In this document: positions 1-48,748 of the stretch, in pieces | Layout of the letters: every line of letters begins with the position of its first letter | Position numbering within the stretch: position 1 is the first letter of the stretch | Source of the DNA: Oxalobacteraceae bacterium | GTDB taxonomy: Bacteria; Pseudomonadota; Gammaproteobacteria; Burkholderiales; Burkholderiaceae_D | Length of the DNA stretch: 48,748 nt | Direction of reading: 5' to 3' | Assembly: GCA_027490255.1 (NCBI GenBank) | Contig: JAIXYM010000060.1 | Location: forward strand, 1-48,748 | Program-made: the position numbers and the translations under genes | The notes under the pieces: generated by a model | What the model was told of the DNA's origin: nothing | The model's database searches: none | Seen by the model: only the letters and a program-made list of their open reading frames with translations

Positions 1-457
1 CATAGCGACAGGCGACCTCAATCATCTGCGCGAACTGGGTATCGCGCTTCGCACCCTGCCCCACATTGCCTGGGTTGATGCGGTACTTTGACAGCGCTTC
101 GGCACAAGCAGGAAAAGCTGTCAGTAATTGGTGTCCGTTGTAGTGAAAATCACCGATCAGGGGCACATCAACGTCCATGCGATCGAGTTGTTCACGTATC
201 GCAGGCACGGCCGCAGCGGCCTCGGGGGTGTCGACCGTAATGCGCACAAGCTCGGAGCCCGCTCGCGCGAGTTCCTTAACCTGAATCGCCGTGCCAATCG
301 CATCCGCTGTGTCCGTATTTGTCATGGACTGCACCACCACCGGCGCATTACCGCCTACAAATACCTCACGCGTGCCGTGATGAATTTTGACTTGCCGCCT
401 TAAGCGTCGTGCCGCAGGGCCAGAGGGAATCTCGAAATCTGTTGAGTGCTTGTTCAT
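1..457 (-). CDS. ispG: 4-hydroxy-3-methylbut-2-enyl diphosphate synthase IspG/GcpE, N-terminal part (cut by window edge)
   Basis: IspG converts methylerythritol cyclodiphosphate to HMBPP in the non-mevalonate isoprenoid pathway, using a [4Fe-4S] cluster. I translated the minus strand from an ATG at 457 through the left window edge and found about 152 residues in one open frame. Family signatures are visible: [12 protein letters not shown] near residue 39, [20 protein letters not shown] and [10 protein letters not shown]. These belong to the TIM-barrel half. The cluster-binding cysteines are C-terminal and lie outside the window. The gene begins 8 bases after the rodZ stop, so it is probably co-transcribed with pilF and rodZ; the rodZ-ispG pairing is common in proteobacteria. 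Only the 5' part can be judged, and it looks intact. Confidence 0.93.
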
Positions 458-465
458 GGGTAGGC

Positions 466-1416
466 TCACTTCAGGCTGAGCTTGGAAACATTGTCTCGCG
501 CGACCGCCCGCAGATTCAGCGGCTGCCCTCTCAGATTGGCATCAACACCACTTGCATTACCAATCACCAGTATGACCGGCTCGCTCATATCGAACTGCTC
601 TGTCGTTCCCGCTTTCATCAGTCGAGATACGAGTTTGTTGCCATTAAGAGCACTGATCTCTACCCACGCATCCTCACGCAAATTAAGCTCCAGTAAACGG
701 GAAGGATCAATCGACTTTTGCTCATCGACGGTTGCAACCTCAGGTGCCGATACCGGCTGATCGGTCGCTTCGTTTGGGGTGGGCTCAGTCAAATCCTTCC
801 AAGAACCGAACACGGTGCTAACGCTGGGCACATCAATATTTATCGTTGGCAGGCCATGACGATAAGCAGCGTATGCCAGCGCACCCACAAACACCATCAC
901 CAACAGGGCCAGACCGGATAACCGACGCGATCCACGGCGGTGGCCGCTGGGTGGCGCGTAACGACGCCCCGGAAAACCGCGTGAAGGCAGCGGTCGGCGG
1001 AGCAAGATTGGATCAACCGCAGGATTGGCTTCGTTGGAAAGCATCTCAAGCAAAGGTACTGGATCAAGCTCAAGCAATCTTGCATAGGAACGAATGAAAC
1101 CTCGCACACTGGCCATGCCAGGCAATGATGCAAAATCATTGGCTTCTAGCGCTGTAATCTGTCGCGGAGCAAGTTTGAGACGCTGAGATACTTCTTGCAG
1201 CGTCCAGCGTAATTCATTGCGACGCGCGGCCAGTAACTCACCAGGCAACGCGGTCGGTAATTCGGTCTCCATTTCAGCAGCGCCGGCTATCGCTTGCGTG
1301 GCCGATACTTGCAGCGAATCACTCGCTGCGCCGTCCACGACAATCGCCTCGCTCGCGACCTCGGGGACCGTGGTCGCCGCTACCAAAGGTTGTTGATCGT
1401 TCTCGTTACTTGTCAT
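466..1416 (-). CDS. rodZ: Cytoskeleton protein RodZ (HTH-TM-DUF4115)
   Basis: RodZ links the MreB actin-like filament to the elongasome and helps keep rod shape. The protein of about 316 residues has the expected order: a Cro/CI-like helix-turn-helix (from [20 protein letters not shown] to [12 protein letters not shown]), a proline- and arginine-rich juxtamembrane stretch, one membrane segment ([18 protein letters not shown]) and a C-terminal DUF4115 beta domain ([15 protein letters not shown]). In-frame GTG (1428) and ATG (1416) are both possible starts. Neither has a clear ribosome site; I chose the ATG because it is the stronger codon and gives the smaller overlap with pilF (11 bases). It lies between pilF and ispG in a tight minus-strand run, so translational coupling is likely. 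Length is normal for betaproteobacterial RodZ. Confidence 0.9.
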
Positions 1417-2173
1417 CAGTTTCGCCACGAAGATATGCGGTCAGTTGCGGAGACTGCGGGAAACGCCGACGCCATTGAGCCAAAAAACTCTGCTCGGCGG
1501 CCGCGTCGCCGAGCTTGCGCTCAATGAGAACCGCCATCAAAAAATTCTCTGCTGCCGCCTGCTCGCTCTCGATCACTTTCAACAAGTGGCTGCGCGCGCG
1601 CACGTAGTCAGCGCGATCATAAGCTAGACGCGCAAGTCCGGCGTGCGCCTGGAGATTCGCAGGTTCGGCATCCAGAACACGTCGCAGAAAAGCCTCAGCC
1701 TGAGCACGTTCCCCCTGACGCATTCGGCATAATCCCGCGTTTAGCAGCGCCTTCTGGGGTGAGTTATAGGATTTTGTAGCAAGCGCACGCTCGAAATAAG
1801 GCATCGCCTTGTCGAACTCGCCCTTCTGGCACAGGAACCAGCCCATGTTGTTCTGAAGCGAAGGATTGTCCGGCTCAATACGCAGCGCCTCGCGCAGACT
1901 CTGGCCGGCAGCCTCGGTTTCACCAACTTGCATCAGCACCAAGGCGCGCAGACCAAGGACATCGGCGCGACGAGGACTGAGTTCTAGCGCACGATTAAGT
2001 TCTTGCAGGGCAATCTCGGACTGGCCACCCGTGAAATAAGCCGTCGCGAGCTCAAGACGAATATCAGTACGCCGTTTGACATCGGCCTGACCGTTCTGGG
2101 CGAGCTGAGACCCATTGGGGGCAGCGCATGCGGCCAGCAGACCTGCGAGCAGTAAAAAACCAAAACGCTTCAC
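1406..2173 (-). CDS. pilF: Type IV pilus biogenesis/stability lipoprotein PilF (PilW)
   Basis: PilF/PilW is an outer-membrane lipoprotein with TPR repeats that helps the PilQ secretin assemble and stabilises type IV pili. The 255-residue product starts with a lipoprotein signal, [16 protein letters not shown], with the lipidated cysteine at residue 16. It then has a run of tetratricopeptide repeats, for example [20 protein letters not shown] and [15 protein letters not shown], covering most of the chain. The start overlaps the rlmN stop by 4 bases (ATGA), so it is translationally coupled, and the rlmN-pilF-rodZ-ispG order is the classic one. No other pilus gene is in the window. The assignment rests on the lipobox, the repeat content and the neighbours. 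Confidence 0.88.
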
Positions 2174-3327
2174 CCTGAAATCTCCACGATGCGACCAAAA
2201 TCTTTACCGTACTTTTCCTGGTACACCGACATGGTTTGCATGCGCTCGCGAACGCGTGTGCGATCCTGAACTTCCCCAGCGAGCTGACCGCAGGCGGCGT
2301 CGATATCATCACCGCGAGTCTTGCGAATCGTGGTCACGATGCCGCCGTCCATCAGTATTTGTGCAAACGCACGTATACGAGCATTCGATGAGCGTTTCAG
2401 TCCGGATTGCGGGAAAGGATTGAAAGGAATCAAATTGAACTTGCAAGACACTGAAGCAACCAGCGCCAGCAGTTCACGCGCATGCTGGTCGCTGTCATTC
2501 ACACCCTCCAGCATGCAGTATTCGAAGGTAATGAAATCACGCGGCGCAAAATCGAGATAACGGGTGCAAGCTGCCATGAGGTCGGCAAGCGGATACTTTT
2601 TGTTGAGCGGAACCAGATCGTCGCGCAATCTATCGTTTGAGGCATGCAACGACACCGCCAGGGCTACCGCACAATCCTGAGAGAGCTTGTCAATCATCGG
2701 GATGACGCCGCTGGTGGAGAGCGTGACGCGCCTGCGCGAGAGTCCGTAGGCGTTATCGTCTAGCATCAGTTTCAGAGCAGCGACGGATGGCTCGTAATTG
2801 AGCAAGGGCTCGCCCATACCCATCAATACCACGTTCGTAATCTGGCGCTCGCCTTTGGGCCCCGCAGCAACGCCCTTGCTGCGCCTGAGCATGAATTCAG
2901 CTGCCCACAATTGCCCGATGATTTCTGCCACGGTCAGATTGCGTGAAAACCCCTGCTTGCCCGTTGAGCAGAAACGACAATTCACCGCGCAACCGGCCTG
3001 AGTCGACACGCACAGCGTGCCGCGATTGTCTTCCGGGATAAAAACGGTCTCGACCGCATTGCCACTACCGACATCAAACAGCCATTTGCGGGTGCCGTCT
3101 GCGGAGGTGTGGTCACTGATGACATCTGGCGCCGTCACAGTAGCCAAGTCACGCAACTTGTCGCGCAAAGACTTGGCGAGATCGGTCATTGCCTCGAAGT
3201 CGCTCTCGCCAAACTGATGTATCCAACGCTGCAATTGACGGGCACGAAAGGTTTTCTCACCGCGTGACTGACACCAGTTCACCAGAGCATCCGGGTCCAG
3301 GTCCAACAGATTGGTGATTGCCGTCAT
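2170..3327 (-). CDS. rlmN: Dual-specificity 23S rRNA/tRNA adenine-C2 methyltransferase RlmN
   Basis: RlmN is a radical-SAM enzyme that methylates C2 of A2503 in 23S rRNA and A37 in some tRNAs, which affects translation fidelity. The 385-residue protein carries the CxxxCxxC cluster motif at C113, C117 and C120 ([16 protein letters not shown]). The two catalytic cysteines typical of the family also appear present: C106 in TLCVSTQ and about C346 in the C-terminal AACGQLAGE. The stretch [13 protein letters not shown] is the usual SAM-binding GEP motif. Length matches E. coli RlmN. It is the first gene of the overlapping rlmN-pilF-rodZ-ispG run and begins 117 bases after ndk, which points the same way and may share its transcript. 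Confidence 0.95.
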
Positions 3328-3444
3328 AAAAAAGGTGCCTCGCGTGAATCACGTGCATCCGGGTCTGCGGGTTCCGCCAACAGGAACCCCGAGCCGGCAT
3401 CGGTCAGCATGAAAGCTTCACGCCGACGATGCCAGTACCAACGC

Positions 3445-3870
3445 TCAGCGCGAATAAACGTTCAGCGCAGGGAAAAAATAGCCGATTTCGACCTTGGCGG
3501 TTTCCGGTGCATCTGAGCCATGTACAGCGTTGGCATCGATGGAATCAGCGAAATCAGCACGGATCGTGCCTTTGTCGGCCTTCTTCGGATCAGTCGCGCC
3601 CATCAAATCACGGTTTTTCAGGATGGCATTTTCGCCCTCCAAGACTTGCACCATGACAGGACCTGAAATCATAAAATCCACCAAATCCTTGAAAAACGGA
3701 CGTTCACGGTGCACCGCATAGAAGCCTTCTGCCTCCGCACGGGATAATTGCGCCATGCGTGCCGCAATGATTTTCAGGCCGGCACCTTCAAAACGGGTGT
3801 AAATTTGGCCGATAACATTTTTTGCTACGGCGTCGGGCTTGATGATCGACAGGGTGCGCTCGATTGCCAT
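3445..3870 (-). CDS. ndk: Nucleoside diphosphate kinase
   Basis: Ndk exchanges gamma phosphates between nucleoside di- and triphosphates through a phosphohistidine and balances NTP and dNTP pools. The 141-residue protein begins [15 protein letters not shown] and has the active-site signature [12 protein letters not shown], which places the catalytic histidine at residue 117, as in E. coli. Length is exactly that of the proteobacterial enzyme. A GGAG ribosome site lies about 10 bases before the ATG. It stands at the 5' end of the rlmN-pilF-rodZ-ispG group with a roughly 235-base spacer upstream, shared with the divergent membrane-protein gene at 4106, so its promoter should lie there. Confidence 0.97.
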
Positions 3871-4009
3871 CTGTAAAACTCCAATAAAATTAAGGGGTTA
3901 AGAATTCTTTTGAGCGCGTGAGCGAGCTCTGATTAGCCAAAGATTCTAGCATGAAAGCCGTGTAAAATGGCTGCAACAGACCGGCAAATGCCGCTGCAGC
4001 TCTTGAAAT

Positions 4010-4035
4010 TTGCGACTAGACGCACCATCTATAAT
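4010..4035 (+). promoter_or_regulatory. Putative sigma-70 promoter of the BAX-inhibitor-like gene
   Basis: A perfect TATAAT hexamer lies at 4030-4035, about 70 bases before the ATG at 4106. The best upstream hexamers are TTGCGA (4010-4015, spacer 14) and TTGAAA (4003-4008, spacer 21). Neither spacing is ideal, so the -35 assignment is uncertain. Confidence 0.4.
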
Positions 4036-4105
4036 TCAGTTAAATTACTATTTTGATAGCCCCCCTTGATTTTGGGCTGTTATTAAATCCACAACAGGAG
4101 GACCT

Positions 4106-4798
4106 ATGAACCAACCCTTCCAAACTGCTTACGAGACTTCAGGCGAACTGACCACGGTTAGACACCGTGTGCTTCGCAACACTTACTGGCTGCTTGCGCT
4201 GTCCATGGTCCCGACTGTTCTGGGTGCCTGGATCGGCGTTCAGATGAAGTTCTCTTTCATGAGTGGCAGCCCTTTCATTGGCTTCCTGATTTTCATGGCG
4301 ATCGCCTTTGGCTTCTTCTATGTGATCGAGAGAACAAAAAACTCAGCCATCGGCGTAGCCGTACTGCTGGCTTTCACGTTCTTCATGGGCCTGATGCTGT
4401 CCCGCTTGATCGGACACATCCTGAATTTTTCCAACGGCGCATCACTGATCATGACTGCCTTTGGCGGCACTGCGATCGTGTTCGCAACGATGGCAAGCAT
4501 TGCTACGACTAGCAAGCGTGATTTTTCAGGACTCTCAAGCTGGCTATTTGCCGGCATGATTGTGATCCTGCTGGCAGCAGTTGCCAACATCTTCCTTCAA
4601 ATGTCAGTCTTGAGCATCGTGATCTCGGCCATTGCGGTCGTGATCTTCTCTGCGTTCATCCTGTTCGATGTTCAGCGTATTATCAATGGCGGCGAGACCA
4701 ATTACATCTCGGCGACGTTGTCGATCTATCTGAACATTTACAATGTATTCACCAACCTGTTGGCCCTGCTGGGTATTTTTGGTGGCGAGCGCGACTAA
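4106..4798 (+). CDS. BAX inhibitor-1 family (YccA-like) inner-membrane protein
   Basis: This 230-residue protein is almost wholly hydrophobic, with about seven predicted membrane helices (for example TYWLLALSMVPTVLGAWIGV, SPFIGFLIFMAIAFGFF and GVAVLLAFTFFMGLMLSRL). It ends with the family's acidic C-terminal pattern: IINGGETNYISATLSIYLN followed by NIYNVFTNLLALLGIFGG. That fits the Bax inhibitor-1 / YccA-YbhL family; YccA is known to interact with the FtsH protease, and other members are pH-sensitive calcium channels. A strong ribosome site (AGGAGG) precedes the ATG by about 6 bases. It is the only plus-strand gene in the first 26 kb, is monocistronic and ends at a clear terminator. The precise role in this organism cannot be read from sequence. 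Confidence 0.88.
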   Translation: MNQPFQTAYETSGELTTVRHRVLRNTYWLLALSMVPTVLGAWIGVQMKFSFMSGSPFIGFLIFMAIAFGFFYVIERTKNSAIGVAVLLAFTFFMGLMLSRLIGHILNFSNGASLIMTAFGGTAIVFATMASIATTSKRDFSGLSSWLFAGMIVILLAAVANIFLQMSVLSIVISAIAVVIFSAFILFDVQRIINGGETNYISATLSIYLNIYNVFTNLLALLGIFGGERD

Positions 4799-4821
4799 TA
4801 CGCTGTCGCGTGATAATTGAG

Positions 4822-4848
4822 AACGCCGGCAATCTGCCGGCGTTTTTT
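4822..4848 (+). terminator. Rho-independent terminator after the BAX-inhibitor-like gene
   Basis: A 9-bp stem (AACGCCGGC / GCCGGCGTT) closes a 5-base loop and runs into six T's at 4843-4848. It lies 24 bases after the stop at 4798 and just touches the stop codon of the convergent rlmD gene. Confidence 0.88.
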
Positions 4849-6199
4849 ATGGGCGATCGAAAACCGCAATAGATTCCACATGTGCAGTATGCGGAAACAT
4901 ATTAACCACGCCCGCTCCAGCTAAAACATAACCTCCGACTTGGACCAAAGTACCCGCATCACGTGCCAACGTGGCTGGATTGCAAGACACGTACACAATT
5001 CGTTTCGGACTCGCTTCGGGATCTTCAGTGGCCAGCTCTGCGATGGCTTTACAAACGTCCATCGCACCATCGCGCGGTGGATCAATCAGCATGCGATCGA
5101 ACCGACCCAACGAGCGTAAATCCTGAACCGAAAACTCAAAAAGATTCCGGTTGTAGAAAACTGTTTTCTTATCGAGTCCGTTGACGCGAGCATTTTGCAA
5201 TGAACGCTCTGTGAGCGCGGGACTACCCTCAATACCAACCACCTCGGCCGCCTGGGTCGCCAGCGGCAAAGTAAAATTCCCCAGTCCACAAAACAAATCT
5301 GCAACCCGATCCGTAGGCTGCACAGCCAGCAAGCGCAGCGCCCGTTCGACCAAGACCCGATTGATTTGATGATTGACCTGCGTAAAATCTGTCGGCCTGA
5401 AAGGCATGCTGACGCCAAACTCAGGCAATGAATAGGCCAACGCGCTGTCAGCAGGATAAAAAGGTATCGCAGTATCAGGCCCCTTGGATTGCAGCCAAAA
5501 ATGAACAGACCATTGTTTTGCGAACGCAATCAGTTGCGCCTCATCGGATTCACTGGGTGGATCCATCACACGCAAAACCATCACAATGACTTGCCTTCCC
5601 TCTTGCTCACCCACTGCGAGCTCAATTTGTGGCAACCGATCTCGGATAGACAAATCAGCAATCAATGATCGCAATGGCACCAGCATGCCTGACACAGCTG
5701 GCGGTAAAATCTCGCAGCTTTTCATGTCAGCGATAAAGCTTGAGCGTCGCTCATGAAAGCCGATAAGTACGCCACCCTTTTTGGCGACATAACGTACCGA
5801 CAACCGAGCGCGATAACGATAACCCCAGTCAGGACCCTGTATCGGGCGGAATATCATAGCCGCCTCGACTTTGCCCAGATGGTGCAAAGCATCTTCCAGA
5901 ACGCGCTGTTTGATCGCAACCTGCGCGGGCAGGTTCAGGTGCTGCATGGCACAGCCACCGCAGACCCCAAAATACGTACAACGCGGCTTGGCCCGCAGCG
6001 GCGATTCGCGCAGCAATTCAGTCATGTCGGCCGCTTCCCACTTGGCCTTTCTGCGAAAGGATTTAAAGCGGACCCGCTCACCGGGCAAGGCACCTTCGAC
6101 AAAAATCACTTTTCCGGGACTGCCATCCTCGTTCGCGAGATGGCCCACGCCGCGCGCTTCCATGTCGAGGGACTCGATGTCCAGCAAACTGTCATGCAT
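4847..6199 (-). CDS. rlmD: 23S rRNA (uracil-1939-C5)-methyltransferase RlmD (RumA)
   Basis: RlmD methylates U1939 of 23S rRNA using SAM. The 450-residue protein has an N-terminal TRAM domain ([20 protein letters not shown]). Four cysteines suit the known [4Fe-4S] cluster: C74, C80 and C83 in [10 protein letters not shown], and C162 in KSCEILPP. The Rossmann methyltransferase part has [16 protein letters not shown] as its SAM motif, then LIDPPRDGA and [12 protein letters not shown], where C406 is the nucleophile. All key residues are present and length is typical. The gene is convergent with the BAX-inhibitor-like gene and its stop codon overlaps that gene's terminator. Upstream is a 149-base spacer after rpoS. 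The paralogue TrmA lacks the iron-sulfur cysteines, which argues for RlmD. Confidence 0.93.
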
Positions 6200-6348
6200 A
6201 GATTTATTTGAGAAAAACAGAAATTGATTAAGCGTCTTGTTGGCGTGATTTTAACGCTTGTGCATCTCGGGCGATGCGGCCAAAGCGACGCAGCAGTGTT
6301 TTGCCCGTCAGATCAGTGAGAAAATCAATATCCAAACCGACGAGGATA

Positions 6349-7329
6349 TCAAAGCAAAGAATCCTTGCTGATCCCGCGTGCCATCAAGGTTTTTTTCAGG
6401 CGAACCAGACCCTCCTGCTGAATCTGCCGCACGCGTTCTCTGGTGAGGCCCATCTCGTCAGCCAGCTCATCGAGGGTCGCCGGACGGGCATGACCCAAAC
6501 CAAACCGACGCATGATGACTTGTTTCTGCTTAATGGGTATCGCTTCTAGCCAGCGACGAACCAGCGAAATCATCTCGTGCTGCTCAGCATCGGTTTCGGG
6601 CCCGCCCTCGGAGGCATCAGCGATTAGATCCAGCAGGCTGTACTGCGGATCGCCAGCGAGCGGCGTGTCCAGCGACGAGACATGCTCTGCCATACCAAGA
6701 ATGGCGTTGACCTCTTCGACACTACGCTCTGCAAGATGGGCGATATCTTCAATCCTCGCGTCATGACCATCGGAAAGCCTCGATTCGAGGTGATACTTTG
6801 CGCGCAAGACGAGATTAAGTTCACGAATCCGGTGTACCGGCAGACGTATGGTGCGAGCCTGATGCATGATCGCGCGCTCGATACTTTGACGTATCCACCA
6901 AGTCGCATAGGTGGAAAAACGAAAGCCGCGCTCGGGCTCGAATTTTTCGATCGCATGCATAAGGCCGAGGTTGCCTTCTTCAATCAGATCGAGCAGCACT
7001 ACGCCACGATTGGTGTAGTGCTTGGCAATCGAAACGACTAGCCTGAGATTATGTTCGATCATTTTCTGGCGCGCAGGAAAATCTCCCTGTTTGGCCAGCG
7101 TGGAAAAATGAATTTCTTCCTGGACGCTGAGCAAAGGCCGCAGGCCGATTTGATTCAGATAATGCTGGGTTGCATCCGTGGCAAGCTCTGCCTTGAGCAG
7201 CGTTTGAAAATCCTCAACATTTTCTTCAACCTCAGCATCTTCGTCAGACGGCGCTTCCTCAGGCGAGAGCGACATGAACTCCGGATCTACTTGTGCCGGT
7301 GGTCCCGAAGCATCTGAGCCGCGTTTCAT
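6349..7329 (-). CDS. rpoS: RNA polymerase sigma factor RpoS (sigma-38)
   Basis: RpoS directs RNA polymerase to stationary-phase and stress promoters. The 326-residue protein has an acidic N-terminal tail, region 1.2 ([20 protein letters not shown]), region 2 with the conserved core [18 protein letters not shown] and [18 protein letters not shown], the -10 binding segment [17 protein letters not shown], region 3, and region 4 with the -35-binding helix-turn-helix [20 protein letters not shown]. It is group-2 sized, not the longer RpoD. The ATG overlaps the nlpD stop by 4 bases (ATGA), so the surE-pcm-nlpD-rpoS order is fully coupled. In other proteobacteria a main rpoS promoter lies inside nlpD; I could not confirm one here. 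Confidence 0.95.
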
Positions 7330-8456
7330 CTGGTAGGTGGTGGTTGCGATTCAATAGGTGGCAAGAGCGTCGCGGGATCAACCGGTTTCCCCATATGGCG
7401 CATCTGAAAACGCAGCTTCACTGTATCTGCGTCAGAATCGCCCATCTCGGCTATTTGCTGCCTCTGGGTTACCGTTTGACCTTCCCGAACCAGAATGGTT
7501 TTATTGTGCGCATAGGCCGTGACCATACTGTCACTGTGCTCCAGAATGATCAGATTCCCGTAGCCACGCATGTTCTTCGCATAAAGCACTTTGCCATTAC
7601 TGGCGGCAACCACGGGCTGCCCCGCCTTGCCGGCGATATCAATGCCTTTGCGCGTTGGATCAAAACCACTAATGACCTTGCCCTCGGTCGGCCAGACATA
7701 GCGGCCGGTACCAGCAGGCTGGCTGTCCGTCGGTGTTTTGATGGTATCCAGGGCACGTACCGGGCCGGGCTCACCCCGGTCCAGATCAGCAATTGCCTTG
7801 TCCGAGTAAACAATTTTCTGCCCAGAAGGCGTCGTCTTATTCATTGAAACTGCACGAACTGTTGTCTGTGGCGCACTGTTAGACTGGGTCGGCCGACCAG
7901 CCCGGCGAATCTCCATGTCAGACTCAAGGGGTATGCGCGTGACTTGCGCATTGTCGGGCGGTGCGACTCTCAACACCTGACCCACTTTGATGGCGTCCGG
8001 ATTCTTCAACGTGTTCCATTCAGTCAGCTCATTCATCCCTCGGTTGAACTTGCCTGAAATTTTCAACAGCGTGTCACCCTCTTTCACCGTGTAATAACCT
8101 GGCGGGTCAGCATCAGCTGTAGGCAAAGCCTCAGAGACTTGAGACTTCTTTGTATTTGAGCTGCTGTTATCTGTGTCGCTGTTCGCTGCTTGAGTTGTCT
8201 TGCCTGTCGTCTGGGCGGTCGTCTGGTCTGTCGTCTTGCTAGCCTTCTTACTCGCCGGTACGCTGGACGCCGAGTCGCTCTTTCGACGATCTGAAGATTT
8301 CGATGTGCGGTCGTCGATAGTCGCGCTCGATGGCATATCGACCCCGCCTAAGGGGATGGCGGCACAGCCTGAAATGCCCAGTGCCACACAGATGGACAGC
8401 AAAAAAACACGGCTCGAATGGCCGCTGATTGCATTAAGTAGCGCGTCTGTCTTCAT
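7326..8456 (-). CDS. nlpD: NlpD-type murein hydrolase activator lipoprotein (LysM-M23)
   Basis: NlpD activates the AmiC amidase at the septum during cell separation. The 376-residue protein has a lipoprotein signal ending in GISGC (lipidated C31), a long Ser/Thr/Lys-rich linker to about residue 118, a LysM peptidoglycan-binding domain (121-165, [20 protein letters not shown]) and a C-terminal M23/LytM domain (about 255-365, [20 protein letters not shown]). The peptidase zinc residues are not conserved: the usual HxxxD is replaced by KGIDIAG and the final HxH by a RFQMRHMG-like sequence. As in known NlpD/EnvC proteins, the domain should therefore activate amidases and not cut by itself. It sits between pcm and rpoS as in most beta- and gammaproteobacteria and overlaps the rpoS ATG. 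Confidence 0.93.
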
Positions 8457-8474
8457 AGGTAGATAAGCAAGGGT

Positions 8475-9323
8475 TCAGCCAAATGTACCCGGTTTGAGCG
8501 GGACGAAATGGCAGGGTTCCAGCGTCTCGGCCATCCACTCATTGCGCCCGGTACGACATATGAGCTTGAGAACCTGATTTCGCTGACCAACAGGAGCGAT
8601 CAGGCGTCCACCCACCGACATCTGGTCCAGCAAGGCTTGCGGTACATCGAGACCGGCCGCTGCCAGAATGATGCCATCAAATGAACCGACCTGTGGTAAT
8701 CCCAGCATACCATCCCCATAGTGCAGTCGAAGGTTCGGTATGCGCAGGGGGCGAAGGTTGGTTCGGGCAAGTTCATGCATGGGACGTATGCGCTCAATCG
8801 AGTAAACCTCCTCAGCCAGCTGCGCGATCACAGCCGCCTGATAGCCGCAACCCGTGCCGATTTCGAGCACCCGTGACAGTTTGCCGCTCATACCACCCCG
8901 CATCACTTCGATCATTCTTGCAACGATGTAGGGCTGTGAAATAGTTTGGTGATAACCGATCGGCAGCGATGCATCGATATAAGCCTGGCTGGCTAAGCCG
9001 GGCTCAAGAAAATAATGCCGAGGAACCGCTTCCATCGCAGCCAGCACCGCCGTATCGCGAATACCCTGCTGCGCAAGCCGCTGCACCATGGCTTTACGCA
9101 CCGCATCAGATACCAAGGGTGAGTTCGCTGTCCGATCTGCTGCGGGGCGAATACTGTTTGCTAGCGGTGGCGTGGGTGTGGTGTGCCGCACGACATTCTG
9201 GGTCGCGGTTTGGGGATTTTTCATCTGCGGCATAGCGGTCGTTTTTTTACGATCCGCAGCGCCCGTGATACTGTCCAGCGTCAGGGGAAAGCGCTTTTGA
9301 GGCTGGCTTTTACCCTCGCTCAT
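8475..9323 (-). CDS. pcm: Protein-L-isoaspartate O-methyltransferase with an N-terminal extension
   Basis: Pcm methylates abnormal L-isoaspartyl residues so that aged proteins can be repaired. The catalytic domain runs from about residue 72 to 282 and has the SAM motif [19 protein letters not shown] (152-170), the substrate loop [18 protein letters not shown], and the closing GRLIAPVG. The family is usually about 210-220 residues. Here some 70 extra residues rich in Lys, Gln, Thr and Pro precede it, without signal or membrane features. Extended forms are seen in Burkholderiales; a later start is possible, but the ATG at 9323 gives the 4-base overlap with surE that matches the operon style. 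It is followed by nlpD after 18 bases. Confidence 0.92.
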
Positions 9324-10057
9324 CGCAGAACCCGCTTCAAACGTTCGAGTTGCATCGGGTGTGTGATGTCAATCTGTAGTGGTGTCATTGATACCCAGCC
9401 ATGACTAGTTGCATGAAAGTCCGTACCCTCGCTTGCTTCTTTCGCCTGCCCCGGAGGTCCGATCCAGAAAATCTCATTACCGTGCGGGTCGCGGCTTCGT
9501 ATCACTGGCTCGGATTGATGTCGCTTGCCCAAGCGAGTTGCGACGATGGTGTTCAATTCCTCGTAGGGTCGATTGGGAATGTTCACGTTCAACAGGTAAG
9601 GTGATTGCAATTCATCTAGGCGACGCAGGACGATATCTTTTGCAATACGCGCAGCAGCATCAATATGCGCCCATGCATAGTCGACCTGCGAAAATGCTAT
9701 TGCTGGAATCCCAAAAAGAAAACCCTCGGTGGCCGCTGCCACCGTACCTGAGTAAAGGGTGTCGTCACCCATGTTCTGGCCCTGATTGATGCCAGATACC
9801 ACCAGATCGGGCTTCGTATCAAGTATGCCGGTGAGCGCAATGTGTACGCAGTCACTGGGAGTGCCATTGATGGAATAAAAACCGTTCGCCGCACGCATGA
9901 CCCTAAGAGGTCGATCCAGTGTCAGCGAGTTCGATGATCCTGAACGATTGCTGTCCGGTGCCACCACCACGATGTCTGCAATAGTCGCAAGTTGCTCAGC
10001 CAGCGCATTGATGCCGGGAGCCAGATAGCCATCGTCATTACTGATCAAAATTTTCAT
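9320..10057 (-). CDS. surE: 5'/3'-nucleotidase SurE
   Basis: SurE is a metal-dependent phosphatase for nucleoside monophosphates, linked to stationary-phase survival. The 245-residue protein begins [20 protein letters not shown], which contains the metal-binding Asp pair D8-D9. It continues with [18 protein letters not shown] (metal-binding Ser), [12 protein letters not shown] and [20 protein letters not shown] (conserved Asn), all diagnostic. Length is standard. It is the first gene of the surE-pcm-nlpD-rpoS run, with a 181-base spacer before it that should hold the operon promoter; a TAAAAT hexamer on the minus strand just before the ATG is a weak candidate only. Confidence 0.95.
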
Positions 10058-10238
10058 CGTTCTGATTTTACCCGAAGGCAGATGAAGTAAATTTACATTT
10101 TGGTTACACTCAATCAGCGATGCTGAACTTGGTCAGCCCGTGCCAAATCATGCATGACGCATAAGACGAAACTGATTGATAACCGATCTGATTAACAACA
10201 ATGCAACTCAGAATCAAGACGGCTCCACGGCAATGCAG

Positions 10239-12194
10239 TCAGCGTGGTAAGTTTTGCAAGAAAGTATGCACCGTGTTCAGCTCGCGCGTTCTGGCAAACG
10301 GTGGCAAACTTTGCCAGATACGCCGGCCATAGGGCTTAGATAACATCCGGGGATCACAGATCATCAGAACACCGCGATCGGATTCATCACGGATCAGACG
10401 TCCGGCTCCTTGCTTAAGGTTGATGATTGCCTCAGGAAGCTGATGGTGCATGAAACCATTCAGACCGCGCTTTTCCATGTCGGTGATACGTGCGGCGAGG
10501 ACTGGATCGTCGGGTGGCGCAAAAGGTAGCTTATCGATAATCACCACCGAGAGCGCATCACCCGGCACATCTACCCCTTCCCAGAAACTCTGACTCCCGA
10601 TCAGCACCGCATTACCTGCCTTGCGAAATTGTGTAAGCAGCTCGGTACGACCGATTTCGCCCTGCACGAACAAAGGATAAGGCAACTTGCGCCGCTCGAA
10701 TTCGTCGCGTAAACGCTCCGCCGTTTTTTTTACGGCACGTAGCGTCGTACAAAGAAAAAAGGTACGACCGCCTGCTGCCTCAATGACAGGTAATGCAGCA
10801 TCAATCACTGCATCAGTGTATTCAGGTGAATTCGGCTGCGGCAAAATCGTCGGAGAATACAGCAGCGCCTGCTGCTCATAATCAAATGGACTGGGCAGAG
10901 AGATCGATGTCTCACCGGTCAGTCCGAGTTGACTACTGTAGTGAGTAAAATCTTGTTTAACTGCCAGCGTGGCTGAAGTAAATATCCACGCGCGTGGTGG
11001 CCCCTCGCGCTGCTTGCTGAATATAGGTGCGATCGACAAGGGTGTGCGATGCAGTTGAACCGATTGTGAAAATGCCTCAACCCACAATACGGTAGGCGGA
11101 AGCGATTCGTCGCTTACTTCCTTCCAGTCAGCCAGACGAATGCCGATTTCAACGGCACGTACTCGGCATTGCTCTATCGTTTCCGCACGCTCGGCTTGCG
11201 ATGCGAGTACCTCGACCATATGCGAGAGCATGCCCTTGAGATGTTCAAGCGCCGGAAAAAAGGGACTACTGGCAGCAATCTGTGCAAATGCCAGCCGCGT
11301 ACCCTCTGGAGGAAATGTCAGTCGTAAATCACGTACCGATTTTTCAAGCGACGAGACTAAGGCGCCCCAGTCAGCGCCGTCGCGTGCATGCGTCAAGCCT
11401 TCGGCCAACACATCGCGACACAACTCCATGATCTGCGATGTCGACACATCCTCGCCAAAAAACAGCGTCGCTGTTTCGGGCAATTGATGTGCTTCATCGA
11501 AGATCACTGTATTCGCACTGGGTAAAAGTTCGGCGACACCGGTATCCTTCAAAGCGACATCCGCAAAAAACAGATGGTGATTAACCACGACTACATCGGC
11601 CTGTTGCGCTTCCTTGCGCGCCTTCATCACAAAACAATCCTGATAATGCGCGCACTCGGCTCCGAGACAGTTATCTCGCGTTGACGTGACAAGATTCCAG
11701 ATAAGCGCGTTCTCAGGCACGTTAGAAAGCTCTGCCTTATCACCGGTACTCGTCGTCTTGATAAAGCGACCAATATCGCGCAAATAGCCAACATCTTCGC
11801 GCGCAGTCAGCCTACCGTTTTGTAAAGTACGCTCGAGATGAAAATGACAGACATAGTTGGCTCGCCCTTTGAGCAGGGCCACCGATACAGGCACGTTAAG
11901 CGCTTTGCGAACAACCGGTATATCACGCAAGAATAGCTGGTCCTGAAGATTCTTCGTCCCAGTGGACACAATGACCTTGCCACCCCAAAGCAAGGCAGGC
12001 ACCAGATAAGCAAAAGTTTTTCCAGTGCCAGTACCCGCCTCGACAATCAACGCGGTCTGTCCTGCAATGGCCTGTGCGACGGCTCTGGCCATATCGGTCT
12101 GTGATTGACGGGGTCGAAAACCGGATATGCCAGCCGCCAGCGTGCCGTTGCCGGAAAACAGTTGATCAACCTCCTCGTCATGCACAAGGACCAT
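10239..12194 (-). CDS. DinG/YoaA-family (XPD-like) ATP-dependent DNA helicase
   Basis: This is a superfamily-2 helicase of the DinG/YoaA/XPD group, which unwinds DNA 5'-3' and resolves R-loops or damaged forks. It has Walker A (EAGTGTGKTFAYLVPALLWG), four cysteines suited to the [4Fe-4S] cluster (YVCHF, then DNCLGAECAHYQDC), the DEAH box (VIFDEAHQLPE), and C-terminal motifs SFWEGVDVPGDALSVVIIDK and QGAGRLIRDESDRG (motif VI). Length is about 651 residues. I chose the ATG at 12194; an in-frame TTG at 12221 adds nine residues. Neither has a good ribosome site. By size and motifs it looks closer to YoaA than to the longer E. coli DinG, but I cannot separate the two firmly, so no symbol is given. 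Confidence 0.9.
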   Translation of the reverse strand: MVLVHDEEVDQLFSGNGTLAAGISGFRPRQSQTDMARAVAQAIAGQTALIVEAGTGTGKTFAYLVPALLWGGKVIVSTGTKNLQDQLFLRDIPVVRKALNVPVSVALLKGRANYVCHFHLERTLQNGRLTAREDVGYLRDIGRFIKTTSTGDKAELSNVPENALIWNLVTSTRDNCLGAECAHYQDCFVMKARKEAQQADVVVVNHHLFFADVALKDTGVAELLPSANTVIFDEAHQLPETATLFFGEDVSTSQIMELCRDVLAEGLTHARDGADWGALVSSLEKSVRDLRLTFPPEGTRLAFAQIAASSPFFPALEHLKGMLSHMVEVLASQAERAETIEQCRVRAVEIGIRLADWKEVSDESLPPTVLWVEAFSQSVQLHRTPLSIAPIFSKQREGPPRAWIFTSATLAVKQDFTHYSSQLGLTGETSISLPSPFDYEQQALLYSPTILPQPNSPEYTDAVIDAALPVIEAAGGRTFFLCTTLRAVKKTAERLRDEFERRKLPYPLFVQGEIGRTELLTQFRKAGNAVLIGSQSFWEGVDVPGDALSVVIIDKLPFAPPDDPVLAARITDMEKRGLNGFMHHQLPEAIINLKQGAGRLIRDESDRGVLMICDPRMLSKPYGRRIWQSLPPFARTRELNTVHTFLQNLPR

Positions 12195-12242
12195 CGCTGG
12201 CGATTTGATTACTTCATTCAAAAGGAGTCGCCCATAGATATC

Positions 12243-12446
12243 TCAGGCTGGGATGTCCGGCACCAGCTGCATCTTGAGCTGAATGATCTGATCCTTGAGC
12301 TGCAATTTACGTTTTTTTAGTCGGCGTAATTGCAAATCATCTGAAGCCGCCGCTTCAGCAAAGCGATCAATCGCTGCATCCAGGTCACGGTGCTCAATTT
12401 CCAGTTCGATGACGCGAGCGCGTACCTGTTCAGCGGGGGCGTTCAT
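12243..12446 (-). CDS. YdcH-like DUF465 small coiled-coil protein
   Basis: A 67-residue, highly charged, all-helical protein: IELEIEHRDLDAAIDRF, then LQLRRLKKRKLQLKDQIIQL. The pattern of a short N-terminal helix with HRDLD followed by a basic RLKKRKLxLKDxI helix matches the YdcH/DUF465 family, small proteins of unknown function that are widespread in proteobacteria. The ATG overlaps the stop of the upstream secreted-protein gene by 4 bases (12443-12446), and the helicase gene follows closely, so all three are probably on one transcript. No function can be assigned. Confidence 0.8.
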   Translation of the reverse strand: MNAPAEQVRARVIELEIEHRDLDAAIDRFAEAAASDDLQLRRLKKRKLQLKDQIIQLKMQLVPDIPA

Positions 12447-13000
12447 GGTTCGCTGTTGCCCGGTGGCTTGGACGGCACCTTAGCATCGGAGGCGTCGGAG
12501 GCGTTGGAAGCATTGGAAGCATTGGAAGCGTTGGAAGCTTTAGAGGCATCGGGCACTTCGGCTGCGGGCTCTCGTGTCTTGCCAGTGATCGGTATAGAGC
12601 GGTCGGGTTTCTGTTTTGCCCGAACTTCGCGCTCAGCCAAGGCCCGGTCACGCTCGGCCGCTTTTTCTTTTCTGAGAAAAGCATTCGCTTCTACTTCGAT
12701 TTTTCTGATTTTTGACAGCGCAGCACGCTGCTTTTCTCTCACGTCATTCATGCATGACGACGCGAAGAACCGGTCATAACAGGCAATGCGCTGAGCTGAA
12801 TACATACGATCAATCTCAACACGCGCATCGATCACGTCATCCAGCGCCGCTTTAGCAATATCCGACGTGTCAATTGAACCGGAAGCATAACGCTCTGCAA
12901 GCGAATGTGAAACATCCTGTGCGTGCACCCGTGTTAGCGACAAGGTCAGCAGCAAGACCAAGAGAATGGACTGGTGCGGCAATATTCTGAAAGCGTTCAT
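12443..13000 (-). CDS. Secreted coiled-coil protein with a (Asn-Ala-Ser)n tail, function unknown
   Basis: I do not recognise this 185-residue product. It begins with a Sec-type signal peptide (hydrophobic core SILLVLLLTLSLTRV, likely cut after VHA). The mature part has two cysteines (ACYDRFFASSC) that could form a disulfide, then a long charged helix (AALSKIRKIEVEANAFLRKE, AERDRALAEREVRAKQ) and a low-complexity tail in which NAS/DAS triplets repeat about seven times. The tail corresponds to a 9-base DNA repeat at about 12487-12535. It sits between zapE (15 bases upstream) and the YdcH-like gene (4-base overlap). A periplasmic, envelope-associated role is likely from the signal peptide only. 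Confidence 0.75.
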   Translation of the reverse strand: MNAFRILPHQSILLVLLLTLSLTRVHAQDVSHSLAERYASGSIDTSDIAKAALDDVIDARVEIDRMYSAQRIACYDRFFASSCMNDVREKQRAALSKIRKIEVEANAFLRKEKAAERDRALAEREVRAKQKPDRSIPITGKTREPAAEVPDASKASNASNASNASNASDASDAKVPSKPPGNSEP

Positions 13001-13015
13001 AAAATCAATTTTTTA

Positions 13016-14113
13016 TCAGGCAATCGCTGCAGCCGCTTGTCGGCGGGTGCTTTCCTTGTATTCGCGCGACTGCATTTCCAGAATGCGCGATACGGTACGT
13101 TGAAATTCATTCGCCATTTTGCCTTCGGTGTACAGCAGCTCGGGCTCGACCTCGGCAGAGATGATCAGTTTGACACGGTGATCGTAAAGCACATCAATAA
13201 GCCAGGTAAACCGCCGCGCCTCGGAGGCCATTTCTGTGTCCATTTTCGGCACGCCCGACAGAAGCACCGTATGAAAACGATTCGCGAGATCCAGATAGTC
13301 ATTTTGCGATCTCGGCCCACCACAGAGCGTTGCAAAATCAAACCAGATGACACCACCCGCCCGTCGTAGCGCCTTGAGCTCCCGCGATTCTATCTTGATC
13401 CGGGGATCCTGGTCCGAAACCTCGGCGATGCTCGAGAAAGTCTGCTGCAAAGCTTTCTCGGCCACTGCATCTAATGGGCAGTGATACACATCGACCTGCG
13501 CCATGATGCGCTTGCGGTAATCCGTACCTGCATCCACATTCAGTACATCCAGCTGTTCTCTGAGCAGTGCAATGGCAGGCAGTATCCTGTCACGGTGCAG
13601 GCCATCAGGATAGAGCGTATCAGGGTCATAATTGGAGGTCAGTACAAACGAGACGCCGTTATCGAACAAGGCGGACATCAGATTGTAAAGAATCATCGCA
13701 TCCGCAATATCGGAAACGTGAAATTCATCGAAGCAGATCAGTCTATACTTGCGCGCGATTTTGGCAGCAACGACTTTGAGAGGATCTTCAACATCCTTTT
13801 GCTCATCCAGCTCTCTATGAACGCCGCGCATGAACTCATGAAAATGCAGCCGGGTCTTGCGGACGATGGGAACCACCTTGAAGAAGCTATCCATCAGGAA
13901 AGATTTTCCCCGACCGACACCACCCCAAAGGTATATCCCACGCGGCACATCAGGCCGATTGACCAAGCGCTTGAGCCGCGAAGAGCGTTGCTCCCGAAAA
14001 CCGACCCATTCGTCATAAGCCTGCTGCAAGCGATCAACCGCTAACAGTTGCGATGGGTCAGATTGATAACCACGCTCTGCGAGCACGTGATCATAGTACT
14101 GACGAACATTCAT
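13016..14113 (-). CDS. zapE: Cell division ATPase ZapE (AFG1-like)
   Basis: ZapE is an AFG1-type AAA+ ATPase that acts at the Z-ring during constriction in E. coli. The 365-residue protein has a Walker A near residue 64-71 (GGVGRGKSFLMDSFF), Walker B (ICFDEFHVSDIADAMI), the family segment RLHFHEFMRGVHREL, and DRILPAIALL, with a conserved C-terminal LIISAEVEPELLYTEG. Length is typical. Of GTG 14116, ATG 14113 and nearby options I chose ATG 14113, which overlaps the stop of the upstream lipoprotein gene by one base (TGATG), a common coupling arrangement. In many Burkholderiales zapE lies right beside lpd-odhB-odhA, as here. Confidence 0.93.
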   Translation of the reverse strand: MNVRQYYDHVLAERGYQSDPSQLLAVDRLQQAYDEWVGFREQRSSRLKRLVNRPDVPRGIYLWGGVGRGKSFLMDSFFKVVPIVRKTRLHFHEFMRGVHRELDEQKDVEDPLKVVAAKIARKYRLICFDEFHVSDIADAMILYNLMSALFDNGVSFVLTSNYDPDTLYPDGLHRDRILPAIALLREQLDVLNVDAGTDYRKRIMAQVDVYHCPLDAVAEKALQQTFSSIAEVSDQDPRIKIESRELKALRRAGGVIWFDFATLCGGPRSQNDYLDLANRFHTVLLSGVPKMDTEMASEARRFTWLIDVLYDHRVKLIISAEVEPELLYTEGKMANEFQRTVSRILEMQSREYKESTRRQAAAAIA

Positions 14114-14589
14114 CACTGCTGCGGCGCCATGTCAACGGTGATTTGCGATGGATAGTCGCTTGCCGTACCGGTCAGGGGGAATCCGAAACCTAGGGACACT
14201 CCAACACCGCTGTGGCCGCCGAAACCACCGCCGACACCCACGCCGACACGCGGCGTTCCGCTGGCATTCAGCCCACGACCAGCGCGGCTGCGGTGTATGA
14301 CCTCAGAGGTCCGGTAGCCTACCTTATTGCACACAACCCGCAGATCACCATTCGGATCACCGACCGTGGCATGACCAGGCGTCTGCACTGTCCAGCTACC
14401 CGCATCGGTGGTGACTACGCAATCTGCACCCGTAAGCGGCTTATCCTGCGAAGTGGTCAGGATTTCGACGCGACCATCAAACGGTGGCGTCGTCGCGCAA
14501 CCTGACGCCAGCAAAGCCATAAGCATCACGCTCCACCACTTCAGCCACGTCAGCCATGTCAGACCACCTGGATTGAGTCGCATGATCAT
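14113..14589 (-). CDS. Small lipoprotein with a Gly-rich C-terminal segment, function unknown
   Basis: A 158-residue protein with a lipoprotein signal: a hydrophobic run ending in ALLASGC, with the lipidated Cys near residue 30. The mature domain (FDGRVEILTTSQDKPLTGA, CVVTTDAGSWTVQTPG, LRVVCNKVGYRTSEVI) has two cysteines and looks like a small beta-sandwich of the carboxypeptidase-regulatory or PEGA kind, with a conserved GYR. A glycine- and valine-rich run follows (RVGVGVGGGFGGHSGVGVSL). I cannot name a family with certainty. ATGs at 14589 and 14583 are both possible; the AGGA site fits the second slightly better. It lies between lpdA and zapE and is coupled to zapE by a one-base overlap. 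Confidence 0.72.
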   Translation of the reverse strand: MIMRLNPGGLTWLTWLKWWSVMLMALLASGCATTPPFDGRVEILTTSQDKPLTGADCVVTTDAGSWTVQTPGHATVGDPNGDLRVVCNKVGYRTSEVIHRSRAGRGLNASGTPRVGVGVGGGFGGHSGVGVSLGFGFPLTGTASDYPSQITVDMAPQQ

Positions 14590-14612
14590 CTGTCCTTTGC
14601 TGCGCCCGGCGA

Positions 14613-16037
14613 TCAGAAATTCAGTGAGCGCTTGTCGACGGCCAGTGCCGCCTCTTTGGTAGCCTCGGACAATGAAGGGTGTGCATGGCAGATGCGTGCA
14701 ATGTCTTCTGCAGAAGCACGAAACTCCATCGCTACGACTGCTTCGGAGATCAGCTCGGAGGCCATCGGCCCGACGATATGCACGCCCAGTATTTCATCGG
14801 TGCGCGCATCTGCTAAAAACTTCACCATCCCAGAGGTATCACCCAGCGCCCTTGCTCGCCCATTGGCCATGAACGGGAAAGTACCCGCGTTATAAGCGAT
14901 ACCTTCCGCTTTGAGTTGCTGCTCGGTCTTTCCCACCCAGGCAATCTCAGGCGATGTATAAATCACCCAGGGAATCGTATTAAAGTTCACGTGGCCATGC
15001 TTGCCAGCAATGCGCTCGGCGACAGCAACACCCTCTTCCTCAGCCTTGTGCGCGAGCATAGGTCCTCGCACTACATCACCTACGGCCCAAACATTGGGCA
15101 GATTACTGCGGCAGTGATCATCGACCGCGATGAATCCGCGCTCATCAAGCGCCAGACCCACCGCTTCCGGCTGGAGTCCGATGGTATTGGGCACGCGACC
15201 GATAGAGACAATTAGGCGATCGAATTGGACCTTGTGATCCTTGCCAGCGGCATCGGTGTAATGAACGCTGACCTCCTTGCCCGCCTTGATTTCACCAATT
15301 TTTACGCCGAGTTCAACGGTCAGTCCCTGTTTCGCAAACAACTTTTGCGCTTCGGCTGCAATTTGCTGATCTACCGCACCAAGGAAAGTCGGCAATGCCT
15401 CAAGTATCGTCACCTCTGCACCCAGACGGCGCCAGACACTACCCATCTCGAGACCAATCACACCGGCGCCAATGACGCCCAGCTTTTTGGGTACGGCATC
15501 AATTGCCAGCGCACCCGTATTGGAGAGAATTAGTTTTTCATCAAACGGTACCTGAGGCAATGCACGGGGGTTCGAGCCTGTGGCAACGATGATGTGCTTG
15601 CCCTTGACTGTCTCGGTAGTTTTGCCGGTGACTGAAATTTCATAACCATCAGCATCCGCTTTGACGAACGCGCCACGACCGTGAAAAAAAGTGACTTTGT
15701 TTTTCTTGAACAGATAAAGGATGCCGTCGTTGTTTTGTTTGACGACCGTATCCTTGCGTCCCAGCATTTGCGCCAGATTGAGCTTGAGACCTTTGACCTC
15801 GATACCGTGTTCGGCAAAGCCATGACCTGCATGCTCGAAATGCTCGGACGACTGCAGCAAAGCTTTCGACGGAATACAGCCAACGTTAGTGCAAGTACCA
15901 CCCGGCGCCGGCCCACCCTTGTCGTTTTTCCATTCGTCGATGCAAGCGGTTGAGAGTCCCAATTGGGCAGCGCGAATGGCGGCTATGTAACCACCCGGGC
16001 CACCGCCAATGACGATGACATCAAAATTTTTCGACAT
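14613..16037 (-). CDS. lpdA: Dihydrolipoyl dehydrogenase, E3 of the 2-oxoglutarate dehydrogenase complex
   Basis: E3 re-oxidises the lipoyl groups of the E2 subunit and passes electrons to NAD+ through FAD and a redox disulfide. The 474-residue protein has the FAD motif [19 protein letters not shown], the active disulfide C49/C54 in [16 protein letters not shown], the NAD motif [20 protein letters not shown], the second FAD motif [20 protein letters not shown], and the C-terminal catalytic His-Glu ([16 protein letters not shown]). All catalytic residues are present. It is the third gene of odhA-odhB-lpdA, 9 bases after odhB, so it most likely serves this complex; the absence of an N-terminal lipoyl domain suggests it is not the pyruvate-dehydrogenase-specific form. 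Confidence 0.95.
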
Positions 16038-16046
16038 GGCAGCCCC

Positions 16047-17300
16047 TTACAGATCGAGTAACAGACGGGACGGATCTTCGAGTACTTCTTTCATCGCCAC
16101 CAAACCGAGCACCGCTTCACGGCCATCAATGAGTCGATGATCGTAAGACATTGCGAGATAATTTATTGGCCGAATGACGATCTGTCCGTTCTCGACCACC
16201 GCACGGTCCTTGGTCGCATGAACACCGAGGATCGCCGATTGCGGCGGGTTGATGATAGGCGTAGAGAGCATAGAGCCAAACACACCGCCATTCGAAATCG
16301 AGAAGGTACCGCCAGTCAGTTCATCCAGCGTGAGCTTGCCATCCTTAGCTTTCTGACCGAATTCGCCGATCTTCTTTTCTATTTCAGCGATGTTCATCTG
16401 ATCGACATTGCGAAGAATAGGCACCACCAAACCACGCGGCGATCCGACCGCGATGCCGATATCAAAATAGCCGTGGTAGACCACATCATTGCCATCGATC
16501 GAGGCATTTAGTACGGGATATTTTTTGAGCGCGGCGACTGCAGCCTTGACGAAGAAGGACATGAAACCCATCTTCACGCCGTGCTCTTTTTCAAACTTGT
16601 CTTTGTACCTGTTCCGCAGGTCCATCACCGGCTGCATGTTGACCTCGTTAAAGGTCGTGAGGATGGCGTTGGTTGATTGCGAATCCAGAAGACGCTCTGC
16701 AATACGGGCACGCAAGCGGCTCATCGGCACGCGTTGCTCGGGTCGGTCACCGAGATCAATACCGGCCGGCGCAGGCACTGCCGGCAACGCAGCAGCGCGC
16801 GGAGCGGCGGCTGTTGGCGCTGGTGCAGTCTTGTTTTGCATGGCGTTGATCACATCACCCTTGGTGACACGTCCATCCTTGCCAGTCCCCGCGACGCTGT
16901 CAGCAGACATCTTGTTTTCTGCGAGCATGCGAGCGGCAGCAGGCATCGCAATCGTGCTGCTAGCTGCGGCAGCGCTGGCAGGCGTCGGCGCCGCGGCGGT
17001 ATCGGTAGCTGCCACTGCTGGAGTGGCTGGCGCGCTGGCAGCGCCGGCAGCCGCGGTCGCTTCGGTGTCGATGCGAGCAATGATTTCACCCGCCACAACC
17101 GTACTGCCGTTTTCTTTGAGAATTTCGACAATCACGCCTTGCGCGGGTGCAGGCAATTCCAGCACCACTTTGTCGGTTTCGATATCAATCAGGTTTTCGT
17201 CGCGAGCCACGGCTTCGCCGACTTTCTTATGCCACTGAAGCAGCGTTGCTTCTGCAACGGATTCTGACAGCTGCGGTACAGGGACTTCAAGGATTGCCAT
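16047..17300 (-). CDS. odhB: Dihydrolipoyl succinyltransferase, E2 of 2-oxoglutarate dehydrogenase
   Basis: E2 transfers the succinyl group from lipoamide to CoA and forms the core of the complex. The 417-residue protein has one lipoyl domain (modified lysine K44 in [12 protein letters not shown]), an Ala/Pro-rich hinge (about 85-115), an E3/E1-binding domain (about 119-155, [19 protein letters not shown]), a second Ala/Pro hinge, and the catalytic domain ending [15 protein letters not shown], with H388 and D392 as the acyltransferase pair. A single lipoyl domain is normal for odhB/sucB. A GGAG ribosome site lies about 7 bases before the ATG. It lies 65 bases after odhA and 9 bases before lpdA. 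Confidence 0.95.
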
Positions 17301-17365
17301 AACACTCTCCGTTTCGGGTTGTTCTAACGGTGCACCGGCATACGTTGCACCATCGGGTCATTGTT

Positions 17366-20221
17366 TTATTTGGTCAGTACGAAGCCTTTGAGCTTCGAGA
17401 AAGCCGTATCAATCAGCGCCTTCTGCTGCGCATAGTGCTTGTCGTAGTAACCCACCGCGGGCGAAGCACTTGCTGGTCGTCCGGCGTAAGCCAGTTTCTG
17501 GCCGTCCGACAGATTTTCCATAATGTTGTGCTGTATCTGGAACCAAGCACCCTGATTCTGCGGTTCATCCTGCACCCACACCAACTCGCTAAAATTTGGA
17601 TAAGACTTGAGCTCGGTCGAGAGTGCCTTGTGCGGGAAGGGGTACAACTGCTCGACGCGGATAATCGCGACGTCCGATGCACCGCGCTCCTTACGCGCAT
17701 TGACGAGATCGAAATACACCTTGCCGGAGCAAGCCAGAACGCGTTTGACTTTCTTGCGATCGATGCTGTCATCAACCTCGCCCAACACAGTATGGAACGA
17801 TCCTTTGACCAACTCAGAGAGCGGCGAGCCTGCATCCTTGTTACGCAGCAGCGACTTGGGCGTCATGATGACCAGCGGCTTGCGGAACAGACGAATCATC
17901 TGACGGCGCAGAAGGTGGAAAATCTGCGATGCGGTCGTCGGTTGCACGACCTGCATGTTGTTGTCCGCGCAAAGCTGCAAGAAACGCTCTAGACGTGCTG
18001 ATGAGTGTTCGGGTCCTTGGCCTTCGTAACCATGTGGCAGCATCATCACGAGTCCGGAAGCACGACCCCATTTCACTTCGCCGGAGCTGATGAACTGGTC
18101 GATCACCACCTGAGCACCGTTTGCAAAATCGCCGAATTGCGCTTCCCAGATGGTGAGCGTATTGGGTTCTGCGGTCGAATAGCCATACTCGAAAGCGAGT
18201 ACCGCTTCCTCTGACAGCACGGAGTCAATCACGAGGAAAGGCGCTTGCTGATGCGAGACGTGCTGCAGCGGTATGTAAGAACCGGCATCCCATTTCTCGC
18301 GGTTCTGATCATGCAGCACCGAATGGCGGTGAGTAAAAGTACCGCGACCGGCATCCTGTCCGGTAATGCGAACGGCATAGCCAGAAGACACCAGTGATGC
18401 AAAAGCCAGATGCTCGCCCATACCCCAGTCGAGATTGGCTTCACCACGGCCCATTGCTGCACGATCTGCCAGCACTTTTTCGACCAGCGGATGTACCTTG
18501 AAGCCATCAGGTACTTGGGTGATACGCTCGGACAGACGTTTAAGTTCAGCGGCCGGCACGGACGTATCCGCCGCATCGGTCCACTTGCGATTGAGGAAAG
18601 GCATCCAATCAACCGCGTATTTGTTCTTGAAATTGGAGATGACCGGATCGACCGAGCGACGTCCTGCATCCATCGCATCGCGGAAATCTTTGACCATGCT
18701 ATCACCGCCATCGGTAGCAATCGTACCCTGTGTGGCGAGCTTGTCTGCATAGAGCTTGCGCGTGCCCGGATGCTGACCGATTTTCTTGTACATCAGCGGC
18801 TGTGTAAGCGCGGGCGTGTCCTGTTCGTTGTGACCGAGTTTGCGGAAGCAAACGATATCGACCACGATATCCTTCTGGAATTGCATACGGAAATCGAGTG
18901 CGATCTGCGTCGCAAACACAACCGCTTCCGGATCATCACCGTTCACATGCAGCACAGGTGCTTCGATCATCTTGACGACGTCAGAGCAATACAGGGTCGA
19001 GCGTGAATCACGCGGGTCCGAGGTCGTAAAACCAATCTGGTTGTTAATCACGATATGAACCGTGCCACCCGTACCGTAACCACGAGTCTGCGCCAGATTC
19101 AGCGTCTCCATCACAACGCCCTGCCCGGCAAACGCGGCATCGCCGTGCACCAAAATCGGCAAGACCTGCGCCCCCTTCTGATCACCCCGGCGGTCCATAC
19201 GCGCCTTGACCGAGCCTTCGACGACAGGATTGACGATCTCGAGGTGCGAAGGATTGAATGCCAGCGACAAGTGCACTGGGCCACCGGGCGTAGAAATATC
19301 GCTTGAAAAGCCCTGGTGGTATTTCACGTCACCTGCAGGCAAATCATCGCCGTGTTTACCTTCGAATTCGGCAAACAAATCATGCGGCATTTTGCCCAGA
19401 ATATTGACCAGCACATTCAGGCGACCGCGGTGCGCCATGCCAATCACAATCTCCTGAATGCCATTGCTGCCAGCGCGCTGAATGGTTTCGTCCAACGAGG
19501 CGATGAAACTCTCGCCACCCTCGAGCGAAAAACGCTTCTGGCCCACGTATTTGGTATGTAGATAGCGCTCAAGGCCCTCGGCTGCGGTCAGTCGGTCAAG
19601 AATATGAACCTTCTGCTCCCGCGTGAAATTGCCGGTAGCCCTACTTGATTCCAGTCGTTCCTGCATCCAGCGCTTCTGCGCGGGGTCGGTCATGTACTGA
19701 AATTCGGCGCCGATCGAGCGGCAGTAGGTATCACGCAGCGCTTGCAACAAGTCGCGCAGGGTGGCGGTGTCACCACCGAAATAGGTATTGCTGATGTTGA
19801 ACACGATGTCCATGTCAGCATCAGAGAAGCCGTAGAACGCGGGCTCGAGTTCAGGAATGTTCGGACGCTCTTGGCGCTGCAGCGGGTCGAGATTGGCCCA
19901 CTGGGTACCGAGGAAACGGTAGGCGGCGATCAGCTGGGTGACGGCAACCCGCTTGCGGCCCATTTCGGCATCGGCGGATGCGGTGACGGTCCGAATCGGA
20001 CCTTGCTTCGCACGCTCGGCGAACGAGGCAACCACGCTGGCGTGAGGCACATCGGGACGGTCAGAGCCATCAACCGCGGGTACGTGCTGCATCGCGTCGA
20101 AATACGCGCGCCAGTTATCGGGTACTGCACCGGGATTAAGAAGGTAGGCCTCATACAGTTCTTCCACGTACGGGGCGTTACCTCCAAACAGATAAGAATT
20201 GGAGAAGTGTTGCTGCATCAT
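17366..20221 (-). CDS. odhA: 2-oxoglutarate dehydrogenase E1 component (thiamine-diphosphate)
   Basis: E1 decarboxylates 2-oxoglutarate on thiamine diphosphate and succinylates E2. The protein of about 951 residues starts MMQQHFSNSYLFGGNAPYVE, the usual E1o N-terminus, and has EIVIGMAHRGRLNVLVNILG, the ThDP/Mg region VHGDAAFAGQGVVMETLNL and IVINNQIGFTTSDPRDSR, and in the C-terminal half FEYGYSTAEPNTLTIWEAQF. Length matches the family. I start at ATG 20221; the in-frame GTG at 20230 is less well placed relative to the AAGGTGA ribosome site. The gene heads odhA-odhB-lpdA and is separated from gltA by a terminator, so the promoter should be in 20231-20455; I could not pick one with confidence. 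Confidence 0.95.
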   Translation of the reverse strand: MMQQHFSNSYLFGGNAPYVEELYEAYLLNPGAVPDNWRAYFDAMQHVPAVDGSDRPDVPHASVVASFAERAKQGPIRTVTASADAEMGRKRVAVTQLIAAYRFLGTQWANLDPLQRQERPNIPELEPAFYGFSDADMDIVFNISNTYFGGDTATLRDLLQALRDTYCRSIGAEFQYMTDPAQKRWMQERLESSRATGNFTREQKVHILDRLTAAEGLERYLHTKYVGQKRFSLEGGESFIASLDETIQRAGSNGIQEIVIGMAHRGRLNVLVNILGKMPHDLFAEFEGKHGDDLPAGDVKYHQGFSSDISTPGGPVHLSLAFNPSHLEIVNPVVEGSVKARMDRRGDQKGAQVLPILVHGDAAFAGQGVVMETLNLAQTRGYGTGGTVHIVINNQIGFTTSDPRDSRSTLYCSDVVKMIEAPVLHVNGDDPEAVVFATQIALDFRMQFQKDIVVDIVCFRKLGHNEQDTPALTQPLMYKKIGQHPGTRKLYADKLATQGTIATDGGDSMVKDFRDAMDAGRRSVDPVISNFKNKYAVDWMPFLNRKWTDAADTSVPAAELKRLSERITQVPDGFKVHPLVEKVLADRAAMGRGEANLDWGMGEHLAFASLVSSGYAVRITGQDAGRGTFTHRHSVLHDQNREKWDAGSYIPLQHVSHQQAPFLVIDSVLSEEAVLAFEYGYSTAEPNTLTIWEAQFGDFANGAQVVIDQFISSGEVKWGRASGLVMMLPHGYEGQGPEHSSARLERFLQLCADNNMQVVQPTTASQIFHLLRRQMIRLFRKPLVIMTPKSLLRNKDAGSPLSELVKGSFHTVLGEVDDSIDRKKVKRVLACSGKVYFDLVNARKERGASDVAIIRVEQLYPFPHKALSTELKSYPNFSELVWVQDEPQNQGAWFQIQHNIMENLSDGQKLAYAGRPASASPAVGYYDKHYAQQKALIDTAFSKLKGFVLTK

Positions 20222-20455
20222 CTTGCTCACCTTTTCCTCGCGCTTCGCGAGAGCTGGGGGTTAGAAAGTCCTGGCAAATCTGGTTACGCCAAATCACTGC
20301 TGGCCTGCTGGCACAGCATTGGCGTTGCCCTAGACTTCCGAAAGGACTCCCATGGAAGTCCACCTAACCATCCACATCACGGGCTTTCCGATCCGTGGAT
20401 TGCACTACTAACAACGTGACGCCGAGAATAACACAGCGCTCCTTCTTTTCAACGT

Positions 20456-20484
20456 AAAAAAGGGCCCACACAGGGCCCTTTTTT
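20456..20484 (-). terminator. Bidirectional Rho-independent terminator after gltA
   Basis: The stem pairs AAAAAAGGGCCC with GGGCCCTTTTTT around a 5-base loop. The T-run is present in both orientations. It lies about 20 bases past the gltA stop and ends the gltA transcript before the odhA promoter region. Confidence 0.9.
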
Positions 20485-20502
20485 ATGACTCGGCAGTCAG
20501 GA

Positions 20503-21804
20503 TCAGCGCTTCGCCAATGGCGCCACATCCCGCTGAGGCGAGCCCACAAACAGCTGGCGCGGACGACCGATTTTCTGTTCGGGATCGGAGATCATTTCGT
20601 TCCACTGAGCGATCCAGCCCACCGTGCGCGCCATCGCGAAAATACCGGTGAATAGCGACACCGGGATACCCAGCGCAGATTGCACGATGCCGGAGTAGAA
20701 GTCGACATTCGGATAGAGCTTGCGGGAAACGAAATATTCGTCTTCCAAAGCGACTTTTTCTAGGGCCATCGCCAGCTTGAATAGCGGATCGTTTTGCAAG
20801 CCTAGTTCGTTGAGCACTTCGTGACAGGTTTCACGCATGAGTTTGGCGCGCGGATCGTAGTTCTTGTAAACGCGATGACCAAAGCCCATCAGCTTGACGC
20901 CGGAATTCTTGTCTTTGACCTGCTTGACGAATTCACCGATCTTGTCGACCGAACCGATTTCCTTGAGCATGGTCAGTGCCGCTTCATTAGCGCCACCATG
21001 TGCAGGGCCCCAGAGGCAAGCAATGCCAGCGGCGATACACGCAAAAGGATTGGCACCTGACGAACCGGAGAGACGCACCGTTGAGGTCGACGCATTCTGC
21101 TCATGATCCGCATGCAGAATCAGGATGCGATCGAGCGCACGAACCAGCACGTCATTGATCTTGTAATCTTCAGCCGGTGTAGCGAACATCATGCGCATGA
21201 AGTTCGCGCTGTAGGAGAGATCATTACGCGGGTAAATAAAAGGCTGACCGATCGAATACTTGTAGGCCATGGCGACCAGCGTCGGCATTTTGGCGATCAG
21301 ACGAATCGCCGAAACTTCGCGGTGATGTGGGTCGTTGATGTCGAGCGAGTCATGGTAGAACGAAGCCAGTGCGCCAACGGTACCGACCAAAACCGACATC
21401 GGGTGCGCATCACGACGAAAACCACGGAAGAAGAATTGCATCTGCTCGTGCACCATGGTGTGACTGGTCACGGTATCGACGAAGATTTTCTTCTGCGTTA
21501 CGTTTGGCAGCTCGCCATTCAGCAGCAAAAAGCAGGTCTCCAGAAAATCGCAATTGACGGCCAGCTGTTCAATCGGATAACCGCGATACAGGAGTTCGCC
21601 CTTGTCACCGTCGATGTAGGTGATGGAAGAATTACAGGCTGCGGTCGACATGAAGCCCGGATCGTACGTAAATTTTCCACTTGCTCCGTAAAGCTTGCGG
21701 ATATCGATGACATCTGGGCCAATCGAGCCCTTATAAATCGGAAATTCCAACGATGGCGAACCATCGGAGAAGGACAAGGTTGCTTTGGCTTCAGATTGGG
21801 TCAT
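20503..21804 (-). CDS. gltA: Citrate synthase (type II, hexameric form)
   Basis: Citrate synthase condenses acetyl-CoA and oxaloacetate, the entry step of the TCA cycle. The 433-residue protein has the catalytic set: His in [15 protein letters not shown], His in [16 protein letters not shown], and Asp in [14 protein letters not shown]. The N-terminal beta domain ([19 protein letters not shown]) and length near 430 mark the NADH-regulated type II form of Gram-negatives rather than the short dimeric form. The gene lies between the sdh operon (64 bases upstream) and its own strong terminator, so it may be the last gene of an sdhCDABE-gltA transcript. That link is an inference from strand and spacing. 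Confidence 0.96.
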
Positions 21805-21868
21805 GGCTACACCTTCGATTCAAGAGAGATCGTATTAAATGAAAATTTGCGGGTCATCGGTCGATGGA

Positions 21869-22141
21869 TCAGGCCTGCCTGAGTCGCGCCAATAGCGCAT
21901 GCACGTGAGGCAGATCGAGTTCTGTTTCAGGCGGACTCTGACCCAAAAGCAAGCTCATCAAATCATTGTCCGGCAATGTCAGCAGCCGGGTCAGCGCATC
22001 GACTTCCTCATCCGAGAGGTTCTCTTCGTGCGCATCCAGAAAGCGCGTCAGTATCAGGTCATTTTCCAGCAAACCACGGCGGCTGCGCCATCGCAGCCTT
22101 GCACGTTTTGCCGGATCATCCTGATGCTTCGCAGCTTCCAT
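21869..22141 (-). CDS. sdhE: FAD assembly factor SdhE
   Basis: SdhE helps attach FAD covalently to SdhA. The 90-residue helical protein has the family signature RLRWRSRRGLLENDLILTRF, the equivalent of the RRGxxE/D motif known to matter for flavinylation, followed by an acidic helix (DEEVDALTRLLTLPDNDLMS). I start at ATG 22141, which overlaps the sdhB stop by one base (TGATG); the upstream GTG at 22144 is less likely. Position directly after sdhB and before gltA is the usual betaproteobacterial arrangement and strongly supports the call for such a small protein. Confidence 0.9.
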   Translation of the reverse strand: MEAAKHQDDPAKRARLRWRSRRGLLENDLILTRFLDAHEENLSDEEVDALTRLLTLPDNDLMSLLLGQSPPETELDLPHVHALLARLRQA

Positions 22142-22851
22142 CACACCGCGCGTCGCACCAGCAATTCTTTGATCTTGCCGATCGCTTTGTTCGGATTCAG
22201 ACCCTTAGGGCAGACATCAACGCAGTTCATGATCGAGTGGCAGCGGAATAGTCGATAAGGATCTTCCAGGTTATCGAGTCGCTCACCCGTTGCTTCGTCG
22301 CGACTGTCAGCAATAAACCGGTAAGCCTGCAGCAACCCCGCCGGGCCCACGAACTTGTCCGGATTCCACCAGAACGATGGGCAGGAAGTCGAGCAGCATG
22401 CGCACAAAATGCATTCGTACAAACCGTCGAGCTCTTCGCGCTCTTCGGGCATCTGCAAACGCTCTTTTTCCGGTGGGATCGTCGTGTTGACCAGGAAAGG
22501 CTTGATCGAATGATACTGCTTGAAGAAATTCGTCATGTCGACGATTAAGTCGCGTATTACCGGAAGACCCGGCAGCGGACGCAGCACGATAGGCTGGGTC
22601 AACTCATTAAGATTGGTCGTACACGCCAGGCCGTTCTTACCATTGATGTTCATGGCATCAGAACCGCACACACCCTCGCGGCAGGAACGGCGCAGAGCCA
22701 ACGAATCATCAACATCGGCCTTGATACGCTGAAGCGCATCCAAGAGCATCTTGTCCGTATCCTGCAGCGTGACCGTGAGGTCTTGCATGTAGGGCTTGGC
22801 ATCCTTGTCCGGATCGTAGCGGTAGATCTGAAATTTGACTGTGCGTGTCAT
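22141..22851 (-). CDS. sdhB: Succinate dehydrogenase iron-sulfur subunit
   Basis: SdhB carries electrons from the flavin of SdhA to ubiquinone through three iron-sulfur clusters. The 236-residue product has the [2Fe-2S] ligands in SCREGVCGSDAMNINGKNGL (plus CTTN), and the [4Fe-4S] and [3Fe-4S] ligands in CILCACCSTSCPSFWWN and CHSIMNCVDVCPKGLNP. The frame is open further upstream, but I start at ATG 22851 (MTRTVKFQIYRYDPD): that gives the standard length and N-terminus, and avoids running into sdhA. It starts 13 bases after the sdhA stop. Confidence 0.95.
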   Translation of the reverse strand: MTRTVKFQIYRYDPDKDAKPYMQDLTVTLQDTDKMLLDALQRIKADVDDSLALRRSCREGVCGSDAMNINGKNGLACTTNLNELTQPIVLRPLPGLPVIRDLIVDMTNFFKQYHSIKPFLVNTTIPPEKERLQMPEEREELDGLYECILCACCSTSCPSFWWNPDKFVGPAGLLQAYRFIADSRDEATGERLDNLEDPYRLFRCHSIMNCVDVCPKGLNPNKAIGKIKELLVRRAV

Positions 22852-22864
22852 GGTATTTGAAGCC

Positions 22865-24640
22865 TTAGAAAGTACGAGCCTTGGGCTTGAAAGATTCAAC
22901 GGTCAACGGCTGGGTGACCACGGGTTTGTAATCGAGGCGATTGCCTTCGGAGAACCACAGCGAGTGCTTCATCCAGTTCTCATCGTCACGCTTTTCGAAA
23001 TCACGGTGCGCATGCGCGCCCCGAGATTCTTTGCGAGCAGCCGCCGATACGATAGTTGCTTTGGCTGTCTCGATCAGATTATCAAGCTCAAGTGCTTCAA
23101 CCCGCGCGGTATTAAAGACCTTGGACTTATCCTTGAACGAGACCTGCTTGCGGCGCTCGTCGAGCTGCATAATTTCTTTCGAACCCTGCTCGAGCAATTC
23201 CTCCGTACGAAACACACCGCAGTAGTGCTGCATGGTCTTGCGGATATCTTCGGCCACGTCCTGCACCCGCTCCGAACCGGTTGAGGCTTCGAGATGAGCG
23301 AGGCGCGACAAGGCCAGATCGGCCCCATCCGCTGGCAGCGATTTGTGACTCTGTTCCTTGAGCTTGCTTGCAACGATGTGGTTGCCTGCTGCGCGACCGA
23401 ATACCAATAAATCAAGCAGCGAATTAGTACCGAGGCGATTGGCGCCATGCACTGATACGCAAGCGCATTCACCGATCGCATACAAGCCGCGCACGATTTC
23501 CTGCTGGCCGTTTTTGGGCGCGACAACCTGACCGTGGATATTGGTCGGGATACCACCCATCTGATAGTGAATCGTCGGCACGACGGGAATCGGCTCTTTG
23601 GTCGCATCCACGTTAGCGAACTTGTGGCCAATTTCAAGGATGGAGGGCAAACGCTTGCGGATGGTGTCCGCGCCAATATGGCGCAAGTCGAGCAGCACGT
23701 AATCTTTCTTCGGTCCGCAGCCACGTCCTTCTTTGATCTCCTGATCCATCGAACGGGAAACGAAATCGCGCGGTGCGAGGTCCTTAAGCGTCGGCGCATA
23801 GCGCTCCATGAAACGCTCACCTTCGCTGTTGATCAGGATACCGCCTTCGCCACGCACACCTTCGGTAATCAGCACACCTGCACCAGCCACACCGGTGGGG
23901 TGAAACTGCCAGAACTCCATATCTTCCAGAGGCAGACCGGCACGCGCCGCCATACCCATACCATCGCCGGTGTTAATGAATGCGTTGGTCGATGCCGCCC
24001 AGATGCGGCCGGCACCACCGGTGGCGAATACGGTGGTTTTTGCTTCGAGCACCATGACCTCGCCGGTTTCCATCTCCATCGCGACGACGCCAATGACATC
24101 ACCTTCGGCATCGCGCACCAGATCAATCGCCATCCACTCAACAAAGAAATGCGTCTTTGCACGCACATTGCGCTGATAAAGCGTATGCAGCATCGCATGC
24201 CCGGTGCGGTCAGCTGCAGCGCAAGCGCGCTGCACCGGCTTTTCACCGAAATTAGCGGTATGCCCACCGAAAGGCCGCTGATAAATCGTGCCATCAGGAT
24301 TACGGTCGAAAGGCATGCCAAAGTGCTCTAGCTCATACACGACTTTGGGCGCTTCACGGCACATAAACTCGATCGCATCTTGGTCACCGAGATAATCGCT
24401 GCCCTTGATCGTGTCAAACATGTGCCAGTACCAACTGTCTTCGGACATGTTGCCCAAAGAAGCGCCGATACCGCCCTGCGCTGCTACCGTATGGGAGCGC
24501 GTCGGGAACACTTTAGAGAGCACGGCAACATTGAGACCGGCTTCGGCGAGTTGCAGCGACGCGCGCATACCAGAACCGCCTGCACCGATGATAACGGCAT
24601 CGAAACGACGCGAAGGAATGCTGGATTTGATGGATGCCAC
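22865..24640 (-). CDS. sdhA: Succinate dehydrogenase flavoprotein subunit
   Basis: SdhA oxidises succinate to fumarate on covalently bound FAD. The 591-residue protein has the FAD-binding N-terminus [20 protein letters not shown], the flavin-linked His (H50 in [16 protein letters not shown]), the substrate loop [20 protein letters not shown], and the catalytic Arg region [18 protein letters not shown] start at GTG 24640, which has a GGAG site 9 bases before it and gives [13 protein letters not shown], the usual betaproteobacterial N-terminus. The open frame extends about 70 codons further upstream, but that stretch overlaps sdhD. The start lies 2 bases after the sdhD stop. Confidence 0.95.
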
Positions 24641-24642
24641 GA

Positions 24643-25008
24643 TTACACTCTCCAAAGAATCTGAACGGTCCAGCCGGCACATCCCACCAGCCAGAGTATC
24701 GTCAATGCCTGCAGCAGAAGTCGAATAGCGACCGGCTTCACATAGTCCATCCAGATATCTCGCATACCAACCCAGACGTGGTAATACAAGGAAAGGAAGG
24801 TCACAAATGCAAGTATCTTGAACCACTGTTGTGCGTACAGTCCGGCCCATCCTTCATAACTGAAGTCGGAAGCGCCAAAGAAAAGCACCAGCAGAACTAC
24901 CGTGAAAACCGCCATGACAATCGCGGTGATACGTTGGGACAGCCAGTCTCTCAAGCCATAGTGCGCGCCAACGACAAGGCGCTTTGGTCCGATATTATTG
25001 TTTGCCAT
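24643..25008 (-). CDS. sdhD: Succinate dehydrogenase membrane anchor subunit SdhD
   Basis: SdhD is one of two membrane anchors that bind heme b and form the ubiquinone site. The 121-residue protein has three membrane helices ([54 protein letters not shown]). The heme-ligand-like histidine H77 is in [16 protein letters not shown], the family signature. I start at ATG 25008 ([14 protein letters not shown]), which lies 1 base after the sdhC stop; the longer open frame overlaps sdhC. Order sdhC-sdhD-sdhA-sdhB-sdhE is canonical. Confidence 0.93.
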
Positions 25009-25009
25009 A

Positions 25010-25414
25010 TCAGAATGCTCCGAACAGTTTGAGTGCAACCAGGAGCGTCAGCGGCACGCTCACCAAGAACACCATGTGGGCAGATTTGCGAGCTTCCTCT
25101 TTCGACAGACCGATGTGCGCATCCATGATCAGATGGCGTATGCCACCGCAAAAATGATGCAGATAACCCCAACTCACTGCAAGAATCAGCAGCTTCACGA
25201 ACCAATGACTCGTAAAGCCCTTGAGGGAATCGAAGGAAATTTCGGATGTGATGCTGAGGTCGAACAGGTAAAGGATAAAAGGCAGCAGAAGAAACATCAT
25301 CGCGCCGCTGACACGATGCAAAATCGACACCACACCCGCAGCGGGCAAACGATAACGAATGATCTGCAAGACGTGAATATTCGTGAAACGTCTCGGCGTG
25401 CTTGATTCAGACAT
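25010..25414 (-). CDS. sdhC: Succinate dehydrogenase cytochrome b556 subunit SdhC
   Basis: SdhC is the larger cytochrome b anchor of complex II. The 134-residue protein has the quinone-site signature SILHRVSGAMMFLLLP (H33, R34, S36), three hydrophobic helices, and the heme motif WGYLHHFCGGIRHLIMD (H86, H87 and H94). I start at ATG 25414, preceded by GGAG; an upstream in-frame TTG is unlikely. It is the first gene of the sdh operon, with a 121-base spacer to gntR that should hold the operon promoter. The adjacent GntR regulator may act on it, but no copy of the mdh-gntR palindrome is visible in this spacer. Confidence 0.94.
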   Translation of the reverse strand: MSESSTPRRFTNIHVLQIIRYRLPAAGVVSILHRVSGAMMFLLLPFILYLFDLSITSEISFDSLKGFTSHWFVKLLILAVSWGYLHHFCGGIRHLIMDAHIGLSKEEARKSAHMVFLVSVPLTLLVALKLFGAF

Positions 25415-25535
25415 GTGCTTCTTCTCCAACGGTTTTCTGTGTCCAGTCCGACAATAATCGGGATTCTATCTTCAAGTACAAAACGAACTGCGGTTCAAAC
25501 GGTGCATTTTGTTTGAATTATTGACAACAATCGGT

Positions 25536-26321
25536 TCAGCTTAGCTCATTATGATAATGGTGCTGGTCGGTGATGTAGATCGCACGACGCAACTCCACGG
25601 GTCTGTCGCCATAGGTAAAGGCAACGCGCTCAACACTGAGCAAGGGAGTCCCCGGCACCACCCCCAACAACTCGACCGTGCCAGCGTCTGCCGCGACGGC
25701 TTTGAGCTTTTCCGAGGCGCGCACCATGGGGGTGCCAAATTCGGTCTCAAATAAGCCGTACATCGGGCCTTTGTATTCGGCCAAGCGCTCCGCCGTCAGG
25801 CCCTTAAATATCACACCGGGCAGCCAGATTTCTTCGAGAATCGTGGGTACGCCCTCAAAGTACTGCAGACGGCGGATGAAAACCACCGAGTCGCCGGATT
25901 TGATATCGAGCACCCGCGCCACTTCGGCAGGCGCCCTAAGACGCTTGACTTCGAAAATCCGGTTTTCGGGCTGATGCGCCTCGCCCGCATCGGGCATAAG
26001 GCGCAAAAAACGGAACTGAGCCCGGGCCTCATGATGGGTCGCCACGAAGGTACCCTTACCTTGACGGCGCACCACCAGATTCTCTGCCGAGAGCTCATCA
26101 ATCGCTTTGCGAACCGTGCCCTGACTCACTTTGTAGCGGAATGCGAGCTCGACTTCGCTTGGAATGAGCTCCCCGGGCTTCCACTCGCCGGATTGCAGGC
26201 TCTGCGTAATCAGCGCCTTGATCTGCTGGTAAAGCGGACTGAATGTAGGCGATGCAACGCTGGGGCTACCAGTGCCGACGACTGAGCCGGGTACAGCGGC
26301 CGGGGAAAGGGTTTGATTCAT
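25536..26321 (-). CDS. GntR/HutC-family transcriptional regulator
   Basis: A 261-residue DNA-binding regulator. An N-terminal winged helix (FSPLYQQIKALITQSLQSG, LIPSEVELAFRYKVSQGTVR, LVVRRQGKGTFVATH) is followed by a UTRA ligand-binding domain (residues about 110-255, DSVVFIRRLQYFEGVPTILE and PLLSVERVAFTYGDRPVELR). That is the HutC subfamily. I start at ATG 26321; an in-frame GTG lies 18 bases upstream. It is divergent from mdh and upstream of sdhC, a conserved setting in Burkholderiales that suggests control of TCA genes. A palindrome overlapping its likely promoter suggests autoregulation. The ligand is unknown. Confidence 0.9.
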   Translation of the reverse strand: MNQTLSPAAVPGSVVGTGSPSVASPTFSPLYQQIKALITQSLQSGEWKPGELIPSEVELAFRYKVSQGTVRKAIDELSAENLVVRRQGKGTFVATHHEARAQFRFLRLMPDAGEAHQPENRIFEVKRLRAPAEVARVLDIKSGDSVVFIRRLQYFEGVPTILEEIWLPGVIFKGLTAERLAEYKGPMYGLFETEFGTPMVRASEKLKAVAADAGTVELLGVVPGTPLLSVERVAFTYGDRPVELRRAIYITDQHHYHNELS

Positions 26322-26379
26322 AGTGGGCAATTTCACCACAGATAAGTATTTAGCGTCCAGAACATTGTAACGTAATATG

Positions 26380-26399
26380 TCTTATATAAGATATAAGAT
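26380..26399. promoter_or_regulatory. Palindromic operator candidate between gntR and mdh
   Basis: A perfect 12-bp palindrome, TCTTATATAAGA (26380-26391), is followed at once by a further half-site, TATAAGAT (26392-26399). Read on the minus strand the block is two copies of ATCTTATAT in tandem, ending in the palindrome. It ends 6 bases before the mdh -35 box and overlaps where the -35 of a gntR promoter (minus-strand TACAAT at 26364-26369) would be. A binding site for the adjacent GntR protein is the obvious reading, but is inferred. Confidence 0.55.
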
Positions 26400-26404
26400 C
26401 TGCA

Positions 26405-26433
26405 TTGACAGAGTAAACACCTACGCCTAAACT
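26405..26433 (+). promoter_or_regulatory. Sigma-70 promoter of mdh
   Basis: A consensus -35 TTGACA (26405-26410), a 17-base spacer and a -10 TAAACT (26428-26433, 4 of 6 matches). The start of transcription would be near 26440, leaving a leader of about 75 bases before the mdh ATG. Confidence 0.6.
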
Positions 26434-26514
26434 CGCGAGCAAAGTTTCTCTTGCATCAATTCAGCAGCAACGCTGCGCCCTTCCTTATCATTTCGACCAC
26501 ATTGGAGATTGAAC

Positions 26515-27504
26515 ATGGCTAAAGCCCCCATGCGCGTTGCCGTCACTGGCGCAGCTGGACAGATCGGTTACTCACTTTTGTTCCGCATTGCGAACGGCGA
26601 CATGCTCGGCAAGGACCAGCCGGTCATCCTCCAATTGCTGGAGATTGCGGACGAGAAGGCACAGAAAGCGCTCAAGGGCGTCATGATGGAAGTCGACGAC
26701 TGCGCCTTCCCGCTGCTCGCTGGCATGACCGCTCACTCGGATCCGATGACCGCCTTCAAAGACGCCGACGTCGCCCTGCTCGTCGGCGCTCGCCCCCGCG
26801 GCCCCGGCATGGAACGCAAAGACCTGCTGGAAGCAAATGCACAGATCTTCACCGTGCAAGGCAAAGCACTGGATGCTGTCGCCTCTCGCCATGTAAAGGT
26901 GCTGGTGGTTGGCAATCCTGCCAACACCAACGCGTACATCGCAATGAAATCAGCCCCCAGCCTCCCTGCAAAAAACTTCACCGCAATGCTGCGTCTGGAT
27001 CACAACCGCGCGTTGTCACAGATCGCTACAAAAACCGGCAAGCCGGTTGCCTCCATCGAGAAGCTGTGCGTCTGGGGCAATCACTCGCCAACGATGTATG
27101 CGGACTACCGCTTCGCGACCATCGATGGTCAATCGGTGAAGCAAATGATCAATGACGATGCATGGAACAAAGACGTTTTCCTGCCAACCGTCGGCAAGCG
27201 CGGCGCTGCAATCATTGATGCGCGCGGTCTCTCATCTGCTGCCTCAGCTGCCAACGCAGCCATTGACCACGTTCGCGACTGGGTATTGGGTACGCATGGC
27301 AAATGGACCACGATGGGCATTCCTTCCGATGGCTCGTATGGCATTCCCAAAGATGTGATGTTCGGCTTCCCGGTCACGACAGAAAACGGCGAATACAAAA
27401 TCGTTGAAGGCCTTGAGATCGACGCATTCTCGAAAGAGCGCATAGACATCACACTCAAGGAACTCACTGAAGAGCGTGAAGGCGTCAAACATCTATTGCC
27501 ATAA
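26515..27504 (+). CDS. mdh: Malate dehydrogenase (NAD-dependent)
   Basis: Malate dehydrogenase interconverts malate and oxaloacetate. The 329-residue protein has the nucleotide-binding motif [18 protein letters not shown], the mobile loop with substrate arginines ([18 protein letters not shown]), the Asp/Arg segment [12 protein letters not shown] and the catalytic His in [13 protein letters not shown]. It belongs to the long, cytosolic-type MDH group common in betaproteobacteria. An AGGA-type site (TTGGAGATTGAAC) precedes ATG 26515; an in-frame TTG six bases earlier is unlikely. It is divergent from gntR and followed by an eroded lyase gene and acnA. Confidence 0.96.
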
Positions 27505-27574
27505 GTTGTAACGAGCGGCGGTCGCATCAAAGCATGCACCGCCCGCTTCTGTTGGATATCACTCCTCTCTCTCT

Positions 27575-28138
27575 ATGCATCCTTCCGACGATCTGTTTCA
27601 GGGAAAGCATGTGCCGGCACCACGACCGGTCTGCGATCACTATGCGGGGTCGGATAAAGAAACGCGGCACACTCGACGCGCGCGACGCACGCGCAAGCCG
27701 CTGACCCTGGGTCTGCCCATGCCGGTACGGATCAAAATACATGCTGCATCGCACGAAATCCGGCGCACGCCGGCGCGCGGCGAGGTGGCCTGCCTAGGTC
27801 TATGGATTATGGATTCTGCGTCCGCTCACTGCAGCGCCATTCACAATGCAGCGGTACAAAGCCCAGACGCACTCCGACACTCGGGGCCCCCGCATGGCAA
27901 AATGAAAATTGCTGCGGCCTGTCATGCGCCTGCCAGAATCGCGTCGCATAATGGGCGTACTAATATCCATGATCCGTTGGCGGTTGCTATCGACGCGATC
28001 AAGGCTGCTGAATCAAGACCGAGTCAGCGCAAATCAACACTGCATGACCGCGCCGGCTACCGCTATGACGGAGCGGTTCTGCAAAGAGCAAAACGAAGTT
28101 GGCAGCCAATGCCGGAAGCGGCGGGTGCCCTAATGTAG
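27575..28138 (+). pseudogene. Remnant of a HpcH/HpaI aldolase/citrate-lyase-beta-like gene
   Basis: The 187-codon frame starts MHPSDDLFQGKHV and PVCDHYAGSDKE, which resembles the N-terminus of the CitE/HpcH-like lyase that follows mdh in Oxalobacteraceae, as I recall it. Further family-like islands remain in order: MDSASAHCSAIHNAA, MKIAAACHAPARIASH, AVAIDAIKAAESR and near the end LHDRAGYRYDGAVLQRAK with MPEAAGAL. The stretches between, including the part that should carry the acidic metal-binding motif and most of the barrel, are missing or scrambled into Arg/Pro-rich sequence. The family is about 320-340 residues, so roughly 40% is gone. There is no ribosome site before the ATG. I read it as a gene decaying by in-frame deletions. 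A novel orphan protein is the alternative. Confidence 0.6.
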
Positions 28139-28163
28139 TTAAACCATGGTCCCGGGAGGTGTC

Positions 28164-28496
28164 ATGCGAAGCTCAATCCTTAATGCAGTGATTGTTTTGC
28201 TGAGTCTGATGACATCCGCTGGTGCGATGGCTGTGGAAATGACCTGCGAAGCCGGCAAGCGCATGGCAGTTTTCGGAGATCAGAATACTGACAATATGAT
28301 TGAGTTGCATTGGGATGGCGATGCCTACCAGATGCAACGAGTTCCAACGACAACGGGCGCAAATCGCTTCGAACATCGTGTTAGTGGCCTCGTCTGGATC
28401 AGCATACCGGCCAAGGCAATGCTGTTAGACCGCAAGCTAGGTGCCGCGGTCGCGAATGAATGCCGTACGGGCGCCATGCAAAGACAGAGACGTTAG
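28164..28496 (+). CDS. Exported MliC-like protein (putative C-type lysozyme inhibitor fold)
   Basis: A 110-residue protein with a signal peptide (SILNAVIVLLSLMTSAGAMA, cut before VE) and a small cysteine-containing domain: MTCEAGKRMAVFGD, IELHWDGDAYQMQRVPTTTG, then LVWISIPAKAMLLDRKLG and ANEC. The order Cys, GKR, a beta strand with W/DG, xxRVPSxxGA, a late lysine-bearing strand and a second Cys resembles the MliC/PliC lysozyme-inhibitor family (PF09864), which protects peptidoglycan from C-type lysozymes. The usual SG in the key loop is TG here. No lipobox is seen, so it would be periplasmic. A strong GGGAGG site precedes ATG 28164. The family call is from pattern only. Confidence 0.6.
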   Translation: MRSSILNAVIVLLSLMTSAGAMAVEMTCEAGKRMAVFGDQNTDNMIELHWDGDAYQMQRVPTTTGANRFEHRVSGLVWISIPAKAMLLDRKLGAAVANECRTGAMQRQRR

Positions 28497-28568
28497 CAGG
28501 GAGTGACATTGAACCATGTTCCTCTCGGCTGAATTGAAGCAGATTTTTTGGTTTAAATAGGAGAGAAC

Positions 28569-31280
28569 ATGTCGCACAACACGCTTGATACGCTCAGGGA
28601 ATTCAAATTTTCTGGCAGCAAAAAAGCCCAGCTCTATTCACTGCCCGCCTTGCAGAAATCTTTGGGAAAGAATATCGATCGACTGCCCGTATCGATACGC
28701 ATCGTGCTCGAATCAGTACTGCGTAACTGCGACGGCAAAAAGGTCACCGAAGCACATGTACGTCAGCTCGCCAATTGGAAGCCCAATGCAGCGCGTACCG
28801 ATGAAATCCCCTTCGTGGTCGCCCGCGTCGTGCTGCAGGACTTTACCGGCGTTCCCTTGCTCGCCGACCTCGCTGCCATGCGTGGTGTTGCAGAGAAAAT
28901 GGGTAAGAACCCAAAAAACATCGAGCCGCTCGTTCCCGTTGATCTGGTCGTCGATCACTCGGTGCAGATCGATCATTTCCGCGAAAAGAACGCGCTTGAT
29001 TTGAACATGAAGCTGGAATTCCAGCGCAATAATGAACGCTACCAGTTCATGAAATGGGGCATGCAAGCGTTTGATACGTTTGGCGTGGTCCCTCCCGGTT
29101 TCGGTATTGTTCACCAGGTCAATCTAGAGTATCTGGCACGCGGTGTTCACCATCGTGATGGTGTGTACTATCCCGATACACTGGTCGGCACAGACTCGCA
29201 CACCACGATGATCAATGGCATTGGCGTCGTTGGCTGGGGCGTAGGCGGCATCGAAGCCGAAGCCGGCATGCTCGGTCAACCGGTTTACTTCCTCACGCCG
29301 GATGTCGTTGGCGTTAACCTCACTGGCGTATTGCGCGAAGGCGTGACGGCGACCGATCTGGTACTGACGATCACCGAAATGCTGCGCAAAGAAAAAGTCG
29401 TCGGCAAATTTGTCGAATTCTTTGGTGAAGGTACTGCATCCCTGTCCCTGACAGACCGTGCAACAATCGCGAACATGGCGCCAGAGTACGGCGCGACCAT
29501 GGGTTTCTTCCCCGTAGACGAAGCAACCATCGATTACTTCCATGGCACCGGCCGCACCAAGGCAGAAATCGATGCCTTCGAAGCCTATTTCAAAGCACAA
29601 AACCTGTTCGGCATTCCGAAAGCTGGCGATATCGACTACAGCAAAGTGGTCAAGCTCGATCTGACATCGGTCGCACCTTCACTCGCAGGCCCCAAGCGTC
29701 CGCAGGACCGTATCGAAATCGGCCATGTGAAATCAACCTTCCGTGATCTGTTCGCCAAGCCCGTCGCTGACAATGGCTTCAACAAAAAAGCTGATGATCT
29801 CGACGCCGAGTACACCAACGCAGACGGCGTACATCTCAAAAACGGTGACGTGCTAATCGCAGCAATCACCTCCTGCACCAACACCTCCAACCCGAGCGTG
29901 TTGCTGGCTGCCGGCCTGCTCGCCAAAAAAGCAGTCGCTGCCGGTCTGACTGTGGCACCGCATATCAAGACATCACTCGCGCCTGGGTCGCGTGTCGTCA
30001 CCAAGTATCTGGAGTCAGCAGGATTACTCTCCGACCTCGAGACACTCGGCTTTGGCGTGACTGCCTATGGCTGCACGACCTGTATCGGCAATGCAGGCGA
30101 CCTGACACCGGCAATGAACGAAGCGATCGTGAAAAACGACGTGGTCGCGGCTGCGGTGTTGTCGGGTAACCGTAACTTCGAAGCACGTATTCACCCTAAC
30201 ATTCGCGCCAACTTCCTCGCATCGCCACCTTTAGTGGTCGCTTACGCCATCGCGGGCAATGTCACGATTGATCTGATGACTGAGCCACTGGGCAAAGGCA
30301 AAAACGGCCGTGATATTTACATCGGCGACATCTGGCCCACGAGCGCGGAAATCAACAAGCTCATGAAGCATGCGATGAACGCAAAAACCTTCAAAGACAA
30401 TTACGCTGACGTCAAAGGCGCACCCGGCAAGCTGTGGGAAGACATTCGTGGCGTTGCCAGCGGCGAAGTCTACAACTGGCCTAAATCCACGTACATCGCC
30501 GAGCCACCGTTCTTCGGTGACTTCGAGATGCAACCCAAGGCTGCCGCTACCCGCATCACTGGTGCACGCGCGTTGGGCGTGTTCGGTGACTCGATTACCA
30601 CCGACCACATTTCGCCCGCTGGTTCCATCAAGGAATCCAGCCCGGCCGGTAAATGGCTGCTCGCGAATGGCGTCCTCAAAGCCGACTTCAACTCCTATGG
30701 CTCACGACGCGGCAATCATGAAATTATGATGCGCGGTACCTTCGCCAATGTCCGTATCAAGAACCTGATGATTCCAGCACAGCCAGATGGCTCGCGCGTC
30801 GAAGGCGGCCTCACGATTCATCAGCCCACTGGTCAGGAAATGTCGATCTACGATGCCGCAATGAAGTACGTCGCTGACGATGTACCAACCATGATCTTCG
30901 CAGGCGAAGAATATGGCACCGGTTCATCGCGCGACTGGGCTGCCAAAGGCACGCAACTGCTCGGCGTTAAAGTCGTGGTTGCGCGGTCATTCGAGCGCAT
31001 CCATCGCTCGAATCTGGTCGGCATGGGCGTACTGCCGCTGCAATTCATCGGTAGCGACAGCGTCTCATCGCTCGGCATTACCGGCAACGAGAGCTTCGAC
31101 CTGCTGGGTCTGGAAAATGACATCAAGCCTCAACAGGAAGTCACGCTCGTGATCCACCGTGCAAATGGTCAGAGCCAGCAAGTCAAGTTGCTACTGCGTA
31201 TTGATACCCCAATCGAAGTGGATTACTACCACCATGGTGGCATCCTGCCCTTCGTGCTGCGTCAGTTGCTCGCTGCCTGA
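28569..31280 (+). CDS. acnA: Aconitate hydratase AcnA
   Basis: Aconitase isomerises citrate to isocitrate through a [4Fe-4S] cluster and, when iron-free, can bind mRNA. The 903-residue protein is of the AcnA/IRP type. Cluster cysteines lie in [20 protein letters not shown] and in [13 protein letters not shown]. Other signatures are [37 protein letters not shown], the C-terminal swivel domain with [16 protein letters not shown], and [20 protein letters not shown] with the substrate-binding Ser/Arg. A GGAGAG site lies 6 bases before the ATG. It is an orphan aconitase next to mdh, gltA and sdh, so it probably serves the aerobic TCA cycle. Confidence 0.96.
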
Positions 31281-31292
31281 TAGTCGAACCGT

Positions 31293-31316
31293 CAGCCGGC
31301 GCCTGATAGCCGGCTG
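31293..31316 (+). other. 8-bp hairpin without T-run after acnA
   Basis: CAGCCGGC (31293-31300) pairs with GCCGGCTG (31309-31316) around an 8-base loop, 12 bases after the acnA stop. There is no T-run behind it, so it is more likely a 3'-end stabilising or processing element, or part of read-through into the next small gene, than an intrinsic terminator. Confidence 0.5.
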
Positions 31317-31357
31317 AGGTCTTAAATGCTGGAAACCAAAAATATTCGGAGACACTT

Positions 31358-31582
31358 ATGTGGAAAATTCTCGTCGCGTTCATCATTTTTGCCGCGATTT
31401 CACTGTTCGTACTTTTCAAATCCGACGGCAGCATTAGCATGCAAGGCGAAGCCGCCGGCCATGATGCGACGCAAGCACATGAAGAAAACAAACCAGCCGC
31501 TGAGGCACCCGCCGCTGATAAAGCGCCTACCGCAGCACCTGCCGCAGCACCTGCTGCTTCAACAGAGCCCGAGAAGAAGTAA
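31358..31582 (+). CDS. Small single-span membrane protein with Ala/Pro-rich tail
   Basis: A 74-residue protein with one N-terminal membrane segment (WKILVAFIIFAAISLFVLF) and a hydrophilic, low-complexity tail made largely of Ala, Pro, Glu and Lys (AEAPAADKAPTAAPAAAPAA). The membrane segment has few flanking positives and may act as an uncleaved anchor. A GGAG-type site (GGAGACACTT) precedes the ATG and a terminator follows 28 bases after the stop, which supports a real gene. I know no family for it. It lies 77 bases after acnA. Confidence 0.65.
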   Translation: MWKILVAFIIFAAISLFVLFKSDGSISMQGEAAGHDATQAHEENKPAAEAPAADKAPTAAPAAAPAASTEPEKK

Positions 31583-31610
31583 AGTTTTCGGGTTTATCGA
31601 CAGATTTACC

Positions 31611-31633
31611 AGCGCGGCTTGTCCGCGCTTTTT
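31611..31633 (+). terminator. Rho-independent terminator after the acnA region
   Basis: A 7-bp GC-rich stem (AGCGCGG / CCGCGCT) with a 5-base loop runs into five T's at 31629-31633. It ends transcription of the small membrane-protein gene, and possibly of acnA. Confidence 0.85.
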
Positions 31634-31727
31634 GTTTGGAACATCTCGAACATCTCGAACATCAACAGCCTTACCGGGTGACTTCCATTAGAATCGGACT
31701 TTCAACTCATAACCAGTCTGTCCCCGA

Positions 31728-32975
31728 ATGCGCCGCCTGCAAACCACCCCTACCCGAAAATTTTCTGCCGACAGTCAGCGTCTGGCCTCACTAGCGCAAT
31801 CCATTGCGCGTGCCTATAGTCGACTCGAAGAGCGCGGCTGGGGAGAACGTTTGGATCAGGCTTTAAAAAAATTACTGGCAGGCAATCAACAGCAAGCTAT
31901 CGACAGCGCGCTTGACCATTTGTTTCATACTGATCTCGACGCCTACGACGTCCTACTCGATGCCATTGAAGCGGTCAGTTCAAGCTGCCGTCTTGATCAC
32001 GATGGAAAAACTTATGACGCCCTGCTGTTAGCGGTACCCATACTTGCATGGACGCGTTTTTCGATTGCATCGGGTCACATTGCAGCAACAACACTGCAAA
32101 CCATCGCAGCTCATCTGCATGGCCATATTCTTGCGACCGGGACTCGGACTGCCATTGCACCGGCACTGTATTCGATCGATCAATTACCACGCACCTATTG
32201 CGAGACTTATCAGCTAGCGCAGCGCATGAGCGAGGCCGCACTGACGGGCAAATCTGCCGATGCACCCAACGCATTGCCAGAGACGGCGGCATTTCTGGCG
32301 GACACACGCTATCTGTTGCTGGTCGTGACTGCAGAGGAAGGACAGCCCTTGCTGCGCTGGCAGGAGGAAGAAGCCGGTTCCAGCTTACAGTCCAGCAGCA
32401 GCGCAGCACTGACGCAATGGCAAACACAGGCAGGTCCCAATCTGCAGAATCTGCTGCCGGGCTGCGGTATCGAACTGTTACTGCCAGGTGCATACTACGT
32501 CGCGTGTCGCGAAGCCGACAAGGCCATCCGCCCCATCTCATTACGCGCTGCGGTCAACTACCTGACCACAGCACTCGCCACGGAACCAGGACAACTCGAG
32601 GTCATCATTGCCGGCTTTGGCGATGAAGCCAATGGCATGCGCGTCGATGAGCTCAGGATCAGTTTTGGGGTCGTCGACAACTCGGATGTTTACTACGGCG
32701 TGGTGTGGCCACTGTATGACGACGAAAGTGCGGAGGACTATCTAGCCACGATCAGCACGCGCCGGCTCGGCATACAGACACCCCAGTCACCGACACAGCA
32801 AATCATCGCTGTACTAAGAGAAGCTGGGGTCACGCGCATACAGCAAGTCGATACCGTTTTCCCGCCAGAGTTTTGCGATGACTGCGGCTCGCCGTTGTTT
32901 TGCGATTCGGCCGAGGACATCGTGCATGCCGAAATGCCTGAGGAGTCCGCACAAAATCATGGCCATCTACATTGA
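31728..32975 (+). CDS. DUF2863 family protein
   Basis: A 415-residue soluble protein that matches, from memory of the family, the betaproteobacterial DUF2863 proteins. It has an N-terminal helical half ([40 protein letters not shown]), a glycine-rich central segment ([20 protein letters not shown]), and a C-terminal alpha/beta part that closes with a cysteine cluster, [16 protein letters not shown], a possible zinc site. No catalytic motif is obvious. The function of the family is unknown. It is monocistronic, between a terminator and tRNA-Pro, and is the last core gene before the accessory region. Confidence 0.75.
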
Positions 32976-33014
32976 TGTGTCTAGACGCGCTGCATCCGCG
33001 CAGGCCGGCTCTGA

Positions 33015-33020
33015 TATAAT
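33015..33020 (+). promoter_or_regulatory. -10 box of the tRNA-Pro promoter
   Basis: A perfect TATAAT lies 12 bases before the first tRNA base, with a GC-rich discriminator behind it, as is usual for stable-RNA promoters. No good -35 hexamer is seen at the right distance (the sequence there is TGCATC or similar). Confidence 0.5.
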
Positions 33021-33031
33021 CCGCGGTTCGT

Positions 33032-33108
33032 CGGGGCGTGGCGCAGCCTGGTAGCGCACTTGCATGGGGTGCAAGGGGTCGCGAGTTCGAATCCCGCCGC
33101 CCCGACCA
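33032..33108 (+). tRNA. tRNA-Pro, anticodon GGG
   Basis: A 77-nt cloverleaf. The acceptor stem pairs CGGGGCG with CGCCCCG. The D-loop contains GCCTGGTAGC. The anticodon stem CTTGC / GCAAG closes the loop ATGGGGT, giving anticodon GGG (reads CCC). The T-arm has GAGTTCGAATCC, and the 3' CCA is encoded. The gene directly borders the accessory region, and its 3' end is a typical integration target. Confidence 0.95.
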
Positions 33109-33124
33109 TTAGAATCAAGTACTT

Positions 33125-33150
33125 AAGCCAATCTTCGGATTGGCTTTTTT
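33125..33150 (+). terminator. Rho-independent terminator after tRNA-Pro
   Basis: A 9-bp stem (AAGCCAATC / GATTGGCTT) closed by the stable TTCG tetraloop and followed by six T's. It lies 17 bases after the tRNA. Confidence 0.93.
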
Positions 33151-33173
33151 GCTTTCTGGGGCCAGATCACGAA

Positions 33174-33197
33174 AAAGTGCCCAACAAAGTGCCCAAC
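33174..33197 (+). repeat. Perfect tandem 12-bp repeat beside tRNA-Pro
   Basis: AAAGTGCCCAAC occurs twice head-to-tail, and a third partial copy (AAA) follows. Its position about 65 bases past the tRNA 3' end suggests integrase arm-type binding sites left by an integrated element. That is an inference. Confidence 0.6.
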
Positions 33198-33522
33198 AAA
33201 TTCGCAAGCTTGAGCAATGATACTCAGCGCTGGTAAGAGCAACCGCAAATCTTCTCGCGCCTCCGAGACTAAACCGCCTAACTGGACTAAGGCCACTAAA
33301 ATTGCTGATAAGGTCTCAATCTGTTACCTGGCGCCATGCAATGCGGTTGAGGGAGTTAGAAGCTTTTTTACTGGTGTGCTAGTAAATTCCGCATCACTAA
33401 CTTTATACCGTCGCGATACATCGCTTTTTTAGTGACCGTGGATTCGAATCCTTGTTGGAGATCCTAGGGCAGGAGACCGATTATGGTGGGCCCGCTGAAG
33501 TATGGCTGCCTCAGCAGGCCAC
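33198..33522. other. Gene-poor tRNA-flanking stretch; possible integrase relic
   Basis: No convincing gene. A short plus-strand frame at 33217-33432 contains ATKIADKVSICYLAP and later SLTLYRRDTSLF, loosely like the N-terminal part of tRNA-targeting tyrosine integrases (xKLxDxxGLYLLVxP ... LALGxYPxTSL). If so it is badly eroded; similarity is weak. A 12-bp palindrome, GGATTCGAATCC (33440-33451), shares TTCGAATCC with the T-arm of the tRNA. An imperfect hairpin (about 33485-33523) overlaps the stop of the large minus-strand gene, without a T-run. Confidence 0.3.
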
Positions 33523-36500
33523 CTACGATCTCTGACCTGCTTCCCTGTGTAGCAGAATCAGCGGCATGAATCGTTTGCGGAAACGTCCTTTCGGTTCTTC
33601 CGTACCGAGGTTCAAGGAAAGGAGCTCTTCTCGGAACTTAGCCGCCGATGGCGAATGACCAGCGGCCAGCGAAATCTCGACACCCAGTGCAAGGATTACA
33701 GCCCAGTCCATTTGGCTGCCGACATCATCGGCATCTAGCAGAGCCCGAAAGGTTGCGGAGGCTTGTGAGTGAATATCTTGGGCTCGATCCAAGTTGCCCA
33801 AAGCAAGTTCTGCGCGCACCAAACTCGCTTGACCCACGGCCACGTTGCGCCGCTTTGTGGGGTCTTCATAATCGCTATCTAGTACATTCTGCGCGAGCTT
33901 AAGGTACTCGCTGAAGGCCTCGCGCGCGGCCTCGAAGTCTGCAATCGCCTCTAGGACACTGCCGATCTGGTTGTAGCAAGACGATAGTTCATCATCCGCC
34001 TCGGAGGGGTTCTCGGATCGAGATGCCATCGCCAGACGGAATTCCAGTTCTCGCTGCCAACACAGTGCGGCCTCCGACAACTGGCCCAACTGTTCAAGTA
34101 GGTCTCCTAGGTGGTAAAGCATTTCAGCTTTATCGAAATCATTAACCTCATCCGAAAACTCAATAATGGCGATAGATTTTCGAAAGGCTTCAAGCGCACC
34201 TTCCAAGTTGCCCTGCTTCCTGAGCACTTGACCAACTCGGTTCTGTGCAATCGCAAACTCTCGCTGCGCCTTTGCGCTCTCGGGCTCTTGAATTGCAAGC
34301 TGTTTGTTGAGATCTAAACTCCTGTTAAAAGCATCAAGAGCTGTTAAAAGATCTCCTCGAGCTTGTGCCTCCGCACCCAAGCTATGCAATGCAATGCTCA
34401 GCTCTCGTAGATATCGTGAATGTTGAGGATTGTTATCTTTTAACTTTTTTAAGATGGCAATTCCTTTATTAAAATATTTTTTATAATTTTCAAAATCGGT
34501 ATTAGATTTAGAGATTACGGCGCCGAGTTTTATGTATGCGTCTGCCAAGTCTAGGTCTAGTTGTTCGAAGCCAAGATTCTTAGAAGCGGCCAACTCACGT
34601 ATTGATACAGCTCGACTCAGAAGCTCCTTAGCCTCGATATAGGAACGTTTATCCTTTAAATGCAACGCAAGATTTTCTAGCTTGGTGGCCGTATCTGGAT
34701 GGCGAGAACCTAAGATTTCTTCCGTGATAGCAAGTGCTTCTCTATGTAGCGATTCAACCTCTTCGTCACCTTCTGATTCCTCAAGGAGAAGGGCAATATG
34801 CGATAAAACAAGTGCAGTATCAGTGTGTTTTCTACCATGCACTTTTTCACATATTGATAGGGCACGGCGGAATCCCAGCTCTGACTCCAAAAACTCTCCC
34901 TTTTTTTTCATGAGACTAGAGAGATTAATCAATCCCCGCACGATTACCCGATGAAATTCTCCATGCACCAACAGTTCATTTTCAAGAGCCTTTCTCAAAA
35001 AGATCTCCGCCTGAGCAAGATCTCCTTTCTCTTGTAGTAGAAGGGCGATGTTGTTCAAGGATGTGCTCACATGCGAATGAAGTGGACCAAGACTGCTTTC
35101 AACAATTTTTAATGATCGCTGTAGTAAATTGAGTGATCTATCAAAATCGCCTAAATCCATAAAAATCAGGGCGAGATTATTAATGCTCGAGGCTGTTATA
35201 GGATGCTCGGCGCCAATCGACCGCTGGCGCAACAACAAACTCTTTGTCTGAAAATGCAATGCACCTTCGAAATCAGCTTTTGCTCTAAGTAACTCTGCAA
35301 GATTATTGAAACTTACTGCGATATCCGGATGTTGGGCGCCTAGTACTATTTCGCGAATCGCTACAGCCCAGCGCAACATTCCTTCCGCCTCGTCATATTT
35401 ACCCTGATCGGTTAGTACATGCGCAAGATCATTCAAGCATCGCGCAGTTCTTGAATCTTGTTCCCCAAAGTTCTTGAGGTAAAAATTGAGTGCGCTACGA
35501 AGCAGCGATTCTGATTTTTTATTGTTTCCTGTTTCGCGCAATACCTCAGCCCAATCGCATGCGCGAGTCACGGCAACTTCACTGTTAGCGCCGTGAATCT
35601 CCACAGAAACCTTTAGAGCCCTTTCCGCTAGCCCTTCGATAAACGAACTCCTAAAACCTCTTCCACTTTCTCTTAAAAAATTGACCAATTGGCTAGCAAC
35701 ATCTCCCGAACGGCTACCCGCTAACTTCCAACGCTTCCATGCGCTTCTTAGTTTGTCCTCAATTAGCGTCTTGCCTTGTACATGCTCTAGCGACAACCAA
35801 TAACCGATATGCTCCTCAGTTGATCTAAAATTGTGCATAGTCTCGAAACCTTCAAGACTTGTTAACCACCGCTGCATCGCTCGCCAAGCCCGGCATTGGG
35901 TTAGCTGGAAAGGAACCTCCTCCGCCATGCGCGCTTGATTTGACTGATGTACAAAGTACCTAGCAAGAGATCGGCGTAGGCGTTGCCGAGAGTAATCGGA
36001 ATGCAGGAGTCGTTCTTCAACAGCAAGTCGAATAAACTGATGTGCGAATGTGATCTTCCCGTTGGCCTCTAGGAGCGCTTCGCCCAGCGCAGTTCGTATG
36101 GGCGCCCATGTAGCGAGCTTCAGACCGGCAATGCCTAAGATCTCCTTTTCAGTGAGCCCTGCCCTTGAAGCCCAGATCGAAGTGAGTGCGGCCCTCACCG
36201 CCCTCTCGCCACAATCGCCCTCCACCCGCTCGATCACCTTCTCGAAGAGATCATCAATCGTCTTGCTACCCAGGTAGTGCGCGAGCCGCTCGGTAAGTTG
36301 TTCATGTACCCCGAATAGACGTAATTCCTCCGCGAGGGTCCGGGTGAACAGCGGGTTGCCTGACAGCGGGTGAGACATAACCTCTGCCGTGAGGTTCTTG
36401 GACAGCGTCTTGTTGAAACGAGCTAGGTAGGTGGTCAGCAACGTCCTCCGCTCTGGCTTTGTCAAGGGCTTGACGATGATGACCTTCCAGCGCGGGCTAT

Positions 36501-37677
36501 GGCCTTCCAGACCCTCCGCTTTGGTCTTGAGTGCCTGCAGCACCGGCCCAGTCAAGCACGAGACGACGAAGTGCACGCCCTGCGGCAGGAAAGCCGGCCA
36601 CCAGCGCAGGTCTAGCTGGTCGGTCAGGTTGTTGAGTGCGTCGAGCACAAAAACGAACCGCGTCTTGCGCTTGCGTGCCCAAGCGCTGGACGTGGCTAGC
36701 CAAACCGGCAAACTGTCCATTAGCTTTTGTGGGTCTGACTCAATCTCTTCGCCGCTGTTTGTCTGCCGCTTGATGAATTCTATGAGCCTGCGCACCAGCG
36801 CGTGCGGGTCAGCCGAGTTGGCGCTTGCCCCCAAATAGTGTTCGTGGACGGGATACTTGGGGTGTCGCTTGCGGTAACTCTCGAAGAAATTAGCCAGCAG
36901 TGCGCTCTTGCCGCCGCCTGAAACACCCTCGACGACGATGCGCTGCGCGCCGGACTCGAGAGCCGCTGTCAACTGAGCTTGGTAGCGCTCGCCACCCAGA
37001 TACAGACGCCTGCGCGGTGAAGCGTAGGCCTCGTGGCGCATGGACTCGCGCTCTAGGGCATCGGGCACGGAGGAGGCCGGGAACTCGGCGTCCAGCAGCT
37101 CCCACAGGTCGCGCTCCAGCCGCTTGGCTAGGGCCCCAGGGTCTCGGTAGGCGACTATGGAGTAGCCGCTGGCCTTGATGCGGCCTTTGAGGCTCTGCTG
37201 GCGTTCTCTTTCATCAGGCGAGGACGGTACGAACTCACCACCCTTGGACTTGGCATACTTGGAAGAGCGGAAGTAGAAAAAAGCCCGTCCTTTCATACGC
37301 CGTTTGTTGAGCACGCCGTGCAGGATCTCCAGCTCGGTCACGCTCTTGCCACCCTGGTGCTTATTCAGCCACGGCTGGCGCTCGATAAGGTCAGGCGCAA
37401 AGCCCTCTGCCGGTGGAATCCAGCCGTAGCGCTCACCCAGCATGCCGATGAAATAAGGCCTTGCGCGATCGATCTCAGCAAGGCAAATGGGCAGCACTTC
37501 GCCGCGCTCGGCCTGGTCCACCGTGATGCCCCAGCGTAGATCCAAGTCGACCAGTTCGATGAATCGGTCCTTTAGGCGCGCGCGCAGGGCAGGAAAGACC
37601 CGCCGCACCAGCAAGTCCCGCTCCTCACCAAAGTCGCGAAAGGTGCTGGAAATGAAGATACGGATGGTACGAGACAT
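33523..37677 (-). CDS. DUF4062-NACHT/STAND ATPase with kinesin-light-chain-type TPR array
   Basis: A 1384-residue protein of three parts. Residues 1-200 are a DUF4062 domain (RIFISSTFRDFGEERDLLVR, then IDRARPYFIGMLGERYGW). Residues about 225-650 form a NACHT/STAND ATPase: Walker A GVSGGGKS at 251-258, Walker B RFVFVLDALNNL at 340-351, the GNPLF motif at 440-444, then a winged-helix-like stretch. From about 670 to 1240 run 42-residue TPRs of the kinesin-light-chain sort (VLGAQHPDIAVSFNNLAELL and similar). The order resembles nephrocystin-3/TEP1-type eukaryotic proteins and bacterial STAND sensors. In such proteins the repeats usually sense a ligand and the NTPase oligomerises; no nuclease, protease or pore effector is seen, so DUF4062 may be the output. 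It is the second gene after the AAA+ gene (95-base gap). Base use changes along the gene. Confidence 0.85.
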   Translation of the reverse strand: MSRTIRIFISSTFRDFGEERDLLVRRVFPALRARLKDRFIELVDLDLRWGITVDQAERGEVLPICLAEIDRARPYFIGMLGERYGWIPPAEGFAPDLIERQPWLNKHQGGKSVTELEILHGVLNKRRMKGRAFFYFRSSKYAKSKGGEFVPSSPDERERQQSLKGRIKASGYSIVAYRDPGALAKRLERDLWELLDAEFPASSVPDALERESMRHEAYASPRRRLYLGGERYQAQLTAALESGAQRIVVEGVSGGGKSALLANFFESYRKRHPKYPVHEHYLGASANSADPHALVRRLIEFIKRQTNSGEEIESDPQKLMDSLPVWLATSSAWARKRKTRFVFVLDALNNLTDQLDLRWWPAFLPQGVHFVVSCLTGPVLQALKTKAEGLEGHSPRWKVIIVKPLTKPERRTLLTTYLARFNKTLSKNLTAEVMSHPLSGNPLFTRTLAEELRLFGVHEQLTERLAHYLGSKTIDDLFEKVIERVEGDCGERAVRAALTSIWASRAGLTEKEILGIAGLKLATWAPIRTALGEALLEANGKITFAHQFIRLAVEERLLHSDYSRQRLRRSLARYFVHQSNQARMAEEVPFQLTQCRAWRAMQRWLTSLEGFETMHNFRSTEEHIGYWLSLEHVQGKTLIEDKLRSAWKRWKLAGSRSGDVASQLVNFLRESGRGFRSSFIEGLAERALKVSVEIHGANSEVAVTRACDWAEVLRETGNNKKSESLLRSALNFYLKNFGEQDSRTARCLNDLAHVLTDQGKYDEAEGMLRWAVAIREIVLGAQHPDIAVSFNNLAELLRAKADFEGALHFQTKSLLLRQRSIGAEHPITASSINNLALIFMDLGDFDRSLNLLQRSLKIVESSLGPLHSHVSTSLNNIALLLQEKGDLAQAEIFLRKALENELLVHGEFHRVIVRGLINLSSLMKKKGEFLESELGFRRALSICEKVHGRKHTDTALVLSHIALLLEESEGDEEVESLHREALAITEEILGSRHPDTATKLENLALHLKDKRSYIEAKELLSRAVSIRELAASKNLGFEQLDLDLADAYIKLGAVISKSNTDFENYKKYFNKGIAILKKLKDNNPQHSRYLRELSIALHSLGAEAQARGDLLTALDAFNRSLDLNKQLAIQEPESAKAQREFAIAQNRVGQVLRKQGNLEGALEAFRKSIAIIEFSDEVNDFDKAEMLYHLGDLLEQLGQLSEAALCWQRELEFRLAMASRSENPSEADDELSSCYNQIGSVLEAIADFEAAREAFSEYLKLAQNVLDSDYEDPTKRRNVAVGQASLVRAELALGNLDRAQDIHSQASATFRALLDADDVGSQMDWAVILALGVEISLAAGHSPSAAKFREELLSLNLGTEEPKGRFRKRFMPLILLHREAGQRS

Positions 37678-37772
37678 GGAAACCCTGAGTGCACAACCTT
37701 AACTAACAAGAGCCCAATGACGATGATCTAGGTTAAGTGACGCATCCAGTCGGGACATTAAATCGACTAAAT

Positions 37773-40559
37773 TTATAAAAAATCTGATTGAATAAATTCG
37801 CTCGAATCGGAGTTTGGTACAGCATTTGCTAAACGGTTAGCCTGACGTTCAAGCGTTTTTTCGAACAAAGTCCGAATGTCCCTCGCATTACCAAAATTAT
37901 TACCTTTTGTGTCCACCATAGTCTCAACAACATGATTCAGCGTTTGCCGAGTCGCATCCTCGATTCGCATACCGTAATCAGCGCATAAACCATCAAAAAT
38001 GTTAATCAATTCAGCGGTCGAGTAATCTTCAAAACTCAATGTTCGGGTGAATCGAGAACTCAATCCTGGATTTGAATTCATGAAATCTCGCATCTGATTG
38101 TTATAACCCGCTACAATAACCGCCAAACGATCACGCTTATCTTCCATTTCTTTTAGAATTGTATCAATAGCCTCAATGCCAAAGTCGCCTACGTTGCCCC
38201 CCTCTCTTGACAAAGAGTAGGCTTCATCAATGAATAAGACCCCGTCAAGTGCTCTGTTAATCACATCCCGTGTGCGTATGGCAGTTTGCCCTACGTATCC
38301 CGCCACAAGATCGGATCGACTGACTTCGACTAAATGACCCTTCCTCAAAAGTCCAAGGCTTAAATATATCTTTCCGACAAGCCGAGCAACAGTTGTCTTC
38401 CCAGTGCCAGGATTACCAATAAAAATCATGTGCAGTGAGGTCGGCAAAACCTTAGCATTAGAAGCTATTCTCAGGTTATTAGCGCGCGCCAAGTTCGCGA
38501 TTTTCTTTATCTCACTTTTAACTGAATCTAGGCCAACAAGTCTGTCAAGTTCATTGAGCACCTGACTGAAATTGGGAGGCGCATCCGGAGTGTCGACTGG
38601 CACATCATCAGCAAGTACAACACGCAGATCACCGTCTGCATTTCTCGCCAACCGCAAAGCCTGTTTTTCAATTAACCGATCAAAAAAGTTCCTGACCCAC
38701 CGACCATTTCCAAAACCTTCTCCACGCATCTTCCATGCATGATCGAATTCAATCCGAATTTTTTTTAGAGCTGAATCAGTCACTTTGAATTGCATATCAG
38801 CACAAAGATTCATAAATATATTTATCAATTCTTCAACTGAATAATCTTCAAAATCAATATATCGCGTGAATCGTGATTCAAGACCGGGATTAGAATTGAT
38901 AAACTGGCGCATCGGACTACTATACCCCGCGACAATCACGGAAATTCTGTCGCGATGATCCTCCATTGATTTGAGGAGCGTATCAATGGCTTCCTGCCCA
39001 AAGTCTTTACCTCCGCCGCCAACTTGAACAAGCGTATACGCCTCATCGATAAAAAGTACGCCATCCATTGCATCTTTAATCACGCTCTGTGTCTGAGTAG
39101 CTGTTTGACCAATATAACCTGCAACCAGATCAGCTCTACCAACCTCAACGAGATGTCCTTTTTTAAGAAGACCAAGTTCCGCATAGATGCGTCCTATCAA
39201 ACGAGCTACTGTTGTCTTGCCTGTACCTGGATTTCCAGTAAACACAAGATGCAATGAAACATTTTGTAACTTCATCCCCGCTTCCCTGCGCCGCTTCTGG
39301 ACAGACACAAAATCAACCAATTTCCCTATCTCAGATTTAACACTGGAGAGACCTATCATTTTCTCTAGATCACTCATCGATGCCCATTTATGTGAAGCTT
39401 GTACTGCGATATCTCCCTGAGTCTTAGTTTCACTCGCGAAAGGCAACACAAAGTCAGGCACTACAAATTTATCGTTCAGATTAGGGACATTTTCAGAAGG
39501 GGAAAATTCTTTCGCAGAAGGAGAGGCATAATAAGGCAACGTCACAGTTTCATTCTGATCTGGGATATCTTCCATGAAGAAATCTGAATCGGACTCGGGC
39601 TCAACTTCTGTATACTTGACTTCACCTTCCTCAAAAATCTCTACAGTTGATTGCGAGTTATGAAACCCTTGAAATTCACAGGCAGCGAAAATCGCCTTGG
39701 CACGCCCGCCAATTTTCATCATGGGCTTACCCAGGCCATAAATTTTGCTTTCACAAATTCTGATTTTGGATCCAGCTCGCAAATTAATCAGATGTTTATT
39801 TTTGCCAGAATTCGCATTTGGAAACAATTCCTTGTCCGACAGCTGGCAGCGCAAAAAAGACATTCGTGAATCAATATCCCCAAATAGTCCTAACCCGGAA
39901 AACACAGAGCATGATGCCTTGAGCTTTGCCTGATCCGAAAAAAATAATGTGGAATTTCCGCCTGAATACTCAGACACCTCCAAAGTGCTACCCTCCACCC
40001 TCAAACAAGACGCACCTCGAACCGCAATATCATTTACTAAACTTAGATTACAATCTGATACGGTTAACTCGGATCCTCCTTCGAGAGCAAAATCCGCCGC
40101 CTGGTGATTGTTATATCTTATGTGTGAGACATTTACTGCTTTCAAAGAAACGGATGTCCCTTTATCTTTTGTGATAATAGTACTTTGCCCGGGGAACGTA
40201 CGGTCAACCAATGTATCTGATATTGAAACTTGTGCACCTCGTTCTATCCTGATCAAAGGCGACCCTGTTTTTGCGGCAGGGGTTATGGATGCACTGATCC
40301 GGCAATTTGTAAATTTAGCCCTCACGCCTCCCTCCACCCATACTGCTGGTGAAGATCCATTATTTATAAATGTTATACCTTCAGCAGTAAAAAATCCTTT
40401 GACTATGCGAAAACACCCTTTAATCCGGACTTTCGCATTAGGAGCGGCCACAAAATGATATCTGCCTGACAGGTCAACATCCGCCAAATAATCGCCTGAA
40501 GACAACTCAAATACTTGACGCGATCGTTTGCTTAAGCTGAGCAAAACATACAAAGACAT
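37773..40559 (-). CDS. Beta-helix protein fused to two CbxX/SpoVK-type AAA+ domains
   Basis: A 928-residue protein. Residues about 20-315 are short repeating strands with regular SxxxSDCxL-type turns (SELTVSDCNLSLVNDIAV, FLRCQLSDKELFP, SKIRICESKIYGLG), which looks like a right-handed parallel beta-helix. An acidic linker follows (316-390). Two tandem AAA+ domains of the CbxX/CfxQ-SpoVK-EccA type come next, about 395-655 and 670-915. Each has a full set: GNPGTGKT at 442-449 and 715-722, VLFIDEA at 501-507 and 774-780, and the arginine-finger segment SRFTR at 562-566 and 835-839. No signal peptide. This AAA group remodels partner proteins. The beta-helix may be the binding platform. It is transcribed before the STAND gene. 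An IS30 relic lies just upstream, so the promoter may be disturbed. Confidence 0.85.
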   Translation of the reverse strand: MSLYVLLSLSKRSRQVFELSSGDYLADVDLSGRYHFVAAPNAKVRIKGCFRIVKGFFTAEGITFINNGSSPAVWVEGGVRAKFTNCRISASITPAAKTGSPLIRIERGAQVSISDTLVDRTFPGQSTIITKDKGTSVSLKAVNVSHIRYNNHQAADFALEGGSELTVSDCNLSLVNDIAVRGASCLRVEGSTLEVSEYSGGNSTLFFSDQAKLKASCSVFSGLGLFGDIDSRMSFLRCQLSDKELFPNANSGKNKHLINLRAGSKIRICESKIYGLGKPMMKIGGRAKAIFAACEFQGFHNSQSTVEIFEEGEVKYTEVEPESDSDFFMEDIPDQNETVTLPYYASPSAKEFSPSENVPNLNDKFVVPDFVLPFASETKTQGDIAVQASHKWASMSDLEKMIGLSSVKSEIGKLVDFVSVQKRRREAGMKLQNVSLHLVFTGNPGTGKTTVARLIGRIYAELGLLKKGHLVEVGRADLVAGYIGQTATQTQSVIKDAMDGVLFIDEAYTLVQVGGGGKDFGQEAIDTLLKSMEDHRDRISVIVAGYSSPMRQFINSNPGLESRFTRYIDFEDYSVEELINIFMNLCADMQFKVTDSALKKIRIEFDHAWKMRGEGFGNGRWVRNFFDRLIEKQALRLARNADGDLRVVLADDVPVDTPDAPPNFSQVLNELDRLVGLDSVKSEIKKIANLARANNLRIASNAKVLPTSLHMIFIGNPGTGKTTVARLVGKIYLSLGLLRKGHLVEVSRSDLVAGYVGQTAIRTRDVINRALDGVLFIDEAYSLSREGGNVGDFGIEAIDTILKEMEDKRDRLAVIVAGYNNQMRDFMNSNPGLSSRFTRTLSFEDYSTAELINIFDGLCADYGMRIEDATRQTLNHVVETMVDTKGNNFGNARDIRTLFEKTLERQANRLANAVPNSDSSEFIQSDFL

Positions 40560-40627
40560 AATCTGAAACCCAATACCTATAGATTAATTAAAAAAATACA
40601 AATCAGGGTAAACAATTGTATCGTGGT

Positions 40628-40646
40628 TTCAAGTACGAATTGCAAC
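40628..40646 (+). repeat. IS30 left inverted repeat
   Basis: TTCAAGTACGAATTGCAAC; its partner on the opposite strand at 41653-41671 reads TTCAAGGACGAAGTGCAAC. Two mismatches in 19 bases. Confidence 0.8.
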
Positions 40647-41581
40647 ACGGTTTAAAGGTTCATGAAACACCTAGTGTGGGGTTTTAAATCCCAGTCTTTT
40701 TCTCGGACGGTGGTTCAATCGATCTTCGATTATTTTAAGCTCCTCATCAGTGGCTGTAGATAAGTGGCGGTTTTTAGGAATGTATTGCCTCAGTAAGCCG
40801 TTGTAGTTTTCATTCGACCCACGCTGCCAGCTGGCAAACGTATCGGCAAAGTAAGTCGTTTGACCTAGGGATTGATCGATCAGCTTATGGCTCGCAAATT
40901 CCTTACCATTATCGAAAGTGATCGTCTTGGCCCGCGAAGCGGGCGGTGTAAGTCTTTTTATAATGGCGGTACTGACTTGCTCGGAAGTCTTTCGATGAAC
41001 TTTGGCGACCACTGCATAGCCGCTTTTTCTCTCAACCAGAGTGACGATAGCGTGTTGGTGCGCTGCCCCAATGACGGAATCGCCTTCCCAATGACCGACA
41101 TGAGCACGTCGCTCGATCGATTCGGGGCGCTCAGCAATCGAGCGTCTATCTGGGATTTGCCCTCGTCGATCATGGCCACCAGCATAGCGCTTGCGCTTTT
41201 TTTCTGGCAACGCAAGGAGCGCCATAAATGACCGCCCATCGCTTTGTCTGCATAGATCTTCTGATAAATCATTTCATGGCTAATTGGCAGCTGGCTGGCG
41301 ATTTGCTCAGGGCTCCACTGCAAACCAAGGAATGCTTTAGCAGCGCACCAGATTTCTGGCGAAACCCGAGCGGCATTACGACTGTATTTCGACCGCTCCT
41401 CAGATCGATTCTGGGCTTGGCGGTGTCGATATCCTCGACGGCCGGAGCCACGTGCCAGCTCTCTACTAATGGTCGACTTATGGCATCCCAGAATCCGGGC
41501 AATCTCAATTTGGGTTTGTCCTGCTTTCATAAGCGCTTGAATCTGATAAGGTTCGGTTTGGCTGAGGTGTGTGTAGGTCAT
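40629..41581 (-). pseudogene. IS30-family transposase, broken by a frameshift and an amber codon
   Basis: The first frame begins at ATG 41581 (MTYTHLSQTEPYQIQALM) with the helix-turn-helix IEIARILGCHKSTISRELA. It should continue as LRCQKKKRKRYAGGHDRRG, but the frame changes at an A7 run (T's at 41197-41203). The second frame carries the catalytic core: GHWEGDSVIG (first Asp), ITFDNGKEFA (second Asp) and NENYNGLLRQYIPK (Glu). It stops at a TAG (40671-40673) after RLGFKTPH. Reading through that TAG gives VFHEPLNRVAIRT and a natural TGA at 40629, the normal IS30 C-terminus, so a Glu codon probably became amber. A -1 slip at the A7 run could restore the frame, but the amber would still remove about 14 residues. 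Confidence 0.85.
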
Positions 41582-41652
41582 ATACTTCTTCGACTGGCAG
41601 GTCAAAAGGCTTTGATACTAATGTGCCTCAGCCATCCAACCGGTTAATCAAA

Positions 41653-41671
41653 GTTGCACTTCGTCCTTGAA
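41653..41671 (-). repeat. IS30 right inverted repeat
   Basis: Reverse-strand sequence TTCAAGGACGAAGTGCAAC, matching the left repeat at 17 of 19 positions. It lies about 72 bases before the transposase ATG. Confidence 0.8.
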
Positions 41672-41942
41672 TTCACCAAACACTATTCATCGAATGGCCG
41701 AATGAAATAAATTCTTGCAAAACAAGCGAGAAAAAGTTTCGCTTAGTTCATTCTAACAGCCGTATTTGTCGTTATCTTTGGTGGGATCATCCCCTTGGGG
41801 ATTTTCATTGCACACCTTAGTACTTAAGTTGCCCTTTGTTTGTGACGCTCTGTTCACTCAGCGCTAAAAAATCACAGCAAAACGAAGGCTGAAATTTCAT
41901 AAGCTCTGCACTTTCTAAACAACCTCACTTCAAGGTGCCCCT

Positions 41943-42890
41943 TTGAATCCGCCCGCCACTTCCGAAACGCTCACCGTGCTTTATGACGGCGCATGCCCGT
42001 TATGTCGCCGAGAAATCGCACACGTAAAGGGCCTCGCCGAGCGTCAAGGCGATAGCACATTGTGTTTTGTGGACATCAGTCACCCGTCAGAGGGCGATAC
42101 GCGCTCAGCTGCGGAGCGCGCTGCCTTGCTGGCACGCTTTCATGTACAACGAGCGGATGGCTCGCGGCTCGATGGCGCTGCGGCGTTTGTCGCAATGTGG
42201 CAGCGCTTGCCCGGCTGGCGCTGGCTGGCAAGGTTGGCACGTCTGCCGGGCGCTCTGCCGCTGCTGGAGTTTGCGTATCGAGGTTTCCTTCTCGTGCGAC
42301 CCTCACTGCAAAGGATTGCCCGCCAAAAGGACACAGCATCGATATCGCAGCTTGCGGAAACAACGCGCCTCTCCGTTTATCTAGAACGCGAGTTGAGATC
42401 CGACCATGCGGGAGAAACGGGCGCCGTCGCCATCTACCAAGGCATAGCGGCGATCGCAGCTTGGCGTGGTGATGCCGAGTTACTCGAATTCTCCAATCAG
42501 CACGGCCAGACTGAGGCAGAACATCTACGACTGATCGAGGCTTGGTATCCGCCAGTGCGCCGCAGCTTCCTGCTCGGACCTTGGAAAATTGCTGGTTGGC
42601 TGACGGGTGCATTGCCCGCAGTGTTTGGACGCCGATCGGTGTATGCCACCATCGCTGCGGTCGAGACCTTCGTTGACCAGCACTACCAGCAGCAGATCGA
42701 TCATTTGCAAATTCACGGCGGCCCCGAAGGATTGCTTCCCTTGCTGCTGCGTTGTCAATCTGATGAGCAACATCATCGAGACGAAGCTGCAGGGCTTGCA
42801 GGTGCGAATACATCCTGGCCACTGCGTATATGGTGCCGTGTGGTGAGCATTGGCTCAGCAGCAGCGGTTGTGCTTGCTCGGCGGGTTTGA
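41943..42890 (+). CDS. Fusion of DUF393 (DCC thiol-disulfide-like) domain and Coq7 demethoxyubiquinone hydroxylase
   Basis: A 315-residue two-domain protein. Residues 10-125 form a DUF393/DCC domain with the CxxC site YDGACPLCRREI (C18, C21) and, later, WRWLARLARLPG. Residues about 143-315 form a Coq7 di-iron hydroxylase, which makes the penultimate hydroxylation in ubiquinone synthesis. All six metal ligands are recognisable: E158 (DHAGETGAVAIYQG), E191 and H194 (EAEHL), E241 (VETFVDQHYQQQ), E275 and H278 (DEQHH). The start is a TTG with AAGGTG before it; the next in-frame ATG would remove the CxxC, so TTG is preferred. It is monocistronic. The DCC domain could shuttle reducing power to the di-iron site; that is conjecture. 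Confidence 0.85.
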   Translation: MNPPATSETLTVLYDGACPLCRREIAHVKGLAERQGDSTLCFVDISHPSEGDTRSAAERAALLARFHVQRADGSRLDGAAAFVAMWQRLPGWRWLARLARLPGALPLLEFAYRGFLLVRPSLQRIARQKDTASISQLAETTRLSVYLERELRSDHAGETGAVAIYQGIAAIAAWRGDAELLEFSNQHGQTEAEHLRLIEAWYPPVRRSFLLGPWKIAGWLTGALPAVFGRRSVYATIAAVETFVDQHYQQQIDHLQIHGGPEGLLPLLLRCQSDEQHHRDEAAGLAGANTSWPLRIWCRVVSIGSAAAVVLARRV

Positions 42891-43211
42891 GATGAGCGAC
42901 GTTGGATGATTGCTATCAGATCGCAATTTTGAATAAAAGTTATCTTCTAGATATCGTCACGACTAGCTTCTTACTTCAGACGACCTGACGCACCGCCGCA
43001 AAGACACCCATTTTTACCCGCAAACAAGCACGTTTATCAACGCTTGCACTGGCGAAGCTAATAAGAATGACAAGATCCGAAAATTATAGTTTCACTATAG
43101 AAAACTTCGGGCGTCTTTTTGGTGAACTATTGAGAAAAAATCCATATAATTCAGTGTTCTGAAGCTAAATTGCTTCAATGCAACAAAAAAGAATAACTGG
43201 GGGCGAGCTTC
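42891..43211. other. Intergenic region before the M23 peptidase gene
   Basis: 321 bases without a gene. AT-rich in its second half. The only clear signal is the TATAAT listed separately at 43145-43150. No terminator with a good stem was found after the Coq7 fusion gene. Confidence 0.5.
43145..43150 (+). promoter_or_regulatory. Perfect -10 box before the M23 peptidase/bactofilin genes
   Basis: TATAAT 62 bases before the ATG at 43212. The sequence 18 bases upstream (GGTGAA) is a poor -35, and TTGAGA is too close (9 bases), so promoter strength is uncertain. Confidence 0.4.
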
Positions 43212-44165
43212 ATGCAGCTGATGTGGGTATCAGGCCCGACGGGCAACGTACGCAAAGTTTCGATAACGGCGAAAAAAATGCTGATTGGCATAAGCATCGT
43301 TGCGACTGCTTTGGTCACGCTCGGCTTTCTGCTGTATCTGATCGGATTCAAAATCGCGATTGAAGTGCATCCCGAACTAGCGCGCAGCCTTGGCGGTATT
43401 AGCACGCAAGCTGAACAGCAACGCATGGAGTCAGTTTATCGCGAGCGTCTTGCGAAGCTGCAAGGCGATCTGGAATCCACAGCGCAGCACGTACGACATC
43501 TCGAAACGCTCAAGAACCAATTCATGGATTTGGCGACCCCCGCATCGGTCAAGGAGCGTCGCAGTACCCCTGAAGATGGCAAAGGAGGCCCTATGCTTCC
43601 CACCATGCGCTCACTGTCCTTGACAGGGCAGCCACTGGATGCCACGTTCGACGCCGTCGTGCATGAATTCGGACAATTTCACAAAACGGTTGGCAGCCTG
43701 CCTGATAACTGGTCGCGCGAGCTCAATCGCTTGAGGACCTTCCCAACGGGTATGCCACTGGCTGGTGGCTTCAGACTCTCTAGCGGCTTTGGCATGCGGA
43801 CTGATCCCTTTACCGGCATGCTTGGCAGACACGATGGCCTGGACTTTACCTCGGCGATTGGCGCCCCGATTCTTGCAACTGCAGACGGCGTTGTCTCCCG
43901 CTCCGGCTGGGAAGACACCTACGGCAATATCGTTGAGATCACGCATGCGGAAGGCTTCATGACCCGCTATGCGCATATCAGCACCCGACACGTAACCGAA
44001 GGTCAGCGCGTCAAACGTGGTGATCGCATCGCTGAAGTTGGCAGCACAGGTCGCTCTACAGGCCCGCATCTGCACTATGAGGTTTTTCACCAAGGGCATG
44101 TTATTAACCCCTTGCAGGTACTGCCGCACCTTGGCGGGGACAAGGTTTTAGTCACCGCTAAATAA
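43212..44165 (+). CDS. M23 family metallopeptidase, membrane-anchored (bactofilin-associated type)
   Basis: A 317-residue peptidoglycan endopeptidase. An N-terminal cytoplasmic tip, one membrane helix (about 22-45, MLIGISIVATALVTLGFLLY), a coiled-coil (about 65-107, ERLAKLQGDLESTAQHVRHL) and a periplasmic LytM/M23 domain (180-310) follow in order. The zinc site is complete: H207 and D211 in GRHDGLDF, and H288 with H286 in PHLHYE. Unlike NlpD in this window it should therefore be an active hydrolase. A GGGGG-type site precedes the ATG. The bactofilin gene follows 122 bases later on the same strand. M23-bactofilin pairs are known to shape the cell wall in several bacteria. Confidence 0.9.
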   Translation: MQLMWVSGPTGNVRKVSITAKKMLIGISIVATALVTLGFLLYLIGFKIAIEVHPELARSLGGISTQAEQQRMESVYRERLAKLQGDLESTAQHVRHLETLKNQFMDLATPASVKERRSTPEDGKGGPMLPTMRSLSLTGQPLDATFDAVVHEFGQFHKTVGSLPDNWSRELNRLRTFPTGMPLAGGFRLSSGFGMRTDPFTGMLGRHDGLDFTSAIGAPILATADGVVSRSGWEDTYGNIVEITHAEGFMTRYAHISTRHVTEGQRVKRGDRIAEVGSTGRSTGPHLHYEVFHQGHVINPLQVLPHLGGDKVLVTAK

Positions 44166-44287
44166 GCGATGTGAAATAGGCGATGTGATTCAGACATTCG
44201 TTTGTTCTCGCGGACGAAGAAACAAAACCAGACGGATATTTATCGCGCTATATTTGTGGCTGAACGACAAGCGCTGTGGAGATTGCG

Positions 44288-44719
44288 ATGTTCCGTAAGA
44301 TGAAACAAAACAAGCTGTTACCGACTCAGGAGAAGTTCGACACCCTGATCGGAGCGACGACCGAAATTTACGGTCGTCTTGTGCTGCTTGACAGTGTGCG
44401 AATCGATGGCAAGGTGATTGGCAACATCGAGACCGCAAAAGACAAAAAAGTCACGGTCGCCATCGGGCGCTCGGGTGAAGTTTCGGGCGACATCACTGCA
44501 CACCGGGTCATGGTGGCCGGGAAAATCGAAGGTAATATCTATGCCACCGAGCGGGCCGAATTCCACAAAGACTCGGAGGTGCGTGGCGATATCACCTATG
44601 GCACCATCGGCGTAGAACACGGCGCTAAACTGCTGGGTCTGGTGATCCAGGCGCAAAACAACGTCAGCAGCACCACGGACGCTCAAGCCGTCATCAAGAT
44701 GGCGCAAGAGAAAAAGTAA
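44288..44719 (+). CDS. Bactofilin (polymerising cytoskeletal protein), copy 1
   Basis: A 143-residue protein of the bactofilin/DUF583 family. A short disordered tail (FRKMKQNKLLPTQEKFDTL) precedes a parallel beta-helix made of about six hydrophobic rungs: TEIYGRLVLLDSVRIDGKVI, GRSGEVSGDITAHRVMVAG and GDITYGTIGVEHGAKLLGLV. Bactofilins form filaments at the inner membrane and recruit peptidoglycan enzymes. I start at ATG 44288, with GGAG 7 bases before it; a GTG at 44276 lies inside the ribosome-site region. It follows the M23 gene and ends at a strong terminator that separates it from two convergent bactofilin genes. Confidence 0.9.
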   Translation: MFRKMKQNKLLPTQEKFDTLIGATTEIYGRLVLLDSVRIDGKVIGNIETAKDKKVTVAIGRSGEVSGDITAHRVMVAGKIEGNIYATERAEFHKDSEVRGDITYGTIGVEHGAKLLGLVIQAQNNVSSTTDAQAVIKMAQEKK

Positions 44720-44732
44720 GCGGAAACAAAAA

Positions 44733-44754
44733 AGGCTGCCGAAGCAGCCTTTTT
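44733..44754. terminator. Bidirectional Rho-independent terminator between bactofilins 1 and 2
   Basis: Stem AGGCTGC / GCAGCCT with a CGAA loop; T's follow on the plus strand and A's (T's on the minus strand) precede it, so it can serve both convergent genes. Confidence 0.9.
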
Positions 44755-44760
44755 GCTGAA

Positions 44761-44791
44761 AAGCCTGAACGTTGACGCGTCAGGCTTTTTT
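44761..44791 (+). terminator. Second hairpin with T-run, overlapping the end of bactofilin 2
   Basis: AAGCCTGA (44761-44768) pairs with TCAGGCTT (44780-44787), loop 11 bases, followed by T's. On the minus strand the 3' arm encodes the Lys-Ala-stop end of bactofilin 2, so the coding sequence doubles as a plus-strand terminator arm. Confidence 0.65.
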
Positions 44792-45256
44792 CTTGAGTTC
44801 GCCCTTGACCACACCACCACGCTGAATGGTAATGCTCTTGAAGCTAACCTTGCCATCCACCACAGCACGGCTACCGATCGTGAGATCGCGGCAATCGAGC
44901 GCACCCGAAAAATTGCCCTTCACATTCATCGTATCGCAAGTCACGTTGCCATCGAGGACGCCAGTCACGCCAATCTGAATGGAGTGCAGCGACAATGTAC
45001 CTCGCACCGTGCCATCGATAGTCAGATAGCCGCTGGAGCGGATCTCACCGATGAATTCAAAGCCCTCGCTGATGATCGAAGGTTTGAGATTGTTACCCGC
45101 AGGCTTGCCTGCACCATTGCCATTGCCATTCATTGATGGCTCAGGATCGGGCATCATGATCTCTGGCTCCGCCACTATTGGTTCAGCCGCTGGCTGACTG
45201 ATCTCGTTAGTCATGACCACCTTGTCTCGCTCGTCGTTTCGTCGCTTATTGAACAC
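44780..45256 (-). CDS. Bactofilin, copy 2
   Basis: A 158-residue bactofilin. A long N-terminal tail rich in Glu, Pro, Asn and Gly (AEPEIMMPDPEPSMNGNGNG) precedes the beta-helix: GFEFIGEIRSSGYLTIDGTV, GVTGVLDGNVTCDTMNVKG and RAVVDGKVSFKSITIQRGG. It ends with Lys-rich KGELKKKA. It is the downstream member of a minus-strand pair (17 bases after copy 3) and is convergent with copy 1. Its distinct tail suggests a distinct partner or location. Confidence 0.88.
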   Translation of the reverse strand: MFNKRRNDERDKVVMTNEISQPAAEPIVAEPEIMMPDPEPSMNGNGNGAGKPAGNNLKPSIISEGFEFIGEIRSSGYLTIDGTVRGTLSLHSIQIGVTGVLDGNVTCDTMNVKGNFSGALDCRDLTIGSRAVVDGKVSFKSITIQRGGVVKGELKKKA

Positions 45257-45273
45257 GTGTCAATGTCCTGATA

Positions 45274-45633
45274 TCAATAGGACCCCGAGGATGAACCACC
45301 CTCGCCCTCGATCTTCTGCAAGGAGCCCTGAAGATCGCCGCCTTTTTCGATTTCGATTTCCGCGTACTGCACTGAACCCAGCGCCTTACCCGTAGAGCGA
45401 ATGAAAAGAGATTTTTTCGCTGTGAGCGTGTCGTGAATTTCACCACGCAAGTCGATAATTTCTGCAGTAACCTTGCCTTTGATAACGCCGGAACTCGCCA
45501 CAATCAGTTCACGCGCTGTTATTTCTCCCTCGATGCTGCCGGAGATAGAGGCAATATCAGGTACAACAAATGTGCCGTTGAGTACGACACCTTCGCCTAC
45601 CGTTAGACATCCGCTTTGGTTTGAGTCCGCCAA
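45274..45633 (-). CDS. Bactofilin-like protein, copy 3
   Basis: A short bactofilin of about 119 residues, nearly all beta-helix: CLTVGEGVVLNGTFVVPDIA, GSIEGEITARELIVASSGVI, KGKVTAEIIDLRGEIHDTL and GSVQYAEIEIEKGGDLQGSL, with a Gly/Ser tail. There is no ATG. I start at TTG 45633, with GGAGG 5 bases before it; TTG 45645 and GTG 45636 lie on top of that site. It lies 17 bases upstream of copy 2, so the two are probably co-expressed and may form mixed filaments. Confidence 0.8.
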   Translation of the reverse strand: MADSNQSGCLTVGEGVVLNGTFVVPDIASISGSIEGEITARELIVASSGVIKGKVTAEIIDLRGEIHDTLTAKKSLFIRSTGKALGSVQYAEIEIEKGGDLQGSLQKIEGEGGSSSGSY

Positions 45634-45940
45634 CACTGCCTCCAAGAATTCAGGTCGAGAATATAGTCAACTTGCTGCATCCGTATGGCCAAATCGCACT
45701 ACCGATCGACTTGGTGCGGTCAGCGTTCCTACGCCTCCATTTATATCCGCAAAGAAATTATACGGCGAAATATTCAAAAATCCCAAAAGAATTACCTGAA
45801 AACAAAGATTTTCTGAAGAAATTTTCTTAATGCTAATTTTTTACCGTTATCCAAGGCAAGATCGGGACATTTCACCAACAAACTTTCAAAAACCAGCTCA
45901 GTTATAAGATTTTTTTATGAAAGTTATGAGAAATAAGAAT
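45634..45940. other. AT-rich spacer upstream of bactofilins 2 and 3
   Basis: About 300 bases with no gene I can support. It should contain the promoter for the two minus-strand bactofilin genes; several A/T-rich hexamers occur but none stands out. Confidence 0.5.
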
Positions 45941-45969
45941 TTGATTTATATTTTGCACAGCAGCATAAT
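45941..45969 (+). promoter_or_regulatory. Sigma-70 promoter of a candidate small RNA
   Basis: -35 TTGATT (45941-45946), spacer exactly 17 bases, -10 CATAAT (45964-45969). There is no plus-strand gene downstream before a strong terminator, so it points to a short untranslated transcript. Confidence 0.6.
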
Positions 45970-45975
45970 TCATTT

Positions 45976-46036
45976 GTCTCCTCTATGTCTTCTCCTCAGA
46001 TATAGATTAAGCCCGCTCACTGAGCGGGCTTTTTTT
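45976..46036 (+). ncRNA. Candidate small RNA with two anti-Shine-Dalgarno motifs
   Basis: A transcript of about 60 nt is predicted from a good promoter (45941-45969) to a strong terminator (46010-46036). Between them lies a C/U-rich, apparently single-stranded stretch with CTCCTC twice (45978-45983 and 45992-45997), the exact complement of GAGGAG ribosome sites. No reading frame is visible. Small RNAs of this layout in other proteobacteria pair with ribosome-binding sites. It lies between the minus-strand merR and bactofilin genes. Expression is unproven. Confidence 0.5.
46010..46036 (+). terminator. Rho-independent terminator of the candidate small RNA
   Basis: GCCCGCTCA / TGAGCGGGC (9 possible base pairs, realistically 7 with a 5-base loop) followed by seven T's on the plus strand. 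On the minus strand the stem is followed by TTAATC, a poor T-run, so it mainly acts on plus-strand transcription. Confidence 0.85.
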
Positions 46037-46087
46037 CGCCTGTAGATTTCATGACCCAAGGATGCCGGCAAGGTGGCGCGGCTTTTT

Positions 46088-46468
46088 TCAGACGGCAAGC
46101 ACGGCCAGAATACGTTCCAGCTCTTGGCGGACACGGCTAAGGTCTCCGACCGCCGGCTCTTGGGATTGCTGCTGATTGAGCTCCGTCAGCGCGCGTGCAT
46201 CAAGCTTGTTGCGAGCGCCACTGATGGTAAAACCCTGTTCATACAAAAGCTCGCGAATACGGCGAATGAGCAAGACCTCGTGATGCTGGTAGTAACGTCG
46301 GTTGCCGCGCCGCTTGACGGGCTTAAGCTGAGTGAACTCCTGCTCCCAATAGCGCAGCACATGGGGCTTTACGCCACATAGCTCACTCACCTCACCAATG
46401 GTGAAGTATCGTTTGGCGGGAATCGGGGGCAAGGTAACCAGCCCCGGCTTGGCTGCGCGCTCGTTCAT
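46088..46468 (-). CDS. MerR-family transcriptional regulator next to ihfA
   Basis: A 126-residue regulator with the MerR winged helix at residues about 20-90: RYFTIGEVSELCGVKPHVLR, YWEQEFTQLKPVKRRGNRRY and LLIRRIRELLYEQGFTISGA. A short C-terminal helix follows (LSRVRQELERILAVL) for dimerisation. No metal-binding cysteine cluster is present. The protein is almost always found right after ihfA in beta- and gammaproteobacteria, in the pheT-ihfA-merR order seen here; its targets are generally unknown. It starts 12 bases after the ihfA stop. Confidence 0.9.
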   Translation of the reverse strand: MNERAAKPGLVTLPPIPAKRYFTIGEVSELCGVKPHVLRYWEQEFTQLKPVKRRGNRRYYQHHEVLLIRRIRELLYEQGFTISGARNKLDARALTELNQQQSQEPAVGDLSRVRQELERILAVLAV

Positions 46469-46480
46469 TTAACAAAGAAA

Positions 46481-46897
46481 TCAGGCGGCGTGCTGTGATG
46501 AATTGCGCTGCGTCGCTGTGTCGACCATGGCCTTGAGCTTCTGGCTTGCATGGAAAGTGACGACGCGACGCGCACTGATAGGAATTTCTTCGCCGGTTTT
46601 TGGATTGCGACCAGGCCGCTGCGGCTTGTCGCGCAACTGAAAGTTGCCAAAACCGGATAGCTTGACCGACTCGCCGCGCTCCAGTGCGTCACGAATCTCG
46701 CTAAAAAAAGTCTCGACCATATCCTTGGCTTCACGCTTGTTGAGCCCAACCTGCTCAAACAAGAGTTCAGCCAATTCCGCCTTGGTCAGCGTGGGCAGAT
46801 CTTTTTCGGCGCGCGTACGGGCCTGTGAGGCCATGACGGCCCTGCCCAGATCAGCGGCGAGAACGGATTCCATTTCGGCAGGATTGCTTTGATTCAT
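46481..46897 (-). CDS. ihfA: Integration host factor alpha subunit
   Basis: IHF is a sequence-specific DNA-bending protein that shapes promoters, replication origins and recombination sites. The 138-residue product has the HU/IHF fold from about residue 36: [36 protein letters not shown], the DNA-binding arm [14 protein letters not shown] and [16 protein letters not shown]. The arm proline and the [10 protein letters not shown] sequence are IhfA-like. E. coli IhfA has 99 residues; here about 35 extra N-terminal residues precede the core, a known betaproteobacterial trait. ATGs further in exist, so the exact start is uncertain. It follows pheT by 27 bases. Confidence 0.93.
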
Positions 46898-46924
46898 GAT
46901 GTTTTTTGTCCAGCCTGGGCCGTC

Positions 46925-48748
46925 TTATTTTCTTAAAATCGCGCCGAATTTCTGGTGAACTGCCTCGACAAATGCGGCCATTGCAGCGTCGACCGGTTCA
47001 TCTTGAAGCGTGCTTTCAGTATCTTGCATGGTAATACGGAAAGCAAGACTTTTTTCGTCTTCAGCCAGTCCTTTGCCGCGATATTCATCAAATAAAACAA
47101 TGTGTTGCATGATTCGACATGCCGGATTGTTAACAGTCTCCGATTGAAAAACATCGATCAGACTTTGCATGCTGACCGAGTGTTTGACGAGCAGCGCAAC
47201 GTCACGAACAACCGCAGGGAAACGCGAAATTTCGTGATAAACCGGAAGATCGCGGCGTCCAAGCGCAACTGCGTCTATCTCGAACATGACCGGTGCCAAC
47301 GGCAAATCGAGTTTCTGTTGCAAACGCGGATGCAACTCACCGATGTAACCCACCGTTTCGCCATCAATGATTACATTGGCCGACCGGCCAGGATGCAGCG
47401 CCGGATGCACCAGCGGTTCAAAGCGCAGGCTAATCGGCGCGAACAAGGCTTCGAGATCCGCTTTCAGATCGAAAAAGTCCACCGTACGCGCAGGCTGACC
47501 CCACTGCTCGTCCAGCGCAGGGCCATAAGCGAGTGCGGCCACGCGCGTTGGCTGGCTAATGCCTGCGACCGATAATGGGCCGTCAGCGATGGAAGCATCT
47601 TTGCGAAACACTGCACCCAACTCGAACACGCGTACACGGCTTGCCTTGCGATTCAAGTTGTAACGCACATTGTTCACCAGCCCGCTCAGAAGCTGCGAGC
47701 GCATCACGCTCATCTGACTGGCGATAGGATTAAGCAGCCGAATAGGATCCGGGTTATCTGAGAAATCCTGCTCAGCTTCCTCATCGACAAAACTGAAATT
47801 CACCACTTCCTGATAATCGAGATCGGCAAGCTGTCTGCGCACCTGGAAAGGTGATCGATTGCTTTCCGGTGCAATGTGCATCGCCTGTGCCGCCACCGGA
47901 GGCAAGGCAGGAATATTCTCAAAGCCATAGACTCGCGCGACTTCTTCAATCAGATCTTCTTCGATTTCAATATCGAAGCGATAGCTGGGCGGCGTCACCG
48001 AAAACACCTCTGCTTCCTGCGTGAATGGCAGCGCCAATCGCGTGAAGATGTCTGCAACTACGGATGCCGAGAGGGGTATGCCAATGATCTTTACCGCACG
48101 CGCAAGACGCATCGACACCGGTTTGCGAACTGGCAAATCTACTTGCTGATCATCGACAGGACCGACACGCGTTTTACCCGGCACACCACAAATTTCAACG
48201 ATCAGTGCCGTGATGCGCTCGATATGTTCAACCGTCGTCGCATAGTCCACGCCACGCTCGAAACGATGTGCAGCATCAGTAGAAAAATTGTAGCGACGCG
48301 CCCTGCCCTGCATCGCTTGCGGCCACCAGAAGGCAGCCTCGAGATAAATGTTTTCGGTATCCAGTGATACGGCAGTCGCATCACCACCCATGATGCCAGC
48401 CAGCGACTCGACCTGCTTTTCGTCAGCGATCACACCCACCCAATCATCGAGCTCAACAGTGTTGCCGTTCAAGAGCTTGAGCTGTTCGCCTTTGCGTCCC
48501 CAGCGCACATCCAATCCACCATGAATTTTATCGAGATCAAATACATGTGTCGGACGCCCCAGTTCGAGCATTACGTAATTCGAGATATCCACCAGCGCCG
48601 AGATCGAACGCTGACCACTGCGCTCAAGGCGTTGCTTCATCCACTCAGGTGTCGCTGCATGCGCATTCAAGCCGCGAATCACGCGACCGGAAAAGCGACC
48701 ACATAAATCTTTGGCACTGATTTTTACCGGCAGTACTTCATCGGAATC
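46925..48748 (-). CDS. pheT: Phenylalanyl-tRNA synthetase beta subunit, 5' end outside the window
   Basis: PheT is the beta subunit of the tetrameric synthetase that charges tRNA-Phe; its B3/B4 domain edits mischarged tyrosine. The frame is open from the stop at 46925 to the right window edge (607 residues). It covers B3/B4 ([20 protein letters not shown]), B5 ([20 protein letters not shown]), the catalytic-like core ([30 protein letters not shown]) and the C-terminal anticodon-binding FDX-ACB domain ([19 protein letters not shown] to the end). Compared with about 800 residues usually, roughly 200 N-terminal residues are missing because of the window edge. It precedes ihfA, the classic arrangement. 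Confidence 0.95.

Follow-up and report, generated by a model that had tools for sequence, protein, structure and literature searches.

RNAs of the family RF02278 are reported to inhibit the growth of Escherichia coli when expressed from a cloning vector (PMC4603805, PMC5688073), and the family is named for that toxicity (PMC4603805). The double-hairpin RNAs of Burkholderia are transcribed, and overexpression of one, ncS27, attenuates growth (PMC5688073); Sass et al. 2017 describe what regulates the accumulation of such RNAs in Burkholderia as unknown (PMC5688073). In Bordetella, the 5' Site 1 of S17 mediates repression of BP2158, which matching mutations restore (PMC11722255). Neisseria NmsR uses two alpha-SD sites, as GFP reporters have shown (PMC5362039).

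Here we describe a copy found in the window, by which we mean the whole 48,748-nucleotide stretch of Oxalobacteraceae DNA that was analysed. A cmscan of the entire window against Rfam gave two above-threshold matches, a tRNA and RF02278 (Betaproteobacteria toxic small RNA, 'double-hairpin RNA'). The latter, on the plus strand at 45975-46037, scores 65.7 bits against a gathering threshold of 50 (E 4.1e-11) and spans the full model, positions 1-64. The anatomy is that of the family (5' UGUCUCCUC, a hairpin with a CU-rich loop, a terminator hairpin with a U-tract), the host is betaproteobacterial, and 0 of 14 control genomes match at E<=1e-5. Against RF02877 (NmsRb) the window reaches only 28.7 bits, below the gathering threshold of 52, and NmsRb identity was rejected on that score. 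The features of the locus are as follows.

45901..45940 (+), putative upstream control element with direct repeats GTTATAAGA (45901-45909) and GTTATGAGA (45923-45931), 22 bp apart; from a conserved block, shared position and lag self-similarity
45941..45946 (+), -35 hexamer TTGATT; from a promoter scan
45955..45969 (+), conserved spacer end and -10 hexamer CATAAT, GC-N3-GCAGCATAAT; from the scan and same-genus alignment
45976..46037 (+), RF02278 small RNA gene (model match 45975-46037); from the Rfam covariance match and fold
45976..45983 (+), anti-SD site 1, GUCUCCUC, at the predicted 5' end, with 45982-45983 paired in hairpin 1
45982..46006 (+), hairpin 1, with 9 pairs and a 7-base loop; from the fold and covariation counts
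45991..45997 (+), anti-SD site 2, UCUCCUC, the loop of hairpin 1; from the fold
46009..46036 (+), intrinsic terminator hairpin (stem 46009-46031) and U-tract; from scan, fold and covariation

A first-pass annotation had proposed a small RNA with anti-SD sites here, bracketed by a promoter and a strong terminator and devoid of coding potential. The Rfam match, conservation and the published mechanism of relatives all back the proposal; the terminator stem at 46009-46031 is indeed followed by T's, and an ORF scan (minimum 50 aa) found no plus-strand ORF of at least 50 aa overlapping the RNA. A 54-aa minus-strand frame (45970-46134) crosses it. By count, neither promoter-like sites (2 in the surrounding 2 kb, 1.4 expected) nor CTCCTC (14 in the window, 19.8 expected) are rare, and the same 2 kb hold 7 terminator-like sites where 2.5 are expected. 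It is the covariance score, the fold z-score and the conservation in relatives that place the arrangement beyond chance. We conclude that the window RNA is a genuine small regulatory RNA gene, an ordinary member of a catalogued betaproteobacterial family, and that the fresh detail of this copy is its conserved upstream control region.

The RNA folds into two hairpins (-26.1 kcal/mol, z -6.7; 0 of 200 shuffles equally stable). Both CUCCUC copies had been thought to be unpaired. This holds for the second (45992-45997), all of which falls within the loop, whereas the first (45978-45983) is unpaired only in part, as its final two bases pair in hairpin 1 and close it. Site 1, GUCUCCUC, does not vary among the 28 sequences aligned, which were chosen from the genus, other genera and a second copy in the same genome (paralog 2), with the sub-threshold copy L003 left out; L003 carries GUCUCCCC at this position. 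Of 16 same-genus sequences, 14 retain the loop CUCCUC, and L032 and L034 lack it (counted by eye). Across the 28 sequences, standard pairs fill 89.2% of cells (82.4% in shuffles), both sides have changed at 9 of 19 pairs (4.7 in shuffles) and the covariation score is 0.221 (0.111 in shuffles), values that 0 of 500 shuffles reach in each case, although kinship among the sequences can inflate such comparisons. The number of further pair types in the same 28 sequences was not unusual (16 versus 14.6 in shuffles, 147 of 500). Sliding the partners by 1-3 columns lowers pairing to 24-52%. Promoter, motifs and hairpin are thus conserved in relatives; their absence there would have counted against the original proposal.

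The sigma-70-like promoter reads TTGATT-N17-CATAAT at 45941-45969, as first claimed. Among 16 same-genus loci, the -35 place reads TTTG or TTAG in 15 (L020 differs), CATAAT is exact in 11, and the -10 box stands 6 or 7 bases upstream of GUCUCC in all 16 (counts by eye). Hence we placed the predicted transcription start of the window copy at G45976, 7 bases past the last -10 base, which makes the first anti-SD site the extreme 5' end. Counted from the end of the -10 box, conservation in these loci extends about 66 bases upstream and no farther. A sigma-54 promoter was rejected, as no GG-N10-GC is seen by eye at the right place.

Might the RNA instead be a processed fragment of a longer transcript, with the promoter at 45941 not its start? 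S17S and the short ncS27 do arise by processing (PMC11722255, PMC5688073). However, the spacing of 6 or 7 bases between -10 box and GUCUCC in the 16 loci is the geometry of a primary start, and three of the four Burkholderia copies are described as short, with no processing site noted for them (PMC5688073). We regard processing as unlikely.

The reading that we hold to be very likely is that of a trans-acting RF02278 small RNA, started by its own promoter at G45976 and ended by its terminator, whose anti-SD pairing blocks ribosome entry on a set of mRNAs. A housekeeping-sigma promoter, aided by an activator bound just upstream, would start an RNA of about 62 nt, and the intrinsic terminator would end it; the U-tract is a possible Hfq 3' site. 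The 5' end and the UCUCCUC loop would then pair with GAGGAGAC-like Shine-Dalgarno sequences. The genome encodes hfq (96.5 bits, cut-off 61.7); expression of the RNA and its dependence on Hfq are predictions for this organism. By covering ribosome-binding sites, the RNA probably turns down nutrient-breakdown genes.

Which mRNAs might be covered? The genome has 14 occurrences of GAGGAGAC with an ATG 2-10 bases downstream. Two of them are the RNA gene itself, read backwards, one begins a frame of 19 aa, one sequence is present on two contigs, and one occurrence is presumably internal to an RND-type transporter. This leaves nine distinct open frames with a perfect GAGGAGAC before ATG.

paaA (TIGR02156, 537.5 bits, cut-off 280)
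a frame matching indolepyruvate ferredoxin oxidoreductase models (below curated cut-offs, searched as a 400-residue fragment)
an acyl-CoA dehydrogenase-like frame (below curated cut-offs, searched as a 400-residue fragment)
a KCU-star-like protein (below curated cut-offs)
a phytanoyl-CoA dioxygenase family protein
a short-chain dehydrogenase
a 7TM-DISM protein
an H+-pyrophosphatase
a putative cyclase

Genes for catabolism and uptake are the likely targets. The 10-base 5' site forms duplexes of -15.0 to -17.3 kcal/mol with the target sites, energies that any such complement would give. A reversed-pattern control in the same genome gave 4 occurrences against the 14. Since a reversed pattern ignores the Shine-Dalgarno signal, we used GAGGAGNN instead, with other dinucleotides after GAGGAG, and the excess became weak: among 100 of the 110 occurrences counted before ATG, AC was found 14 times, AT 11, TT 10 and AA 10, the count for AC including the 2 matches in the RNA gene itself and the one sequence on two contigs. 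The paaA site, AGGAGAC, is retained by just 4 of 15 same-genus rows and by 1 row of another family. Target prediction against GGAG sites, a check that the first-pass annotation had named, thus yielded nine frames with perfect sites, but with weak enrichment and a sparsely kept paaA site. Given the small excess and the low conservation at paaA, we treat the targets as leads.

Weak enrichment in its own genome would also fit an RNA that mainly titrates something else, be it a protein or ribosomes generally, rather than acting on chosen mRNAs. Anti-SD sequences are generic, and the toxicity in E. coli that gave the family its name points the same way (PMC4603805). Against this, restoration of repression by matching mutations in Bordetella (PMC11722255) and the effects of alpha-SD mutagenesis in Neisseria (PMC5362039) argue for pairing with particular messages. 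We give titration little credence and retain the reading of a trans-acting RNA that blocks ribosome entry.

Three bactofilin genes (PF04519) lie within 44276-45645, two of them on the minus strand and the last divergent from the RNA; ahead of them, the frame at 43212-44165 is one that we take to encode an M23-type peptidase. On the other side lies merR, on the minus strand, with its frame ending at 46088. Upstream on the plus strand, the nearest plausible gene is the bactofilin gene ending at 44719, about 1.26 kb before the predicted start, and a terminator-like hairpin stands behind it (by eye); the terminator at 46009 is therefore otherwise unexplained, as had been suspected. The notion that this hairpin is a mere transcription terminator of a neighbouring gene, with the rest incidental, is hardly credible and was rejected: the terminator is strong and merR ends close by, but the T-run lies 3' of the hairpin on the plus strand, the wrong strand to serve merR, the plus-strand gene upstream is distant, conservation is higher in the 5' anti-SD site and hairpin 1 than in the flanks, and the entire RNA falls within the family match.

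The RNA had also been called an orphan. This description has to be dropped, for besides its family membership it has a second above-cut-off copy in its own genome and relatives in half of the genera sampled. The genome (3.09 Mb, 166 contigs) holds six matches at E<=1, two of them above the cut-off. At that loose level 11 of 14 control genomes also match, none above the cut-off, which casts doubt on the four weaker rows. Paralog 2 (G000:C151:5288-5357, or L002:1501-1570; 50.3 bits) keeps site 1 as CGUCUCCUCC and has a loop without CUCCUC. It lies between a universal stress protein (Usp) gene and a 3-hydroxyacyl-CoA dehydrogenase frame that the locus end truncates; PaaH-type models give this frame high scores, though below their cut-offs. 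The third match, L003 (L003:1302-1565), is sub-threshold at 28.8 bits and immediately follows an ORF of 65 aa that has no Pfam match. Because of this position, and because similar copies occur in three other same-genus genomes (L037, L049 and L052; by eye), it is possibly an RNA from a 3' untranslated region.

In a survey with stricter filters, matches at E<=1e-5 were found in 37 of 56 genomes (34 above the cut-off) and in 18 of 36 sampled genera, own included in each case, and at least one copy in 19 of 20 other same-genus genomes. Among the 15 best same-genus loci with neighbours matching the window, the RNA lies between merR and the counterpart of the bactofilin gene at 45274-45645 in 14, and ihfA comes next in 13 of these (L028 ends earlier). 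At L020, the RNA follows the counterpart of the bactofilin gene at 44276-44719, with no merR match within 1.5 kb beyond it. Five of the 20 other same-genus genomes, drafts 75-96% complete, yielded no copy at the window's place: in G007, G010, G014 and G016 the only copies found are without the window neighbours, and G017 has none.

An RNA-pattern scan of named genomes returned 39 stretches (Oxalobacteraceae, Herminiimonas, Oxalicibacterium, Glaciimonas, Burkholderiales and others), 3 of which are chance matches without hairpins. Two copies stand 206-221 bp apart in 10 of the 39 (L057, L059, L060, L062, L072, L076, L082, L089, L090 and L094). These tandem pairs come from Herminiimonas, Oxalicibacterium and two less precisely named records, and every copy is preceded by a promoter and an upstream element of its own. 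The stretches that match merR or bactofilin hold one copy each and are mostly MAG records; records with the same RNA and neighbours carry titles such as Oxalobacteraceae, Burkholderiaceae or Burkholderiales bacterium. This puts an RNA family that is catalogued but little studied at a fixed site in an Oxalobacteraceae-like genus, represented mostly by metagenome-assembled genomes.

The 45 RNA copies in named genomes have promoters of two types: A (18 copies), which resemble the window, and B (27 copies), mostly with a TATACT -10 box and with TTGG at -35. Type B and tandem stretches gave no merR or bactofilin match at E 1e-8, some of them lying near a stretch edge. Upstream of -35, the block containing the element is partly conserved across the 16 same-genus loci, and weight matrices for types A, B and paralog 2 (the last from 16 same-genus loci) match best at shift 0 of 23 in all three comparisons. 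Hence the copies have an upstream element in common, and its distance from the -10 box is fixed. A lag of 22 is the best of 30 for type A (0.53) and type B (0.50), and the second best for paralog 2 (0.48; lag 25, 0.50) and for the window alone (0.69; lag 29, 0.77). Column-permuted controls reached the lag-22 value 0, 0, 6 and 4 times in 500, respectively, on a segment chosen after the repeat had been seen. Both kinds of test set aside the third-type copies L003, L037, L049 and L052, which by eye are without the element, L047 and L055, similar to paralog 2 by eye, and the other-genus loci of the genome survey. Used as a pattern, the paralog 2 element has one match in the genome at up to 3 mismatches, the paralog itself (reversed control, 0); the window's own element has diverged too far for this pattern to find it.

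We conclude that 45901-45940 is probably an activator site, and its sharing suggests one activator common to the window copy, paralog 2 and the Herminiimonas-type copies. More tentatively, and with real doubt, we propose that a small regulon unites the main double-hairpin RNA copies of these Oxalobacteraceae: one candidate activator, possibly a response regulator of the winged-helix type that reads direct repeats phased by 11 bp, would bind the shared element at about -75 to -36 and set a joint dose of anti-SD RNAs that brakes amino-acid, aromatic and fatty-acid breakdown when growth slows. The 11/22-bp phasing is the sole reason for naming a response regulator. Literature searches on the RNA, none by element sequence, found no report of an element common to the three groups of copies. 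The element with its 22-bp repeats is a concrete, testable lead on the control of the RF02278 family.

PhaR offers another lead, and only that. Its published site is a palindrome, YTKNTGCRNYGCANMAR, near the promoter (PMC12849132). The spacer GC-N3-GCA resembles part of this palindrome and a phaR gene is present in the genome, but the consensus fit in the window's genus is poor, TGC-ACA-GCA of the window having 3 mismatches (by eye). At the other-genus copies L016, L021 and L022, TTGCATTGCA-like palindromes lie upstream, with the promoter about 50 bp farther up. These resemble published PhaR sites (by eye), and a link between the RNA and carbon storage could exist there.

How does the window RNA compare with its described relatives? 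Herbaspirillum, like the bacterium studied here, belongs to the Oxalobacteraceae. Four H. seropedicae RNAs, Hsnc059, Hsnc063, Hsnc086 and Hsnc107, are reported RF02278 members, but at 93-115 nt they are longer, with the family match in their 3' part (PMC7011215). B. cenocepacia ncS03, ncS05, ncS27 and ncS62 belong to the same family (bdhR1 in PMC11722255) and share its traits: most are about 60 nt, with two hairpins, CU-rich unpaired stretches and several dispersed copies, and a common upstream motif is reported for three of the four (PMC5688073). They occupy other genomic places, whereas the window copy has a bactofilin gene on one side and merR on the other. The Neisseria RNAs NmsRA and NmsRB have similar anatomy, two anti-SD sites and sibling copies (PMC5362039); the window RNA would work alike without being a member of RF02877, and the NmsRs have an extra stem-loop before the first anti-SD site. 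In Bordetella pertussis S17/S17S, too, a 5' Site 1 and a loop Site 2 complement ribosome-binding sites and paa genes are affected, but RNase E releases S17S from a precursor of 190 nt, whereas the window RNA has a predicted primary start (PMC11722255). The candidate targets agree in kind with those in two of these genera: paa genes and transporters rise in Bordetella without S17 (PMC11722255), and the predictions for Burkholderia are of the same kind (PMC5688073).
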